NCBI GenBank assembly: GCA_001023575.1
Contig: CP011489.1
Coordinates: 2,351,747 to 2,415,746 of the forward strand
Length of the DNA stretch: 64,000 nucleotides
Direction of reading: 5' to 3'
From: Actinobacteria bacterium IMCC26256
GTDB lineage: Bacteria > Actinomycetota > Acidimicrobiia > IMCC26256
A model generated the notes under the pieces. That model did not search any database, was not told the origin of the DNA, and saw nothing but the letters and a program-made list of their open reading frames with translations. The position numbers and the translations under genes are program-made. Below, one piece after another: positions 1-64,000 of this stretch. Every line of letters begins with the position of its first letter. The stretch's first letter is position 1.

Positions 1-249
1 GGCATCAACCTGGTTAGAGGTCAGTTCAAGGTCGTGGGGCTCGGCACCGGGAGGGGTTAGATCCGTGACGCTCACGAGGTCTCCACCTACCCAGCGCACT
101 ACCTCGGCTAGTGGGTAGAAGGCTGCAACAACTTCGGTCTTCGTGCTTGATGCATCAGGGCTGCCTCCGCAGCTAGTCAGCGCTGAGGCTGAGAGGGCGA
201 GCAGAAGCAATGCGACTGGCCTAAGCAACGTAATCCTCATCTGCTTCAT
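1..249 (-). CDS. znuA: Zinc/metal ABC transporter substrate-binding protein, N-terminal part (gene runs off the window)
   Basis: Only the first 83 codons are in the window. The protein opens with a short basic stretch and a hydrophobic segment ending in a lipobox-like SALTSCGG, so it is a predicted lipoprotein held outside the membrane. The mature part has AAFYPLAEVVRWVGG and then PPGAEPHDLELTSNQ; the His in GAEPHD is the usual first metal ligand of the ZnuA/TroA family. It is divergent from znuC-znuB, the ATPase and permease of the same transporter. The start is ATG at 249; a second in-frame ATG at 240 is an alternative. Zinc rather than manganese is inferred from the family arrangement. Confidence 0.85.
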   Translation of the reverse strand, partial: MKQMRITLLRPVALLLLALSASALTSCGGSPDASSTKTEVVAAFYPLAEVVRWVGGDLVSVTDLTPPGAEPHDLELTSNQVDA

Positions 250-254
250 GGGAA

Positions 255-291
255 TGATTCCTATCATAAATCTGGGGTATAGTGGGAATCA
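255..291. promoter_or_regulatory. Inverted repeat between znuA and znuCB, candidate Zur-type operator
   Basis: TGATTCC at 255-261 is mirrored by GGAATCA at 285-291. The dyad lies in the 57-nt gap between the divergent zinc transporter genes. A metal-responsive repressor acting on both promoters is the natural reading, but the sequence is not a clear match to a known Zur box, so the regulator is inferred from context only. Confidence 0.35.
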
Positions 292-306
292 CTCTCAGGA
301 GGCACT

Positions 307-1056
307 ATCTCAGATCCACTCCTCTCCGCCGACAACGTCACTGTCGGGTATGGCCACGGCCCGGTCCTTGATCGGGTCTCCCTGCGCGTCAATCGCGGCG
401 AGTTCATCGCACTCGTGGGGCCAAATGGGAGCGGGAAGTCGACTCTGCTTCGCATTCTGCTGGGGCTACTTACCCCCGAATCCGGTGATGTCACCCTGCT
501 CGGCGAGCACCCGGGTCGCCTATCCAACCCTGGCCGCCTCGGGTATGTGCCTCAACGTGCGCGCTTCGCCCCAGATCTTCCGGCAACAGTTACTGAGGTC
601 GTAGCAACTGGGCGTCTGGCGCGCCATGGTTGGTGGAGACGCCCCCGAGATGAAGATCGCGAAGCGGTCACACACGCTATTAACGCGGTTGACCTAGGAG
701 AGTTTAAAGACCGCCGTGTTGGAGAATTATCGGGGGGCCAGCAGCAACGCGTGATGATCGCTAAGGCATTAAGCAGCGACCCTGAATTGCTTGTACTCGA
801 CGAGCCTGTCGCCGGAGTAGACGCGGAGTCACAGAGGCAATTTCGAGACTCAGTAGTGCACCTCATTGAGCAGCACAACGGCGCCGTTCTACTTGTCTCC
901 CATGAGCTCGGCGCTGTTGCCGATGACCTCGATCGAGTTGTCGTGCTTAAGCAGCGCGTTGTTTTTGACGGAACCCCCGCCGAGCTGCGGTCCCGAGGGG
1001 TGAGCCTTGGGGTACACGCCGAGGACCTTCCGCTCTGGCTAGAGGGGCTGGATTAA
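307..1056 (+). CDS. znuC: Zinc/metal ABC transporter ATP-binding protein, probable ATC start
   Basis: This ATPase powers metal uptake with ZnuB and ZnuA. The Walker A motif GPNGSGKST is near residue 38, the signature LSGGQQQR near residue 141, and Walker B with its Glu (LLVLDEP) near residue 160. The reading frame opens after a stop at 280-282 and has no ATG, GTG or TTG before the GTG at 415, which lies inside Walker A and cannot be the start. The missing N-terminal strand is fully encoded from 307 (SDPLLSADNVTVGYGHG, then VLDRVSLRV). A perfect AGGAGG sits at 297-302, four bases before an ATC codon at 307. The gene therefore seems to start at ATC, giving 249 aa, the usual family length. znuB follows after 2 nt. 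Confidence 0.88.
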   Translation: MSDPLLSADNVTVGYGHGPVLDRVSLRVNRGEFIALVGPNGSGKSTLLRILLGLLTPESGDVTLLGEHPGRLSNPGRLGYVPQRARFAPDLPATVTEVVATGRLARHGWWRRPRDEDREAVTHAINAVDLGEFKDRRVGELSGGQQQRVMIAKALSSDPELLVLDEPVAGVDAESQRQFRDSVVHLIEQHNGAVLLVSHELGAVADDLDRVVVLKQRVVFDGTPAELRSRGVSLGVHAEDLPLWLEGLD

Positions 1057-1058
1057 TA

Positions 1059-1901
1059 GTGCTTCCACTCCCCTGGCCCTTCGATCGCGACTACATGCAG
1101 TACGCGCTACTTGCTGGTTTAGTAGTAGGAGCATGCGCCCCACTAGTTGGTGGGTTCTTAGTGCAGCGCCGCATGTCACTACTCGGTGATGGTATTGGCC
1201 ATGTTGCATTTGCAGGAGTTGCAGCCGGGTTGCTCCTTAATATTTGGCCGGTCTGGACAGCGCTCGCAGCAGCCGTCATTGCAGCATTAGGCATTGAGTG
1301 GCTTAGAGCACGCGGCCAAACATCTGGGGATCTAGCACTAGCGCTATTTTTCTACGGAGGAATTGCAGCGGGTGCAGTAATTGCGAGCCGAGCAAGCGCA
1401 GTAGGTAAACCGGCAAACGTTCTACCGTTTCTCTTCGGCTCCATTCTCACAGTGACACCAGGAGACGCAATTGCGGTCTGCGTGATTGGTATTGCGATCG
1501 TTGCAACGGTTCTAATCGCAGGCCGCGCAATGCTCGCTGTTGTCATGGACGAAGAGTCCGCACGCGTCGCGGGGCTCCCTGTTGACGCACTTAGTGCGGC
1601 TTTGGCGGTGCTAACTGCCGTAACGGTGGTGGCAGCGATGCGCGTTGTTGGACTGCTTCTTGTCGCTGCACTGCTTGTTCTACCGATTGCAACTGCCCGC
1701 CTGTTAGCCAAGTCATTCCGTGGAACTCTGATTTTTGGATCTCTAGTTGGGGTAATTGCAGTAGTTCTCGGGCTTGCTGCGGCTCGCCTCTGGGGCCTTG
1801 CCCCGGGCGGATCGATAGTTCTCGTTGCGGTACTTGCATTTGCGGTGGTCTCAGCGGTGCGCCCGATGCGATCTGCTCCACCTAGCGCCCACGACCACTA
1901 G
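1059..1901 (+). CDS. znuB: Zinc/metal ABC transporter permease
   Basis: This 280-aa integral membrane protein belongs to the ABC-3 (ZnuB/TroB) permease family. It has about eight hydrophobic segments and the family stretch LVGGFLVQRRMSLLGDGIGHVAFAG near the N-terminus. It starts with GTG two bases after the znuC stop, so the two are co-transcribed and probably translationally coupled. The C-terminus ends with a short His-containing tail (SAHDH), which is common in metal transporters. It forms the channel for the metal handed over by ZnuA. Confidence 0.9.
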   Translation: MLPLPWPFDRDYMQYALLAGLVVGACAPLVGGFLVQRRMSLLGDGIGHVAFAGVAAGLLLNIWPVWTALAAAVIAALGIEWLRARGQTSGDLALALFFYGGIAAGAVIASRASAVGKPANVLPFLFGSILTVTPGDAIAVCVIGIAIVATVLIAGRAMLAVVMDEESARVAGLPVDALSAALAVLTAVTVVAAMRVVGLLLVAALLVLPIATARLLAKSFRGTLIFGSLVGVIAVVLGLAAARLWGLAPGGSIVLVAVLAFAVVSAVRPMRSAPPSAHDH

Positions 1902-1970
1902 TAACTCCTCTGCCACCGGTTACCGGAGTACCGTCGCGTATGCAGTGTCTGATGGCTGCAGATGAAAGCC

Positions 1971-2006
1971 CTAAACAGCACTAAACAGCCTTAAACAGCC
2001 TTAAAC
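1971..2006. repeat. 10-bp tandem repeat, about 3.6 copies, upstream of the YetF-like gene
   Basis: Units CTAAACAGCA, CTAAACAGCC and TTAAACAGCC run head to tail, followed by TTAAACATGG, which merges into the ribosome-binding region of the next gene. It is one of several short tandem duplications in the gaps of this window. Confidence 0.85.
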
Positions 2007-2021
2007 ATGGAGAGGTCTCTA

Positions 2022-2600
2022 ATGCATGCACTCGCGAGCTCTATCTCGTACAACATCCTCCACGCCGGAGTATCGCCACTTGAGAAGATGGCTCGCACTG
2101 CACTTGTATATGCGGCGCTCATACTGGTACTCAGGTTCGTTGGGCGTCGCACGCTCGCGCAGCTAAACCCATTTGACCTTGTTGTGCTGCTTCTCCTCTC
2201 AAACGTTGTACAGAATGCAATTATTGGCCCAGACAACTCAGTCATGGGTGGAGTCATTGGAGCCTTTACCCTCGTTGGGCTCAATGAGATCGTTGTTCGA
2301 GTAGCCCGCAGACACGCTCGGCTGAACGACATTCTTGCTGGGCGACGCAGCGAACTTATCTCCGACGGCAAGATCAATGAACGCGGCCTAAAAAGCACTG
2401 GCCTAAATGAGGCCGAATTGACCGAATTTATTCACGCTGACTCTCTAGACGACGTAGAGCGCATGACCCTCCTCCCGGGTGGGAAGATTGATGTACACAA
2501 AAAGGGGCCCGCTGAGGCTGCGACACGAGCAGATCTAGCGCGCGTCTCTGAGCAACTCGCGGCTCTCCAAGTCGCCGTTGCCGCACTCTCAAAAAATTGA
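2022..2600 (+). CDS. DUF421 / YetF-family membrane protein
   Basis: This 192-aa protein has an N-terminal membrane part of about three helices, including RFVGRRTLAQLNPFDLVVLL, and a cytosolic C-terminal domain with the family pattern LNDILAGRRSELISDGKIN and LTEFIHADSLDDVERMTLLPGGKIDV. This is the YetF/YcaP arrangement (DUF421). The family's biochemical role is not established. The start at 2022 is chosen because GGAGAGG lies 6-7 nt before it; an upstream ATG at 2007 would put that site inside the gene. It ends in a predicted helical tail (LARVSEQLAALQVAVAAL). The mmsA-like gene follows closely on the same strand. Confidence 0.8.
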   Translation: MHALASSISYNILHAGVSPLEKMARTALVYAALILVLRFVGRRTLAQLNPFDLVVLLLLSNVVQNAIIGPDNSVMGGVIGAFTLVGLNEIVVRVARRHARLNDILAGRRSELISDGKINERGLKSTGLNEAELTEFIHADSLDDVERMTLLPGGKIDVHKKGPAEAATRADLARVSEQLAALQVAVAALSKN

Positions 2601-2637
2601 CCTGAGAAATAGCGGCTCCGTGCCCTACGCTCGGGGC

Positions 2638-4140
2638 ATGCGCAGAATTACACACTGGACAAATGGGGCCCCCTATAAGACCCTCGGCACTGCGGCTCCC
2701 TCATTGCACGCGGTCCACGACCCTGTTACTGGAGCGACGCAAGCAGAGGTCGAACTAGCGAGCCGCGAAGACGTTGATTTCATTGTCTCTGCTGCGACTG
2801 CAGCAGCGGTAGCGTGGGGGCAGACCTCACTATCTCGCCGCTCGCGAGTGCTGTTCGCTTTTCGGGAACTGATGGAGGCGGCCGCCGACGACCTTGCGCG
2901 CATCATCTCCTCTGAGCACGGCAAAGTCCTAAGCGATGCGCGTGGAGAGGTTGCGCGCGGCATTGAGGTAATCGAGTTTGCCTGCGGCATCCCCCACCTT
3001 CTCAAAGGCTCCCATTCGGAGAGCGTCTCAACTGAGACAGATGTCCACTCCATGCGCCAACCCCTTGGAGTAGTCGCAGGTATCACTCCATTCAATTTTC
3101 CAGCCATGGTCCCAATGTGGATGTTCCCAATCGCAATTGCATGTGGGAATGCATTCATCCTGAAGCCGAGCGAACGCGACCCATCGGCATCTATTCGAAT
3201 TGCAGAGATTTGGAGAGATGCTGGACTCCCCGATGGGGTGTTCAACGTCATACAGGGTGACAAGGTCGCGGTTGATGCTCTGCTCGAGCACCCGAGTGTA
3301 AAAGCAATTTCATTTGTCGGCTCAACTCCAATTGCTCGCTACGTATACGAAACAGGCACGAAGCATGGCAAGCGCGTTCAGGCCCTCGGCGGTGCCAAGA
3401 ACCACATGATTGTGCTCCCTGACGCAGACCTTGAGACCGCAGCAGACGCAGCAGTTAGCGCAGGTTACGGATCCGCTGGAGAGCGCTGCATGGCCATCTC
3501 CGTAGTTGTAGCTGTCGGTGGAGTTGCGGATGAATTAGTGAGCATGATCGCTGAGCGGACGAGCATCATAAATGTAGGGCCAAGCCTCGACCCGAGCTCC
3601 GAGATGGGGCCGGTCGTCACCGGAGCACATCGTGACCGCGTTCGCGACTACATCGACGCGGGAGAGAACTCTGGGGCGACGATCGTTGTCGATGGTCGAG
3701 GAGTTGAGGTAGCAGGGAACGAAGGCGGGTTCTGGGTTGGGCCCACCCTCATCGACCATGTCACTACTGCAATGAGCGTCTACACAGACGAGATATTCGG
3801 GCCGGTCCTATGTGTCGTGCGCGTTGATACATATGAGGAGGCCGTCTCGTTAGTAGCGGAGAATCCCTACGGCAATGGAGTCGCAATATTCACGCGTGAC
3901 GGTGGAGCAGCACGCAGGTTCGCAAATGAGGTGGATGCTGGGATGGTCGGGATCAATGTTCCAATCCCCGTACCAGTTGCGTATTACTCATTCGGCGGGT
4001 GGGGCCACAGCCTCTTCGGCGATACTCATGTGCACGGCACCGAGGGCGTTCACTTCTATACACGCGGCAAGGTCGTCACTACTCGCTGGGCCGACCCGTC
4101 TACGCGCGGTACCGATCTTGGGTTCCCCACAAATAAGTAA
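2638..4140 (+). CDS. mmsA: Methylmalonate-semialdehyde dehydrogenase (acylating)
   Basis: This 500-aa CoA-acylating aldehyde dehydrogenase oxidises (methyl)malonate semialdehyde to propionyl- or acetyl-CoA with NAD and CoA, in valine, beta-alanine and inositol breakdown. The typical MmsA sequence FNFPAMVPMWMFPIAIACGN and the catalytic Cys (GERCMAIS, near residue 284) are present. The C-terminus has GGWGHSLFGD and HGTEGVHFYT, both typical of this subfamily. The start is placed at ATG 2638, where family similarity begins. In-frame GTG and TTG codons lie upstream, the TTG overlapping the previous gene. With the aminotransferase at 16370 it could also serve beta-alanine degradation. Confidence 0.9.
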   Translation: MRRITHWTNGAPYKTLGTAAPSLHAVHDPVTGATQAEVELASREDVDFIVSAATAAAVAWGQTSLSRRSRVLFAFRELMEAAADDLARIISSEHGKVLSDARGEVARGIEVIEFACGIPHLLKGSHSESVSTETDVHSMRQPLGVVAGITPFNFPAMVPMWMFPIAIACGNAFILKPSERDPSASIRIAEIWRDAGLPDGVFNVIQGDKVAVDALLEHPSVKAISFVGSTPIARYVYETGTKHGKRVQALGGAKNHMIVLPDADLETAADAAVSAGYGSAGERCMAISVVVAVGGVADELVSMIAERTSIINVGPSLDPSSEMGPVVTGAHRDRVRDYIDAGENSGATIVVDGRGVEVAGNEGGFWVGPTLIDHVTTAMSVYTDEIFGPVLCVVRVDTYEEAVSLVAENPYGNGVAIFTRDGGAARRFANEVDAGMVGINVPIPVPVAYYSFGGWGHSLFGDTHVHGTEGVHFYTRGKVVTTRWADPSTRGTDLGFPTNK

Positions 4141-4172
4141 GACCTAATAAATTAAGGCCTAATAAATAGAAG
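4141..4172. repeat. 16-bp imperfect tandem repeat between convergent genes
   Basis: GACCTAATAAATTAAG is followed directly by GCCTAATAAATAGAAG. It fills the gap between the mmsA stop and the potC stop. The AT-rich sequence contains stop codons in several frames and may help terminate both transcripts. Confidence 0.7.
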
Positions 4173-4178
4173 TTTGCG

Positions 4179-5060
4179 TTATGCCGAATCGCGCTTTGTT
4201 CGGCGAGCACTCACGAGCGTGCCAATAGCAAGTATCGAGATACTCACTAGCAGAATCATTGTCGACAGCACATTGATCTGGGGCGGTGTTGCAGTGCGCG
4301 ACTGCCCAAATATGCGCACGGGGAACGTTGTTGTGCTCGGCCCTGATACAAAATAAGTGATTATGAAGTCGTCTATGGAGAGAGCGAACGAAAGCAGCGC
4401 TGCGGCAAGTATCCCAGGGGTGATTAGTGGAAGTGTGACCCTCCAGAATGTGCGCGTCGGGTTGGCCCCAAGATCCATCGCTGCATCCTCGAGGGTCCAA
4501 TCGAACCCTCTGAGACGCGCCCGCACAGTGAGGGCTACATAGCTCACAAGAAACATGATGTGGGCGATGACAATCGTGGCGAAACCAAGCGAGAACGAAA
4601 TATTAAAGAGCAGCATCGTCGGGGCGAGAAAGAGTGTGAGTAGCGACGCACCGAGGACGATCTCGGGAGCGGTTAGCGGGAGCACCAAGAGGAAGTTGAC
4701 TAAACCTCCGCCCTTGAATCGGTAGCGCACAAGCCCAATCGCCATAAAGGTTCCGATAACAGTCGCTACAGCAGTTGAGAGCAGAGCAACTTTAAGGCTC
4801 AGGAGCAGAGCATCGACAAGGGCCTGATCCGCGAATGGATGCAGCCAGTTATCGAACGTAAATCTGTTCCAGACGGCGTTGAAACGCCCGACGGGCTGAT
4901 TAAACGAGAACGCAACGATTACGAAGATTGGGAGGAACAGATATAGGAGCCCACCAGCAGCGAAGAGGTTGATGATGAATCGGCCAAGTTTCCCTGCTGG
5001 TGACGTAACTGTTCCGTACTGCTCACGCTGCTTCTTAGCTCCGCCTACAACTGCGCTCAC
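4179..5060 (-). CDS. potC: Spermidine/putrescine ABC transporter permease
   Basis: This 293-aa inner-membrane permease of the PotC type is one of two channel subunits of a polyamine importer. About six hydrophobic segments are visible, and the EAA loop that docks on the ATPase appears as DAAMDLGANPTRTFWRVTLP. The start is GTG at 5060 and overlaps the potB stop (GTGA), with GGAG 6 nt upstream. It is the last gene of potA-potD-potD-potB-potC. The substrate (putrescine, spermidine or a related polyamine) is inferred from the family and from the adjacent aldehyde dehydrogenase gene. Confidence 0.9.
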   Translation of the reverse strand: MSAVVGGAKKQREQYGTVTSPAGKLGRFIINLFAAGGLLYLFLPIFVIVAFSFNQPVGRFNAVWNRFTFDNWLHPFADQALVDALLLSLKVALLSTAVATVIGTFMAIGLVRYRFKGGGLVNFLLVLPLTAPEIVLGASLLTLFLAPTMLLFNISFSLGFATIVIAHIMFLVSYVALTVRARLRGFDWTLEDAAMDLGANPTRTFWRVTLPLITPGILAAALLSFALSIDDFIITYFVSGPSTTTFPVRIFGQSRTATPPQINVLSTMILLVSISILAIGTLVSARRTKRDSA

Positions 5061-5935
5061 GCGATCTCCTCTGTCCCGAGGAGTCGAGAGTAAATCGCTA
5101 CTACGACCATAACTATTGCGATGAAGACAAAGGAGAGCGCTGCGGCTATCGGGTAGTTGTTCTGGACCAAGAATTGATCCTGGACCACACTCCCGATCAT
5201 TGTCGTCTTGGCGTTACCTAGGTAGTAGGAGTTAACGAAGTCGCCAGCAGCCGGAATGAATACCAGAAGGCTCCCGGCGAATACTCCCGGGAGTGAGAGT
5301 GGGATGATTATCTTGCGAAATCCTCGCCAAGTATGCGAGTAGAGATCTCGAGCAGCATCTAGCAAGCGCGGATCAATTTTTTCAAGAGATACATAGATGG
5401 GCAGCACCATGAATGGCAAGAAGTTATAGGTAAGGCCACCTATTACAGCTATAGGCGTCCGGAGCAAAGTCTCATTGGGGCCTAGAACCCCAATTGTGTG
5501 AAGCAAATTAATCAGTGGCCCTTGATTCCCGAGGATCGTCTTCCATGCCAGCGTACGAATTAAGAAGTTTGTAAAGAATGGAACGACTACCAAGCCCAGA
5601 AGCACGTTTCTATATCGTCCTCCGCGAAATGCGATTACATAAGCGATTGGGTACGCAATAAGCAGGGCCGCAATGGTTGCCGCTAGAGCGTAGGTAAAGG
5701 AACGTTGAAACTGCGCGCCGTACTGAGAGAAGGCCTGACTGTAATTACTCCAGGCCCAACCGAACTCAGGGACAGCGAAGCGGCTCGGCTTGGTCGAGAG
5801 CGACATTCTAAAGAGCGAATAGAGCGGTAGATAAAAGAACCAAATGAGCCACAACAACCCTGGAACCAGCAAGAGCCAAGGGGTATATCGCGCCTGCTTG
5901 CGCCCTTGAGCATCGCGCTCAATCTTTGCACTCAT
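5057..5935 (-). CDS. potB: Spermidine/putrescine ABC transporter permease
   Basis: This 292-aa PotB-type permease is the partner of PotC. The N-terminus YTPWLLLVPGLLWLIWFFYLP is the first membrane helix, and the EAA-like loop is DAARDLYSHTWRGFRKIIIP. Its ATG overlaps the stop of the upstream binding-protein gene by the ATGA arrangement, and its stop overlaps the potC start, so the subunits are translationally coupled. Confidence 0.9.
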   Translation of the reverse strand: MSAKIERDAQGRKQARYTPWLLLVPGLLWLIWFFYLPLYSLFRMSLSTKPSRFAVPEFGWAWSNYSQAFSQYGAQFQRSFTYALAATIAALLIAYPIAYVIAFRGGRYRNVLLGLVVVPFFTNFLIRTLAWKTILGNQGPLINLLHTIGVLGPNETLLRTPIAVIGGLTYNFLPFMVLPIYVSLEKIDPRLLDAARDLYSHTWRGFRKIIIPLSLPGVFAGSLLVFIPAAGDFVNSYYLGNAKTTMIGSVVQDQFLVQNNYPIAAALSFVFIAIVMVVVAIYSRLLGTEEIA

Positions 5936-7083
5936 GCAGCACCCCGAAGCAGAGCAAATCTTTCATCCATCGCGTCAGCATCGGACGAGTTCAGTATCCC
6001 AAAATTGGCCACGGAGTCGAGCATGCTCGGAGTAGGAACCACTAGAGGATCATTGATTAGGCGAGCAGCCTTGCCGCCCATTTTTGCAAGTTCCTCAGCC
6101 ACTCCAACAACAGGTGAGATGTACTGAACATACGCCGTAAGGCGTGCAGCATTCACGGGGTCATAGAAAAAGTCAATCCACCGAGTAGCATTGACTCGAT
6201 GCTCTGCGCCTTTGGGAATAACAAAGTTGTCAGACCAGATGAGCCCACCGCTCTCGGGTATCACAAAGATCACATCTGGATTATCACGAGTGATCTGCGC
6301 TACATCGCCTGACCAGGCGAATGCAGCTCCCAGATTGCCTGTAGCTAAGTCGCTCACATAGTCATTACCTGTAAACGCGTCGACTGCGCCATCGGCGACT
6401 GACTTCTCAAGTAGAGCAAATGCAGACTCGGCACTTGCTGCTGTTGGTTGAGTCACATCAGCCCCTTTAGCGCGCATCATGAGCCCAACTGTGTCACGCA
6501 TCTCGCTCAGAACGGCAGTTGGGGAATCGAGCGCTAGAAAATCATCAAGGCTACGAATATCTCGTTTTGTAACCGAGCGGTTGTAGGCAATCCCAGTTAT
6601 ACCAACTGCCCATGGAAGGCTAAACCGCCGCCCCGGGTCATGCGCCGGATTGGATAACTCCGGTAGGAGATTTGCCTTATTTTTAAGCACCCCCGGTGCG
6701 AACGGTTCAGCCCACTTAAGGCGATTGATCAAGCGATTCGCTATCCAATCATCGAGGACTACTGCGTCTCGCCCGATTGAGTCGCCCTTCGCGAGAACAA
6801 GCTGGTTCTTCGCAAACCATTCGTTGTTGTCGTTTATATCCTCTGAGTACTCGACCCCGATCCCGGTCTGCTTCTCAAATATCGCGACGCTTCTGGGGTC
6901 TATGTAGCCAGTCCAGTTTGAGATCTGGAGGTCTCCAGCAGATCGGTCACGTGTATCTGCGCATGCTGTCAGCAAAGCAGAGCCAGCGAGTGCTCCTCCA
7001 GCTATAGCGCCTGCACCAGCTAGAAACCCACGGCGACTAACTAGTGCACTCTGTACACCACTGCCATTGGGCCCCTTGATCAA
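5932..7083 (-). CDS. potD: Polyamine ABC transporter substrate-binding protein, copy 1
   Basis: This 383-aa PotD-type binding protein has a twin-arginine signal (SRRGFLAGAGAIAGG) ending in a lipobox-like LLTAC, so it is predicted to be exported folded and lipid-anchored. The mature start QISNWTGYIDPRSVAIFEKQ matches the family. Its stop overlaps potB and its ATG overlaps the stop of copy 2. It is a diverged tandem duplicate of the next gene, sharing EDINDNNEWFAKNQ-like and ISPVVGVAEELAK-like stretches. Two binding proteins for one permease suggest a wider or differently tuned substrate range. Confidence 0.88.
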   Translation of the reverse strand: MIKGPNGSGVQSALVSRRGFLAGAGAIAGGALAGSALLTACADTRDRSAGDLQISNWTGYIDPRSVAIFEKQTGIGVEYSEDINDNNEWFAKNQLVLAKGDSIGRDAVVLDDWIANRLINRLKWAEPFAPGVLKNKANLLPELSNPAHDPGRRFSLPWAVGITGIAYNRSVTKRDIRSLDDFLALDSPTAVLSEMRDTVGLMMRAKGADVTQPTAASAESAFALLEKSVADGAVDAFTGNDYVSDLATGNLGAAFAWSGDVAQITRDNPDVIFVIPESGGLIWSDNFVIPKGAEHRVNATRWIDFFYDPVNAARLTAYVQYISPVVGVAEELAKMGGKAARLINDPLVVPTPSMLDSVANFGILNSSDADAMDERFALLRGAA

Positions 7084-8207
7084 CCCGCGCCCTGAATCTC
7101 TGCAAAGCGGTTGTCGAAGCGGATCTCCTCTGCTTCATTAAGCGGCCCAAATATGGAGAGCGTGGCCAATACCGCTTCGGTTGGGTTCACCAGCGGGTCA
7201 TCGGCGAGTTTTGCAGCATCGCCACCTAGTTTGATTAGCTCCTCGGCAACGCCCTCAACAGGTGAGATGTACTGGATGAAAGAAGTAAGTACAGCTGCAT
7301 TTACTGGGTCGTAGAAAAAGTTGATCCACTCTGAAGCTAGATCTGGCTTCTCGCTCGAGATCGGGATCATGAAGTTGTCTGACCAAAGCGTGCCGCCGCT
7401 CTCTGGAATTACGAACCTTACATCTGGATTATCTCGAGTGATCTGGGCTACATCTCCCGACCAGGCGAACGCGGCTGCGAGGTTTCCGGTACCGAGGTCA
7501 GCGACGTAGTCGTTGCCATTGAAACTTGTTATTGCCCCATCGGAGATTGCCTTCTCTAGACGGTTGAACGCCGTCCCTGCATTCTCGTATGTCGGCTTAG
7601 TTAGGTCTTTGCCGTCTGCCAGCATGAACAACCCAACCGTGTCGCGCATTTCACTCAAGACCGAAGTAGGCCCGCTAACAGCGATGAAGTCATCAATCGT
7701 CTTGATCTCTTTGCCTGTTAGGGCGATGTTGTAGGCAATACCAGTCATGCCACTTGTCCAAGGAAGACTGAACTTTCTCTTTGGATCGAAAGCGGGGGAG
7801 GCCAAGGCTGGCCGCAGATTTACTTTATTAGGGAGCTTTGCCGCTACTAATGGCTGTGCCCACTTAACTTCATTGATGATTCGGTTTGCCATCCAGTCGG
7901 TGAGCACGAAACCATCGCGACCAATGCTCTTGCCCTTCTGAAGGTTTGGCTGAATCTTCGCGAAGTACTCGTTGTTGTCGTTTATGTCCTCTGTATATGT
8001 GACACCAATCCCGGTGGCTTTCTTGAAGGCCGCAATGTCGGTCTTACCCATATATCCCGGCCAATTGGAGATCGAGACCGCGTTCTTATTCGCGTCACTA
8101 CCACCGCCCCCACATGCTGCAAGCAGCGACGGAGCAATCGCAACGCCACCGACCGCTAAACCAGTGCGTGTAAGGAACTGTCTCCGGCTTAGGTTTTGAC
8201 GGGCCAT
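7080..8207 (-). CDS. potD: Polyamine ABC transporter substrate-binding protein, copy 2
   Basis: This 375-aa paralogue of the downstream gene has a twin-arginine motif (SRRQFLTRTGLAVGG) and a lipobox (SLLAACGGGG), followed by SISNWPGYMGKTDIAAFKKA. The PotD fold is recognisable through GFVLTDWMANRIINEVKWAQP and YISPVEGVAEELIKLGG. It starts at ATG 8207 with an AAGGAGCGCC site just upstream. It is separated from potA by 69 nt and overlaps copy 1 by 4 nt. Ligand residues cannot be assigned to one polyamine from sequence alone. Confidence 0.88.
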   Translation of the reverse strand: MARQNLSRRQFLTRTGLAVGGVAIAPSLLAACGGGGSDANKNAVSISNWPGYMGKTDIAAFKKATGIGVTYTEDINDNNEYFAKIQPNLQKGKSIGRDGFVLTDWMANRIINEVKWAQPLVAAKLPNKVNLRPALASPAFDPKRKFSLPWTSGMTGIAYNIALTGKEIKTIDDFIAVSGPTSVLSEMRDTVGLFMLADGKDLTKPTYENAGTAFNRLEKAISDGAITSFNGNDYVADLGTGNLAAAFAWSGDVAQITRDNPDVRFVIPESGGTLWSDNFMIPISSEKPDLASEWINFFYDPVNAAVLTSFIQYISPVEGVAEELIKLGGDAAKLADDPLVNPTEAVLATLSIFGPLNEAEEIRFDNRFAEIQGAG

Positions 8208-8276
8208 GGTGGCGCTCCTTGTTTGGTGCTCAAGAATCTTCAGGTTTTAGAGAGTTACAGGTATACGGCTAGAACA

Positions 8277-9440
8277 CTAGGAGACAAGCGCTGTCTCTGC
8301 AGTGGTATCGACGCTACGAAGCAAGCAAGCAGCGTCAAGGACCCAGGAAGCCCAGAGCCGGTCACCCGGGCGCAGCATCGGAAGAGCATCCTCGGGCCCG
8401 ATATGGGCAACCAACTCAGTCCCTGCAGCGGTACGAAGACTGGCGCGTAGCACTGGACCCTGGAATACAAGCTCCTCAACGGTTGCCTCGACAGCCGCTA
8501 GATCGCCGGTTGGTCGGTCTAAAGAGATATGTAGCCTCTCAGGGCGCACCATTACGACTGCGGAGTCAGCGGGCTTAATGCTTTCGTCAGTAACAGGCAC
8601 CCCGAAGCGATGCCCTGCCGCATCCACCGTAGCGAGATCGCCTGTTACCGCAACTACAGCCGCTGGAATGAGATTGGCTACGCCTATAAACCCAGCGACA
8701 AATACAGTGGCTGGCTGGTGGTATATCTCCTCGGGGGTACCTATCTGCTCAACGCGCCCGGCATTCATAACTGCGATTCGATCACTCATAGTGAGTGCCT
8801 CTTCTTGATCGTGGGTCACGAAAACGAAAGTGATTCCAACCTCGCGCTGAATGCGCTTGAGCTCGAGTTGCATTGTTTGCCTGAGCTTCAGGTCGAGGGC
8901 CCCAAGAGGCTCATCGAGTAGAAGGGCGCTCGGGTAATTGACCAACGCTCGGGCCAATGCGACACGCTGCTGCTGGCCGCCTGAGAGTTGTGTTGGCCGG
9001 CGCTCTGCAAAATCTGCGAGATGGACTATCTCAAGCATCTCTTTGACCCGACCAGCAATCTCCCCTTTTGGGGCCTTGGTGGATCGCGGACCAAATGCAA
9101 TGTTGTCGAAAACGGTCATATGAGGGAAGAGCGCATAGTTCTGGAAAACCGTGTTCACATTGCGCTTATAGGGGGGGACCTTCGAGACATCTTTACCGTC
9201 GAGACGAACCTCGCCACTAGTTGGTTGCTCAAACCCCGCGATCATCCGGAGGGTTGTGGTCTTGCCGCAGCCAGAGGGGCCCAGCATTGAGAAGAACTCG
9301 CCTTGGCGTATTCCAAAGTTGGCATCATCTACGGCTTTGAAGCCACCAAATTGCTTTGAGACGTGAGAGATCTCAATGACCGTATTCTCTAAGCCGGAAA
9401 GCTCCTTGGCATCGTTCAACGCCTCGATATTCAGTCTCAC
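8277..9440 (-). CDS. potA: Polyamine ABC transporter ATP-binding protein
   Basis: This roughly 387-aa ATPase has Walker [10 protein letters not shown], signature LSGGQQQR, Walker [12 protein letters not shown] and a C-terminal TOBE-type regulatory domain ([11 protein letters not shown]), as expected for PotA. It is the first gene of the pot operon. The N-terminus is uncertain: AGGAGG lies only 1 nt before a GTG at 9440 but 7 nt before a CTG at 9434, and a TTG lies further inside at 9419. Family similarity begins only around [16 protein letters not shown], so any of these is possible. Confidence 0.9.
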
Positions 9441-9529
9441 GCCTCCTGCTAAAAGTCTGGTTAAAACTCTGGCTTTACTTTGTTTGCCTCACCTATACGC
9501 TCAAGTCAAGCAGATTAGGGCGAGGAGCG

Positions 9530-9543
9530 TTGGTCTGCACCAA
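9530..9543. promoter_or_regulatory. Short palindrome between potA and the aldehyde dehydrogenase gene
   Basis: TTGGT-CTGC-ACCAA is a perfect 5-bp inverted repeat with a 4-bp centre, in the 251-nt gap between the divergent pot operon and the dehydrogenase gene. A shared operator is plausible because both would serve polyamine use, but the site is short and matches no operator I know. Confidence 0.25.
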
Positions 9544-9691
9544 ATCTCCTCAAGGAAATTCAATACATGCTCTTTGCCCCTGCCCTATCCCCCCATTTGG
9601 CCACTACGGTTAGAGGTGCAGTACCAGATACCTTAAAGCTGACCCCGCAGAGCAGACCCAGAAAACATACCCAGTAGAGCAGGAGATTTAG

Positions 9692-11113
9692 GTGCCGAGT
9701 ACGAACTTTATAAATGGCGAGTGGAGAGACTCCATTGACGGTGCCACCGACTCCGTAATTAACCCGGCAACCGGAGAAGCGATCGGGTCAGTCCCCTCGA
9801 GCGGTGTCGCCGATGTGGATGCCGCGGTCACCGCCGCAGCAAAGGCTTTTGAGTCTTGGGGGCGCATGACGCCACGAGGGCGCAGCGAGATCCTCCACAG
9901 AGTCGCAGACGCTATTGAGGCTGACCTCGAGAATCTCAAGCGCATAGAGATGGAGAACTGCGGTAAGCCGGCCTCGATGATCGAGTTTGAGATGGATCTA
10001 ACTCTCGATAACTGGAGATTCTTCGCGGGTGGCGCGCGTTTCTTGGAGGGGCGTGCCGGTGGCGAGTATCTCGAGGAGCACACCTCTTACCTGCGCCGCG
10101 ATCCACTCGGTGTTATCGGCGGCATTGCCCCCTGGAACTATCCGCTCAACATGGCTACTTGGAAACTCGGCCCGGCACTTGCGGCTGGCAACACCGTTGT
10201 CCTAAAGCCATCTGAACTCACTCCGTTCAGCGCACTACGCCTCGCTGAGATTACGGCTGACATTCTCCCTCCTGGGGTCTTGAATGTCGTCACTGGTCAA
10301 GGCCGCACGGCGGGCGATGCACTTGTTCGCCACCCCAAGGTCGCGATGGTCTCGCTTACTGGAAGCGTTGAGACCGGCAAAGTAATTGCACGCACCGCAG
10401 CCGAGACTCTCAAGCGCGTCCATCTAGAACTCGGCGGCAAGGCTCCAGTAATAATTTTTGACGATGCAGATATTGAGGCAGCGATTGCCTGCTTAGTCGA
10501 GATGTCTTATTACAACTCTGGTCAAGACTGCACTGCACCCTGCCGCATCTTGGCTGGGCCAGGTATTTATGACGACTTTGTCTCAGGTTTAACCGACGCG
10601 GTTGCTGGCATCTCTACAGGAGACCCCTTCGACGAAGCAACAGGTATGGGTCCAGTCATCTCTGCGAATCAACTTGCAAGGGTTGAGGGGATGGTTGCAC
10701 GGGCGGTTGAGGCAGGTGCTGAACTAACCATCGGTGGTTCATCAATTGATCGCCCCGGCTTCTTCTACTCTCCGTCGGTTATTGCCGGACCTGCTCAAGA
10801 AAGCGAGATTGTGCAGCGCGAAGTATTTGGACCCGTTGTATCGGTGCAGCGTTTTACTGACGAAGAGACCGCCCTCGCGTGGGCCAACGATATTGATTAC
10901 GGACTCTCTGCAAGTGTCTGGACTAGCGATGTCGGGCGCGCGATGCGAATGACCGCTGCCCTTCAATTTGGCTGCATCTGGGTCAACGACCACATACCGA
11001 TTGTCTCCGAGATGCCCCATGGAGGCTTCAAGCAATCGGGCTATGGAAATGACATGTCGATCTATGCCATCGAGCACTACACAGAGTTAAAGCACGTAAT
11101 GATTAAGCACTAA
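9692..11113 (+). CDS. patD: Gamma-aminobutyraldehyde / betaine-aldehyde-type dehydrogenase
   Basis: This 473-aa NAD(P)-dependent aldehyde dehydrogenase has the cofactor-site stretch [16 protein letters not shown], the catalytic Glu in LELGGKAPV and the catalytic Cys in GQDCTAPCR (near residue 280). The GQDCTAPCR form and the overall length match the 4-aminobutanal dehydrogenase (PatD/YdcW) group. It starts at GTG with AGGAG about 7 nt upstream. It is divergent from the polyamine transporter, which supports oxidation of 4-aminobutanal (from putrescine) to GABA. Betaine aldehyde is an alternative substrate. Confidence 0.82.
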
Positions 11114-11142
11114 GCAAAGATCAGTAGGCCAAATTTGGACAG

Positions 11143-11172
11143 GCCGAATAATTTGAAATCGGCTTTATTTTT
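11143..11172 (+). terminator. Possible terminator after the aldehyde dehydrogenase gene
   Basis: GCCGA (11143-11147) pairs with TCGGC (11159-11163) across an 11-nt AT-rich loop and is followed by TTTATTTTT. The stem is short, but the T-rich tail and the position 30 nt after the stop codon fit an intrinsic terminator. Confidence 0.5.
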
Positions 11173-11174
11173 CC

Positions 11175-11219
11175 TTGTAATTGTCACACCCCTGTATTAT
11201 AATCGAACATATGTTCGAT
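11175..11219 (+). promoter_or_regulatory. Promoter with LexA (SOS) box overlapping the start codon of the HNH gene
   Basis: TTGTAA at 11175-11180 and a perfect TATAAT at 11198-11203 are 17 bp apart. An exact 18-bp palindrome, ATCGAACATATGTTCGAT, spans 11202-11219. It contains TCGAAC-ATAT-GTTCGA, the mycobacterial-type SOS box. The ATG of the HNH gene at 11211 starts at the centre of the palindrome, about 8 nt after the -10 box, so the mRNA is probably leaderless. LexA bound here would block RNA polymerase directly. Confidence 0.8.
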
Positions 11220-12437
11220 GAACTTAAAGACATAGTTAGCCAACTCCGAGAAGCCTCCTCACGTATCGATGTCGACGTGATCGACGGGAAATCAGCCGCC
11301 GAACTGGTTCGGATCTCAGAGGATGCACGTCGTGTAATCGATGGTCTTCGCACCTCTGCCATCGGGCGAGTCGGTGCAACGGAGGCCTGGCGTGTTGGAG
11401 GCTCTAAAAACTCGGCAGAGTGGGTAGCGCTCCATACGGGTACTCCGATCTATGAAGCACAAGCCGTGGTGATACTTGCCGGTCAATTACGTCATCTCCC
11501 TCAGACTGTCGAGGCTATGAGTTCTGGAAAGATCTCTACCGCCCAGGCCGTGGAGGTAGCACGTGGTGCTGCGGCAGAGCCACATGCAGAGGAGCGCCTC
11601 TTAAACCTTGCTAAATCCTCGACAGTGCGAACCCTTCGCGATGAAGCATCACGTGTAATAGCGGCCGCCACAGACGAGGTAGAGCGCCACAAACGCATAC
11701 ATAAGAACCGTTATTTAAAAACATGGACCGACCAAGACGGTGCCTTCAATTTGAAGGCACAAATGACGGTTGCTAACGGTGCGCTTGTCATGGCTGCGCT
11801 CAAACCGTTTCAGGATGAAATCTTCAAGGCCTCCCGCAAGAGCGGTGCACATGAAAGGCCCGAGGCCTACGCAGCAGATGCTCTATTGGCACTCTGCGAT
11901 AAGGCCACCACAAAGCAGTTAAGCGAGAACGGCGGGAAAACGACTCGCCCTAACGTCGTGATGAATATTCGAGTCGATATAGATGCGCTTAAACGTGGGC
12001 ATACCGAGCACGGCGAGGTCTGTGAGATCGCTGGCGTCGGCCCGATACCAGTAGCGACTGCTACAGCGTATTTGGGAGAAGCATTCTTAAAACTCCTCAT
12101 TCTCGACGGCACAGACATAAGAACGATTGCGCATATGGGGCGCGCATTACCAGCAAAACTGCGCACTGCGGTTGAAGAGCGTGATCGTCTCTGCCAGGTA
12201 CCAACATGCGATATGACAATGGGTCTAGAGATAGATCACATCGTGCCCTTCGCTGAGGGTGGCGCTGCATCACTTGAGAACCTCGTGCGGCTATGTAAAC
12301 GTCATCACCTTCAGAAAACACATGACGGTTACCGCCTCATCAAGCGAGTAGGTGGGGGCAGTAGTGGTGAGGCTCCAGTCGTCTCGGAGGCTCGCTGGGA
12401 GTGGCGAGCACCACCCGATCTCAGGGATACCGGATGA
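11211..12437 (+). CDS. DUF222 / 13E12-type HNH endonuclease
   Basis: This 408-aa protein has an N-terminal DUF222 region and a C-terminal HNH nuclease domain: CQVPTCDMTMGLEIDHIVPFAEGG, then NLVRLCKRHHLQKTH, with two Cys pairs typical of a zinc-bound HNH fold. Such proteins occur in many copies in actinobacterial genomes, including the REP13E12 family of mycobacteria, several members of which carry SOS boxes. ATG 11211 is chosen because the promoter and LexA box leave no room for an upstream start and there is no ribosome-binding site. It sits alone between the dehydrogenase and biotin genes, which suggests a mobile or recently inserted gene. Function in the DNA-damage response is inference. 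Confidence 0.85.
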   Translation: MFDELKDIVSQLREASSRIDVDVIDGKSAAELVRISEDARRVIDGLRTSAIGRVGATEAWRVGGSKNSAEWVALHTGTPIYEAQAVVILAGQLRHLPQTVEAMSSGKISTAQAVEVARGAAAEPHAEERLLNLAKSSTVRTLRDEASRVIAAATDEVERHKRIHKNRYLKTWTDQDGAFNLKAQMTVANGALVMAALKPFQDEIFKASRKSGAHERPEAYAADALLALCDKATTKQLSENGGKTTRPNVVMNIRVDIDALKRGHTEHGEVCEIAGVGPIPVATATAYLGEAFLKLLILDGTDIRTIAHMGRALPAKLRTAVEERDRLCQVPTCDMTMGLEIDHIVPFAEGGAASLENLVRLCKRHHLQKTHDGYRLIKRVGGGSSGEAPVVSEARWEWRAPPDLRDTG

Positions 12438-12533
12438 CGCGAGCCCATCTATTGAGTTATGCAAGAAAATCAGGGACGAGAGAAATGGAAGCAGAGGTGC
12501 TGCATATCTCCATACGTGCAGACTCAATACCTC

Positions 12534-12559
12534 TACATAGGTAGGGTACATAGGTAGGG
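12534..12559. repeat. 13-bp perfect tandem duplication upstream of bioA
   Basis: TACATAGGTAGGG occurs twice head to tail, followed by ACCCCC. The duplication lies in the gap between the HNH gene and bioA. Confidence 0.85.
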
Positions 12560-12585
12560 ACCCCCTTTCATTGAGCACCTACCCT

Positions 12586-12612
12586 CACAGTTTCCCTGGT
12601 AACTAAACTGTG
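12586..12612 (+). promoter_or_regulatory. Inverted repeat upstream of bioA, candidate biotin operator
   Basis: CACAGTTT (12586-12593) and AAACTGTG (12605-12612) form a perfect 8-bp dyad with an 11-bp centre, about 45 nt before the likely bioA ATG. The position at the head of the biotin operon fits a repressor site for BirA, BioQ or a similar regulator. The arms are not a clear match to the consensus of either, so the regulator is unknown. Confidence 0.45.
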
Positions 12613-12657
12613 GGGCAGTTCAAACCATTTAGCGGCTCACCCCGTAGCATCGTAGGT

Positions 12658-13953
12658 ATGCCAGATCAGGGAGAGTGGATTGCACGAGATGCGCGCGTGG
12701 TCTGGCATGGCTTTACACAAATGGCTGCATACCCGGATAACTCTCCCGTAATTGTCGAGAGGGCAGAGGGTCGGGAGGTCATAGACGTTGATGGGAATCG
12801 TTACCTCGACGCCATCTCATCACTATGGGTAACCACTCTTGGGCATCGCGTCCCGGAACTCGATGCCGCTGCACGCGACCAGCTCGATCGCGTCGCCCAC
12901 AGCACTCTTCTCGGGAACGGCAACAGAGTGGTAATTGAGTTTGCCGAGGCCTTAGCGCAACTCGTTCCGGTCGAGAATCCACATTTCCTCTTCGCATCGG
13001 ATGGCGCCGCTGCAATTGAGCAAGCACTAAAGATCGCTTTTCAATACTGGACAAATATTGGGGTCAAAGGTCGCAATACATATCTTGCATTTGGAGGCGC
13101 TTACCACGGCGACACGATCGGTAGTTTGAGTATCGGCGCCGGTGGTTTTGGAACCGATATTTTTGACCCGCTCCGGTTCCCAGTAATGCGCGCTCCAGGC
13201 TTTGACACTCCTAATGCAATTGATCTCGCCATAGAGATGATTGTGGAGAATGCAGCGAGTCTTGCTGCAGTTGTTATCGAGCCACTCGTGCAGGGTGCCG
13301 CTGGAATGGAGATGCTCCCGCCCGGGGAGTTCGCAAAGTTAGGCGTTGCGTGCAGAGAGAACGATGTGCTTCTGATCTGCGATGAAGTCGCAACTGGTTT
13401 TGGGCGCACCGGTACTCTCTTCGCCTCAGAGCAGTGCGGAATCACTCCGGATCTCCTAGTAATCGGCAAGGGAATAACGGGCGGGTACCTCGCTATGGCA
13501 GCAACAGTTGCGAACGAGCGTGTCTACTCCGCTTTCCTTGGCGACGACCTAGGACCGCGCACCTTCTACCACGGGCATTCCTATAGTGGAAACGCTCTCG
13601 CCGCAGCTGTTGCTCTCAGGCATCTTGAACTCATCTATGAGTGGGATGTACTTGCCAACGTAAATGAGCGATCGCTTCAACTAAGAGCACTGCTCCATGA
13701 GAAGATTGCAGCACGCCCCGAGGTAAAGGCAATTCGATTACAAGGGCTGATGTGCGGAGTTGAACTCGCTCCGCCGCTCGAAGGACTGCGCTGGGGTCGG
13801 AGAGTATGCGCGTCAGCGGTTGCTCAAGGAGTATTGCTTCGACCTCTTGGCGATGTAATTGTCTTGATGCCCATGCTTACAACTACAGCGGATGAAGTAA
13901 TCCGCATTGTCGATGTTCTGGATTTCGCAATTACCGAAGGCACACGCTCATGA
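12658..13953 (+). CDS. bioA: Adenosylmethionine-8-amino-7-oxononanoate aminotransferase
   Basis: This 431-aa class III PLP aminotransferase makes 7,8-diaminononanoate in biotin synthesis. BioA-specific stretches are YLDAISSLWVTTLGHRVPELDAA, LDRVAHSTLLG and TFYHGHSYSGNALAA. The PLP lysine is in VIGKGITGGY. The ATG at 12658 is preferred because the GTG at 12610 overlaps the inverted repeat. It overlaps bioF by ATGA. bioB is not in the window, so the operon here covers only the pelargonate-to-dethiobiotin steps. Confidence 0.92.
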   Translation: MPDQGEWIARDARVVWHGFTQMAAYPDNSPVIVERAEGREVIDVDGNRYLDAISSLWVTTLGHRVPELDAAARDQLDRVAHSTLLGNGNRVVIEFAEALAQLVPVENPHFLFASDGAAAIEQALKIAFQYWTNIGVKGRNTYLAFGGAYHGDTIGSLSIGAGGFGTDIFDPLRFPVMRAPGFDTPNAIDLAIEMIVENAASLAAVVIEPLVQGAAGMEMLPPGEFAKLGVACRENDVLLICDEVATGFGRTGTLFASEQCGITPDLLVIGKGITGGYLAMAATVANERVYSAFLGDDLGPRTFYHGHSYSGNALAAAVALRHLELIYEWDVLANVNERSLQLRALLHEKIAARPEVKAIRLQGLMCGVELAPPLEGLRWGRRVCASAVAQGVLLRPLGDVIVLMPMLTTTADEVIRIVDVLDFAITEGTRS

Positions 13954-15074
13954 CTTTGAGGGAGTGGTCAGAGTGGGCTCAGCGAGAGACTGACGCTATC
14001 CATGAATCAGGGAGATGGCGCGCGCCGCGATCCTTCGATGCCTCGGGCCCGGAAGGAACCCTCACAGAGTCAGGAGCATCGGTAATCTCCTTTGCCTCTA
14101 ATGATTATCTGGGGCTCACCCAACACCCCGATGTCATCAATGCGGCGCATACTGCTCTAGATCGCTGGGGTGCAGGCTCTGGGTCGGCGCGGCTAATTGT
14201 CGGGAGTAGACCGGTACATGAAGAGTTAGAGGAAGCATTAGCCCAGTGGCGCAATACGGAGAGAGCGGTGTTGTTCCCCACCGGTTTTGCAGCGAACCTA
14301 GGTGTCTTTGGTGCACTCGCCAGCAAAGGCACCCTCATCTGCTCAGATGAACTCAACCATGCCTCGATTATTGATGGCACCAGACTCTCGCCTGCTGATG
14401 TCTCGATCTTCCCTCACAAGGATTTAAGTGCCCTCGGTAAGTTTCTTGCAGAGCGCGGAGAGCGAAGAGCGATTGTTGTATCGGACACAGTCTTCTCGAT
14501 GGATGGCGATATCGCAGATGTAGACGACCTGCGTGCAATTTGTCACGAGCACTCTGCACTGCTCGTTCTCGATGAGGCACACGCTGCTCTCGGGCCTCAG
14601 ATAAGCGCCGAGAGAGACGACGAGATTATTCGCGTCGGGACTCTCTCCAAGGCGGTCGGTGTAGTGGGCGGATTTGTTGCGGGCCCACGTATATTTACAG
14701 ACCTTCTTATCAATCGCGCGCGCTCCTACATCTTTACAACCGCGCCTAGCCCTGCTGACACCGCGGCCGCGGTCGCCTCGATTGGCATCATCCAATCCTC
14801 CGAGGGCGACAAACTGCGCGCAGCACTGCGAAGAAACATCGAGATACTCCGGCCGGGCCATCCCTCCCCCATAATCCCCATTATGTGCGGAACCGAATCG
14901 AGAGCACTCGAGGCCTCAGCCGCTCTACTTAAACGCGGGATGCTCGTACCCGCTATTCGACCACCAACCGTTGCTCCTGGAACCTCACGCCTGCGTGTTG
15001 CGCTCTCCGCATCCCACACAACCAAGCATGTTGAGTCACTCCGAGATGCTCTAATAGAACTAGGTCTCTCATGA
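13950..15074 (+). CDS. bioF: 8-amino-7-oxononanoate synthase
   Basis: This 374-aa PLP enzyme of the alpha-oxoamine synthase family joins pimeloyl-ACP/CoA and alanine. Motifs include SFASNDYLGLTQHPDV, the Gly-rich GAGSGSARLIVG, and the PLP lysine in VGTLSKAVGVVGG. It overlaps bioA and bioD by 4 nt on each side, so all three are one translationally coupled unit. Length is near the family norm of about 380 aa. Confidence 0.93.
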   Translation: MTLREWSEWAQRETDAIHESGRWRAPRSFDASGPEGTLTESGASVISFASNDYLGLTQHPDVINAAHTALDRWGAGSGSARLIVGSRPVHEELEEALAQWRNTERAVLFPTGFAANLGVFGALASKGTLICSDELNHASIIDGTRLSPADVSIFPHKDLSALGKFLAERGERRAIVVSDTVFSMDGDIADVDDLRAICHEHSALLVLDEAHAALGPQISAERDDEIIRVGTLSKAVGVVGGFVAGPRIFTDLLINRARSYIFTTAPSPADTAAAVASIGIIQSSEGDKLRAALRRNIEILRPGHPSPIIPIMCGTESRALEASAALLKRGMLVPAIRPPTVAPGTSRLRVALSASHTTKHVESLRDALIELGLS

Positions 15075-15712
15075 TCAAGGTTGTTATTAGTGGCACTGCC
15101 ACAGATATTGGAAAGACTTGGGTTGCCACACGCGTCATTGAACATCTAAAAGGAGCCAACGTAGAGGTTGCAGCGCGCAAGCCTGCTCAGTCCTTTAATC
15201 CAGGCGATGCGATCACAGACGCGCATCTTCTGTCTAAAGCGAGCGGTGAGCCGATCGAAGAGGTCTGCGCTGTGCAGCGTTGGTATGAAGTTGCAATGGC
15301 GCCACCCATGGCCGCTACCGTGCTTGGCCGCCCAACTTTTACGATCACTGATCTAGTCGCTGAGACTGCACCAGGGCCCTCGGGTGGAGTGATGCTTATC
15401 GAGGGGGCCGGCGGGCCGCTCTCTCCGATCGCCTCTGACGGAGATACTGCCGACCTTGCGCGCGCCCACGCAGCTGATCTCGTGATACTCGTCGCAGATG
15501 CCGGGCTCGGGACGATTAATGCAGTGCGCCTCTCTGCTCTGGCCTTCCATGGATTTAGGGTGATTGTTGTCTTGAACAGGTTCGACACATCGGACGACCT
15601 CCACCGCCGCAATAGGGCATGGCTTGAGGGCCTCGGATTTGAGGTATGCATCGACCCAAGAGAGGTCGCGTTGGAGATCCAGGGCCACCTCGCTGCCCAC
15701 CTTGAGGCTTAG
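15071..15712 (+). CDS. bioD: Dethiobiotin synthetase
   Basis: This 213-aa ATP-dependent carboxylase closes the ureido ring of dethiobiotin. The P-loop-like SGTATDIGKTW is at the N-terminus, AARKPAQSF carries the substrate lysine, and LIEGAGGPLSPI is the family's second signature. It is the last gene of bioA-bioF-bioD; the stop codon runs into a short tandem repeat. Confidence 0.92.
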   Translation: MIKVVISGTATDIGKTWVATRVIEHLKGANVEVAARKPAQSFNPGDAITDAHLLSKASGEPIEEVCAVQRWYEVAMAPPMAATVLGRPTFTITDLVAETAPGPSGGVMLIEGAGGPLSPIASDGDTADLARAHAADLVILVADAGLGTINAVRLSALAFHGFRVIVVLNRFDTSDDLHRRNRAWLEGLGFEVCIDPREVALEIQGHLAAHLEA

Positions 15713-15755
15713 AAGCACCTGTATATAGGAGCCCTATATATAGAAGCCATGTAGC
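15710..15755. repeat. Degenerate 15-16-bp tandem repeat overlapping the bioD stop
   Basis: Three related units can be aligned: TAGAAGCACCTGTATA, TAGGAGCCCTATATA and TAGAAGCCATGTAGC. The first begins at the bioD stop codon. Confidence 0.6.
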
Positions 15756-15833
15756 AACAAGGGATTGCCTATGCGAGCAAGAGGCAGGTACAACGGATTC
15801 CGTGGGCAATTTACAGTTTTACAGCGGATTCCC

Positions 15834-15862
15834 TTGCTTTGTCCCCCAATAAGGGGCATAAT
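15834..15862 (+). promoter_or_regulatory. Sigma70-type promoter with dyad in the spacer, upstream of the Lrp-type regulator
   Basis: TTGCTT (15834-15839) and CATAAT (15857-15862) are 17 bp apart. The spacer holds CCCC-AATAA-GGGG (15844-15856), a likely operator position for autoregulation. AAGGAGG follows just before the gene. Confidence 0.6.
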
Positions 15863-15884
15863 TAGCGGCATAAAGGAGGCGACC

Positions 15885-16373
15885 ATGACGTCCAACCGAC
15901 TCCGCCTTGAGCCTGGGGCGAGCCCCTTCGCCGTTGACGAGATCGACAAAGCAATCATTGAACAACTTCAATCTGACGGGCGCATTCCATATACGCGCCT
16001 CGGCTTAGCCGTCGGTCTCTCTGAGGCAGCCGTGCGCCAACGAGTCGCTCGTCTTACGGAGAGTGGAGTCGTGCAGATCGTTGCAGTTACGGATCCACTG
16101 ACCCTTGGGTTTCGCCGCATGGCGATGATCGGCCTCAAGGTAGAGGGAGACCTGCGCATTGCATCAGAAGCAATAGCAGAGATACCAGAGGTCTCTTACG
16201 TCGTTATCGTGAGTGGATCATTTGATCTACTTATGGAGATCGTCTGTGAGGATGACGAGCACCTGCTCGCAATTCTCAATGACAAAGTTCGAGCCATACC
16301 CGGAATTCGAAGCACTGAGACATTTACATACCTAAAAATTGACAAACAAACCTATGCATGGGGAACAAGATGA
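15885..16373 (+). CDS. Lrp/AsnC-family transcriptional regulator
   Basis: This 162-aa protein has an N-terminal AsnC-type winged helix (DEIDKAIIEQLQSDGRIPYT, then LSEAAVRQRVARL) and a C-terminal RAM ligand-binding domain (VSGSFDLLMEIVCEDDEHL). The start at ATG 15885 is supported by AAGGAGG 6 nt upstream. Its stop overlaps the aminotransferase ATG (ATGA), so it is co-transcribed with the aminotransferase and alanine dehydrogenase and probably controls them in response to an amino acid or amine. Confidence 0.9.
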   Translation: MTSNRLRLEPGASPFAVDEIDKAIIEQLQSDGRIPYTRLGLAVGLSEAAVRQRVARLTESGVVQIVAVTDPLTLGFRRMAMIGLKVEGDLRIASEAIAEIPEVSYVVIVSGSFDLLMEIVCEDDEHLLAILNDKVRAIPGIRSTETFTYLKIDKQTYAWGTR

Positions 16374-17752
16374 CAGAGCAGAAATACGACATCGACGACC
16401 TAAATGATAAAGCACGCAGACACCTCTGGATGCACTTCACTCGACTCGCCACATACGCTGACGCAGAGGTTCCCATCATGGTGCGCGGCGAGGGTTGCTA
16501 TGTATGGGACGTCCACGGGAAGAAGTACCTAGATGGATTATCTGGTCTTTTTGTAGTGCAGGTCGGTCACGGGCGTAAGGAACTTGCCGAGGCCGCTGCT
16601 GCACAGGCTGAGACACTTGAGTTCTTCCCGATCTGGTCTTATGCGCATCCACCTGCAATTGAGTTGGCTGCACGTGTTGCTGACCTTGCTCCAGGTGACC
16701 TGAACCGAGTCTTCTTCACAACTGGCGGATCCGAGGCAGTTGAGTCTGCATGGAAACTGGCACACCAGTACTTTCGTGCGATTGGGCAGCCCGAGCGCTA
16801 CAAAGTCATAGCCCGTGAGACCGCTTATCACGGTGTCACGCTCGGCGCCCTCGCTTTGACCGGAGTGCCTGCGTTGAGAGACCCATTTGCACCTCTGATC
16901 TCTAAAGCCGCTAGTCATGTTCCAAATACCAATAGCTACCGCCATCCATTAGAGAACGATGAGAACGCGTTCATGATGTGGGCAACAGATGCAATTGAGC
17001 AGCGCATTCTTGAAGAGGGCCCGGAGAGTGTCGCAGCCGTATTTCTCGAGCCTGTTCAGAACGCAGGAGGTTGCTTCACGCCACCAGCCGGCTATTTCCA
17101 ACGCGTTCGCGAGATATGCGACAAGTACGGAGTCCTCTTAGTCTCCGACGAGGTGATCTGCGCCTTCGGGCGGCTCGGCGAGACCTTCGGGGCTCAGCGC
17201 TACAACTACCTACCCGACATGATCACTATGGCTAAAGGCCTAACAAGTGGGTACTCGCCCCTTGGAGCGGTAGTTGCTAGAGATTTTCTCGCCGAGCCGT
17301 TCCTTGAGGCGAAGGCTGCATTCACGCACGGCCTCACGTTTGGTGGGCACCCAGTCTCATGTGCTGTCGGCATGCGTAATCTCCAGATATTCGATGATGA
17401 AGACATACTCGGTAACGTCCGAAGAAACGAGGCTGGATTCCGCGAGCGCATCGAGGCTCTCAAGGACATCCCAATAGTTGGTGATGTTCGAGGCGCGGGG
17501 TATTTCCTTGCTATTGAACTCGTACCAGACCAGCAGTCACATAAACAATTCACTCGCGAGCAAGGCGAGAACCTATTACGCGGATTCCTATCAAACCGAT
17601 TGTTAGAGGCTGGTTTGGTTTGCCGCACCGATGACCGTGGCGACCCCGTGATCCAACTCTCCCCACCATTAGTTGCCGGCGAGACTGAGTTTGATTTGAT
17701 CGAATCGATTCTGCGCACTTGCCTCACTGAAGCCACTGATCGGTTGCATTAA
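16370..17752 (+). CDS. Class III omega-aminotransferase (putrescine/beta-alanine-pyruvate type)
   Basis: This 460-aa PLP aminotransferase has YLDGLSGLFVVQVGHGRKELAEA, the acidic VSDEVICAFGRLGETFG and the PLP lysine in MAKGLTSGYSPLG. It resembles pyruvate-dependent omega-aminotransferases such as SpuC and taurine/beta-alanine enzymes. The start at 16370 is preferred because ATGA couples it to the regulator; a GTG further upstream also exists in frame. Alanine dehydrogenase follows immediately, which fits use of pyruvate as amino acceptor. Putrescine is the favoured donor because of the nearby Pot transporter and 4-aminobutanal-type dehydrogenase; beta-alanine, feeding the MmsA-like enzyme, is the main alternative. 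Confidence 0.85.
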   Translation: MTEQKYDIDDLNDKARRHLWMHFTRLATYADAEVPIMVRGEGCYVWDVHGKKYLDGLSGLFVVQVGHGRKELAEAAAAQAETLEFFPIWSYAHPPAIELAARVADLAPGDLNRVFFTTGGSEAVESAWKLAHQYFRAIGQPERYKVIARETAYHGVTLGALALTGVPALRDPFAPLISKAASHVPNTNSYRHPLENDENAFMMWATDAIEQRILEEGPESVAAVFLEPVQNAGGCFTPPAGYFQRVREICDKYGVLLVSDEVICAFGRLGETFGAQRYNYLPDMITMAKGLTSGYSPLGAVVARDFLAEPFLEAKAAFTHGLTFGGHPVSCAVGMRNLQIFDDEDILGNVRRNEAGFRERIEALKDIPIVGDVRGAGYFLAIELVPDQQSHKQFTREQGENLLRGFLSNRLLEAGLVCRTDDRGDPVIQLSPPLVAGETEFDLIESILRTCLTEATDRLH

Positions 17753-18888
17753 TGAACGCGGCACCAGAACTCCCCGTAGTCGGCGTTCCACGAGAGACTA
17801 AAAACGGTGAGCACCGTGTTGCGATTACTCCTGATGGCGTTGCGGAGCTCGTTTCGCATGGCGTCGAGGTAGTAATTGAGCACGATGCTGGTGCTGACTC
17901 TGCAATCTCGGATAGTGAGTATCTAGCAGCGGGCGCGCAGATTGGCTCTGCAGAGGAGGCATGGTCGCGAGCATCTATGGTCCTCAAAGTTAAGGAGCCC
18001 CAAGCTCATGAGTTTGGTTACCTGCGTCCAGGGCTTGTGCTCTTTACCTATCTGCACCTCGCCGCTTACCCAGATGTAGCGGACGCGCTCTGCGCTAATG
18101 GAGTAACTGGCGTTGCATACGAGACTGTCCAGGCTGCAGATGGCGCTCTCCCACTCTTAGCCCCGATGAGCGAGGTTGCGGGGCGGATGGCAACACAGGT
18201 CGGCGCACATTTTCTAGAGCGTGAGCATGGCGGGCGCGGAGTACTCCTAGGCGGAGTACCCGGGGTGCGACCGGCGCGCGTTGTGGTTCTAGGCGCAGGC
18301 AATGTTGGTTGGAATGCAGCATGGATCGCCCAGGGCATGGAGGCAGAGGTCATGCTTCTCGATCGCAATACGGATCGTCTCCGCTGGGTTGATCAGATTC
18401 ATCAAGGGCGCATCGTCACGATTGCTAGTAACCGCGGCGCAGTTGCACGCGCTGTAGCAGATGCAGATTTAGTAATTGGAGCGATCCTCGTCCCAGCCGG
18501 GAGAGCACCCGTTGTCGTAACCGAGGAGATGGTCCGGGGCATGAAGCCTGGAGCAGTCATCGTGGATGTAGCTGTAGATCAGGGCGGGTGTATAGAGACG
18601 ACGCGTGAGACAACTCATGACAACCCCGTCTACGAGAAGCACGGTGTAATCCACTACGCGGTCGGCAATATGCCCGCTGCCGTGCCATTTACATCGACCT
18701 ATGCGCTTACCAATGCAACTCTTCCGTATGCAGTTACTCTCGCCACGCGCGGGGTAAGGAACGCCTCCGCTGCAGACCCAATGCTTCGTTCCGGGGTAAA
18801 TACCGCTGGAGGAAGGATTACCCACCCAACAGTTGCGGAGGCTCTGGGTCGAGAGAGCATCGATCTCGCTACTGCACTAGAGGCGTAG
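17752..18888 (+). CDS. ald: Alanine dehydrogenase
   Basis: This 378-aa NAD-dependent enzyme converts L-alanine and water to pyruvate, ammonia and NADH, reversibly. Motifs include VPRETKNGEHRVAITPDGV at the N-terminus, LKVKEPQ with the catalytic lysine, and the Rossmann stretch VVLGAGNVGWNAAWIAQGM near residue 180. The start overlaps the aminotransferase stop by one base (TAATG). In this setting it would regenerate pyruvate from the alanine made by the upstream aminotransferase. The gene ends 7 nt from the convergent csrA stop. Confidence 0.93.
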   Translation: MNAAPELPVVGVPRETKNGEHRVAITPDGVAELVSHGVEVVIEHDAGADSAISDSEYLAAGAQIGSAEEAWSRASMVLKVKEPQAHEFGYLRPGLVLFTYLHLAAYPDVADALCANGVTGVAYETVQAADGALPLLAPMSEVAGRMATQVGAHFLEREHGGRGVLLGGVPGVRPARVVVLGAGNVGWNAAWIAQGMEAEVMLLDRNTDRLRWVDQIHQGRIVTIASNRGAVARAVADADLVIGAILVPAGRAPVVVTEEMVRGMKPGAVIVDVAVDQGGCIETTRETTHDNPVYEKHGVIHYAVGNMPAAVPFTSTYALTNATLPYAVTLATRGVRNASAADPMLRSGVNTAGGRITHPTVAEALGRESIDLATALEA

Positions 18889-18895
18889 GAACGGC

Positions 18896-19084
18896 CTAAC
18901 TGTTGCCTTCGGCCTCAATACGCTCGCTGGCGATCGCCTCGAATACTTCTTCTCGATGGACAGCAATATGTTGAGGAGCCTCGATGCCGATACGCACCTG
19001 GTCTCCATTTACCTCAAGAACGCGCACGATAATCGTGTCGCCGATCATGATTGCTTCTTGTTCTTTACGAGTCAGTACAAGCAT
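18896..19084 (-). CDS. csrA: Carbon storage regulator CsrA
   Basis: This 62-aa RNA-binding protein binds GGA motifs near ribosome-binding sites and changes translation or mRNA stability. [18 protein letters not shown] and [18 protein letters not shown] are nearly canonical. The leader AAGGATGGAGACCAATG contains two GGA motifs around the ribosome-binding site, so autoregulation is possible. No fliW or flagellar gene is next to it, as is common elsewhere. CsrA is not widespread in the phylum. Confidence 0.93.
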
Positions 19085-19396
19085 TGGTCTCCATCCTTGG
19101 TCACTTTTATTAAGTACCTTGTGAAATGAAGAGACGAGTTAGCGATACGCAGCGCTCATCTCCCGCAGTCATTCTAAGGCCACCCTGCGAGAGAACAGCG
19201 GACCAAGGCAAGAATACACGCCAATAAAAGACTTCAATAAAAGACTTCAATAAAAGACCCTGCTCAAATCAATCTGCCTACTAGCCAGCCAATTGACTCC
19301 ATCCCGTAACAAGTTGGAGACCTACGCGCTACCTACGTCGGCGATGATGTTGCTGTTCAGGATCCCCGCCTGTGACTCAACTAATGGAGCAACTCA
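19085..19396. other. 312-nt gap with csrA promoter region and tandem repeat
   Basis: The gap separates csrA (-) from the cNMP-binding-domain gene (+). It contains the leader of csrA, a 13-bp tandem repeat at 19223-19260 and a GGAG site before the gene at 19397. I see no further gene in it. Confidence 0.6.
19223..19260. repeat. 13-bp tandem repeat, about 2.8 copies
   Basis: AATAAAAGACTTC occurs twice head to tail, followed by a third partial unit, AATAAAAGACCC. It sits between csrA and the cNMP-binding-domain gene. Confidence 0.9.
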
Positions 19397-19870
19397 ATGT
19401 CCCCTCTTCCCTTTACCTACGAATTTGCAAGCGCTACGAAGCGAATCAACAGCCATACCGAATACACACGTGCATTACGTCGAGAAATCCGTGCAGCTCG
19501 CAGAGCTGAGCGGAGAATTCTCCGCTCACTCCCAGGACTTACAGTCGCGGAGACAAGAATCTTGGAGCGCATCGGCACTCGTTTAAGCGTCTCCAAGGGC
19601 ACAAAAATCGCCCGATCTGGAGAAGTCGGGCAGGAGGCATTCGTCCTAGCAAAGGGGAGCCTTGAGGTTAGACAAGGAAGCCTCCGCCTTGCGACACTTC
19701 GCCCCGGGGCCTTGGCAGGCGAGACCTCAATCTTGAATCACGCACGGCGCAACGCAGATGTAGTCGTTACAGAGGCTGCAGAGATAGTTGTCCTGACTCC
19801 CTCCGAACTCCGATCAGTGATTGAGTTAATCCCGTCACTTGGCGCCCAAGCAGCGCGTAGGGTCGCCTAA
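19397..19870 (+). CDS. Small cyclic nucleotide-binding-domain protein
   Basis: This 157-aa protein has a basic N-terminal helix (RALRREIRAARRAERRILRSLPGL) and a cNMP-binding (cyclic nucleotide-monophosphate) fold: FVLAKGSLEVRQGSLRLATLRPGALAGETSILN, then RRNADVVVTEAAEIVVLTPSEL. There is no DNA-binding helix-turn-helix after it, so it is not a complete CRP-type regulator. The phosphate-binding cassette is only partly canonical (LAGETSILNHARRNADV), so nucleotide binding is uncertain. A GGAG site precedes the ATG. A second, separate cNMP-domain gene lies at the window end. Confidence 0.75.
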   Translation: MSPLPFTYEFASATKRINSHTEYTRALRREIRAARRAERRILRSLPGLTVAETRILERIGTRLSVSKGTKIARSGEVGQEAFVLAKGSLEVRQGSLRLATLRPGALAGETSILNHARRNADVVVTEAAEIVVLTPSELRSVIELIPSLGAQAARRVA

Positions 19871-19905
19871 TCATCTCAACTCTTTAGGTAGCGATACCGC
19901 ACTTC

Positions 19906-20922
19906 CTAGGCTGGCTTCTCGCCTACACAGTGCCAGTTGAGCGTGAGGAGTTCCTCTTCCTCAGCCTTGATATAGGACTGACTGTTCTCGTTCATGCGCT
20001 GCATGAGTTTGTCGGTCTTCTTTGGGATGACGTGCAGTTTTGCAAGGAGTTTGAATGCAGCCTCGTATTTATCGAAGAGGGCAACCTCTTTTTTAATCAC
20101 CTCAACGGCGGGGCGGCCAACCGAGGAGATGAGCTCAAAGCCAGCGGCTCGAAATGCGTCCTCCCAATACTTGTAGTACCAAAAACCACCGAATACCGTG
20201 AGTTCGCGGGTGTGTTGAATGAGAGTGCGCTTGTGCTCGTCATCTCGGTCATAAGCATCAAGAGCAGCGACGTCGTTGATCACAAACCTGCCGCCTGGCT
20301 TCAAGACTCGAAAGACCTCAGAGAATGTGAAGTCGTGGTTACTCACGTACGTCATCGGCTGTATCGCATACACGGCATCAAAGGTTGCATCATCAAACTC
20401 AAGTGCCTTGTTGAAGTCGCCGAATGCAAAATTCTCTCTAGGCAGATTCGGGTTTCGCCAGGCCTTCTCTATCTGTGACCGATCTAGGTTGACTCCGCTC
20501 GGTATGGCGCCCGTTAACTCAGCCATGTGCTCAGCGATTGCTCCACACCCACAACCCAGGTCCAGAAACCTCTCACCGGGTTTCAACTGCAGATCACTAG
20601 CAACAATTCGCTCAAAGAGAATTTGGTTCTGGAGTACCGACTGGTCTGGGTCGATAGTCGGCGGCATATACATTTTCTCAACCGACCCGAGAGTGCAGAG
20701 CAAGTGAATTACTTTGTAGAGCTCGGCGAGTTCGTTACTGCTCCCCTGGGGATAGCCGCGTAGTGGAACTGCGCTTTCGTAATCAGCCTTTGTATTCTCG
20801 GGCGAGTCGATGAAGAGCTCCCCATAGGAGCGCATATACGCGGTGTAGTCATCATCGCTGATGGTAAGAAGCCCCCAGAGAGCGCCGAGTCGGTCCTTCA
20901 AGGTTGTCGGCTTGTGTTTCAT
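19906..20922 (-). CDS. SAM-dependent methyltransferase, sterol-methyltransferase-like
   Basis: This 338-aa class I methyltransferase has motif I FLDLGCGCGAIAEHMAELTG near residue 118, IPSGVNLDRSQIEKA as the adenosine-binding segment and VFRVLKPGGRFVINDV as motif IV-VI. YWEDAFRAAGFELISSVG resembles the sterol 24-C-methyltransferase / cyclopropane synthase-like branch. The N-terminal 100 residues have no recognised domain. The substrate is unknown; a lipid or isoprenoid is a guess from the subfamily. It is followed downstream by an unrelated divergent gene and preceded by tRNA-Lys. Confidence 0.7.
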   Translation of the reverse strand: MKHKPTTLKDRLGALWGLLTISDDDYTAYMRSYGELFIDSPENTKADYESAVPLRGYPQGSSNELAELYKVIHLLCTLGSVEKMYMPPTIDPDQSVLQNQILFERIVASDLQLKPGERFLDLGCGCGAIAEHMAELTGAIPSGVNLDRSQIEKAWRNPNLPRENFAFGDFNKALEFDDATFDAVYAIQPMTYVSNHDFTFSEVFRVLKPGGRFVINDVAALDAYDRDDEHKRTLIQHTRELTVFGGFWYYKYWEDAFRAAGFELISSVGRPAVEVIKKEVALFDKYEAAFKLLAKLHVIPKKTDKLMQRMNENSQSYIKAEEEELLTLNWHCVGEKPA

Positions 20923-21011
20923 TTGCCCCCGGCATCATGTCGCTGAGGATCAGCGTGATTCAAGAAGGTAGCCCGCTCTGGGGAGTCGCGTGGTAAAAGG
21001 TCCAACTTCAG

Positions 21012-21084
21012 TGGGTCGCCAGGGACTTGAACCCTGAACCTGCGGGTTAAAAGCCCGATGCTCTGCCAGTTGAGCTAGCGACCC
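21012..21084 (-). tRNA. tRNA-Lys (TTT anticodon)
   Basis: On the minus strand, a 7-bp acceptor stem GGGTCGC/GCGACCC encloses a D arm, an anticodon loop CTTTTAA (anticodon TTT, Lys), a 5-nt variable loop and a T arm CAGGG-TTCAAGT-CCCTG. The length is 73 nt with discriminator A; CCA is not encoded. The outermost anticodon-stem pair is a T-C mismatch. Confidence 0.95.
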
Positions 21085-21156
21085 TCGCCATTACGGTAGC
21101 GGGCAGTGCAGATACTAAGCAGAGTCGAGCCTGTTTGTATTAGCGAGTGCCTACTT

Positions 21157-21172
21157 TCGAACATTTGTTCGG
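21157..21172. promoter_or_regulatory. LexA-box-like palindrome upstream of tRNA-Lys
   Basis: TCGAAC-ATTT-GTTCGG differs by one base from the SOS consensus TCGAAC-N4-GTTCGA. It lies about 70 nt upstream of the minus-strand tRNA-Lys and just after the DUF2252 gene. Confidence 0.5.
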
Positions 21173-21188
21173 CGCCACTCTCTGGCGC
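21172..21188 (-). terminator. Hairpin after the DUF2252 gene
   Basis: GCGCCA-CTCTC-TGGCGC forms a perfect 6-bp stem starting 12 nt after the stop codon of the DUF2252 gene. No T run follows, so it may be a weak or Rho-assisted terminator. Confidence 0.45.
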
Positions 21189-21200
21189 AGATTTCCACAC

Positions 21201-22637
21201 CTACGCGAAGCGCACCTCGATAAGCCCACTATCGATCTGCCCGATAAGTGAGGCGTGGTCGAGAACAACTTGATCTGCGTAGGCAGACGCGAACGAAGCA
21301 ATCGAACGGTCGAAGACGCCGCTCTCTCCAAGGTAACCCGCAATGGCGTCACCATCACCGCTGCGCACGTGCGCACGGGCAAGCGTTACTCCACACAGAC
21401 GCGCATAATGGACGAATCCTGGGGGGCTCATGAACGCCAGATCAAAAGATCCCTTCATGTCTCGCAGTTGCCTGAAGTAGTAGTCAACTCCGGCTTCTTC
21501 GTCCCTAGACCACCCTAAGAATAGGTCGCTCGCCGCCTGCATCAAGCGCTGACCATCAACCACTCGCTCGCCGTGTGTCTCAAACTCGCTCGGCCCTAGG
21601 TACGGCTCAAGCACCGACATATTTGCTTGCTTGCATTGGAGCAGGAGAGGAAACCCTCCATCATCAACAAATACTGCGAACAAAGCGCGGGTTCCAACAC
21701 TCCCGACCCCAACAACCTTGCGCCCTAGCGCCACGAACTTGAATCGGTCGAGGAGGTGGCGTCGGTCCCGCACCAGTGTCTCGCGGTACTCGCCGAACGC
21801 TTTATCAAACCTCGCACGATCATGGTCATCCATTTCGAGCGGAACAACAAGGGGAGGGTTGTTGATAATTCTAAGTACCCCATCGTCACCCATCTCCGTA
21901 AGCCTGTTCACTGCTTGCTCGTTCGTGCGTCCCCGCGCTTTCTCAATCTGGCGACGAGCGCGTTCAATGCTGCGTCGGTCACGCGTTGCATCAAGGCCGA
22001 GAAGCGCCAACTCAAATGATGATCCTGCTCGGTGGTCCCCGCGCCTCACCGAATCAATCTCTGCAAGCACCGTATCTATATCTACATGGAAATACCACTC
22101 ATCTAGAGTTGAGAGCTTGGTTAGCGCGCGCACGCCCTCGCTATAGGAGCGCGCAACCTCTGACACGCCCGTGCTCACCACACCAGGCGCGTACCCATTC
22201 GAACGCCCTGCTATCTCAAAGGATGCGGCGAGTCGCTTTACATCCCACTCCCAAGGGCCCGGCATGGTTTCGTCAAAATCATTCAGGTCAAATACAAGCC
22301 TTCGTTCAGGCGTTGCATACATGCCGAAGTTAAGAAGGTGAGCATCCCCGCAGGTCTGCACGGTGATACCGGTTACTGGAGTCTCAGATAGATCCTGCGC
22401 CATTACGCCAGCGGCGCCACGAAAGAATGCGAAGGGAGATGCCGCCATTCGTCCATAGCGAATCGGGACTAATTCGGAGACTCTGAGTTCATCTTGTTCG
22501 CGCAGAATCTCAATCGGGTCGCGTCTGTCTTCAGAGAGTCCCCATGAACCATGGCTAGATCGACTCGCGACCTTCCTAAGCCTGCGCCCAAGCGCTCGAC
22601 TCTCTGAGCGATCATCACCGGCAGGCATAGTCTCCAT
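21201..22637 (-). CDS. DUF2252 family protein
   Basis: This roughly 478-aa protein has the DUF2252 signatures RYGRMAASPFAFFRGAAGVMAQDL, TCGDAHLLNFGMYATPERRLVFDLNDFDETMPGPWEWDVKRLAASF and YADQVVLDH. The GDxHxxNFG and FDxNDFDE pattern resembles aminoglycoside-phosphotransferase and kinase-like folds, but the family has no agreed reaction. The start is uncertain; ATG 22637 is chosen over a TTG at 22691 because the latter adds only non-conserved residues. It stands alone between the tRNA and the RCC1-type gene. Confidence 0.8.
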   Translation of the reverse strand: METMPAGDDRSESRALGRRLRKVASRSSHGSWGLSEDRRDPIEILREQDELRVSELVPIRYGRMAASPFAFFRGAAGVMAQDLSETPVTGITVQTCGDAHLLNFGMYATPERRLVFDLNDFDETMPGPWEWDVKRLAASFEIAGRSNGYAPGVVSTGVSEVARSYSEGVRALTKLSTLDEWYFHVDIDTVLAEIDSVRRGDHRAGSSFELALLGLDATRDRRSIERARRQIEKARGRTNEQAVNRLTEMGDDGVLRIINNPPLVVPLEMDDHDRARFDKAFGEYRETLVRDRRHLLDRFKFVALGRKVVGVGSVGTRALFAVFVDDGGFPLLLQCKQANMSVLEPYLGPSEFETHGERVVDGQRLMQAASDLFLGWSRDEEAGVDYYFRQLRDMKGSFDLAFMSPPGFVHYARLCGVTLARAHVRSGDGDAIAGYLGESGVFDRSIASFASAYADQVVLDHASLIGQIDSGLIEVRFA

Positions 22638-22954
22638 AGTTATTAACCGCTCCACTCCGCATGAAAGCTCACGAGTAACTTTGAGCCTCAAGCCTAAATA
22701 TTCCTTGAAGTCTCAAGATTAGAAGTATTTCACAAGAAGCACAGAGGATAAATCACTGCTCCCTCAAAGACTTCTTAGTTTGATATCGAGAGAGGCATCA
22801 AACGCTTTGGCCGCGACACCACCGGGGGTATCGGGGTATCACGACCAAGCATCTGCGCACTTACTTACCAAGCCACTCAAGAAGCCACTCAAGAAGCCAC
22901 TCAAGAAGCCACTCAAGAATCGTCTCTTTAGCAGCAGGCGATCTATGAAACTAT
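22638..22954. other. 317-nt gap upstream of DUF2252 and downstream of the RCC1-type gene
   Basis: It contains the DUF2252 promoter region and a 12-bp tandem repeat at 22870-22917. No gene is visible. Confidence 0.5.
22870..22917. repeat. 12-bp perfect tandem repeat, 4 copies
   Basis: AAGCCACTCAAG is repeated four times without change. It begins 37 nt after the stop of the RCC1-type gene, reading that gene's strand. Confidence 0.95.
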
Positions 22955-25900
22955 CTATCCGCGGAGGCCCATTGAGTAAGTGTCTGAGACCGTTATGTAA
23001 CCCCAGGGAGTTGCGCTCGATACTGCAGTTGGGGAGGTGCGCTGAGTCGTGGTCCCATCACCGAGTTGACCCCACACGTTGCCGCCCCAGCACCAAAGCG
23101 ACTCATCGGTTCGGATCGCACATGAATGCGCGTCGCTCGAGAACTCTGCATAACCGGTCACTGCTACCTGCTGCCAAGTATTGCCGGCACCAATCTGCAC
23201 AGGGGTGGAGCGCTGAGTGAGGCTGCCATCGCCGACTGCCCCAGCACTGTTATCACCCCAGCACCAGAGGCTCCCGGCACTTCGGATTCCACATGATGCA
23301 GCCCCGCCAGCGGATACCGCTACCCAATCGCTAGCAACCCCAACCTGAGTCGGAGAGTTGCGCTGGGTCACCGTTCCATCGCCTAACTGGTTATTTGCAT
23401 TGTTGCCCCAGCACCAAAGTGTGCCTGCAGTCTTCACTGCACATGCCTGCGTGTTTCCAGCGCTGACACTCGCCCATGGTCCACCAGAAACCGGCGCAGG
23501 CAAACTTGATGCAGTAGTTCCACCACTGCCGAGTTGCCCTAACGAACCGGCACCCCAGCATGAGAGATTTCCGCTGCCTTGAATTCCACACACAAAGTTA
23601 GAACCGGCGCTGACCGAAGACCAGTTTGTTGCAGATCCAACTTGGTTCGGAACATCGCTCTGGAACAGAGTGCCATCACCCAATTGACCACTTGAGTTGT
23701 CACCCCAGCACCAGAGAGTGCCGCTGTCTTTAGTTGCACATGCGAATGCAACCGGATCACCGAAGGCCCCAACAAATCCGCCTGCGGTGACTGTCGCCCA
23801 GTCCACATCGGCTCCAACCTGAACGGGGACATTTGAGTCCAGCCCTGAAGCATCGCCAAGCCCGCCGGTGAAGTTTGATCCCGAGCACCAGAGGCTACCG
23901 GCTAACCGGATTACACAAGATGTTGCGTGTGACACTCCAACGTCAACGGCGTCGGTGAAGACGGGGGATGCTCCGGGTCCACTTCGCTGTGACGGGGTCC
24001 CGAGCTGGCCTTGGTCATTCGCACCCCAGCACCAGAGTGAAGTATCAGTGCGAATTGCACACGTATTGCGGTAGCCGGCGCTTACCTTTGACCAGGTCGA
24101 TACAGAGCCAACCTGTGTTGGTGTCGCTACTCCGTCAATAGTATCGATACCGGTCTTGTAATCCGCACCGTCACCCCAGCACCAGAGTGTGCCTGTGGTT
24201 TTAATGGCGCAGTTGTGTGAGTCACCGGCATCAAGAGTTGCCCAGTTGGTTCCTGCGTCAGCCTGCACTGGCCTTCCTGAGTAAGTAAATACTCCAGTTC
24301 CAATCTGGCCTAGGTACCCATCACCCCAGCACCAAATTGCTCCTGTCGATCGGCGGGCGCAAGAGTGGTAAGCCCCGCTTGTCACTGCTGTCCAGTCAGC
24401 GGTTGAGTCTCCAGCAGGAGTGGCGCGCACATAGAAGGGTGGTTCTGGTGTGAAATCGCTGCCATTCCCCAACTGCCCTGCCGAAGCGTCACCAATACAG
24501 AAAACAGTTGCGTTTGTTTTGAGCGAGCAAGAGTGGTACCAGCCGGTTGATGGGTTGGCCCATGACGCTGACCCTGCTATACGAGTAGGCGAGTAATAAG
24601 CGTCGAATGTACCGTCGCCGAGTTGACCATATGAATTGTCACCCCAGCACCAGAGTGCGTTTCCGGTCGAACGAACTGCGCAAGCATGTGTCTGTGATAC
24701 GTCAACCGAAGTCCACCCGAGAGCAATGTTCGCATCTAAATCGGAGAGCGCAATCTGAACAGGCGACTCGCTTTGGCTACCCGTTCCGTCGCCGAGTTGT
24801 CCGTAGGAGTTATCACCCCAACACCAAAGTGTTGTATCTGCCTTGATCGCACAGGTGGAGGTACCCCCGGCAACAACGCTTGACCAAGTGGTGGCGGAAC
24901 CAACCTGCGTCGGCGTCTGGCTTGGGTCGAGAGTTCCATTCCCAAGCTGGCCGTAGTCGTTAATTCCCCAGCAGTAGAGAGCCCCGCTGCGGATACCACA
25001 GGTATGGGACTGTTCAAGATCAAAGGAGCCACTAGTGCTTACTGATGTCCAACCTGTAGAAGTCCCGACTCGGAGTGGCGATGCAGCACTTGCCGGAACA
25101 CTCGGATCGCCTAGTTGGCCATAGTCATTTGATCCCCATACCTCAAGATTTGTTGGGTCGCCGGGCGAAGCAACTGTGCCTTCGTAGTAGCCGACGACAT
25201 CAACAATTACATTCGGGCAACCACCACTAGCGAAGAGTGAGATCGCTCCAGCATCACCAACTTTTACAACAGTTCCGTTGGGTACTACCTGGCCGGCAAC
25301 ATAGTTAAGTGTTGAGGCTGTCGGGCGTGTCGCACCTGTCGGGAAAGCAGTTAAATATCCTGGCGTGGATGGCGATACAACTGTGATGTTTAACGCGACA
25401 GCGTTCGCACCATCAGGCACAGTTGTTGTGCCGCCAGTAACTGTGAGATTACGGGGAGCTCCAACACAGGGGCCTTCACCGGGGTTGCGAGTATCGACAA
25501 GACGCTTCGGCGTAAGACCAACAAAGCCGCCCTCTAATACTGGAGAGCCGCCTTCGTAATAGCCAACAACATCAACGATTACGTTCGGGCATCCGCCATT
25601 CGAGAAGAGTGTGATCGCTCCAGCGTCGCCGACTTTTACAGTCACGTTGTTTGGTACTACCTGCCCTGTTGAGTAGTTCACGTTCGAGGCTGTAGGGCGA
25701 GTAGCTCCAGCCGGGTAGACAGTCACATAACCAGGGGTTGTTGGTGAGACAACAGTTACATTCAAAGCAACAGCACTCGCACCCACAGGCACGGTTGTAG
25801 TGCCGCCAGTAACAGTGAGGTTACGAGTAGTCAAAAGGCATGGGCCTTCACCTGGGTTGCGAGAATCTACAAGACGCTTTGGTGTGACACCAACAAAACC

Positions 25901-26398
25901 GCCAGGCGCTACAGGCGTAGTGCCATCAAAATATCCGAGTACATCAACAATCACATTCGGGCAACCACCACTAGCAAAGAGCGTGATCGCTTCACCGGAG
26001 CCGACTTTTACAAACACACCATTAGGGACAACTTCCCCTGCTACATAGTTCACGTTCGAGGCTGTTGGGCGTACTGCTCCAGCCGGGTAGACAGTCACAT
26101 AACCAGGGGTTGTTGGTGAGACAACAGTTACATTCAAAGCAACAGCACTCGCACCCACAGGCACTGTTGTAGAACCGCCAGTAACAGTGAGGTTACGGGG
26201 CGTCCCCAAGCAGGGAGTCTGCCCAGGGTTTCGAGTATCGAGAAGACGGTTAGGTGTGACACCAACAAAACCACCAGCCGAGACCGCCGCCGATGCCGGC
26301 ACTGCAGTTGTCGTTAAGACTCCGGCCGTAGCGGAGGCCACAAGAAGCATCGACGCAAGCGGAGCTGTAAAGCGAGTCATGAAAGGGCGACGAGACAT
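22955..26398 (-). CDS. Large secreted protein with three N-terminal repeats and 14 RCC1-like repeats
   Basis: This 1147-aa protein begins with a Sec signal peptide (LASMLLVASATAGVLTTTA, then PASAA). Three repeats of about 124 aa follow, each opening GGFVGxTPxRLxDTRNPG and ending VIVDVxGYxxG, a domain common on secreted actinobacterial proteins. The rest has 14 copies of a unit of about 50 aa built on LWCWGDNSxGQLGDGT and xSxGxxHxCAIR, the RCC1 pattern; most carry two Cys. Fourteen units would make two seven-bladed propellers. The start at 26398 is set by the AGAGG site and signal peptide. It has no anchor at the C-terminus. A binding role outside the cell is likely; the ligand is unknown. Confidence 0.85.
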   Translation of the reverse strand: MSRRPFMTRFTAPLASMLLVASATAGVLTTTAVPASAAVSAGGFVGVTPNRLLDTRNPGQTPCLGTPRNLTVTGGSTTVPVGASAVALNVTVVSPTTPGYVTVYPAGAVRPTASNVNYVAGEVVPNGVFVKVGSGEAITLFASGGCPNVIVDVLGYFDGTTPVAPGGFVGVTPKRLVDSRNPGEGPCLLTTRNLTVTGGTTTVPVGASAVALNVTVVSPTTPGYVTVYPAGATRPTASNVNYSTGQVVPNNVTVKVGDAGAITLFSNGGCPNVIVDVVGYYEGGSPVLEGGFVGLTPKRLVDTRNPGEGPCVGAPRNLTVTGGTTTVPDGANAVALNITVVSPSTPGYLTAFPTGATRPTASTLNYVAGQVVPNGTVVKVGDAGAISLFASGGCPNVIVDVVGYYEGTVASPGDPTNLEVWGSNDYGQLGDPSVPASAASPLRVGTSTGWTSVSTSGSFDLEQSHTCGIRSGALYCWGINDYGQLGNGTLDPSQTPTQVGSATTWSSVVAGGTSTCAIKADTTLWCWGDNSYGQLGDGTGSQSESPVQIALSDLDANIALGWTSVDVSQTHACAVRSTGNALWCWGDNSYGQLGDGTFDAYYSPTRIAGSASWANPSTGWYHSCSLKTNATVFCIGDASAGQLGNGSDFTPEPPFYVRATPAGDSTADWTAVTSGAYHSCARRSTGAIWCWGDGYLGQIGTGVFTYSGRPVQADAGTNWATLDAGDSHNCAIKTTGTLWCWGDGADYKTGIDTIDGVATPTQVGSVSTWSKVSAGYRNTCAIRTDTSLWCWGANDQGQLGTPSQRSGPGASPVFTDAVDVGVSHATSCVIRLAGSLWCSGSNFTGGLGDASGLDSNVPVQVGADVDWATVTAGGFVGAFGDPVAFACATKDSGTLWCWGDNSSGQLGDGTLFQSDVPNQVGSATNWSSVSAGSNFVCGIQGSGNLSCWGAGSLGQLGSGGTTASSLPAPVSGGPWASVSAGNTQACAVKTAGTLWCWGNNANNQLGDGTVTQRNSPTQVGVASDWVAVSAGGAASCGIRSAGSLWCWGDNSAGAVGDGSLTQRSTPVQIGAGNTWQQVAVTGYAEFSSDAHSCAIRTDESLWCWGGNVWGQLGDGTTTQRTSPTAVSSATPWGYITVSDTYSMGLRG
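25704..25792. repeat. 89-bp repeat, copy 1, inside the RCC1-type gene
   Basis: This stretch is identical to 26076-26164. It encodes the same part of two neighbouring N-terminal repeats, at a distance of 372 bp (124 codons). Confidence 0.9.
26076..26164. repeat. 89-bp repeat, copy 2, inside the RCC1-type gene
   Basis: This is identical to 25704-25792. Perfect identity over 89 bp, including third codon positions, points to recent duplication or gene conversion. Confidence 0.9.
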
Positions 26399-26557
26399 TA
26401 AAACCTCTAGTTTTTCTGGGTGGGCAAGGATCCTGGTTCGAGAATTCCTATTAAGGAAGGCTCTGAGACCCATAGAATAGGCCGATTCAGGAGATGCCAC
26501 CGGGGCGCGAGGCTAAGGCTTAACCGCGACGTCGCCTGCGGTTCACACTTCTAGGGA

Positions 26558-27049
26558 TTAAGCGAGGGCCGATTTCACAGCCGCGGCGATTCGGCCACCA
26601 TCAGTGCCCGCTCCCGCGCGCTCTCGAACCGCCTTTACCACTGAACCCATAGCTTTTCCGCCGCTTAGACCCGCAGCCTGCGCGACGGCGACCTCTTCTG
26701 CCACCACGACAAATAAAGCCTCGTCATCGAGAGCGGCTGGTAAGTAGGCCGAGAGAACCTCTGCCTCAGCGCGCTCTTTTGCTGAGCGGTCCTCTCTCCC
26801 GGCCGACAAATAAGCATCTGCGGCCTCTATGCGCTTACGGACCTCTGCCTGAAGAACCCCAACAACTGCATCATCCGATAACTCGACCTTCTCCTTGCCC
26901 GATACTTCAGCCTTGCGGATTGCCGCTATTGCCATTCGGAGCGTGTCACGTTTGATCTCGTCGCGCGCTCGCATCGCTGCCGAGAGGTCATTCTGCAGTT
27001 GGTTCTTAAGAGTCTCCACTAGCGAGCAACCATAGGCGCAGATGCTCAC
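26558..27049 (-). CDS. YqeY / GatB-related domain protein
   Basis: This protein of up to 163 aa has the YqeY pattern: LKNQLQNDLSAAMRARDEIKRDTLRMAIAAIRKAE at the N-terminus and AYLPAALDDEAL, GLSGGKAMGSVVKAVRERAG and GGRIAAAVKSAL at the C-terminus. The fold matches the tRNA-binding tail of GatB, and a link to aminoacyl-tRNA handling has been proposed for the family. Two GTG starts are possible, at 27049 and 27016; the second would give 152 aa, starting at VETLKNQL, closer to the family norm of about 150. Confidence 0.85.
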   Translation of the reverse strand: MSICAYGCSLVETLKNQLQNDLSAAMRARDEIKRDTLRMAIAAIRKAEVSGKEKVELSDDAVVGVLQAEVRKRIEAADAYLSAGREDRSAKERAEAEVLSAYLPAALDDEALFVVVAEEVAVAQAAGLSGGKAMGSVVKAVRERAGAGTDGGRIAAAVKSALA

Positions 27050-27109
27050 CTGCGCAGTGGTGTTCCTAATTATCTAGCTGACCCTTGGGGTTGACTCCGA
27101 GGGAGAGTG

Positions 27110-27544
27110 CTAATCCGAGATGTGTGCCTCGGTGATATCGATCTCTACTACTTCCGCAAGATCGTCCACTACATCATCATGAGATCTGGGGGCGGGTGTC
27201 TCTACAAACTCGACTCGGCGAGGGGTCTCCGGAGCCTTGAGTCTCGCCCCCTCCTCCAACTCCACTGCTACCAAATCATGATGCTCTGAATCTTGTCGGT
27301 CGAAGTAGGCAAGACGCACCTGCGTGCGGGCATTCCCGGCGAACCAAATAATCCCAGCAAGCACAGCGCCCCAACCAAGAATGAACCAGGAGGCCACGAC
27401 AATGGCCTCGGAATTACGTCGACGTCGACCGGTGTTGCGCCACGCCGAACGCGGTGAGGCCGCCATGTCAGCGATTGTTGCTGCTGCGACAATTAACCCC
27501 GCGATATACCCGAGAGCAATGAATCCGGCTACTCCTGTAAGCAC
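27110..27544 (-). CDS. Small membrane protein of unknown function
   Basis: This 144-aa protein is not recognised. It has two membrane segments, GVAGFIALGYIAGLIVAAATIA and AIVVASWFILGWGAVLAGIIWF, separated by a basic loop (RNTGRRRRNS), followed by an acidic cytosolic-like tail (DDVVDDLAEVVEIDITEAHISD). The C-terminal tail carries VEFVETP and APRSHDD. The gene lies just upstream of the yqeY gene on the same strand, 60 nt apart, so the two may be co-transcribed. Confidence 0.65.
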   Translation of the reverse strand: MLTGVAGFIALGYIAGLIVAAATIADMAASPRSAWRNTGRRRRNSEAIVVASWFILGWGAVLAGIIWFAGNARTQVRLAYFDRQDSEHHDLVAVELEEGARLKAPETPRRVEFVETPAPRSHDDVVDDLAEVVEIDITEAHISD

Positions 27545-27722
27545 TGTGGTCCTCTTGTCTTCTTGCCTTCAATTCATCGCCGGGGCGGAATTGGGGGGAA
27601 TAAGTCTGGAGTCACAGGCGAGCCTCACCCACCTGCAACCTCTGCTCCTGCCCGAGGTCTGAAGTCTGCCGTAAAATATGACAGATGTCACGTAAAAATA
27701 GATAATAATTCTAGAGGCATCA

Positions 27723-27761
27723 CTAAAATTTTAGGAATTTCAGACTGAGCCTCTGAAATTC
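27723..27761 (-). terminator. Bidirectional-looking hairpin and palindrome at the pstS stop
   Basis: GAATTTCAGA (27735-27744) and TCTGAAATTC (27752-27761) form a perfect 10-bp stem with a 7-nt loop. The stem touches the pstS stop codon. It is followed, in the direction of pstS transcription, by the perfect palindrome CTAAAATTTTAG (27723-27734), which supplies a T run. Confidence 0.75.
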
Positions 27762-29266
27762 TAGGAACTCGACTTTGCCCGACGGCGACGCATCGCAACT
27801 GCGGTTAGTGGGGGCGCAAAGACAACCGAGCCCAGTAGCAAGGCGATAAGCAGGTAGCCGAGTGCCCCTTGATCTGAGGAAGATTTCAGGTTAAGAGGCT
27901 TAGATGCGGTGAGCAACTGCCCATCGACAACCCTCTCGCCACTTATCACCCCGGATACTCCGGTACCTCCGATGACGCCAGAAGCACCCCCAGTTTGACC
28001 AGAGCTGCCACTTCCAATACCTGCAACAGCAACTTTCTTTGCAGAGGCCGGGGGAGGCGGTGCTGCCCCTGTGATGAAGTCCCCGGTAATGGTTGGATTT
28101 GAACATGATTCGATCGCAGGCACTGCGGGTGCTCCAGGGATCTTGGCGACGGCATCAAATCCGAGTTGAACCAAGTTCTTAGGCAGGGGGGAGTATCCCA
28201 ATTGCGCAGCCTTCTGCTGGCCTGCGCATAGGAAGTAGAGAATAAATTTACCGAGCACATCACCCTTCTCCGTACTGAAGGGCTTGGCGGTTGTGGTGGG
28301 CGCAATCATGTATGAGTACGACGAGACTGGGTAGGCGCGGGCATCTGGATTTCGGTAAACACCGGCAAGCACCTGGGTACCGTCCGGGTTGATCCGCGCT
28401 CCCTGAAGTGCAATAGCAACAGCTTGTGCAGTCGGCTGAGCGTAATAGCCTCCCGCGTTGAGTAGCGACACAACTGGGAATGATCGCTGCTTCGCGTAGC
28501 CGTACTCGACGTAGGTAATCGCTCCATTGTTGTAAGGCGCCGCTACGAATGCAGCTACTCCATCGGAGAACTGCTGCGCAGTACTGCCCTCGAACTCCGG
28601 GTAGAGAGAGGTTGCAGGGCAGTTGGCCGGGAGGCCAACCTTGCGGCAGAACGCACTCCAAATCGCTGGCGCTTCACTCGCCATGTAAGCAGTGAACTGC
28701 GCTGTGGTTCCTGATCCATCGGAACGAATTGTTGGCTTCACTGGAATCGCAGGTAGTGCAACTCCTGGGTTCTCGGAAGCGATAGCGGGGTCGTTCCAAC
28801 GATTAATCGCACCCGTAAAGATTTTGGCCAACACATCTGGGGAGAGTCGCAGATCCGTGAAGCGTTTCCCGTTGATTACGAGGTTGTACATAAATGACGT
28901 TCCACCGGCCACAATCGGCAAGTAAACCCATGGGCGTTTCTGAGCAAGCGCTACCTCATTGGTAATCGCGGTACCCGTAGCGTCGCGATACTCCGCTTGA
29001 AATGGGATCTCAGAGACTGCGAAATCGACCTGCTCTGAGTAGTAGAAGACGCGCCCCGCTGTTGATCCATTCGCCTGATAGTTAATCGATAACCCCTGGC
29101 GCGCGACATCCGCGGCCCACTGAGTAACGGCGATCGAACTCCATGTGGATCCACCACCATCTACTGTGACACCTGCGCTAGCGGGTGAGGCCGTGAGAAA
29201 AACTCCACTGAAAATAGTTATTACGCTTACCGCTGCGGCCGTAAGGCGACGAGTAAAGAGCATCAT
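27761..29266 (-). CDS. pstS: Phosphate ABC transporter substrate-binding protein with C-terminal membrane anchor
   Basis: This 501-aa PstS has a Sec signal ([18 protein letters not shown]), the phosphate-binding start [22 protein letters not shown] and [16 protein letters not shown], a typical phosphate-loop segment. Unlike the lipoprotein form, it has no lipobox; a linker rich in Ser and Gly leads to one C-terminal membrane helix ([21 protein letters not shown]) and a basic tail RRRRAKSSS. It is thus tethered at the C-terminus. The tail resembles a sortase sorting signal without LPxTG or LAxTG. It is the last gene of pstC-pstA-pstB-pstS and overlaps pstB by 4 nt; the usual order puts pstS first. 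Confidence 0.9.
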
Positions 29267-30096
29267 CCGAATCTTCCATTCACGTAATCAAGAGTGCGGG
29301 GGTCTGCGGGGTTCGTAAATAGGGTCTCCGTATCGCCGGACTCAACAATGTGCCCAGGCTCGCCCTCGCCAGCGAGGAAGAACGCAGCAGTATTCGAGAC
29401 TCTGTGAGCCTGCTGCATATTGTGAGTCACAATCACGATCGTCACCTCGTGTGCGATCTCAGCGATGGTCTCTTCAATACGTCGCGTTGAGGTTGGGTCT
29501 AGTGCCGAGCAGGGCTCATCCATAAGAAGGACGCTCGGCTTCACCGCCAAAGCTCTCGCAATGCAGAGTCGCTGCTGCTGTCCACCAGATAGAGCACCGC
29601 CTGCGGCGCCTAGACGATTCTTAACCTCGTTCCAGAGTCCAGCTCGCTGCAAGCACGACTCAACAAGATCGCGGCGATCTGATTTTGTTGCCTTCACGCC
29701 GGAGAGTTTCAGCCCCGCAATTACATTCTCCGAAACAGTCATTGCTGGGAAGGGGTTGGGCTTCTGAAAGACCATCCCGATGCGCCGACGCATCTCAGTG
29801 ACAGGGATATCACCTCTATAGATGTCATCCCCATCGAGGGCAATCGTCCCTGAGAGGGTCGCCGACGGAACAAGTTCGTGCATCCTGTTCAAGATTCGCA
29901 GGAAAGTTGATTTTCCGCACCCAGATGGGCCGATGAGAGCGGTCACTTCACCCGCCGGCATGTCAAGGTTCACGCGTTCAAGCACCTTGTGGTCCCCGAA
30001 CCACGCGCTCACACCGCGCGCAGTCAGCGAGGAAGAGGGCGGTAACTCAGGTGCAGGGTTGTTTAGATCAAGTACTTCATGCTCAATAGTTGTCAT
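29263..30096 (-). CDS. pstB: Phosphate ABC transporter ATP-binding protein
   Basis: This 277-aa ATPase has Walker [21 protein letters not shown], signature [17 protein letters not shown] and Walker [22 protein letters not shown], all typical of PstB. It overlaps pstA and pstS by 4 nt each. It drives high-affinity phosphate import. Confidence 0.95.
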
Positions 30097-31247
30097 GCGA
30101 GGCCTTCCCGGGCTAGTCGAGCACGGCGGAACCTACTGATATGGCCAGGACCTCGGCCACCAATAATCCGTGCGGTTACGAAGAGAACAAAAACGAGAAT
30201 TAGTAGAACGAGTGCACCTGTCCATGCTCGCTGGATAGCAACCTCCTGCGGAAGCTGGAAAAGCCTATAAACGTAGAGCGGAAGAGCGGATTGTTTACCC
30301 TCGAACGGGCTCCAGTTCATGGAGACCGCTCCGAGCGTTGTGAGGAGCAGTGGCGCTGTCTCTCCAATAACTCTGGCAACACCGAGGATCACTGCGGTCA
30401 CAATTCCGCTGCGCGCTGTTGGCAGTACCACATGGCGTGTCGTGCTCCACTCTGTAGCACCGAGCGCGAGGCCTGCTTCGCGAAGCCCACCTGGCACGAG
30501 ACGAAGTACTACCTCGGTGGTTCGCGTCACCGTTGGCAGCATCAACACAGCAAGCGCGAGGCCTGCAGCAAATCCACTCAATTGCCCACCGAAGGCAAGA
30601 ATGAAAGATGCAAAAATAAAGAGACCGGCGACGATCGAGGGAATGGCGCTCATCGCATCGACGATTGTTCTAACAACTCTTGCTAGGCGGCCCCCGACCT
30701 CGTTGAGGTAAATCGCCACCAAAATTCCTAGTGGTACCGAGATAATCGCGGCTATGGCAACCTGCTCTAGTGTCCCGACAATCGCCTGCGATGCACCACC
30801 GACTCTGGCGGGGCTAAGGGGTCCGACGCGGCTCTGGTCTTGGAAGAAGAAGTTTGGTGTAAGTGCGGTAACACCCTTCGCAATTGTGTAGGTAGCAATA
30901 GCGATCATCGGGACAACAATTATGAGGCCCGCGCTCCAAAACACGACTCGAGCAACTAGATCTCGTGCACGCACTGGATCGTATTGTTCACGGCCTATTA
31001 CCCAGATCATCGTGATGAACACCAAGTACCAAACAACGAACATACCGATATTGGTTCCGGCCGCTGTGAACTGCGTAAAGAGCAGCCACACAAATGCCAT
31101 CGCCCCAAATGCCGCACCAACAACTGCAAATACTGCAGTTGGATCAATGCTCCGGAGGCCGATTCGCTGCTCGGTCTCAATTAAATCGGGGACCGCCGTC
31201 ATCTCAATGTTGGTAGTTGCTATATCTGGCGTCGTTAAATTTGGCAT
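30093..31247 (-). CDS. pstA: Phosphate ABC transporter permease
   Basis: This 384-aa permease is longer than typical PstA (about 300 aa) because of an N-terminal extension with two extra hydrophobic segments ([20 protein letters not shown] and [19 protein letters not shown]). The core includes [25 protein letters not shown] and the docking loop [25 protein letters not shown]. Its ATG overlaps the pstC stop by one base. Confidence 0.92.
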
Positions 31248-32332
31248 CAGATCTCCGTCGATGCGCCGGAGCGGGAACGCGAGACCACAAGAGATGCCAC
31301 GGCGTTGACGAGAAGTGTGATTACGAAGAGTGCAAGACCAGCTGCCATTAGAGCGCTAATTCCAAAAGAGCTCGACTCCGAGAAACGCAGCGCGATTAGA
31401 GATGCGATCGAGTTTCCACCCGTCTCAAGGGGGTGGGTAAGGCGCGTGATGTCGAAGGTTGGCGAGATGATGAGTGTCACGGCAATCGTCTCGCCGAGTG
31501 CGCGGCCTAACCCAAGCATGGATGCACCTACCATGCCCCCACGCCCGAATGGGAGTACCACATCGCGCACTACTCCCCATCGAGTTCCACCGAGAGCGAG
31601 TGCGCCCTCTTTCTCGCCAGCAGGGGCTTGGGAGAAAACCTCACGCATAACAGCGGTGCAGATCGGCAGGACCATTAGTGCGACTACAACCCCAGCTATA
31701 AAAGTTGAGGCAGCAAAGCCCGCACCGGGTTTAGCCTTTAAAAAAGGGATAAATCCAAGATGTGTACTAATCCACTCACTAATCGGAATGATCTTCGGCT
31801 GCAGGTAAGCGCGTCCCCAGAGTCCATAGATAAGACTTGGAACAGCCGCCAAGAGATCCACGAGCCAGACCAACGGCGTCTTGATTTTTGAGGGAGCGTA
31901 ATCAGTGATGAATAGCGCTCCACCGGCGGCTAGTGGAACTGCGAAGCCTAAGGCCACGAATGCGATTAGAAATGTTCCAAGTAGTACAGCCGCTATTCCG
32001 AATGCTCCTCCATCTGGTTGCCAAGCAGATGTAGTGAAGAACGAGAGGCCAGCGGCGCTTATTGCGCTCCAGGAGCGCACTAGAAGGAACAGCCCAATGA
32101 CACCCATGAGCACGAGAGTTAGGGTTCCGGCTCCAAAGGTTGTGAGTCGAAAGGCGCGGTCAGCACCTGTTCGGCGCGTGACAGGGCGTACGCGCTCCTC
32201 CTCTATGGGAGTAGTGCCCTCAAGGGCAATGCTTGGGTCGATTACCTGCATGGCTTCGAGTTGCTCCGACGAACCGAGTAGCGGGGGCGAGTAGCGGGGG
32301 TCTTTAAGCGCGCCGACTGACGCAGGCGACAT
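31247..32332 (-). CDS. pstC: Phosphate ABC transporter permease
   Basis: This 361-aa PstC permease has a cytosolic N-terminal stretch of about 70 aa before the first helix (LTLVLMGVIGLFLLVRSW), then FGIAAVLLGTFLIAFVALGFAVPLA and the loop EGALALGGTRWGVVRDVVLPFGRGG. It is the first gene of the operon, with GGGAG just before the ATG and a PHO-box-like pair of repeats 36 nt upstream. Confidence 0.92.
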   Translation of the reverse strand: MSPASVGALKDPRYSPPLLGSSEQLEAMQVIDPSIALEGTTPIEEERVRPVTRRTGADRAFRLTTFGAGTLTLVLMGVIGLFLLVRSWSAISAAGLSFFTTSAWQPDGGAFGIAAVLLGTFLIAFVALGFAVPLAAGGALFITDYAPSKIKTPLVWLVDLLAAVPSLIYGLWGRAYLQPKIIPISEWISTHLGFIPFLKAKPGAGFAASTFIAGVVVALMVLPICTAVMREVFSQAPAGEKEGALALGGTRWGVVRDVVLPFGRGGMVGASMLGLGRALGETIAVTLIISPTFDITRLTHPLETGGNSIASLIALRFSESSSFGISALMAAGLALFVITLLVNAVASLVVSRSRSGASTEI

Positions 32333-32367
32333 ACTCTCCCGGGCGCATTGCGCTAGCCCTACAACTA

Positions 32368-32385
32368 GGTAAACGGAGGCTTAAC
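32368..32385 (-). promoter_or_regulatory. PHO-box-like direct repeats upstream of pstC
   Basis: On the minus strand, GTTAAGC-CTCC-GTTTACC gives two 7-bp half-sites at 11-bp spacing, like the GTTCACC-N4-GTTCACC box bound by PhoP in actinobacteria. It lies in the 98-nt gap between pstC and the divergent sortase-like gene and could serve both. Confidence 0.6.
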
Positions 32386-32430
32386 AGCCGGCAGAGCCTT
32401 CGCTCTCCGCTATCCAAAGGCGGCCCAATC

Positions 32431-33375
32431 GTGGTACTCATTCCCTTACTTATGACGACTCTCATGCAGGACACCGAGAACGAGGAGCAGATTTCGATAA
32501 TCGACTCCCCAGATCCGCTCACAATCGTCGCCGATACTGCGCCGAATAGCCGCGGTACTGCGGCCCGAGTTCTGCGATCTGCCTCTGGTGCATTCGCATT
32601 TCTTATAGTGGCTTTTGCCCTCTTCCTTTTCGTTGGCTCCGGGCTTATTGCCCAACGTGACCAGGTAGTGCTTGAGCGCACAATGCGCGATCAACTAGCG
32701 CGTGCCGTGGCGCCGATCGGCGGCGAAGTACGCGTTGGATCTCCGGTGGCAGTGCTAGAGATACCCGCTCTCGATATTCGCCAGATAGTTGCAGAGGGGA
32801 GTACGCCCGAGGTGACCAAGAGCGGGGCAGGGCACGTGCGCGCTACCCCGTTGCCTGGCCAGCCTGGCAACTCAGTAATTATGGCGCGCAGGTCCACATT
32901 TGGAGCACCCTTTCGCCACATTGACTCTCTGGTCAAGGGCGACACTATTCGCGTCGTTACTGGGCAGGGGCGCTCCCAATATCGCGTTACTGATGTCGAG
33001 CGAGTACCGGCAGGTGACCCTTCACTATTCGCAACTTCAAGCCGGGCCGGAGTTCTGAGTCTCGTCACCTCTGATGGTGCGCTTACCCCCAATGGCTACA
33101 CGGTAACCAATGCGCGCCTCGTCACCCCGGCATTTCAATCAACGCGCCACGCACGCACGATTACCGCTACGGAGACTGGCCTAGTTGGCCAAGGAGGCGG
33201 GCTAACCGCCCTAGCAGCGGCACTCCTGCTTCTCGCTCTAATCGGCGCAGGTACAACTTGGTTGTTCCTTAGCTGGAGACCATGGTCAGCGTATTTGGTA
33301 GCTGCACCAGTAATTATCGCCGGAATTTGGCTCGTATCTAACCTTGCTTCCGGGTTTCTTCCCTCAACCATCTAG
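32431..33375 (+). CDS. Sortase-fold protein lacking the catalytic residues (pseudo-sortase)
   Basis: This roughly 314-aa membrane protein aligns with class E-type sortases: an N-terminal helix (AFAFLIVAFALFLFVGSGL), the core start VLEIPALDIRQIVAEG, the middle PGNSVIMARRSTFGAPFRHIDSL and the end AGVLSLVTSDGALTPNGY. In active enzymes the middle reads GHR with the catalytic His; here it is ARR. The active-site segment TLTTC is SLVTS, so the Cys is Ser. The conserved Arg after it is also missing. Two C-terminal helices follow. It is therefore unlikely to be a transpeptidase. It is divergent from pstC and 9 nt upstream of a PstS-like gene. The start may be GTG 32431 or ATG 32452; neither has a strong ribosome site. 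Confidence 0.78.
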   Translation: MVLIPLLMTTLMQDTENEEQISIIDSPDPLTIVADTAPNSRGTAARVLRSASGAFAFLIVAFALFLFVGSGLIAQRDQVVLERTMRDQLARAVAPIGGEVRVGSPVAVLEIPALDIRQIVAEGSTPEVTKSGAGHVRATPLPGQPGNSVIMARRSTFGAPFRHIDSLVKGDTIRVVTGQGRSQYRVTDVERVPAGDPSLFATSSRAGVLSLVTSDGALTPNGYTVTNARLVTPAFQSTRHARTITATETGLVGQGGGLTALAAALLLLALIGAGTTWLFLSWRPWSAYLVAAPVIIAGIWLVSNLASGFLPSTI

Positions 33376-33384
33376 AGGCCATCG

Positions 33385-35319
33385 ATGTTCTTCACCGCGT
33401 CCCCACTTAGGCGATTACTCGCTGGCATCTCCGTAACCGCGCTTGCCTGCGCTGGACTGCTGAGCACAGCCACCACAAACCCAGTTGGAGCGACAACCAC
33501 CGGAATAGACGGGCGCACACTCTCGCTGAGCCAAGATTCAGCGCTAGTGACAAGAGCAGTTACGGTTTCGTGGGACGGTTTCCGACCGACGCGCAAGTCG
33601 AGCGGCCAATACGGTGTCAACATCGTTCAGTGCAAAGGCACACCAACTGCACTTGATACCGATTGCTTCATGAATACGCGCTTCCCAAATGCCGACCAGG
33701 GCTCCATCTATTACGGTGCGACAACAAAGGCCGACGGAACCGGGTCCGCAAACTTTGAGATTCGTGGAGCAATGGATCTCCCCGAGTTTGGTTGTGCAGT
33801 AAGTGTTCCCTGCTCCGTATTGGCATACGAGCTAACCGGCGACCCAACACCCGCGGGTCAAATGCCCTCCGCATACGCTTACGCAACCATCTCATTCGCT
33901 CCGAGCCCGGCGGACTGCCCCGCTGTCGCCAACTTTGATGTGCGCCTTGGCGGGGAGCCCTCGGCGGCACCGCTGCTGTATGGATTAGCTGGCTCTGCTT
34001 GCCTTGCAGCAAATCCTCTGATCTACGACGTCACCGAGACATCCTCGAACGAGGGCCGTGAGGCGCTCTTCGATGGTCAGATTGATGCCGGCATTACAGA
34101 CGTACCTGCTACGCCGGAGGAACTCGCTGCACATCCAGTAGTGCAGCGCGTCAAATATGCACCCCTTGATCTCACTGCCGTCGCAGTTGTATTTCTGATG
34201 AAAGACTCCCGCACAGGTACTCCAATTACATCAATGGTGCTCTCCCCTCGACTCGTAGCGCGCGTGATCTCTGACACGCAGGTTGACTCCTTCTTCGCCG
34301 ACCCTGAGTTTCAAGCGCTCAATCCAACTATCGGTACAAAGGTCAACTGGCCTGCGGCTGGAATTGCTCGCCCCCTGATTCGCGCCGAGGCAAACGCTGA
34401 TACTGGACTATTGACAGGCTGGCTGAACTCGAACCCAGCAGCGAGAGCCTTTCTAGACGGGGCTGACCAATACAGCGTCTCAGTGAACGCAGCGTGGCGC
34501 GGTATCTCATACCCCACCGACATCTTTGAGAGTCGCGCGGCCGGGTCCGGTTACACACCTCTAACGACGCAGCGCCCTGTAGGCGTGCGCATGTTCTACG
34601 GAGTTAACCCAAGCGGAAACCTCACCCAGACAGATTTTGAAGGAATTATCGGAGTCGTTGACCTACCGACCGCTCAACGTTATGGAATGGCCACCGCCTC
34701 GATCGTCAATGCAGCTGGGGTTGGAGTAGCCCCAACAACGGAGTCGATACTCGCTGGATATCGAGCGATGACCCTCAACGCAGACGGCACCCGAGTAGCT
34801 AACCCAGCTACTACCGACCCCGCTGCCTACCCGCTCGTCAAAGTCGATCATGCGATGGTCACCAATGCACTCAACCCTTCAAGAGAAGCGGCTTTGAAAG
34901 GCCTTCTTCTCCAGACAGTTGGTTCGGTACAGGACTCTCTCCCGTTTGGATACGTAAGCCTCCCCGCAGAAGCTAGAGCTCAAACAACCAAAATCGCATT
35001 GAACCTTGACGCCCTAATTAGCGGGGTCGAAGACCCGAGCACGCCTGAGCAGAACATCGATCAGGCACCTGACTACTCCGGAACCGAGTACGGAGACTCA
35101 TCAGGAAACCAGCCCATGCCTGACACATCCCCCGCTCCTCAGGATTCAGCTACCAAAACCATCTATCGGGGAACTGCGCGGTTTACACCTGTAGTTGCGT
35201 TCCCAACCCAAAACGGATCGAGCACGCTTGTAGTGCTCTTCCTGCTTGGCATCGCTGCTGGATTGGCTGCAATCGCACCAGGAATCTGGCGCAGATTCGC
35301 ACGCCGCTCTGTCTCCTAG
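33385..35319 (+). CDS. Large PstS-like substrate-binding protein with C-terminal membrane anchor
   Basis: This 644-aa protein has a signal peptide (LLAGISVTALACAGLLSTA), an N-terminal domain of about 150 aa with an Ig-like feel (LSLSQDSALVTRAVTVSWDGFRPT, with several Cys), a PstS-type binding domain (ALFDGQIDAGITDVPATPEEL, then LDLTAVAVVFLMKDS), and at the end one helix (STLVVLFLLGIAAGLAAIAPGI) with a basic tail WRRFARRSVS. It looks like a surface-tethered solute-binding protein, with a tail like a sorting signal but without LPxTG or LAxTG. It lies 9 nt after the pseudo-sortase gene and is surely co-transcribed with it. Phosphate as ligand is inferred from the domain and the pst setting. Confidence 0.72.
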   Translation: MFFTASPLRRLLAGISVTALACAGLLSTATTNPVGATTTGIDGRTLSLSQDSALVTRAVTVSWDGFRPTRKSSGQYGVNIVQCKGTPTALDTDCFMNTRFPNADQGSIYYGATTKADGTGSANFEIRGAMDLPEFGCAVSVPCSVLAYELTGDPTPAGQMPSAYAYATISFAPSPADCPAVANFDVRLGGEPSAAPLLYGLAGSACLAANPLIYDVTETSSNEGREALFDGQIDAGITDVPATPEELAAHPVVQRVKYAPLDLTAVAVVFLMKDSRTGTPITSMVLSPRLVARVISDTQVDSFFADPEFQALNPTIGTKVNWPAAGIARPLIRAEANADTGLLTGWLNSNPAARAFLDGADQYSVSVNAAWRGISYPTDIFESRAAGSGYTPLTTQRPVGVRMFYGVNPSGNLTQTDFEGIIGVVDLPTAQRYGMATASIVNAAGVGVAPTTESILAGYRAMTLNADGTRVANPATTDPAAYPLVKVDHAMVTNALNPSREAALKGLLLQTVGSVQDSLPFGYVSLPAEARAQTTKIALNLDALISGVEDPSTPEQNIDQAPDYSGTEYGDSSGNQPMPDTSPAPQDSATKTIYRGTARFTPVVAFPTQNGSSTLVVLFLLGIAAGLAAIAPGIWRRFARRSVS

Positions 35320-35422
35320 AAACTCCCGGGAGCGTTGCCCACTCACCGCGCAGATTTACTTGCGTTGCGCAGATATTTCTCTCGAAATCCCCACTTTGCG
35401 TGATCCCAAACCGCCTCCCGCT

Positions 35423-35462
35423 GTTCACCTTGATGTCGTTAGTTGCGAATAATTCGTTCACT
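35423..35462 (+). promoter_or_regulatory. PHO-box array upstream of the secreted PstS-like gene
   Basis: GTTCACC-TTGA (35423) and GTTCACT-TTGA (35456) begin exactly 33 bp apart, that is three 11-bp units, with two weaker units between (TGTCGTT, GCGAATA). This is the arrangement of actinobacterial PHO boxes. It ends about 128 nt before the ATG of the next gene. Confidence 0.7.
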
Positions 35463-35589
35463 TTGATCCCGTAGAACATGCCGTGACGTCGGGCGGAGAT
35501 TCCGGCGTTGACCGGAAATACCTAAAAGCACCACAAGAAATAACAGAAGAAAATAACTACCTAACCAATCCAAATAACTAAGGAGAACC

Positions 35590-36819
35590 ATGAAACACAG
35601 CATCCGAAGGATTGCTGTAGCAGGGACCCTCGTAGCAGGGTTACTTGCCGCAGCAGCACCGGCGGCTCACGCCACCGGCCAATACCTAAATGCAGTTGGC
35701 TCTGACACGACATACTTCGTGATGGACCAACTCTCCCGCTCATACAACGTCTCATCCATCAACGACCTTGCAAACGACGACGTGGTACTCAACACGCCAC
35801 CACTCGTTGCGTTGGCAAACGATGGAGACATTGTTAACAAGGTATTCCCAGCAGGGAACGTTGTTCCTTTTGACTCCAACTGCACATCAACCATCATCTC
35901 GACCAACTCTGCCGTACGTGGAATCACGGGAATCACTGGAGTAACCGGTGTAACTTTCGAGGCTCCACCGAACGGATCAGGCGCTGGCAAGACCAAGGTT
36001 CTCGCATCAGGTGCAGCAACCCCAGCAAACTCCTGCTACGATATCGGCCGCTCCTCCTCAGGTCCGGGTACCGAAGCAGTCACGACCGAGTTCTGGGCAT
36101 ACGCCCTTGACGCAGTCTCCTGGATCAAGTTTCCAGGGAACGTTGTTGCTTCACTCACCAAGGACGAGCTGAAGAGCATCTACAACTGCGACGTTGTTAC
36201 TGGTGCACCTACAGTCACTGACTGGAGCAGCGTTGCTGGTGGAGTAAAGACCGGAACAATCAAGCGATACATTGCTCAGTCTTCCTCAGGAACTGGCAAA
36301 TTCTTCGCCAAGATGCTCAACGGTGCTGACACAAACCTCAACACCAACTGCACCGGCGCAGGCCTTGCAGGTGTTACTCAGGAGAACGACGGTCGTGGAA
36401 TCGCAACCGCCGACTGGTCAAACGCCATCTACTACTACTCCTACGGACAGGCATACGCACAGAGCAAGGGCGTGCAAGCTGACCTGCGTAACAAGTCAGT
36501 ACTTGGATCGATCACAGTGGGCGGCATTGCTGTAAAGGCAGGACCCTCGACGATCAACACCACAGCGAACCGTTTCCTCGGTACTCGCTACGTGTACAAC
36601 ATCCTTGACACACGTAACCCAGACTACCGAAATGCTCTTCGTTTCGTAGGTGCTGGCGACCTTGACAACGATTCAACAACTGCAGTAACAAACGGCTTCC
36701 TCTGCAGCAACACCGCATCAGTGACGATCAAGCTTTACGGCTTCATCCCGCTGAAGAAGCTTGTTGACCCAGCTACGACAATTCTGTCCTACTGCGTCAA
36801 GAACGGCACCCTGGTCTAG
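35590..36819 (+). CDS. Secreted PstS-like phosphate-binding protein
   Basis: This 409-aa soluble protein has a Sec signal (AVAGTLVAGLLAAAAPAAHA) and the start LNAVGSDTTYFVMDQLSRSYN, which matches phosphate-binding proteins that begin with a GSDTT-type loop. It includes SSGTGKFFAKM and DWSNAIYYYSYGQAYAQSKG. It has no lipobox and no C-terminal anchor, so it is probably released or bound by partners. AAGGAG precedes the ATG and a PHO-box array lies upstream. Codon choice is strikingly regular (AAC, GTT, GAC, AAG preferred), which suggests very high expression. A strong hairpin follows the gene. Confidence 0.82.
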   Translation: MKHSIRRIAVAGTLVAGLLAAAAPAAHATGQYLNAVGSDTTYFVMDQLSRSYNVSSINDLANDDVVLNTPPLVALANDGDIVNKVFPAGNVVPFDSNCTSTIISTNSAVRGITGITGVTGVTFEAPPNGSGAGKTKVLASGAATPANSCYDIGRSSSGPGTEAVTTEFWAYALDAVSWIKFPGNVVASLTKDELKSIYNCDVVTGAPTVTDWSSVAGGVKTGTIKRYIAQSSSGTGKFFAKMLNGADTNLNTNCTGAGLAGVTQENDGRGIATADWSNAIYYYSYGQAYAQSKGVQADLRNKSVLGSITVGGIAVKAGPSTINTTANRFLGTRYVYNILDTRNPDYRNALRFVGAGDLDNDSTTAVTNGFLCSNTASVTIKLYGFIPLKKLVDPATTILSYCVKNGTLV

Positions 36820-36866
36820 TAGTTACTAGCCAGAACTAGTTGCTCGCAACTAGGTGATCTCGATGC

Positions 36867-36895
36867 AGGCCCGGGGAGGAATACTCCCCGGGCCT
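36867..36895 (+). terminator. Strong hairpin after the secreted PstS-like gene
   Basis: A perfect 12-bp GC-rich stem (AGGCCCGGGGAG at 36867-36878 with CTCCCCGGGCCT at 36884-36895) encloses a 5-nt loop. There is no T run, only CTTCG. It could be a terminator or an mRNA 3'-end stabiliser for a highly expressed gene. Confidence 0.75.
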
Positions 36896-36950
36896 CTTCG
36901 ATCTCCAATACAGAAAGACAGCAGTAAAAAATCGCTCTAACATCGGAGAC

Positions 36951-37481
36951 ATGAAGATGATTCATCGCAGAATGAACCGAAGACTCACAACAGCCTTTGC
37001 CGTCGTAGTTCTCATCTCAGGCCTCGCTGCCTGCGGGGGATCAGACTCCGCATCCCCAAAGAAGTCCTCCACCTCAAGCAGCACGCCGAGCGTCACCATT
37101 CCATCTCTCCCACCGCAGCCCCTGTTAGTAGGCGACCGAGCAGCGCTAGCCGATTGGCAACTGCGAGTTCTTGACGCCTCGATCGGCACCACAACCGTCG
37201 CCCACATCGAACTCACGAATCAAACCAATAAATCTCAGGATGCCCCGCCTGCGAGCCTCTACGAACTCGTAGACGGAACTAACTCAACCCCAACCGTCAC
37301 AGCGGTAGTAACCGATATGCCTGGGCGACTGAAGCCGTTTGAGACCGTTACTGGGACACTTACATTTACTTCAGCCGGGGTGCCCAAGATTCCTTACTTG
37401 TACTGGACCGGGAAACTCCCCAATACTCTTTCTACATACATTGCACTCGACGCTAGCGGCGCCCCGCAATCACGCGATTAG
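36951..37481 (+). CDS. Small lipoprotein, DUF4352-like
   Basis: This 176-aa protein has a lipoprotein signal (AFAVVVLISGLAACGG, Cys as the lipid site), a Ser/Thr/Pro-rich linker (SSTSSSTPSVTIPSLPPQP) and a beta-rich domain: LADWQLRVLDASIGTTTVAHIELTNQ, then RLKPFETVTGTLTFTSAGV. The pattern of a hydrophobic-strand domain with N-rich ligand-like loop resembles DUF4352 proteins. The function is unknown. It lies between a PstS-like gene and the pseudokinase, but no promoter signal ties it to phosphate. Confidence 0.6.
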   Translation: MKMIHRRMNRRLTTAFAVVVLISGLAACGGSDSASPKKSSTSSSTPSVTIPSLPPQPLLVGDRAALADWQLRVLDASIGTTTVAHIELTNQTNKSQDAPPASLYELVDGTNSTPTVTAVVTDMPGRLKPFETVTGTLTFTSAGVPKIPYLYWTGKLPNTLSTYIALDASGAPQSRD

Positions 37482-37509
37482 CTCTACTCCCTGATACTCG
37501 AACCGATAC

Positions 37510-38904
37510 TTAAGTTGTAGTTGTGGGCGGGATTGTTGTTGTCGTCGTAGTAGACGATGTTGTCGATGTAGATGAGGTTGTCGAGGTTGAGGAAGTAGAT
37601 GAGGACGTAGTAGTTGAAGATGTCGTCGTAGTTGGGCCGGTACTCACCGAGTAACGGACCTTTGTAGAGCGTTCGACCTTCGTTCCGGGCTGTGGCTGCT
37701 GTGCGAACACGGTCCCTTCTTTTACAGTCTCGCTAGTTTTCTCTTGCGGGATACCTCGAAGCCCGGCCTCGAAGAGTGTGTTAGATGCGGTCTCGCTGGT
37801 TTCATCAATTACATCTGGCACTGTCACCATCTCAGCGGGGCTCTTATTGGTGTCCTTTGGTCCGAAGAGGCTCCAAGCAAGAAGGCCACCAAGCCCAACC
37901 ACGACAGCAATAAGAACTGGGACGAGCCATGGACGTGATGGCCCTGCTGCATTCCCGGAACGATCTCCCGCGGCGACCCCTGAAACAGTTGCGCCTGCTG
38001 ATCCCCCAGCACCAGCAGCAACTTGGCCGGCAACAGGGAGTGCCTCCGTACGTGGCGCTGCTACAGGATTAGCGACTGTCGCAGTAGCCGCTAACGATGA
38101 AGTCACCATTGATAATTCGCTCAATGCAACCGCTGCTGTTGTAATACGCGTTGCGGGGTCGCGTGACAGCATCCGCATAATGAGATTCTCGAGCACGAAA
38201 GGAACACCAACCGATCGCTGCGAGGGGGCAACCGGCGTATCGCGCATCACTGAGGTTGCTACGGCCACTGTGTCTGCGCCATCAAAGGGCCGCACTCCCG
38301 TAATTGATTCGTAGAGCACAACCCCAAGGGCCCAGACATCCGATGCCGCGTCGGCAGATGATCCACCGAGTACCTCAGGGGAGCAAACACCCGCGAAATT
38401 ACGTGCCTCATCGGCATTGCTTGCAGCCGATGGGCCTCCGCTCAGAGCGGTTAGTCGGGGAGCACCTTCCCTAGTGAGTAGGACGGAGTCAGTGGTAATC
38501 GCACCATGGACTTGATTCGCCGCGTGGATAGCTACGAGACCGCTTGCAACTCCAGAAGCAATCGATACAGCTCGACCAGCTGGGAGCGGCCCATGGCTTC
38601 GGAGCGACTCCGCAAGGGTTCCACCCTCGACAATCTCCATAGCCATATAGGCCAGGTCGGCATCGGCATTCCAGTCATATACATCGACGACATTGGGGTC
38701 GCTTACTGCCCCCGTGGATTGAGCAGAGCGCCTCAAGCGCTCCAACGCGCCTGCATCTCCACGACTCTCCGGCCGAAGCACTTTGAGCGCCACAGAGCGC
38801 TGCAGGTGGGTATCACGGGCGGCCAGGATGTCTGCGCCGGCCGAGCCGCCGAGGCGACGACCAGTCTCGTACCTACCTGCGATTAGCTCTTGGTTCTCGT
38901 TCAT
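37510..38904 (-). CDS. PASTA-domain protein kinase homologue lacking catalytic motifs (pseudokinase)
   Basis: This roughly 464-aa protein has a PknB-like kinase domain (about residues 8-260), a membrane helix (PWLVPVLIAVVVGLGGLLAWSLF), one extracellular PASTA domain (VTVPDVIDETSETASNTLFEAGL) and a tail of Thr and Ser. The ATP lysine is kept (SVALKVLR), but the catalytic HRDxKxxN is HGAITTDS, DFG is replaced in LTALSGG, the Gly loop is altered (GGSAGA) and the helix-C Glu appears lost (RRSAQS). It should not phosphorylate. ATG 38904 is chosen because the more upstream TTG lies in a tandem repeat. Two genes away is the pseudo-sortase/PstS cluster; a surface-sensing or scaffold role is a guess. 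Confidence 0.8.
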   Translation of the reverse strand: MNENQELIAGRYETGRRLGGSAGADILAARDTHLQRSVALKVLRPESRGDAGALERLRRSAQSTGAVSDPNVVDVYDWNADADLAYMAMEIVEGGTLAESLRSHGPLPAGRAVSIASGVASGLVAIHAANQVHGAITTDSVLLTREGAPRLTALSGGPSAASNADEARNFAGVCSPEVLGGSSADAASDVWALGVVLYESITGVRPFDGADTVAVATSVMRDTPVAPSQRSVGVPFVLENLIMRMLSRDPATRITTAAVALSELSMVTSSLAATATVANPVAAPRTEALPVAGQVAAGAGGSAGATVSGVAAGDRSGNAAGPSRPWLVPVLIAVVVGLGGLLAWSLFGPKDTNKSPAEMVTVPDVIDETSETASNTLFEAGLRGIPQEKTSETVKEGTVFAQQPQPGTKVERSTKVRYSVSTGPTTTTSSTTTSSSTSSTSTTSSTSTTSSTTTTTTIPPTTTT

Positions 38905-38929
38905 CTCTTTAACTTCTCTTCCGCGTGCG

Positions 38930-38968
38930 AATAGGTCTGGCAAATAGGTCTGGCAAATAGGTCTGGCA
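38930..38968. repeat. 13-bp perfect tandem repeat, 3 copies
   Basis: AATAGGTCTGGCA is repeated three times without change, just upstream of the pseudokinase start. Confidence 0.95.
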
Positions 38969-39093
38969 AATGGGTGGGAAATGCCCTCCCCGACGATAGT
39001 AAATAAGTGGCCTCATTGTGTGCCCAAACCCGCGGCTGGCAATCAGGGGGTCCTCTACTGATACGATGCGACACCTCTCGGAGAGGTCATCGA

Positions 39094-39166
39094 GCCCCCA
39101 TCGTCTAGTGGCCCAGGACGCTGCCCTTTCAAGGCGGTAACGGGGATTCGAACTCCCCTGGGGGCA
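39094..39166 (+). tRNA. tRNA-Glu (TTC anticodon)
   Basis: The acceptor stem is GCCCCCA/TGGGGGC, the anticodon loop CTTTCAA (TTC) and the T arm CGGGG-ATTCGAA-CTCCC-like. Length is 73 nt with discriminator A; no CCA is encoded. First of a Glu-Asp-Phe cluster. Confidence 0.95.
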
Positions 39167-39201
39167 CCGAGATCGTACGAAATCCATCGTACGATTGTCT
39201 C

Positions 39202-39276
39202 GGTCCTGTGGTGCAGTTTGGAGTGCACGCCGCCCTGTCAAGGCGGAGGCCGCGGGTTCAAATCCCGTCAGGACCG
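39202..39276 (+). tRNA. tRNA-Asp (GTC anticodon)
   Basis: The acceptor stem is GGTCCTG/CAGGACC, the anticodon loop CTGTCAA (GTC) and the T loop TTCAAAT. Length is 75 nt with discriminator G. It lies 35 nt after tRNA-Glu. Confidence 0.95.
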
Positions 39277-39317
39277 CTAGTACGTGCCCGGCGCTTCGGC
39301 GCCGGCGTGCGTTGCCC

Positions 39318-39390
39318 GGCCGGGTAGCTCAGTTGGTAGAGCGCGCGCCTGAAAAGCGTGAGGTCACCGGATCGACGCCGGTCCCGGCCA
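39318..39390 (+). tRNA. tRNA-Phe (GAA anticodon)
   Basis: The acceptor stem is GGCCGGG/CCCGGCC, the anticodon loop CTGAAAA (GAA) and the T arm ACCGG-ATCGACG-CCGGT, where the loop starts ATC rather than the usual TTC. Length is 73 nt with discriminator A. Confidence 0.93.
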
Positions 39391-39547
39391 CCGTCTAGGA
39401 CCTAAGTAACACTCTCGCCATTAATTCCTTGGCTGCGGCGGAGGAACGCCTGAGCATCGAGAGCATCGAACCTGCGGTGCCCACGGAGAACCTCACCAGC
39501 CCACTCGGCCTAGTTGAACAAGCAGTGATGTCGCTACACTCGCCGGA

Positions 39548-40375
39548 ATGCCTCGGGTTATTGCGGTCGCTAATCAAAAGGGTGGGGTCGGTAAGACGAC
39601 GACCGTTCATTCACTCGGCGCCGCTCTAGCTCGTTACGGGGTCCGAGTTCTGCTCGTTGATCTCGATCCTCAGGCCTGCCTTACCTACTCCCTTGGGCTC
39701 GACCCTGAGACCATGCGAGCCTCGCTCCATGACGTCCTTGCCAAGCGCGTCCATGCAGATCTGGCGATTACACGAGTCGGTGACCTCAGCATTCTTCCGG
39801 CCTCGATCGACCTCGCCGCTGCAGAGGTGCAACTCATGTCGCGAACCGGCCGTGAGTACGCACTTGCACGAGCAATAGATCCTGTTATCTCTGATTACGA
39901 CATCGTGCTCATTGACTGCCCTCCATCCCTCGGCATTCTCACCATCAATGGCCTTACCGCTGCCGACTCCGTGCTCATTCCTCTGCAGTGTGAGACGCTC
40001 TCGCATAGAGGCGTCGGGCAACTTCTAGAGACAATCGCGGATGTCCGCGCTTTTACACAACCAGACCTAGAGGTACTCGGACTTGTAGCGACAATGTTTG
40101 ATGCCCGCACACGCCATGGGCGAGAGGTGCTTGCCGATGTTCAGATTCGCTATGGATTAAGAGTCTTTGAGCCATCAGTGCCGAGATCTGTACGTTTTGC
40201 GGAGGCCCCCGCAGCGGGGCGATCAATTATTGATCATGCTCCGTCATCAGTTGGCGCGGCTGCGTATAACGAGATCGCACACACAATCGCAGTCGAGGCC
40301 GGAATCATCACTCCCGCCCCTGAGCACTCAGATGCCCCTGACCATTCAGATGCCGGAGGCGTTGTACCGATATGA
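39548..40375 (+). CDS. ParA/Soj-family ATPase
   Basis: This 275-aa protein has the deviant Walker A KGGVGKTT near residue 12, LVDLDPQACLTYSLGL (Walker A') and VLIDCPPSLGILTINGL (Walker B). The family positions cargo such as chromosomes, plasmids or protein clusters. There is no parB next to it; instead a 75-aa zinc-ribbon protein overlaps its stop by 4 nt. The C-terminus carries an in-frame 18-bp duplication encoding PEHSDA-PDHSDA. It follows the tRNA cluster. Its cargo cannot be named. Confidence 0.85.
   Translation: MPRVIAVANQKGGVGKTTTVHSLGAALARYGVRVLLVDLDPQACLTYSLGLDPETMRASLHDVLAKRVHADLAITRVGDLSILPASIDLAAAEVQLMSRTGREYALARAIDPVISDYDIVLIDCPPSLGILTINGLTAADSVLIPLQCETLSHRGVGQLLETIADVRAFTQPDLEVLGLVATMFDARTRHGREVLADVQIRYGLRVFEPSVPRSVRFAEAPAAGRSIIDHAPSSVGAAAYNEIAHTIAVEAGIITPAPEHSDAPDHSDAGGVVPI
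40319..40354. repeat. 18-bp in-frame tandem duplication at the 3' end of the parA gene
   Basis: CCTGAGCACTCAGATGCC is followed by CCTGACCATTCAGATGCC (two differences). It adds six residues (PEHSDA/PDHSDA) without changing frame. Confidence 0.85.
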
Positions 40376-40599
40376 ATGATTCACCGCGCGCTCCGCTCTT
40401 CTCCGCAGCACAACGTCGAGCAGGCACACTCGTTGTTGAGTGCGAACGCTGCAACGGTCGGGTGCGCGTCAACTACCTAGAGTTCGCTCGCCTTCACGCT
40501 CCACTCTGGGCATGGGCCCCTTGGAGGCTCCACAGTCGCTGGATGAACTGCCCTGCTTGTGGACATCGCACGTGGCTCGCCGCTCACTGGTTCGACTAA
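40372..40599 (+). CDS. Small zinc-ribbon protein coupled to ParA
   Basis: This 75-aa protein overlaps the parA stop by ATGA. Cys pairs CERC (residues 24-27) and CPAC make a likely zinc ribbon; between them lies a Trp- and Arg-rich stretch (LHAPLWAWAPWRLHSRW). I do not recognise the family. Coupling to parA suggests that it works with the ATPase, perhaps as a small adaptor, but that is inference. Confidence 0.65.
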   Translation: MNDSPRAPLFSAAQRRAGTLVVECERCNGRVRVNYLEFARLHAPLWAWAPWRLHSRWMNCPACGHRTWLAAHWFD

Positions 40600-40671
40600 C
40601 GATCGAATCGCTGCAACGCAGAAAGCGCAGAGCAATACCATTGGCTTACGCTTACGTGATCGAGACTCCTC

Positions 40672-41805
40672 TTATACGCCGGCGGCAGCGTTGAATCCCT
40701 CGATGGCCTCGCAGGACTCTAGGTATTCATTTACCCAACGCTCGATTACCGCCGCAGAACGCTCCACACGCTCGAACTGACCAACCACCTGGCCCACCGG
40801 GTTGAATGCCACGTCTACCGTCTGGTCGGGCCAGCGATGCGTAGCGGCTACCGCGACTCCAGAGACCATGTACTGAAGCGGCATGCCGAGAGGATCGGGG
40901 GCAGCCGGGTCATCCCATGCATCTGTCCATTCATTTCGCAGCATGCGGCACGGCTTGCCGGTAAACGAACGCGACCTGACGGTGTCGCGAGACGACGCGT
41001 CGATGTATGCCTGCTGCTGAACCGGAGTGTTCTCCGCCTCCTCAACCATTAGCCACTGCGAACCAGACCATGCGCCCTGACAACCAAGTGCAAGAGCGGC
41101 CGCTATTTGATAGCCGCTCCCAATTCCACCGGCTGCGAGTACTGGACGCGGCGCAACCGCCTTTACGACCTGTGGCCAGAGAACCATCGAGCCCACCTCT
41201 CCGCAGTGACCGCCGCCCTCTCCACCCTGAGCGATGATGATGTCAACATCGGCAGCGGCGTGCTTCAACGCCTGATAAGGCGAACCGCAGAGTGCTGCAA
41301 CCTTGCGGCCAGCAGCGTGGATCCTCTCAATCATGTCCGTAGGTGGGGTTCCAAGCGCATTCGCTATGAGTGTCATCTTCGGGTGATTGAGCGCTACATC
41401 AACTTGAGGCGATGCGGTGGTCTCGGTCCATCCAAGTAGCTGGAGAGTGTTGTCATCCTCGCCCTCTGGCAAGGGAACTCCGTGGTCAAGCATCAGTTTT
41501 CGTGCGAAGTCGAGATGTTGCTGAGGGACCATGTCCTGAAGCATCTTTGTTAGATCCTCAGCCGACATATCGGCATCCATGCCCTCGTATTTATTCGGGA
41601 TCACGATATCGACGCCGTAAGGGTGGTCACCTATGTGCTCATCGATCCAGTTCAGTTCGATCTCGAGCTGCTCGGGAGAGAAGCCCACTGCGCCGAGGAC
41701 ACCAAAACCGCCCGCCTTTGATACAGCCACAACCACATCGCGGCAGTGCGTGAACGCAAATATTGGGAACTCGATACCTAGGTCGTTGCAGAGTTGCGTG
41801 CGCAT
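40672..41805 (-). CDS. Nitronate monooxygenase-family protein
   Basis: This 377-aa FMN-dependent TIM-barrel protein has the N-terminus FPIFAFTHCRDVVVAVSKAGGFGVLGAVGF, IAQGGEGGGHCGEV as a typical FMN-contacting segment and PVLAAGGIGSGYQIAAALALGCQGAWSGSQWL as the phosphate-binding segment. It belongs to the 2-nitropropane dioxygenase / nitronate monooxygenase group, many members of which have unknown substrates. It lies 66 nt downstream of a Baeyer-Villiger-type monooxygenase gene on the same strand, so the two may act in one oxidative pathway. Confidence 0.82.
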   Translation of the reverse strand: MRTQLCNDLGIEFPIFAFTHCRDVVVAVSKAGGFGVLGAVGFSPEQLEIELNWIDEHIGDHPYGVDIVIPNKYEGMDADMSAEDLTKMLQDMVPQQHLDFARKLMLDHGVPLPEGEDDNTLQLLGWTETTASPQVDVALNHPKMTLIANALGTPPTDMIERIHAAGRKVAALCGSPYQALKHAAADVDIIIAQGGEGGGHCGEVGSMVLWPQVVKAVAPRPVLAAGGIGSGYQIAAALALGCQGAWSGSQWLMVEEAENTPVQQQAYIDASSRDTVRSRSFTGKPCRMLRNEWTDAWDDPAAPDPLGMPLQYMVSGVAVAATHRWPDQTVDVAFNPVGQVVGQFERVERSAAVIERWVNEYLESCEAIEGFNAAAGV

Positions 41806-41871
41806 TATTTACGCCTTTCATTGATCGTTGATTATGAATTTATAGTCACTTATTATCGGAGAATCTAAAGG

Positions 41872-43644
41872 CTAGGAGTTCGGTACTACGCGAGTGCCCT
41901 CGAGAGTTCCCGCGTTGCGCCAGTCGTCGAGTAGCGCAGCGTAGGCCATGAGCGACCCAGGGTAAACAGCACCACGCGCTGCGAGCATCGTGCGGGCACC
42001 CTCACTGTTTCCATAACTCGGCGTGCATGTCTTGTTGTATTGGGCAATCGCACCAGAGCGCTTCCAGAGGGTCTGTAGCCACTCGTCCTCGGCCTCCACT
42101 GTTGCCTCAATAGATGCAATCCCCTCAGTAAGGCAGTGCTTGATCAGCCAAGTGATGTGGTTTGCCGACTCCGAGAGGAAGTGCACAAAGTTGAGCCCAA
42201 ATCCGGCCTGAATAAAGCTCACGACAAAGAGATTTGGGAACTCTGCAGTAATGACTCCGTGCAGGGAATGCGTGCCGTCGTGCCAACGCTCGCTTAGTAG
42301 AACGTCGTCACGCCCAACCGGATCGAAGCCGAGCCGATCAACAAGACCTGTCGTGACCTCAAACCCTGAGGCGAAGATGAGAAGGTCTAACGGAAACTCT
42401 TTCCCATCAACTATTGGCCCGGCCGCGGACATCTCGCGCACGCCGCGACCATCGGTGTCAACGAGGTGCACATTGGGAAGATTGAATGACTGTAGGTACT
42501 CATCGTGGAAGCAGAGGCGCTTGCAGTGCTTTCCATACCAAGGCTTAAGTTTCTCAGCTGTCTCTTTATCCTCGATTACCTCATCGACCCGGCGCCGGAA
42601 TCCCTCCATAACCTCAAAATCGATGGATTCGAGTTCGGCACGTTGCTCATCGGTTGTCGGGATCGTCTGCGTATCGACGCGCATCGCTGCGGTCCAGCCA
42701 TCACCAAGTAGGTCCACTTCCTCTGTGTTGCCGGTAACCACTTCTGTAAAGTTACGCATGCGCTCCTGCTGCCAACCTGCAGGCAGAGAACGGAACCATT
42801 CGGCGTCGATCGGCATTTGAGCGCGCACCCCTACTGCAGATGGAGTCCGCTGGAATACGTAGACCTCCTTAGCAGTGCGCGCCAATTGCGGGACTACCTG
42901 CACGGAAGTTGCACCCGTCCCGATAATTCCAACAACCTTGTCGCGAAGGTGATCCATGGATTCGGTAGGGCTGCCGCCGGTGTAGTCGTAGTCCCATCGC
43001 GTTGTGTGAAAAGCCTTCCCCTCGAAGAGCTCTATACCCTCGATGCCGGGCAACTTCGCTTTATGCATGAGCCCGCCTGCAGCGATAAAGAACTGCGTAC
43101 GTATCTGATCGCCGCGCTTTGAGACGAGGTCCCAACGCCTGGCATCGTCGTCCCATTTAAGGGACTCGATCTCGGTCTGGAACAAAGCATGCTCGTAGAG
43201 TCCAAAATGGCGACCCAGGAGTTGGCAGTATGCAAATATCTCCGAGGCGCTCGCATAACGCTCTGTCGGCATGTATCCCGTCTCCTCTAGAAGAGGGAGA
43301 TAGATCGTCGCATCTACGTCACACATGCAGCCGGGGTAACGGTTCCAATACCAGGTTCCACCGAAGTCCGCAGCCTTCTCAATGATTCGGAATGAAGTGA
43401 TGCCGCGACGCAGGAGGTCTGTTGCGGCGAGCATGCCTGCAAACCCTCCACCGAGAATCACTACCTCTACTTCTTCGATAATGGGGTCGCGCGTGAAGTT
43501 TGGATCTGCCCAAGGATCCTGATCGAGTTGGTACTCATTGAGGGAGTGGTACTGCCCAACGCCTTCGTCGCGAACGCGCTTGGCGCGCTCGTCGTCGTAG
43601 CGGGCTTTCGCCGCTGCAAGGGATGAGGGATCGGTAGAGGTCAT
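41872..43644 (-). CDS. FAD-dependent Baeyer-Villiger-type monooxygenase
   Basis: This 590-aa flavoprotein has the FAD-binding GGGFAGMLAATDLLRRG near residue 65, the NADP-binding GTGATSVQVVPQLART and, between them, the fingerprint FEGKAFHTTRWDY (FxGxxxHxxxW). That marks it as a class B monooxygenase of the cyclohexanone/steroid monooxygenase type, inserting oxygen next to a ketone. The substrate is unknown. A nitronate monooxygenase-like gene follows. Confidence 0.85.
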   Translation of the reverse strand: MTSTDPSSLAAAKARYDDERAKRVRDEGVGQYHSLNEYQLDQDPWADPNFTRDPIIEEVEVVILGGGFAGMLAATDLLRRGITSFRIIEKAADFGGTWYWNRYPGCMCDVDATIYLPLLEETGYMPTERYASASEIFAYCQLLGRHFGLYEHALFQTEIESLKWDDDARRWDLVSKRGDQIRTQFFIAAGGLMHKAKLPGIEGIELFEGKAFHTTRWDYDYTGGSPTESMDHLRDKVVGIIGTGATSVQVVPQLARTAKEVYVFQRTPSAVGVRAQMPIDAEWFRSLPAGWQQERMRNFTEVVTGNTEEVDLLGDGWTAAMRVDTQTIPTTDEQRAELESIDFEVMEGFRRRVDEVIEDKETAEKLKPWYGKHCKRLCFHDEYLQSFNLPNVHLVDTDGRGVREMSAAGPIVDGKEFPLDLLIFASGFEVTTGLVDRLGFDPVGRDDVLLSERWHDGTHSLHGVITAEFPNLFVVSFIQAGFGLNFVHFLSESANHITWLIKHCLTEGIASIEATVEAEDEWLQTLWKRSGAIAQYNKTCTPSYGNSEGARTMLAARGAVYPGSLMAYAALLDDWRNAGTLEGTRVVPNS

Positions 43645-43816
43645 CTGGTCTCCGGTAAGAGGAGCGGGGTCATCCGCTTTACGGCATTGTTCTGACGCCG
43701 TATCAGATTATGCCCCGGGCTCGCCTCTGTCCCGGTGTTGAGACGCTTTCGGCTTGTTTCCGACTAATCGTCGAGGCAGGGTTTGGGGGCCCGATAGGCG
43801 CCCAATGAGGGCTGAT

Positions 43817-44893
43817 TTAAGGGCTGGTTATATGTGCGCGTCCGCTGCCGTGGACGATCTCGCCAACCAACCAGGCTTGGTGCCCAGAGGCTCTCACCGA
43901 GTCGAGAGCGGCCTCGACCTCTCCCGCTGGAACTACGGCAAGCATCCCGAGACCGAGATTAAAGGTGCGCTGCATCTCATCATCAGATACATCCCCTGCA
44001 GCCTGCACCTCGGCGAAAATCCTCGGCTCCTCCCAGACCCCGCGACGAATTACTCCGTCTAACGAGCTCGGGAGTACGCGCTCTAAGTTTCCACCGATAC
44101 CTCCGCCAGTTACATGCGCAAAAGCATGGACATCGACTCGACGGTTGAGCGCCGACATAGCTGGCGCATATATAGCGCTCGGGCGCAGTAGCTCCTCACC
44201 TAGCGAATGATGGGCGCCGCTCCAAGCCGGGCTCTGTAATGAACGCCCGGCGCGATCTAGGAGTGCCCGGCGAGCGAGCGAGTACCCATTGCTCCGAAGT
44301 CCCGGGCTAGCGAATCCAATTATCTGATCCCCCGCGGCAACGCGTTGCGGAAGAATTTTTGAGCGCTCAACAATGCCGACCGCGAAACCAACTAAGTCAA
44401 ACTCGCCGGCGGACATCAGATCAGGGTGCTCAGACATCTCTCCGCCGATGAGAGCACACCCAGCCTGACGGCACCCATCTGCCACACCTGAAACGATTGC
44501 ATCGACCATTACCGGATCAAGGCTTCCAACCGAGATGTAATCGAGAAAAAAGAGAGGCTCTGCGCCCTGCACGGCGATGTCGTCAGCACTCATCGCTACA
44601 AGGTCGATACCGATCGTGTCGTACTTGCCTGCCAGGCGAGCGACCATTGACTTGGTTCCAACACCATCAGTCGAGGCAACGAGGACTGGATCCTCAAAAC
44701 CAAGTTTGCCGAGCGAGAAGAGGCCACCGAATCCACCAAGGTCGCCAATAACCTCTGGGCGAAATGTAGATCGGACATGCGCTTTGATGCGCTCAACGGC
44801 TTCTTCGCCAGCCGCGATATTTACGCCGGCATCGCTATATGTGAGTGGCTTGCTCGCTCCACTATTAGAGCGATTCTCTGAAGCGCCGCTCAT
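43817..44893 (-). CDS. purM: Phosphoribosylformylglycinamidine cyclo-ligase
   Basis: This 358-aa AIR synthetase makes 5-aminoimidazole ribotide from FGAM and ATP. It has LTYSDAGVNIAAGEEAVERIK at the N-terminus, VASTDGVGTKSMVARLAGKYDTIGIDLVAM and CALIGGEMSEHPDL; the C-terminal half includes HVTGGGIGGNLERVLP. It overlaps the purF stop by ATGA. Confidence 0.95.
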   Translation of the reverse strand: MSGASENRSNSGASKPLTYSDAGVNIAAGEEAVERIKAHVRSTFRPEVIGDLGGFGGLFSLGKLGFEDPVLVASTDGVGTKSMVARLAGKYDTIGIDLVAMSADDIAVQGAEPLFFLDYISVGSLDPVMVDAIVSGVADGCRQAGCALIGGEMSEHPDLMSAGEFDLVGFAVGIVERSKILPQRVAAGDQIIGFASPGLRSNGYSLARRALLDRAGRSLQSPAWSGAHHSLGEELLRPSAIYAPAMSALNRRVDVHAFAHVTGGGIGGNLERVLPSSLDGVIRRGVWEEPRIFAEVQAAGDVSDDEMQRTFNLGLGMLAVVPAGEVEAALDSVRASGHQAWLVGEIVHGSGRAHITSP

Positions 44894-46368
44894 TGAGCAT
44901 CGATCGGTGAGGGCGTATCGCGTTCGCGACGTATTGGCTCTAGGAGCATCTTGGCATCAGCATCTGGGATCGCTACTGGGTAGTCGCCGGTTAGGCATGC
45001 TGTGCAGAATGACTCAGCATCGGCTCCAGTTGCAGCAGTAAGGCGATCAATCTCAAGGTACGCGAGCGAATCAACATCTAGATAATCACGAATCTCGCCG
45101 ACAGATAGGTCCGCTGCAAGTAACGCACTGCGCTGGCCGGTATCCATGCCATAGAAACAAGGCCAGCGATACGGTGGTGAGGATACGCGAAAGTGAATCT
45201 CAGCGGCACCCGCCTCGCGCAGCATCTTCACAACTTGACGCGTGGTTGTACCGCGCACGATTGAGTCATCAACCACAACTAAGCGCTTACCCTCAATATT
45301 CTCAGGCAGAGGGTTGAGCTTCATCCGCACACCTGCACCGCGCATCTTCTGCGATGGCTGAATAAATGTGCGGCCAACGTAGCGGTTCTTTACGAGTCCG
45401 TCTCCGTAGGGGATCCCAGAGGCACGTGCGAATCCCTGCGCTGCCGGAATACCAGACTCCGGAACAGGCATGACCATGTCGGCGTCTACCGGAGCCTGCT
45501 TGGCTAGAGACTCACCCATGCGCTGCCTAGCGGTATGCACCGTGTGGCCGTATAGGCGCGTGTCTGGCCGTGAAAAATAGACAAACTCGAACAAGCAGAG
45601 TTTGGGCTCCGGCTCTGCCCATCGCACTTCGCGCCGCAGACCAGTTGCGTCAATAACAACCATCTCACCGGGCTGGACATCGCGGACATAGTGCGCTCCC
45701 ACAAGATCAAGAGCCGCCGACTCACTTGCGAGTACCCATCCGCCGCCCTCGAGTCGACCTATTACTAGCGGCCAAAACCCATGCGGATCACGAGCACCGA
45801 TCAATCGCGAGTCATCCATCAATACAAAAGAGAAACCACCCTCAAGAGTTGGTAGAACAGCCTCGAGGGCTATCTCCAATTCCCTGCCATCCGAGCGCCG
45901 CTCTACCGGCCATGCTCGTGAAATGAGTTCCGCCACAAGTGCTGAGTCAGTAGTGGAGTCAACAGCGGACTTAGGCGGAACAAAACCAGGAAGCATCCCG
46001 AGACTTGCTGCTAGATCTGCGGTGTTGGTTAGGTTGCCATTGTGGCCAAGAGCAAAACCTTCGTCACCGACACTCCCGTATACGGGCTGCGCATTCTGCC
46101 ATGAAGAAGAACCGGTCGTGCTGTAACGGTTGTGGCCGATAGCGATGTGCCCTGAGAGTGATGCCAGTTTTCTCTCATCGAATACTTGCGAGACCAGCCC
46201 CATGTCCTTGATGACGGTGATGGTCTGCCCATCGCTCACTGCGATCCCTGCAGATTCTTGTCCACGATGCTGAAGCGCGAATAGGCCCAGGTATGCAAGG
46301 TTGGCCACTGGTTGATTCGGGGCATAGACACCGAAGACTCCACATGAATGGCCGATCGATGGCTGCAC
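44890..46368 (-). CDS. purF: Amidophosphoribosyltransferase
   Basis: This 492-aa enzyme makes phosphoribosylamine from PRPP and glutamine, the first committed step of purine synthesis. A short propeptide of about 8 residues precedes the catalytic Cys (SCGVFGVYA), which must be exposed by self-cleavage. The PRPP motif is RLVVVDDSIVRGTTTRQ. Cys residues near the C-terminus (FCTACLTGDYP) fit the [4Fe-4S] type. It starts at GTG without a clear ribosome site, divergent from cysC. Confidence 0.95.
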   Translation of the reverse strand: MQPSIGHSCGVFGVYAPNQPVANLAYLGLFALQHRGQESAGIAVSDGQTITVIKDMGLVSQVFDERKLASLSGHIAIGHNRYSTTGSSSWQNAQPVYGSVGDEGFALGHNGNLTNTADLAASLGMLPGFVPPKSAVDSTTDSALVAELISRAWPVERRSDGRELEIALEAVLPTLEGGFSFVLMDDSRLIGARDPHGFWPLVIGRLEGGGWVLASESAALDLVGAHYVRDVQPGEMVVIDATGLRREVRWAEPEPKLCLFEFVYFSRPDTRLYGHTVHTARQRMGESLAKQAPVDADMVMPVPESGIPAAQGFARASGIPYGDGLVKNRYVGRTFIQPSQKMRGAGVRMKLNPLPENIEGKRLVVVDDSIVRGTTTRQVVKMLREAGAAEIHFRVSSPPYRWPCFYGMDTGQRSALLAADLSVGEIRDYLDVDSLAYLEIDRLTAATGADAESFCTACLTGDYPVAIPDADAKMLLEPIRRERDTPSPIDAQ

Positions 46369-46552
46369 GTTGGTGAGTATCCCACGCGGCGGCTACTCAA
46401 TGCCTCCCCGGGCGAAGGATCATGTCTTCTCTGCTCAATTACGGTAATCGCGGCCGGGTTTGGAGAGCGTTTGCCAAAATTCTCCGCCGCTTTGAGATGC
46501 CTCGCCCCACAAGCACCTTGAGCAAGCGGTGTTCGTCTACCGTTTCTACTCA

Positions 46553-47158
46553 ATGAACCCACAGAGCAACACCTCAGACTCAGGATTTGACCCGCGTGGC
46601 CACGGTTTCTCCCTCTGGTTCACCGGACTCTCAGGCGCAGGCAAATCAACAATCGCTGAGGCAGTAACGAGCCAACTGCGTGAGCGCGGCCATCGCGTGG
46701 AGGTTCTCGATGGCGACGAGGTACGCGAGCACCTAAGCCGGGGACTTACCTTCTCCAAGGAAGATCGCGATATCAACGTTCGACGCATTGGCTGGATCGC
46801 CTCGGTATTAGCGCGAAATGGAGTCGTCGCTATTACCGCTGCGATCTCTCCGTATCGGGCAACACGCAATGAAGTGCGCGCCATGCACGACGGGGCTGCT
46901 CCGCCCAACGCCACCCAAGCTGCCTTCATAGAGATTCATATTGCTACCCCCTTGGAGGTATGCGAAGACCGTGACGTGAAGGGCTTATACGCAAAGGCAC
47001 GAAGCGGAGAGATCCCGGAGTTCACTGGTATTAGCGACCCCTACGAAGCACCGGAAAAATGTGAGATCACAATCCCCACGCAGAATCAAAGCATCGAGGA
47101 GTCTGCCGCGATGGTGTTGGCCTACCTTGATGAGCATGGTTTAAGCCAAGCGCTCTGA
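46553..47158 (+). CDS. cysC: Adenylylsulfate kinase
   Basis: This 201-aa APS kinase makes PAPS from adenylylsulfate and ATP. The P-loop is GLSGAGKSTIAEAV near residue 24; SRGLTFSKEDRDINVRRIGWIA and ISPYRATRNEVRAM follow. It stands alone, not fused to ATP sulfurylase, among purine genes; PAPS and adenylate metabolism are connected only loosely. ATG 46553 is preferred; an in-frame GTG-type start 24 nt upstream is possible. Confidence 0.92.
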   Translation: MNPQSNTSDSGFDPRGHGFSLWFTGLSGAGKSTIAEAVTSQLRERGHRVEVLDGDEVREHLSRGLTFSKEDRDINVRRIGWIASVLARNGVVAITAAISPYRATRNEVRAMHDGAAPPNATQAAFIEIHIATPLEVCEDRDVKGLYAKARSGEIPEFTGISDPYEAPEKCEITIPTQNQSIEESAAMVLAYLDEHGLSQAL

Positions 47159-47209
47159 TAATTAGCGCTCTGTATTAAGCCCGTCTCTATTAAGCCCGTC
47201 CCTATTAAG
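47143..47209. repeat. Two nested tandem duplications between cysC and purL
   Basis: AGCGCTCTGATAATT is followed by AGCGCTCTGTATTA near the cysC stop, then TATTAAGCCCGTCTC (47173) and TATTAAGCCCGTCCC (47188) with a third partial unit TATTAAG at 47203, which runs into the purL stop codon. Confidence 0.85.
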
Positions 47210-49442
47210 AGAGGCCGAGAGCGTTTGGAATTGCATCACGCCATGTTGACTCGGCATCGGTAAGCGCCACAGAGAATGCTCCTGTCGCTACCAATCGGTC
47301 ACCGCCGGTGGAGCCAACCTCCTCTGCGGCTATTCCCGAAGCGCTTGCGCGACCGAGAATCTCAACGACTCGCTCCGGATCAACCCCAAGCACAATTCTC
47401 GATGCACTCTCCGAGAAGCATCCAACGGCTCCCCCGATATCCACTGTGAAACCAATCCCGCCAGCGATTGCCATCTCCGCCAGCGATACGGCAAGCCCGC
47501 CATCGGCGCAGTCATGCACTGTTGTGACGATTCGCTCAGTAACCAGCGCTGCGATGAGCCCGTTGAGCGCATGCCCGATCTCGAGATCAGCCGCTGGTGG
47601 GACTCCGTTACGCAGGCCATGAAGGTCGGCCCACTCAGAACCTCCGAACTCAGGAGCTGTCGTTCCGAGGACAACGATTGCTTGCCCCTCTCTGAAACCA
47701 ATGGTTGACGGAGGACTATCACCGAGTCCCTCGAGAAGGCCGATCACACCGACAACCGGTGTTGGGTCAATATCAACACCGCTTGATTCGTTGTAGAAAG
47801 AGACGTTGCCACCGATCACGGGAAGCCCGAGTGCGCTGCAGGCCTCGCTCATCCCATCGACTGCCTCAGAGAACTGCCACATCACCTCAGGGTGCTCAGG
47901 GTTTCCGAAGTTAAGGCAATTCACCAACGCCATTGGGCGCGCGCCAGAGCAAGCAACGTTGCGCGTCGCCTCAAGCACAACAAGCTTCGATCCAATGCGA
48001 GGATCGAGTGCGACCTGGCGAGCCTTGCCATCGACACTAAGAGCAAGGGCGCGACCTGGGGCCTCTTTAATGCGTAGAACTGATGCGTCGCCACCAGGAC
48101 CGCTCACAGTATTTAGGAAGAGTTGGTGGTCGTATTGACGCCATACCCAAGACTTATCTGCAATGTTGAGCGAGCCGAGTAGAGCAAGCAGTTCACCGGA
48201 GAGGTCTGTTCCATCTGGGAAACGCTCAAGCAGCGCTCTTGCGGGATCATCGGCCTGACGCTCCGCTAAATCGCTCGGGGCCTCCATCGGCCTGTGATAC
48301 GTAGGACCATCTCCGAGACTCTCAACAGGTACATCTGCGAGTGGTGCAAGGGCTGAAGCATCTGCATTCTCACCAGCATCAAACTTGCCCTCATAGACAC
48401 GGAAGCGTCCGGTATCTGTGACTACTCCGATCACACTTGCCCGAACCTCCCAGCGAGCGCTTAGTTCGAGCACCGCATCGAGATTTGCTGGCTCAACAAT
48501 TGCAAGCATTCGCTCTTGGCTCTCAGAGGTCATTACCTCAACAGCATTCATACCTGGTTCGCGTCGGGCTACGCGCGCAATGTCTACATCCATTCCGTTG
48601 CCAGCTTTGGCAGCAGTCTCAGATGTAGCGCAGGAGATTCCGGCGGCTCCTAGGTCTTGAACCCCTACCGCCAATCCGCGATCAAGGAGTTCGAGGCATG
48701 CCTCAATGAGTTTCTTCTCCTCAAAAGGATCGCCGACCTGGACCGAGGGGCGCTTAGTCTCCGAGCCCTCTTGAAAACCAGCAGAAGCAAGCACACTCGC
48801 GCCACCGATGCCGTCACGCCCCGTCGACGCTCCTAGCAAAACTGCGAGGTTTCCGACACCCTCAGCAGTTGCAAGAACAAGTCGATCCTGGGGAAGAATT
48901 CCGAGACAGAAAACATTTACAAGTGGGTTACCTCGGTAGCAGTCATCAAACACAACCTCTCCGCCCACAGTTGGAACGCCAACCGCGTTGCCATAACCAC
49001 TAATGCCAGAGACAACGCCCTCGAAGAGGAAACGCGTGCGCGCATCATCGAGTGTTCCGAATCTCAGCGGATCCATCAACGCAATGGGGCGCGCACCCAT
49101 TGAGAAGATGTCCCGAATAATTCCGCCTACTCCAGTTGCCGCACCCTGACGCGGCTCAATTGCAGAGGGATGATTGTGACTCTCAATGCGAACGGCTACT
49201 GCTAAGCCGTCGCCAACATCAATTACTCCGGCACCCTCACCCGGCCCGACCAATACCCAAGGTGCCTCAGTTGGGAAGCGCCCAAGGTGGACCTTCGAAG
49301 ACTTATAGGAGCAGTGCTCACTCCACATCACTGCATACATAGCGAGCTCGAGTTCGGATGGCTCACGCTCTAAAAGCGCAATGATTCTCTCAAGCTCATC
49401 ATCGGTGAGCCCAAGTTGTCTGTGGATTGGTTCAGCAGTCAC
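47205..49442 (-). CDS. purL: Phosphoribosylformylglycinamidine synthase subunit II
   Basis: This roughly 745-aa small-type PurL makes FGAM from FGAR with PurQ and PurS. Motifs include [54 protein letters not shown] and [21 protein letters not shown]-like sequence, and the second domain carries [22 protein letters not shown]. The GTG at 49442 is chosen because [16 protein letters not shown] fits the family; an ATG at 49469 sits directly against AGGAGG with no spacer. Confidence 0.93.
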
Positions 49443-49636
49443 AGCCCCGAGGTTACCCGAGCAGAGCATCCTCCTCGGGGGCCGTAGCCCCGCCGGCTCT
49501 AGGCATTTTCTTCTCCATAAAGGGGCGTACTTAATTCCTATATATGCCGTGATAGAACCTAATCATCTTCATAATTGACTGCATACCATCACTTGCCCTC
49601 AAACCAAACCTCATAACAACCGCAAGGACCACCTAA

Positions 49637-50068
49637 ATGGCTGCCCCTAAGAAGCCCTCCAAAATCTCAGATGAGCACAAGGTAAAACTTGCTGCAGGGC
49701 GGGATCAGAGTCGCAGCGTCGCGCGCTATTTGGAGGCACTTGAGACACACCGTCCAAAGCAGGGTCGCAAGCGCAGTGCGGAGACGGTAGCTAAGCAACT
49801 AAGCGCTACTGAGTTGTCCTTAAAGGGTGCGAGCGGAATCACCCGCCTTGAGTTGCTGCAGGCCCAGCGCGATCTAAAGGCCGAGGCCGAGAGACTCTCC
49901 GACTCTGTCGATATCGCTGCCCTTGAAGCTGCCTTCGTGAAGGTTGCTCGAGCCTACGGCGAGCGCAAAGGAATCAACTACGGAACATGGCGCGACTTTG
50001 GTGTTGCTGCTGATGTCCTGAAGAAGGCGGGGATAGCCCGCACTAGAAGTACAGGCGCTACTAAATAG
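49637..50068 (+). CDS. Conserved-looking helical protein of unknown function
   Basis: This 143-aa protein is not recognised. It is rich in Lys, Ala and Glu: KKPSKISDEHKVKLAAGRDQ at the N-terminus, a long helix (LLQAQRDLKAEAERLSDSVD, then IAALEAAFVKVARAYGERKGINYGTWRDFGV) and VLKKAGIARTRS at the end. It starts at ATG after a short gap. The basic N-terminus and helical C-terminal domain could bind DNA or RNA, but nothing confirms that. It interrupts the purine genes on the opposite strand. Confidence 0.65.
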   Translation: MAAPKKPSKISDEHKVKLAAGRDQSRSVARYLEALETHRPKQGRKRSAETVAKQLSATELSLKGASGITRLELLQAQRDLKAEAERLSDSVDIAALEAAFVKVARAYGERKGINYGTWRDFGVAADVLKKAGIARTRSTGATK

Positions 50069-50101
50069 CGACGAGATCAAACCGCTAGGTATGTAGCAGT
50101 T

Positions 50102-50656
50102 TTACGAACCGAACTCATGCCCCACATCGGGGGCATTGAGGACGGGAAAGTATGGGATGGAGCGAGATGCAAGCAGCGCACCCAGCTCTCCACCACGATC
50201 TAGCAGCACGGTCGCTCCTGCGATGATGCAGCCGAGCTCCTCTAGGGCATCGACCGCTTCAATCAGCGACCCGCCACTTGTTGCAGTGTCCTCAACAACG
50301 AGCACTCGCTCTCCAGGCTCGAGCGGCCCTGCGATGCGCCCGCCAACGCCATGGCCCTTAGGCTCTTTGCGAACTGCGAATGATCGTTTCCCAGAGGCGA
50401 GAGCAACTGAGAGTGCCACAGGCACCGCTCCAACTACCAATCCACCAGCTGCATCGAACTCGCAGCCGCCGCTTGCCTCAATTGCCTCCAGGATTGCCTT
50501 GCCGATTAGCTCAAAGCAATCGCCACGAAATGTAACTGCTCGGCCATCGAGGTACCACTTTGATGTACGCCCTGATGCGAGAGTGAAATCCCCTTCTCGA
50601 ATCCCATGCTCTTTAAATACCTCAACTAACGCTGCCTGATACGGGCGAAGTGCCAT
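50102..50656 (-). CDS. pyrE: Orotate phosphoribosyltransferase
   Basis: This 184-aa enzyme joins orotate and PRPP in pyrimidine synthesis. The PRPP-binding motif is VLVVEDTATSGGSLIEAV and LASGRTSKWYLDGRAV is the typical N-terminal piece. It is the only pyrimidine gene in the window and lies among the purine genes, which also consume PRPP. Confidence 0.93.
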   Translation of the reverse strand: MALRPYQAALVEVFKEHGIREGDFTLASGRTSKWYLDGRAVTFRGDCFELIGKAILEAIEASGGCEFDAAGGLVVGAVPVALSVALASGKRSFAVRKEPKGHGVGGRIAGPLEPGERVLVVEDTATSGGSLIEAVDALEELGCIIAGATVLLDRGGELGALLASRSIPYFPVLNAPDVGHEFGS

Positions 50657-50702
50657 CTAAATATCCGTTCGATTGTGGTTAAGAATTTTGACGATAGAAC
50701 GC

Positions 50703-51404
50703 TTATGAGCGGCCTGCAGCAGATGCAGCGGTAGGCCCTGAGACTGCACTAGCGACGATCGATTGAAGCATCACCGCTCCATCCGAGGATCCAAGTACTG
50801 ACTCGATTGCGCGCTCGGGGTGTGGCATGAGCCCAACAACGTTGCGAGCCTCGTTGCATATTCCCGCGATGGAGTCGATGCTGCCATTTGGGTTCTCGAG
50901 ATAACGAACTACGACTCGATCTTCATCGCGTAGCGCTGCAAGTGTCTCCGCACTGCAGGTGTAGTTACCTTCAAAATGATTAATGGGTATCTCAAGTAAC
51001 TCGCCAACTCTGGCTTGATTAGTGAGAGGCGTCGCTGTGGTCTCAACCCGAAGAGTGACGCTCTTACATAGAAACTTGAGGCCGGCATTCTTCTGGAGTG
51101 CTCCGGGGAGGAGGCCGGACTCACAGAGGATCTGGAATCCGTTGCAGATGCCCACCACTGGGCCACCATCTTGAGCGAATCTCCCGAGTGACTCCATTAC
51201 GGGGGAAAACTGGGCGATTGCACCGGTTCTCAGATAATCGCCGTGTGCGAATCCTCCAGGAAGAATTACCGCATCTACACCTTGGATGCTCTCATCAGCA
51301 TGGAAGAGAGTTACAGCCTCGGCACCAAAATACTCAAGCGCATAGATCGCATCGAGTTCACAGTTGGTTCCAGGAAATACAACTACACCAACTCTCGGTG
51401 CCAT
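50703..51404 (-). CDS. purQ: Phosphoribosylformylglycinamidine synthase, glutamine amidotransferase subunit
   Basis: This 233-aa class I amidotransferase supplies ammonia to PurL. The nucleophile is in [14 protein letters not shown] and the His-Glu pair in [10 protein letters not shown]. Its ATG overlaps the purS stop by one base. Confidence 0.94.
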
Positions 51405-51664
51405 CAGCCTGCGAACTCCGCGAGATGAATCTCGAAGGCCTCAATCACTGTATTTGCAAGTAGGCGTTCGCACATCTCCACAACCTGCGATCTCGCGGTT
51501 GCTTCATCTGGCGCAGTTACCTCAAGGCGAATTGATTTACCGACGCGCACCCGAGTCACATTCGTGTAGCCGAGCGACGGGAGTGCACGTTCTACGGTCA
51601 CTCCTTGAGGATCAAGGATTCCTGGCAGGTGCGTTATCTCTATTCGTGCTTCATATCGAGCCAT
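51404..51664 (-). CDS. purS: Phosphoribosylformylglycinamidine synthase subunit PurS
   Basis: This 86-aa subunit bridges PurL and Pur[26 protein letters not shown] and [31 protein letters not shown] match the family, and the length is normal. ATG 51664 begins 12 nt after the purC stop region; any further extension would run into purC. Confidence 0.93.
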
Positions 51665-51674
51665 GCTCTGAACC

Positions 51675-52553
51675 TTACCCGCCATACCAGTCAGAGAACC
51701 GAAGGCCCGTGAGTCGCTCGTAGGCCTCGATGTAGCGCCCGCGCGTGCCCTCAATTACCTCGGATGGAACAGGCGGTGCCGGGGGTTCTTGGTTCCACCC
51801 AATTGCAAGGTAGTAATCGCGCACGTACTGCTTGTCGAACGATGGAGGGCTGCCGCCCGGAGCGTATGACTCTCCGGGCCAGTAGCGAGAGGAGTCGGGG
51901 GTTAGAACCTCATCGATTAGTAGCAGGCTGCCATCAGGCCTCAGCCCAAACTCAAGCTTTGTATCAGCGAGGATGATCCCCCGCTCCTTCGCCATAGCCG
52001 CTCCACGTGCGTAGACGGCAAGGGTTGCGCTACGTATCTCCTCAAAGCGATCTGCCCCTACTAAATCGATCGCCTCTGCATCTGTCATCGGCATGTCATG
52101 ACCAAAATCGGGCTTTGTTGTGGGGGTGAATATCGGCTCTGGTAACTCTGATGCCTCAAGCAATCCACCCGGCATTGAGCGCCCCTGCACTGTGGTGCTC
52201 CCCGAGTATTCCTTCCACGCTCCACCAAACAAGTAGCCACGCGCGATGCACTCCATACGAACCGGAGTAGTGCGCTCAACCAAAGTTGCTCGCCCAGCGA
52301 ACTCGGGGCCAACGCCCTCAGGGAAGCCATCGGGATCCACCGCTATCACATGGTTATCGATGAGATCCGAGGTTGCTTCAAACCAGTAACTGCTAATCGC
52401 CGTAAGCACTCGCCCCTTGTCCGGCACTGGTGACGGAAGAATCACATCAAAAATTGAGAGCCGATCGGTTGCGACCATCAGCAAACGATCACTACCGGCA
52501 TCGTAGAGATCGCGAACCTTGCCTGAGTACAGATGAGGCAGTTCGATGCTCAT
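51675..52553 (-). CDS. purC: Phosphoribosylaminoimidazole-succinocarboxamide synthase
   Basis: This 292-aa SAICAR synthetase starts LYSGKVRDLYDAGSDRLLMVATDRLSIFDVILP and has MECIARGYLFGGAWKEY and DTKLEFGLRPDGSLLLIDEVLTPDSSRYWP. It overlaps purB by ATGA. Confidence 0.95.
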   Translation of the reverse strand: MSIELPHLYSGKVRDLYDAGSDRLLMVATDRLSIFDVILPSPVPDKGRVLTAISSYWFEATSDLIDNHVIAVDPDGFPEGVGPEFAGRATLVERTTPVRMECIARGYLFGGAWKEYSGSTTVQGRSMPGGLLEASELPEPIFTPTTKPDFGHDMPMTDAEAIDLVGADRFEEIRSATLAVYARGAAMAKERGIILADTKLEFGLRPDGSLLLIDEVLTPDSSRYWPGESYAPGGSPPSFDKQYVRDYYLAIGWNQEPPAPPVPSEVIEGTRGRYIEAYERLTGLRFSDWYGG

Positions 52554-53896
52554 GACGCTGGGGGAAGTAAAGGTGATGGCGAAGAGAGCGGAGCTGCAAG
52601 CGTCGCGTCAAGAGACTCGAAGGTTCGCGAGACATTGCTTAGGGCCTTCTTCAGGTCGAAGCAGGCAGTAAGAGTCGCTTGGTCAAGCTTGGCTGCAACC
52701 TCAGGGTCTGCGCTCAACACGTCAATAAAGGGCCGACGCTCATCCCATGTCGCCATGGCGTTGCGCTGCACTAATCGGTAGGCATCGTCACGCGAGAGGC
52801 CGGACTCCACAAGTGCAAGTAGCACTGGCTGGCTAAACACAAGCCCGTAAGACGCGTTGAGATTCTCAATCATGCGCTCTGGATAGACAACAAGCCCATC
52901 TACGAGTCGCTCCATTTGAAACAGCATGTAATGGGCAAGGATGCATGAGTCAGGGAGAATCACTCGCTCAACAGAGGAGTGTGAAATATCGCGCTCGTGC
53001 CAGAGAGCAACATTCTCTAGGCCAGCCTGAAGGTTTCCTCGTAGCACGCGAGCCAATCCACAGAGTTGCTCACTCTTCACAGGGTTGCGCTTATGCGGCA
53101 TCGCAGACGAACCCTTCTGCTTACCAGCACGGAATGGCTCCTCCGCCTCGCGCAGCTCAGTGCGCTGCAGGTGGCGAATCTCCAGTGCAAAGGCCTCAAT
53201 GCTTGCCCCAACCGATGCACACGCGTAGAGCAACTCTGCGTGTCGATCACGCGCGAGCACTTGAGTCGCTGGCACCGGTGTTAGTCCCAAAGTGGCGCAT
53301 ACCGATTTCTCAATCGATGGATCAATGTTCGAGTAGGTGCCGACCGCTCCAGAGAGCTTGCCGACTGCAATTGCGTTACGCGCACGCGCAAGCCTCTCGC
53401 GGTCGCGGCGAACCTGCAGTGCCCAGAGCGCAATCTTTGCCCCGAAGGTCGTTGGCTCGGCGTGAATCCCATGGGTGCGCCCTACCATCGCGGTATCGCG
53501 AAACTCGTGTGCACGCCGTGCGATTGTGGTCTCCAACTTCTCTGCTGCTGCGAGCAATAGATCTGCTGCACGCGTCAACTGAAGTGACAATGCAGTATCT
53601 ACGACATCTGACGACGTGAGGCCAAAGTGCACCCACGCTCCCTCGGGCTGACCGACTCGCTCCTGGACAATGTCGACAAAAGCAGCAACATCGTGCTCCG
53701 TGATCGCTTCGCGCTCCTCAATGGCAGCGACATCGAAGCCAGCGCGTTCGCGTACAGCGCGTGCGGCGTCAGCGGGCACCACTCCTAGAGCGGCCCAACC
53801 TTCAGTGGCGAGTATCTCAACCTCTAGCCACGCTCCAAACTTCGCGTCGTCAGTGAAGATTGCAGCCATCTCAGGGCGGGAGTAACGGGGAATCAT
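52550..53896 (-). CDS. purB: Adenylosuccinate lyase
   Basis: This 448-aa lyase acts twice in purine synthesis, on SAICAR and on adenylosuccinate. The signature GSSAMPHKRNPVKSEQL is near residue 260, and GRTHGIHAEPTTFG carries the catalytic His. ATG 53896 is chosen because GAAGAGG lies upstream and MIPRYSRPEM is the family start. The purD stop at 53898-53900 lies just before it. Confidence 0.95.
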   Translation of the reverse strand: MIPRYSRPEMAAIFTDDAKFGAWLEVEILATEGWAALGVVPADAARAVRERAGFDVAAIEEREAITEHDVAAFVDIVQERVGQPEGAWVHFGLTSSDVVDTALSLQLTRAADLLLAAAEKLETTIARRAHEFRDTAMVGRTHGIHAEPTTFGAKIALWALQVRRDRERLARARNAIAVGKLSGAVGTYSNIDPSIEKSVCATLGLTPVPATQVLARDRHAELLYACASVGASIEAFALEIRHLQRTELREAEEPFRAGKQKGSSAMPHKRNPVKSEQLCGLARVLRGNLQAGLENVALWHERDISHSSVERVILPDSCILAHYMLFQMERLVDGLVVYPERMIENLNASYGLVFSQPVLLALVESGLSRDDAYRLVQRNAMATWDERRPFIDVLSADPEVAAKLDQATLTACFDLKKALSNVSRTFESLDATLAAPLSSPSPLLPPAS

Positions 53897-53897
53897 T

Positions 53898-55187
53898 TTA
53901 AACCTCTTCAACTACCGCGTTAGCGGCGATATCGGGACGGAAAGTAATGCCTGGCCAATTTAGGCAACCAACTGCTTGATAGGCGCGCGACCTTGCCACT
54001 TTGATCGACGCACCGCACCCTGTCACGGCAAGTACTCGGCCGCCAGCGGTAAATACTGCCTCAGCGTTGTCGCTACTTCGCGTGCCTGCATGGAACACCG
54101 TAACGCCCTCAACTGCATCTGCCTCGGCTAAGCCTTCGATTCGATCACCGATGCGCGGTGAGGCTGGGTAGCCCTCTGCGGCTACAACCACTGTGACGGC
54201 GGCATCAGTACTGAACTCGACCTTCGTAGTCATGCGCGATGTTGCTGCTTCGTAGAGGTGTACCCCAAGGTCGCTCGCTATGCGCGGCACGACTACCTCA
54301 CACTCTGGGTCGCCGAATCGCACGTTGTACTCAAGCATTTTGGGTCCTTGCGGAGTGAGCATGATTCCGGCATAGAGCACTCCTCGGTACTCAATATCGC
54401 GTCGCCTCAACTCGGCCAAGGTGAGAGCTACTGACCCGGTCATCACACTCTCAATAATCTCGTCGCTCACAAATGGAACCGGCGAGTACGCGCCCATGCC
54501 GCCAGTATTAGGCCCAGTATCCCCGGTGCCAATACGTTTGAAGTCCTGCGCTGGTGCAAGCGCGACTCCCTCCAACGATCCATCACATAGAACCAGGAGT
54601 GATAACTCAGGGCCGGTTAGCCCTTCCTCTATAACGAGAGTGCGCCCCGCGTCGCCGAAAGCATCGCCGGATAAGTAAGAGCGAACAGCATCACGCGCTT
54701 CATCTATGGACTCAGTGACTACAACACCTTTACCCGCGGCGAGGCCATCGGTCTTCACGACGTAGAAACCCGCCATGCCCTCGAGATAAGCAAGCGCTCG
54801 ATCCTCTTCTCCGGCACCGAACGTTGCATGCATCGCTGTTGGCACGCCCGCAGAAGCAAGTACCTCTTTCATCCAGGCCTTTGATCCTTCCAAGCGTGCC
54901 CCGTCAGCATTTGGCCCGAAGGTTGCGATGCCCTCCGATCGCAGCACATCGGCGACACCGGCTACGAGCGGTGCCTCTGGACCGATTACAACTAAGTCAA
55001 TCGCTCTGTCACGCGCGACTTCAAGAACCGCTTCTGGATCTACTGCATCGAGCGCAACGTTCGTCGCGACATTTGCAGTGCCAGGGTTACCCGGGCCGAC
55101 AAATACTTCATCCACAGAGTCTGAGCGCTCTAGCCCCCAAGCGAGTGCGTGCTCACGCCCACCGCCGCCTAGGACCAGAACCCTCAT
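53898..55187 (-). CDS. purD: Phosphoribosylamine-glycine ligase
   Basis: This 429-aa ATP-grasp enzyme makes GAR. It starts RVLVLGGGGREHALAW and has VVKTDGLAAGKGVVV, LTGPELSLLVLCDG and FGDPECEVV. ATG 55187 is chosen because GAGGAG lies 6-9 nt upstream; a GTG at 55193 overlaps the purA stop. Confidence 0.94.
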   Translation of the reverse strand: MRVLVLGGGGREHALAWGLERSDSVDEVFVGPGNPGTANVATNVALDAVDPEAVLEVARDRAIDLVVIGPEAPLVAGVADVLRSEGIATFGPNADGARLEGSKAWMKEVLASAGVPTAMHATFGAGEEDRALAYLEGMAGFYVVKTDGLAAGKGVVVTESIDEARDAVRSYLSGDAFGDAGRTLVIEEGLTGPELSLLVLCDGSLEGVALAPAQDFKRIGTGDTGPNTGGMGAYSPVPFVSDEIIESVMTGSVALTLAELRRRDIEYRGVLYAGIMLTPQGPKMLEYNVRFGDPECEVVVPRIASDLGVHLYEAATSRMTTKVEFSTDAAVTVVVAAEGYPASPRIGDRIEGLAEADAVEGVTVFHAGTRSSDNAEAVFTAGGRVLAVTGCGASIKVARSRAYQAVGCLNWPGITFRPDIAANAVVEEV

Positions 55188-55189
55188 GC

Positions 55190-56482
55190 TCACTCTCCTC
55201 TGGGAAGGACCACGAGCTGATCGCGCGACGGCCCGACCGAGACAAACGAGACGTGAACCTTTGTGAAGTCCTCGATGAACTGCACATAATTCTTTGCCTC
55301 TACCGGTAAGTCGCTGATCTTCTCAGCACGCTCGATATCGGTGCCCCAACCTGGGAGAGTTTCGTAGATCGGCTTAATTTTGTGCATAACTGACTGGTGG
55401 TATGGAACATGCTCGTAACGAGTTCCGTCATCCCCTAGATAGCCAACACAGACCTTGAGCTCCTTTAACGGAGAGAGCACATCAAGTTTTGTGATTGCTA
55501 ATTCAGTACAGGTATTGAGGCGCGTCGCGTGCTTCAGCATGACTAGGTCAAGCCAACCTGGTCGACGACGCCTCCCAGTATTGGTACCAAACTCGCGCCC
55601 TCGCTCGACTAGGTCATCACCAATTGGATCTCCCTCAAGGAGTTCGCTCGGGAATGGTCCGCTACCAACTCGCGTCGTGTATGCCTTAACTACACCGACA
55701 ACGCGTTGAATTGCGAGAGGCCCAACGCCCGCACCGGTGCAGACTCCACCGGCGATCGGGTTGCTCGACGTGACAAATGGATATGTTCCGTGATCAAGAT
55801 CTAGGTAGGTTGCCTGCGCGCCCTCGAAGAGGACCCACTCTCCAGCTTCTAGCGACTCGTGGACGAGGTGCACTGTGTCGTCAATATGGGGCTCGAGGCG
55901 CGGAACCATATTGAGGTAGGTCTCTGCGATCTCGTTGGCATCCATAGGCAGGCGGTTGTAGACCTTGGAGAGCAAGCCGTTTTTTTCGCGAAGCACGAGA
56001 TCTAGTTTCTCGCGGAAGATCTTTGGATCTAGTAGGTCTTGAACCCTAAGCCCGACACGCAGAGCCTTATCCGCATAAGTAGGCCCGATTCCGCGTTTCG
56101 TCGTTCCGAGTTTGTTCTTCCCTAGGTACCGCTCCGTCACTCGATCTATCTCTTGGTGGTAAGGCATGATCAAGTGGGCATTGCCAGAGAGTCGAAGCCT
56201 TGATGTCTCGACCCCCTTGGCCGAGAGCATGTCGAGCTCAGAGATAAGAACCGCAGGATCAACCACTACGCCGTTTCCGATTACCGGAGTGACATGTGGA
56301 TACAGCACTCCGCTAGGGACTAACTGGAGTTTAAATACCTCTCCATCGACGATGATCGTGTGGCCAGCATTGTGTCCACCTTGATATCGAACGCAGAGGG
56401 AAGCATCCTTGGCGAGGTAATCGGTAAACCGTCCCTTGCCTTCATCTCCCCATTGGGTACCAACAATTACAGCACCGGGCAC
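55190..56482 (-). CDS. purA: Adenylosuccinate synthetase
   Basis: This 430-aa GTP-dependent enzyme makes adenylosuccinate from IMP and aspartate. The GTP loop is [15 protein letters not shown], and GGHNAGHTI and [29 protein letters not shown] follow. It starts at GTG with TAGGAG 7 nt upstream and is the first gene of purA-purD-purB-purC-purS-purQ. Confidence 0.95.
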
Positions 56483-56608
56483 GTGACGCTCCTAAATAGG
56501 CGGCTTCTAAGGCCGAGAATGTCGCTCACGTTGGGTACACGCTAGCCGATGTCGACGCCCTTACCCAATTCCCGGGAGCGGTTTCTAGGCCCGAGCTATA
56601 TCTCCGAG

Positions 56609-59185
56609 TCAACCCAGACGTATCTGCTCAGTCCGTGAGAAGACGAGGCCGTCCGGTGAAGAATCAATACGCACGATGTCGCCGTCGCCATAGGTCCCCT
56701 GAAGGAGGCCTAGCGCAACCGGGTCTGCGACCTCGCGCTGCAGCACTCGCTTCAGCGGACGCGCCCCAAAATCGGGGTCATAGCCAGCATGGGCAAGCCA
56801 CGTGCGCGCAGCATCTGTAATTTCAAGGCCAAGCCCGCGAGCCGCTAGCCGCTCTCGGAGCAAATCAATCTGCACACCGACAATCTCGGCAATGTGTTCT
56901 TCTCCAAGTCTGTGGAAAACCACGACCTCATCAATGCGGTTCACAAACTCCGGCTTGAAGTGCATATGAACAGCCTGCATTACCCCCTCTGGAGGAAGCC
57001 CGGCCCCGAGGTTGCTAGTCATGATCAAGACAGTGTTCGAGAAATCAACGGTCCTACCCTGCCCATCTGTGAGGCGGCCGTCATCCATCAGAGCGAGCAG
57101 GACATTGAATACATCGGGGTGCGCCTTCTCAACCTCGTCGAGCAATACAACCGAGTAGGGACGTCGACGCACGGCCTCAGTGAGTTGCCCTCCCTGCTCA
57201 TAGCCAACATACCCAGGGGGGGCGCCGACAAGGCGCGAGACGGAGTGCTTCTCCATGTACTCACTCATGTCAATGCGCACCATTGCGCGCTCGTCATCAA
57301 AGAGAAACTCCGCTAGGGCTCTTGCTAGTTCGGTCTTTCCAACACCAGTAGGGCCAAGAAACAGGAACGACCCGATCGGGCGATTGGGGTCTGAGAGCCC
57401 GGCTCGACTTCTTCGAATCGCGTTCGCCACGGCGATTACGCCCTCGTCTTGACCGATCACGCGCCTGTGGAGTTCATCCTCCATGCGTACCAATTTGGAC
57501 ATCTCCCCCTCCATCAGGCGAGAGACAGGGATGCCGGTCCACTTAGCGACGATCTCTCCGATGTCCTCTTCATCGACCTCTTCTTTAAGCATCTGGACAT
57601 CTTGCTGGAGCTCTACAAGGCGTTTGGATCGCTGATCAACATCACTCTCAAGAGCGAGCATCGTTCCGTATCTGAGCGAGGCCGCCAGCTCAAGGTCTCC
57701 GGTGCGCTCGGCTACCTCTGCATCGTTACGCGCGGTCTCAAGCTGCTCCTTTAGCGCGCGAATCTCAGTAATCGCATCCTTCTCCGCCTGCCAGTGCGCA
57801 ACCATTCCGCTGCGCTCTTCACCTAGCTCCGCCAACTCGGACTCAAGCAGGCGAAGTCGCTCACTCGAGGCTGGGTCAGTCTCTTTTGCGAGCGCAGCCT
57901 TCTCAATCTCTAGTTGCCTGATGCGGCGCTCTACAACATCAATCTCAAGCGGCATTGAGTCGATCTCAATGCGTAGTTTCGAGGCAGCCTCATCAATGAG
58001 GTCGATTGCTTTATCTGGGAGTTGCCTCGAAGGGATGTAGCGATCCGAGAGCACAGCCGCTGCGAGCAACGCTGCGTCCTGAATTCTCACTCCATGATGA
58101 ACCTCGTAGCGCTCTTTGAGTCCGCGAAGAATCGCAACCGTGTCCTGCACCGATGGCTCGCCGACATATACCTGCTGGAATCGACGCTCTAGCGCTGCAT
58201 CCTTCTCAATATATTTGCGGTATTCATCAAGAGTCGTCGCACCGATCATCCGAAGCTCGCCTCGAGCAAGCATGGGCTTGATCATGTTGGCTGCGTCGAC
58301 AGAGCCCTCCGCTCCACCGGCGCCAACAATCGTGTGGAGCTCATCGATAAATGTGACTATCTCGCCGTTGGAGTCGCTTATCTCTTTAAGAACAGCCTTG
58401 AGTCGCTCCTCAAACTCACCGCGAAACTTTGCCCCTGCAATCATGGCCCCAACATCTAACGATATGAGGCGCTTATTTCTTAGGGACTCCGGCACATCAC
58501 CCTCAACAATTCGACGCGCCAACCCCTCGGCGATTGCCGTCTTACCTACACCAGGTTCACCGATGAGGACCGGGTTGTTCTTAGTCCGGCGCGAGAGCAC
58601 TTGAATCACTCGTCGTATCTCTTCGTCACGCCCTATAACCGGATCGAGGCGACCGCTTCGCGCGTCTTCGGTTAGGTCGCGCCCGTACTTCTCTAGCGAT
58701 TGATACTGCTCCTCTGGATTATCACTTGTTACGCGATGACTCCCTCGCACCTGTCTAAGTGCATCGAGTGTGGTGTCTCGATCGACGCCAAGTGCTCGCA
58801 GTAATTCGCCGACAGAGCCAGATGCCCCGGTCATTGCAATGAGAAGGTGCTCCGTCGAGAGGTAGTCGTCCCCTAGATCGGAGCGCGCAGCATCGCCGGC
58901 CTCCAGAATCTGCAGGGTCTCAGGGGCGAGGCTCGGAGACTGTGTCGTTGCGCCGTAGACCTTTGGGAGTTGATCGAGTGCCTCATCAATCCGCGCTCGA
59001 GCAATGGTCGGCACGAGTCCTATGCGCTCGAGCACCCCTAAGACAACGCCTTCAGGCTGGGACACGAGAGCGGCGAGGAGGTGCTCCGGCACGACTTGTG
59101 AGTGATGGCGCGTAGCGGCCTCGCGCTGTGCGGTTCCTAGCGCCTCTTGTGTTTTACGGGTAAAGCGGTTTGGGTCGAGCGCCAT
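56609..59185 (-). CDS. clpB: ATP-dependent chaperone ClpB
   Basis: This 858-aa AAA+ disaggregase has an N-domain ([20 protein letters not shown]), Walker A motifs [15 protein letters not shown] and [17 protein letters not shown], and a coiled-coil middle domain between them (residues about 400-520). It works with DnaK, DnaJ and GrpE to rescue aggregated proteins. It lies downstream of hspR and is probably part of the same heat-shock regulon. Confidence 0.95.
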
Positions 59186-59292
59186 GCTTGGCTCCTCGGG
59201 TTGGGTGCTGCTTCTTTACAGTTGCTCTAAACGGATGGCTTGCGGTAAATCAACTCTTCTAACTAAATCGTGCTGGATCTCTCTGCGCTGCG

Positions 59293-59673
59293 CTAGGGCC
59301 TTCTGACCCGAACCGGAAATTGCCCACGCGGCACGGGTACAAGATCGCGTCGATACTGGCGATGTGTCTCGGCCACCGCATGCTCTGCAGCATCGCGAAC
59401 CCGCTGTAACTCAGCCTCGGTTCTCGCGAGGCGAGCCTCGAGTTCGAGAATGCGCGCGACACCCGGCAATCCAACACCGGCGTTCGTTAACTCCTGAATC
59501 CGCCTTAAAACTGAGATATCTGCATCGGAGTATCTTCGACTCTTTCCCACAGTTCGCGCTGGGTTGATCAGGCCCTTGCGTTCATAGATGCGCAGCGTCT
59601 GCGGGTGGACTCCCGCCAGCTCAGCAGCGACAGAGATCACGTATACCGCACTTGGGTAACGACGCGAATCCAT
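59293..59673 (-). CDS. hspR: Heat-shock repressor HspR (MerR family)
   Basis: This 126-aa MerR-family repressor has the helix-turn-helix VISVAAELAGVHPQTLRIYERKGLINPARTVGKSRRYSD and a coiled-coil stretch (LELEARLARTEAELQRVRDAAEHAVAETHR). HspR binds inverted repeats CTTGAGT-N7-ACTCAAG with DnaK as co-repressor in actinobacteria. Its ATG overlaps the dnaJ stop (TGATG). Confidence 0.93.
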   Translation of the reverse strand: MDSRRYPSAVYVISVAAELAGVHPQTLRIYERKGLINPARTVGKSRRYSDADISVLRRIQELTNAGVGLPGVARILELEARLARTEAELQRVRDAAEHAVAETHRQYRRDLVPVPRGQFPVRVRRP

Positions 59674-60833
59674 CACAGACCCAGCCTTTCTCGTACGTCT
59701 ACACCCTCTAACTCTGAGAGTGTTTCAAAGGCCGCGCGCTGCTCTTTATTGAGGGATGTCGGAACAGCGATCTCGAATGTGACATGTAGATCGCCTGGAC
59801 CAGCCTTCGCGTTTGCTGCTGGGATACCGCGACCACTTACCTTCACGGTTGTTCCACTAGTAGTTCCAGGTTTTACCTTCACAGTTACAGGCTCCCCGAG
59901 TGTGGGGACTCTTACAGCAGCACCGAGCACTGCCTCTGAAATTGTGATCGGCACTCGGAGCGTGAGATTGCGGCCACTGCGCCCAAAGATTTCATGTGCT
60001 GCAACATTTACAACTACATATAGGTCGCCGGGCTCGCCACCATTGGCGCCGGCAGCTCCGCGCGACTTCACACGAATGCGCTGACCATCTGAGACGCCGG
60101 CAGGGATCTTTACCTTGACTTCACGCGAGCGCATCTCGATACCGCGGCCTCTACACTCCGAACACGGAGTTGCGATTCTCCGACCGCTGCCTGCGCAATC
60201 GGGGCAGACCTGTGAGAAGGAGAAGGGCCCCTGATTCACAGCAACCTGCCCACCACCACCGCATGTACTGCAGACATTTACGACCGTCCCTGGCTCAGCG
60301 CCTGATCCTTTACATTTTGTGCATTGAGCATCTGAGGAGAAGCGCACCGGGGCTGTAACGCCATTTACTGCATCTAGGAAATCAACATGGAGAGTTGTCT
60401 CGAGATCTGAACCTCGCTCAGCTGCACTACGCGCGCGCCTACCTCGGCCGCGCCCGCCTCCTGAGGCGCCACCTCCGTTGCCGAACAAACCCCCGATGAG
60501 GTCTGAGATGTCACCGCCCTCAAAGCCACCACCAAAACCCTGACCCCCAAAACCCCCGCCAGGGAATCCTGGGCCGCCGCGAAATCCACCAGACGCTGCT
60601 TGCTCGCGCACCTCGTCATACTCAACCCTCTTCGCGGAGTCGCCGAGCACATCGTAAGCAGCAGAGATCTCTTTGAATCTCTCCTCTGCTGGAGCATCAC
60701 CAGGGTTTGCATCGGGGTGAAATTTCTTTGCGAGTTGACGATATGCGCGCGTTATCTCCTTCTCGGTCGATCCCTTAGGGACGCCAAGAACTGCGTAGTA
60801 GTCCTTCTCGAACCACTCGCGTTGCGCAGCCAC
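59673..60833 (-). CDS. dnaJ: Chaperone protein DnaJ
   Basis: This 386-aa co-chaperone has a J domain with HPD (KKFHPDANPG), a Gly/Phe-rich region (FRGGPGFPGGGFGGQGFGGG) and four zinc-binding CxxCxGxG repeats (CTKCKGSG, CSTCGGGG, CPDCAGSG, CSECRGRG). It delivers substrates to DnaK. It is followed by hspR and preceded by grpE after 87 nt. Confidence 0.95.
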   Translation of the reverse strand: MAAQREWFEKDYYAVLGVPKGSTEKEITRAYRQLAKKFHPDANPGDAPAEERFKEISAAYDVLGDSAKRVEYDEVREQAASGGFRGGPGFPGGGFGGQGFGGGFEGGDISDLIGGLFGNGGGASGGGRGRGRRARSAAERGSDLETTLHVDFLDAVNGVTAPVRFSSDAQCTKCKGSGAEPGTVVNVCSTCGGGGQVAVNQGPFSFSQVCPDCAGSGRRIATPCSECRGRGIEMRSREVKVKIPAGVSDGQRIRVKSRGAAGANGGEPGDLYVVVNVAAHEIFGRSGRNLTLRVPITISEAVLGAAVRVPTLGEPVTVKVKPGTTSGTTVKVSGRGIPAANAKAGPGDLHVTFEIAVPTSLNKEQRAAFETLSELEGVDVRERLGL

Positions 60834-60920
60834 GTCTCACCCTCCCGACGCCGTAGCGCCTATTAGGCCCTGCTTATTTAGCAGAGCGATCAAGCCCTTT
60901 CCCCAAAAATGATTGGGTGA

Positions 60921-61526
60921 TTACTGTGCGACCCTCACCATTGTTGCTCTAATAACTCTGTTATTGATGCGGTAACCAGCACGCAGCTCCTCGACAACAA
61001 CTGGAGCCTCATGCTCTCCGGTCTCCTCGTGAGCAACTGCCTCATGAAGATCTGGGTCGAAAGGCTGGCCGAGTGCTTCGATTCGCACTACTCCATTGCG
61101 CCCGAGCGTGGATGTGAACTCGCCAAAGGCCAGCTCGACTCCTCGTCGCACGGTTTCGTCCGCTCCAGAGACTGCATCTACTGCTCTCTCAAACGCGTCA
61201 AGCACTGGTAGCAGCTGCTCAATGAACCTGGCGATGGCTGACTCTCCGGCGGCCGCCGTCTCGCGTGCCGAGCGTTTCTTGAAGTTCTCGAAGTCGGCCT
61301 GGAGTCGCTGTGCAGTGGAGCGCATTTCATCGCGCTCCGCTGCCAGCGAATCAATATCGTGCTCTACCGCAGCAGCGGCAGAGTCCGAGTCCTCATCAAC
61401 CAGTTCTCCAATGACAGTCTCAACGTCGCGGTTCTCAAGCATCTCTGCTAGCTCAGAGTCAATATCGCTAGCACTTGATGACTCGTTCTCTGCGTCGTCT
61501 GGCGAGCCAGATTCATTTGAGGTCAT
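60921..61526 (-). CDS. grpE: Nucleotide exchange factor GrpE
   Basis: This 201-aa protein has an acidic, variable N-terminal part ([20 protein letters not shown]), a long helix ([22 protein letters not shown]) and the beta domain ([31 protein letters not shown]). It releases ADP from DnaK. Its ATG overlaps dnaK by 4 nt. Confidence 0.95.
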
Positions 61527-63343
61527 TGGCTCTCCTCGTCAACAATCTCCGCCTCTGCAACCTCATCATCCGATGGTGCCTCGGCCGCACCAGGGTTCTC
61601 CTGCTGTGCAGATGCTGATGCATATAGACGCTGTGCAAACTCCTGGCTCGCAGCAACGAGTGCTTCGTGTGCCAACTTGACAGCCTCGATGTCGCTTCCG
61701 GAGAGTGCATCTTTCAAGGCCTTGAGGGTTGACTCGATCTTCTCCCGCTCGCCCTCTTCTACCTTCTCGCCCTGTTCGGCAAGGAGACGCTCAGTCTGGA
61801 ATACAAGTGAGTCAGAGTTATTACGAGTCTCTGCCTCTTCTCGGCGCAGACGATCCTCATCGGCGTGTGACTCGGCCTCGCGCATCATGCGGTCGATCTC
61901 GTCCTTGCTAAGAGCAGTGCCACCAGTGATGGTCATGGCCTGCTCCTTGCCGGTGCCGAGGTCCTTTGCACTCACATGCACAATTCCGTTTGCATCGATG
62001 TCGAAAGTGACCTCGATCTGAGGAATACCGCGCGGTGCTGGTGGGAGGCCAACCAACTGGAAGGTCCCGAGCACTTTGTTGCGGTAGGCCATGTCTGACT
62101 CACCTTGAAGCACCTTGATCTCGACGCTTGGCTGATTCTCCTCAGCGGTTGTAAAGGTCTCTGAGCGCTTTGTTGGGATAGTTGTGTTGCGCTCGATCAA
62201 CTTGGTCATGATCTGACCCTTGGTCTCGATACCGAGCGAGAGAGGAGTTACGTCAAGGAGCAGCACGTCTTTAACGTCTCCCTTTAGAACTCCAGCCTGC
62301 ACAGCTGCACCAACGGCTACGGCCTCATCGGGGTTGACTCCCTTATCGCCGTCCTTGCCAGATAGTTCGCGCACCAATTCGGTTACAGCCGGCATACGCG
62401 TCGATCCACCAACAAGGATGACTCGGTCGATCTGATCCTTGGTGAGGTTTGCATCGCGAATTGCCTGCTCGAATGGTCCACGGCAAGCCTCTAGAAGATC
62501 GCGTGTGATCTCCTGGAACTTGGCGCGAGTGAGGCTCAACTCGAGGTGGAGAGGGCCATCGCTTGTTGCAGTGACGAAAGGAAGGTTGATGGAGGTCTCT
62601 TGGAGTGTGGAGAGCTCAATCTTTGCTTTCTCCGCGGCCTCCTTCAGGCGCTGCGCTGCCATCTTGTCTGCAGCGAGATCTACGCCGTGGGCATTCTTAA
62701 ACTCGCCCACCATCCAGTCCATCACGCGCTGGTCCCAGTCGTCTCCACCGAGATGTGTGTTTCCAGCGGTTGACTTAACCTCAAAGACGCCGTCGCCTAG
62801 ATCAAGCACCGAGACGTCGAAGGTTCCTCCACCGAGGTCGAATACAAGGATCGTCATGTCGTCGTCTTTATCGAGCCCGTATGCAAGCGCCGCTGCGGTT
62901 GGCTCGTTGATGATGCGCAGAACCTCTAGGCCTGCGATCTCGCCGGCCTCTTTTGTGGCCTGGCGCTGTGCATCATCGAAGTAAGCAGGGACGGTAATGA
63001 CTGCCTGAGTAACCGTGTCGCCTAGGTATGCCTCTGCATCGCGCTTCAGCTTCTGGAGGGTTCGGGCCGAGATCTCCTGAGAGGAGTATCCCTTGCCATC
63101 AATATCGATCTTCCAGGAGGTACCGATCTGGCTCTTCACGGAGCGGATCGTGCGGTCGGGGTTGGTGATCGCCTGGCGCTTGGCTACCTCGCCTACGAGG
63201 ACCTCGCCGGTCTTGGAGAAAGCGACAACCGAGGGCGTCGTGCGGGCCCCCTCTGAGTTGGGGATTACTACCGGCTCGCCTGCCTCGAGGACTGCGACTA
63301 CTGAGTTGGTGGTACCTAGGTCGATACCGACTGCCTTGGCCAT
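61523..63343 (-). CDS. dnaK: Chaperone protein DnaK
   Basis: This 606-aa Hsp70 begins [20 protein letters not shown] and has the ATPase signatures [12 protein letters not shown]-like ([20 protein letters not shown]) and [13 protein letters not shown], then the substrate domain ([27 protein letters not shown]). It is the first gene of dnaK-grpE-dnaJ-hspR. AAAGG lies 10 nt before the ATG. The leader is unusual: see the repeat and HspR-box entries. Confidence 0.97.
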
Positions 63344-63369
63344 CTGATTCTTGCCTTTCGTTGGTTTTT

Positions 63370-63466
63370 GGGGGTCTTGATTGGGGGGGTCTTGATTGGG
63401 GGGGTCTTGATTGGGGGGGTCTTGATTGGGGGGGGTCTTGATTGGGGGGGGTCTTGATTGGGGGGG
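63370..63466. repeat. G-tract tandem repeat (15-16 bp, six copies) in the dnaK leader
   Basis: CTTGATT occurs at 63376, 63391, 63406, 63421, 63437 and 63453, each flanked by runs of 5-8 G on the plus strand (seven runs in all). The G runs are on the template strand for dnaK, so the transcript would carry runs of C. The array begins about 27 nt from the dnaK ATG. Confidence 0.95.
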
Positions 63467-63541
63467 TCTCTACATCTGTCTCGATCGATCTCTATGGGTT
63501 CTATCACTCTAAAACTCACTCCAAGGTTTGGATCCCCAAAA

Positions 63542-63562
63542 CTTGAGTGCGTCACTATCAAC
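63542..63562 (-). promoter_or_regulatory. HAIR-like HspR box upstream of dnaK
   Basis: Plus-strand CTTGAGT (63542-63548), 7 nt, then TATCAAC (63556-63562) resembles the HAIR consensus CTTGAGT-N7-ACTCAAG, with one arm perfect and the other 4 of 7. It lies about 200 nt from the dnaK ATG and would mark the promoter region. Confidence 0.5.
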
Positions 63563-63690
63563 TTATGTGATGCCAATATTATTCCCGGCAGAGTCAAAAC
63601 TTCTCGCGGGGGCGGGTGACCTTCGCCACTTAGGAATCAGCCCCCAGCATTAAGACAAGCAAGGCTCCCAATATGGGCCTAACCTGCAGG

Positions 63691-64000
63691 CATGTCCAAG
63701 CGCTCCGCACAGTATTTAGATGCCCTATCCGATGTCCCGCTCTTCTCTGCCCTCAGCCGCAGAGACCTCGGATTGATTGCCCGCAGGGGTGAGGAGATCG
63801 AGGTGGAGGCAGGTAAACGCCTCGTAGATCAAGGCGAGACAGGCGCAGAGTTCTTTGTCATCATCTCGGGCAAAGCCAAGGTCACCCGCAATGGAAGACG
63901 TATAGCGGGCCTCAAGCGCGGCGATGCCTTCGGCGAGCTCTCCCTCCTCGATCGTGGTCCACGAAACGCCACAGTCACTGCTGAGACCGACATGGAGTTG
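63691..64000 (+). CDS. Cyclic nucleotide-binding (CRP/FNR-type) protein, N-terminal part
   Basis: The first 103 codons are in the window; the gene continues. YLDALSDVPLFSALSRRDLGLIARRGEEIEVEAGKRLVDQGETGAEFFVIISGKAKVTR leads to the phosphate-binding cassette FGELSLLDRGPRNATVTA, with Glu and Arg kept, so cNMP binding is credible. Whether a DNA-binding domain follows cannot be seen. It is divergent from dnaK. Confidence 0.82.

Follow-up and report, generated by a model that had tools for sequence, protein, structure and literature searches.

Dispersed DUF222-HNH genes in an actinobacterial genome: a family with a predicted LexA operator at the start codon and indications of gene conversion between copies

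The window, that is, the whole stretch of DNA considered here, comprises 64 kb of the genome of the freshwater actinobacterium IMCC26256 (2,461,858 bp; genome G000). On its plus strand, an open reading frame of 408 amino acids (11211..12437) encodes a protein with DUF222 and HNH domains, and is preceded by a compact control region at 11175-11219. The -10 hexamer TATAAT (11198-11203, plus strand) ends 7 bp upstream of the ATG (11211-11213). A perfect 18-bp palindrome, ATCGAACATATGTTCGAT (11202-11219, plus strand), covers the end of the hexamer and the first codons; its core, CGAACATATGTTCG (11204-11217), carries the actinobacterial SOS consensus CGAACN4GTTCG, and its dyad axis lies between CAT and ATG. 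Thus, the start codon is placed at the centre of a predicted LexA operator. The original prediction had described a perfect TATAAT, a 17-bp spacer and an 18-bp palindrome with a central ATG, and these elements are found in the window at the positions it gave. It did not see that the identical block heads 29 paralogues.

A protein search of the genome finds 29 loci with 63-100% identity over near full length (63-85% for the paralogues), dispersed through the 2.46 Mb. All 29 copies start at the centre of CGAACATATGTTCG, and the geometry of block and start codon is constant. A blast comparison of up to 1.5 kb on each side detected no sequence shared by the flanks, and no repeat longer than 8 bp occurs between the copy ends; thus, the duplicated or mobile unit seems to consist of the promoter/operator block of about 30 bp and the open reading frame.

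Alignment of the 29 copies shows which parts of the control region are maintained. The -10 hexamer is conserved as TAnAnT (T100 A100 T62 A93 A45 T100 %), and its distance to the ATG is the same in every copy. The original prediction had taken TTGTAA (11175-11180, plus strand), which does lie 17 bp from TATAAT, as the -35 box. Its positions (-36 to -31) are only weakly conserved (72, 45, 52, 86, 62 and 45%), and this hexamer is unlikely to be the principal upstream element. The invariant element is TGTCACACC (11182..11190, plus strand; TTGTC is at 11181-11185), which has the form TGTC[A/C]CACC at -29 to -21 and falls inside the assumed spacer. Positions conserved in all copies are TGTC (-29 to -26), CACC (-24 to -21), TTA (-14 to -12), -8 and the entire 16-bp TCGAACATATGTTCGA, while from -37 outwards no position exceeds 59%. 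Since the -10 hexamer ends at -8, the predicted transcription start is the A of the ATG or a position no more than 1 nt away. The invariant block of the 29 copies has no Shine-Dalgarno sequence and, together with the constant spacing, this favours the leaderless start within the operator that had been proposed. The invariance of the block may partly stem from gene conversion itself rather than from selection.

The genome contains 39 matches to CGAACN4GTTCG, compared with 3 to the reversed pattern (about 0.08 expected per 64 kb), and two exact sites lie within the window. The 39 boxes comprise 29 at the start codons of the family, one at a truncated family remnant (2017515) and nine elsewhere, eight of which adjoin SOS genes. 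These eight are found at recA (866102), between lexA and a divergent LysM gene (two boxes, 878478 and 878511), and at ruvC, radA, imuA', dnaE2 and an exonuclease/GIY-YIG gene. Pfam backs the RuvC, IMS, Pol III alpha and RNase_T/GIY-YIG assignments; the names radA, imuA', dnaE2 and LysM were assigned from sequence and context. LexA is encoded once in the genome (PF01726, 5.3e-26). The occurrence of the identical box at recA, lexA, ruvC, imuA', dnaE2 and radA supports the predicted LexA site, and the start-codon palindrome is very probably a LexA box. By the count of perfect boxes, the SOS regulon of IMCC26256 would consist mostly of one nuclease family.

The ATG of ruvC is likewise central in its LexA box (CGAACCCATGTTCGAT, MFDPQGPIIGIDPG; L221, G000:C1:1029469-1029482). 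The ninth box outside the family, CGAACATTTGTTCG, is the second one in the window (21158-21171); it lies about 74 bp upstream of a tRNA-Lys gene (21084-21011, minus strand), has no evident SOS gene beside it, and adjoins a hairpin-like repeat. A copy of the family, L043, separates imuB from dnaE2 in a region where additional SOS boxes precede imuA' and dnaE2 (L223, G000:C1:723305-727087).

The invariant upstream element resembles a second class of damage-responsive promoters. The RecA-NDp motif has been published as tTGTCRgtg-8 nt-TannnT (PMC5656591), and dual control of recA by LexA and PafBC is known (PMC8223512). The family promoters share with RecA-NDp/PafBC promoters the TGTC, the 12-bp distance and the TAnnnT; this spacing, TGTC-N12-TAnnnT, is present in all 29 copies and occurs once in the window. 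The same spacing, as TGTCACA-N9-TAnnnT, is also found at the recA (TGTCACAGGCTTCACATAACTT) and radA (TGTCACAGCCCTACGCTACGCT) promoters of this genome, which also encodes a pafB-pafC pair (HTH_PafC 8.3e-22, adjoining a WYL/WCX protein). Unlike RecA-NDp promoters, all 29 copies of the block have CAC in place of gtg (with A at the R position in 76%), and a LexA box lies immediately downstream, over the start codon. As the gtg part is unmatched, the element is best named RecA-NDp-like and would not be a member of the RecA-NDp class.

The block is found beyond this genome. In two draft genomes of the same genus, G001 and G003, it is perfect in 21 of the 23 loci with a judgeable 5' end; L090 has TCAAAC, L094 is truncated at its 5' end, and five other loci are cut by contig ends. 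No family copy was detected in a further genome of the genus, G002, which is 79% complete. Seventeen more distant homologues (L056-L072, of which at least L056 and L067 are without 5' ends) have a strict box in seven cases within the searched range. Two of these boxes are centred on the ATG (L065 and L069, the latter from G037), and five lie upstream of the aligned start (L057, L058, L060, L061, L070), in most cases flanked by a TTGACA-like -35 and a -10 sequence.

Of the 58 genomes searched in the order, 10 have a box centred on an ATG, and the reversed control gives none. Eight matches lie outside the genus. Three are starts of DUF222-family genes (L184, L186 and L194; L186 opens 102 codons), confined as family matches of this pattern to G025 and G023. 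Two belong to one 354-amino-acid ORF, which we take to be release factor 1, and the remaining three open at most 19 codons. ATG-centred boxes are therefore not an order-wide trait: they occur in 10 of 58 genomes, and only three of the eight matches outside the genus belong to the family. The non-family matches show that such a 14-mer can fall on a start codon by chance. Given the upstream boxes and the family matches in other genomes, LexA control seems to predate the fusion of operator and start codon, and gene conversion within one genome is not the only reason for its persistence.

Comparison within the genus shows that copies are gained or lost at some sites. The G003 copy L081 lies in a 2.1-kb segment (2757-4925), together with a 153-aa ORF on the opposite strand; an exact direct repeat of 28 bp flanks the segment and is present once in G000. 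The site of the G001 copy L090 spans about 3 kb, against about 62 bp in G000, and that of L088, also in G001, is reduced to a 34-codon remnant in G000. The empty sites in G000, those of L081 and L090, could be deletions. At the site of the window gene (11114-12630), G003 has the gene, and G001 and G002 have a class III aminotransferase-like gene (assigned by reading) between the same neighbours. Among 40 G003 contigs, no empty site for an IMCC26256 copy was found, which is uninformative because filled sites tend to end contigs there. The left flanks of L037, L079 and L090 carry a repetitive protein gene, seen as diverged repeats that recur roughly every 165 bp. The metagenome-assembled records CAMDSG (L073, L074 and others) are labelled Bifidobacterium breve; they are of the same genus as IMCC26256 and the label looks wrong.

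Many sites are common to several species. Nine loci of G003 and ten of G001 share at least one flank with an IMCC26256 copy (L093, with one side at 79%, was left out of this count). Trees were built with FastTree and midpoint rooting from 50 full copies of three genomes, one complete and two drafts, after the partial copies L091, L094, L095, L096, L098, L099 and L100 had been dropped. Full genes of different species group by site at eight of the 12 shared sites, the exceptions being s30, s38, s45 and s46. Grouping by site is seen at 10 of the 12 sites for the last 350 or so alignment columns, at four for the first 450, and at four for the middle 400. The shift can be followed along individual pairs. 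In L083/L046 and L087/L045, flank identity is 78-96% per 50-bp bin up to the block, except for outermost flank bins at 38 and 66%, and drops to 42-62% just within the gene; in L074 and L084, the change starts 50-150 bp further upstream.

Background identity between copies that are not site-mates is 59-81% along the gene (699 pairs), with a 95th percentile of 87%. In the last window, the 3' ends of L074, L083, L084 and L085 are 87-92% identical to their site-mates in IMCC26256, and that of L087 is 79% identical. The retained 3' ends thus lie above the mean, yet no more than reach or slightly exceed the background 95th percentile, so that it is the tree support for these sites (0.955-1.0) that carries the claim. 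Most sites are shared between species, yet several of them carry different 5' modules, and this indicates ectopic gene conversion; a conversion joint in or close to the promoter block would leave such a pattern. The right flanks of L097/L042 and L099/L039 are 99.9% and 99.0% identical between G001 and G000, where most others are at about 86-97%; recent interspecies exchange or cross-binning could produce this.

The protein itself has two recognisable parts. The HNH domain (PF01844, 1.4e-7; residues 334-371) is present in 34 of 35 members, with a cysteine/histidine set that is invariant in 35 sequences, and its pattern is found in all 29 IMCC26256 copies, one of which (L032) has an internal TAG. 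The DUF222 assignment is weaker for the window protein: its first 165 residues alone match at 5.3e-5, with 23.1 bits against a curated cut-off of 24.4, and the full-length sequence has no DUF222 match at E 0.001. DUF222 is above the cut-off at 20 loci of the genome, and 22 of 28 N-terminal pieces match. Together with the SOS box, these matches favour the link between a DUF222/HNH protein and DNA damage that had been proposed from the window sequence. The median dN/dS is 0.126 and the highest 0.229 (375 of 378 pairs of IMCC26256 copies, L032 having been dropped; dS between paralogues is near saturation, with a median of 1.5), and nine pairs of site-mates give 0.089-0.194. The protein is under purifying selection.

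The AlphaFold model of residues 1-165 has a pLDDT of 95.1 and a pTM of 0.85. The full-length model is weak over the HNH region (pLDDT <50 at 291-357), and only the N-terminal model was interpreted; the full-length model yields the same fold families. In a VIA comparison, the first 14 rows are ParB, Noc, Spo0J and KorB chains, with Z from 10.2 to 6.5 and rmsd of 2.3-3.8 over 95-107 residues, and the best unrelated chain has Z 6.2. Helical folds give middling Z by chance, which tempers the likeness. Foldseek returned no significant E-value (probability 0.99, E 0.39), and ParB families and chains are absent by sequence at E up to 10. The modelled domain at residues 36-152 would therefore have a ParB/Noc-type helix-turn-helix fold likeness and not membership of a ParB family. 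It shares this fold with the DNA-binding domain of ParB, Noc and KorB, and differs in being joined to an HNH domain and in having no sequence-level match to them. For DUF222, a domain of unknown function, a fold of this type points to a role in DNA binding that can be tested.

Taken together, we consider it likely that these genes form a dispersed family under LexA control at the start codon, with gene conversion between copies. LexA would occupy the end of the -10 hexamer together with the transcription start and the first codons, so that repression would need no separate leader. Upon DNA damage, LexA would be cleaved and a PafBC-type activator may act at the TGTC; leaderless mRNAs starting at the AUG would then be made from all of the approximately 29 copies together. 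The ParB/Noc-like domain might find DNA and the HNH domain nick or cut it. As the comparison between species suggests, copies would mostly keep their fixed sites and swap 5' modules by ectopic gene conversion. DNA damage would be expected to switch on the whole nuclease set at once.

The regulation appears more secure than the biological role, be it selfish conversion, repair or defence. The most likely role, to which we give somewhat less than an even chance, is that of a partly selfish, recombination-promoting nuclease family that is expressed only while RecA-dependent repair is active. It is also quite possible that the copies are a host nuclease set for DNA repair or replication restart that arose by ordinary duplication and was retained because a high copy number helps the cell after damage, with conversion as a by-product of similarity. 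The dN/dS of about 0.13 among copies and 0.09-0.19 between site-mates, the many sites common to several species, and the control shared with recA, radA and ruvC all agree with this; strong purifying selection and the long sharing of sites are as compatible with a host function as with a selfish one. However, 29 divergent scattered copies would be unusual for a repair enzyme, and the family looks dispensable, given that none was detected in G002 (79% complete).

A role in defence or suicide, where DNA damage from a phage or an induced prophage lifts the repression of all copies and the nucleases then break down foreign DNA or that of the cell itself, seems unlikely. SOS control would suit it, and an HNH nuclease of Mycobacterium smegmatis has been reported with programmed cell death (PMC9416677). 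However, the copies are dispersed single genes with no common partner in their flanks, and the defence-system matches are weak, the best PADLOC match (0.0052) covering the HNH part only. Other classes were also rejected. The unit has no terminal repeats, shared flanks or transposase domain that would mark an insertion sequence. As to a phage gene, the exact block has 0 matches in IMG/VR, and a profile scan found one locus, in the HNH part only.

It is tempting to speculate that the operator/start block is also read by the family's own ParB-like domain and that the nucleases drive conversion there, an idea to which we give little weight. SOS-induced DUF222 nucleases would bind or cut the shared seam, convert about 30 loci and swap their recognition modules. 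If true, this would be a damage-switched, self-propagating conversion network in which a single 16-bp sequence combines operator, start codon and recombination joint. The palindromes that ParB/Noc-type domains recognise measure about 14-16 bp. This length, together with the central AT at -2/-1, which is invariant in 29 of 29 copies and varies in the LexA boxes of host genes, could even mean that the palindrome serves the DUF222 domain or another regulator, its SOS likeness being coincidental. That is improbable, since CGAACN4GTTCG also heads recA, lexA, ruvC, imuA', dnaE2 and radA, and since the distant DUF222-HNH homologues L057, L058, L060, L061 and L070 have the box upstream. Translation from the in-frame TTG at 11181, with an open frame of 418 codons and the palindrome as internal coding sequence, is hardly credible: the additional residues would have to be read from the promoter, conservation stops near -36, and the ATG and -10 spacing are invariant.

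For the preferred reading, a LexA-controlled family whose copies exchange sequence, several known systems offer a comparison. Free-standing HNH homing endonucleases are also stand-alone HNH genes at scattered sites, with empty sites in relatives. The IMCC26256 genes differ from them in having neither intron nor intein, and in the absence of a common target sequence from the 29 flanks. The lexA gene of Mycobacterium tuberculosis is leaderless, with translation starting at the transcription start, and in the available text of its description the start codon is not located within the SOS box (PMC2897130); here, in contrast, ruvC and the 29 family copies have the start codon at the box centre.

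The closest kin are the mycobacterial 13E12 proteins. The HNH endonucleases and REP13E12 elements of M. tuberculosis presumably belong to the same DUF222 family as the IMCC26256 copies. Like these, 13E12/REP13E12 form a multi-copy family with an SOS link and gene conversion. In M. tuberculosis, SOS boxes precede 15 genes, and five putative HNH endonucleases depend on RecA for induction by mitomycin C (PMC8151990). A preprint counts 87 gene conversion events in REP13E12, which places these loci among the most strongly converted, and describes them as having no defined biological function (PMC13061034). The link between SOS, HNH and conversion is thus already known in kind. The fused operator and start codon, the 29-copy number and the module exchange across species were not found in a search of the 13E12/DUF222 literature that spanned LexA, SOS, gene conversion and homing, with older mycobacterial LexA-regulon papers outside its span. 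Unlike 13E12/REP13E12, the family in IMCC26256 has 29 copies in 2.46 Mb and holds about three quarters of the perfect SOS boxes; all 29 operators are fused to the start codon, with a RecA-NDp-like element within the same 30 bp; and 5' modules differ between species at shared sites. Questions of interest are what function 13E12/DUF222 proteins have, why they are linked to DNA damage and whether conversion among them is driven by their own nuclease. With 29 near-identical promoters at different sites, IMCC26256 offers a natural system for probing these unexplained proteins.
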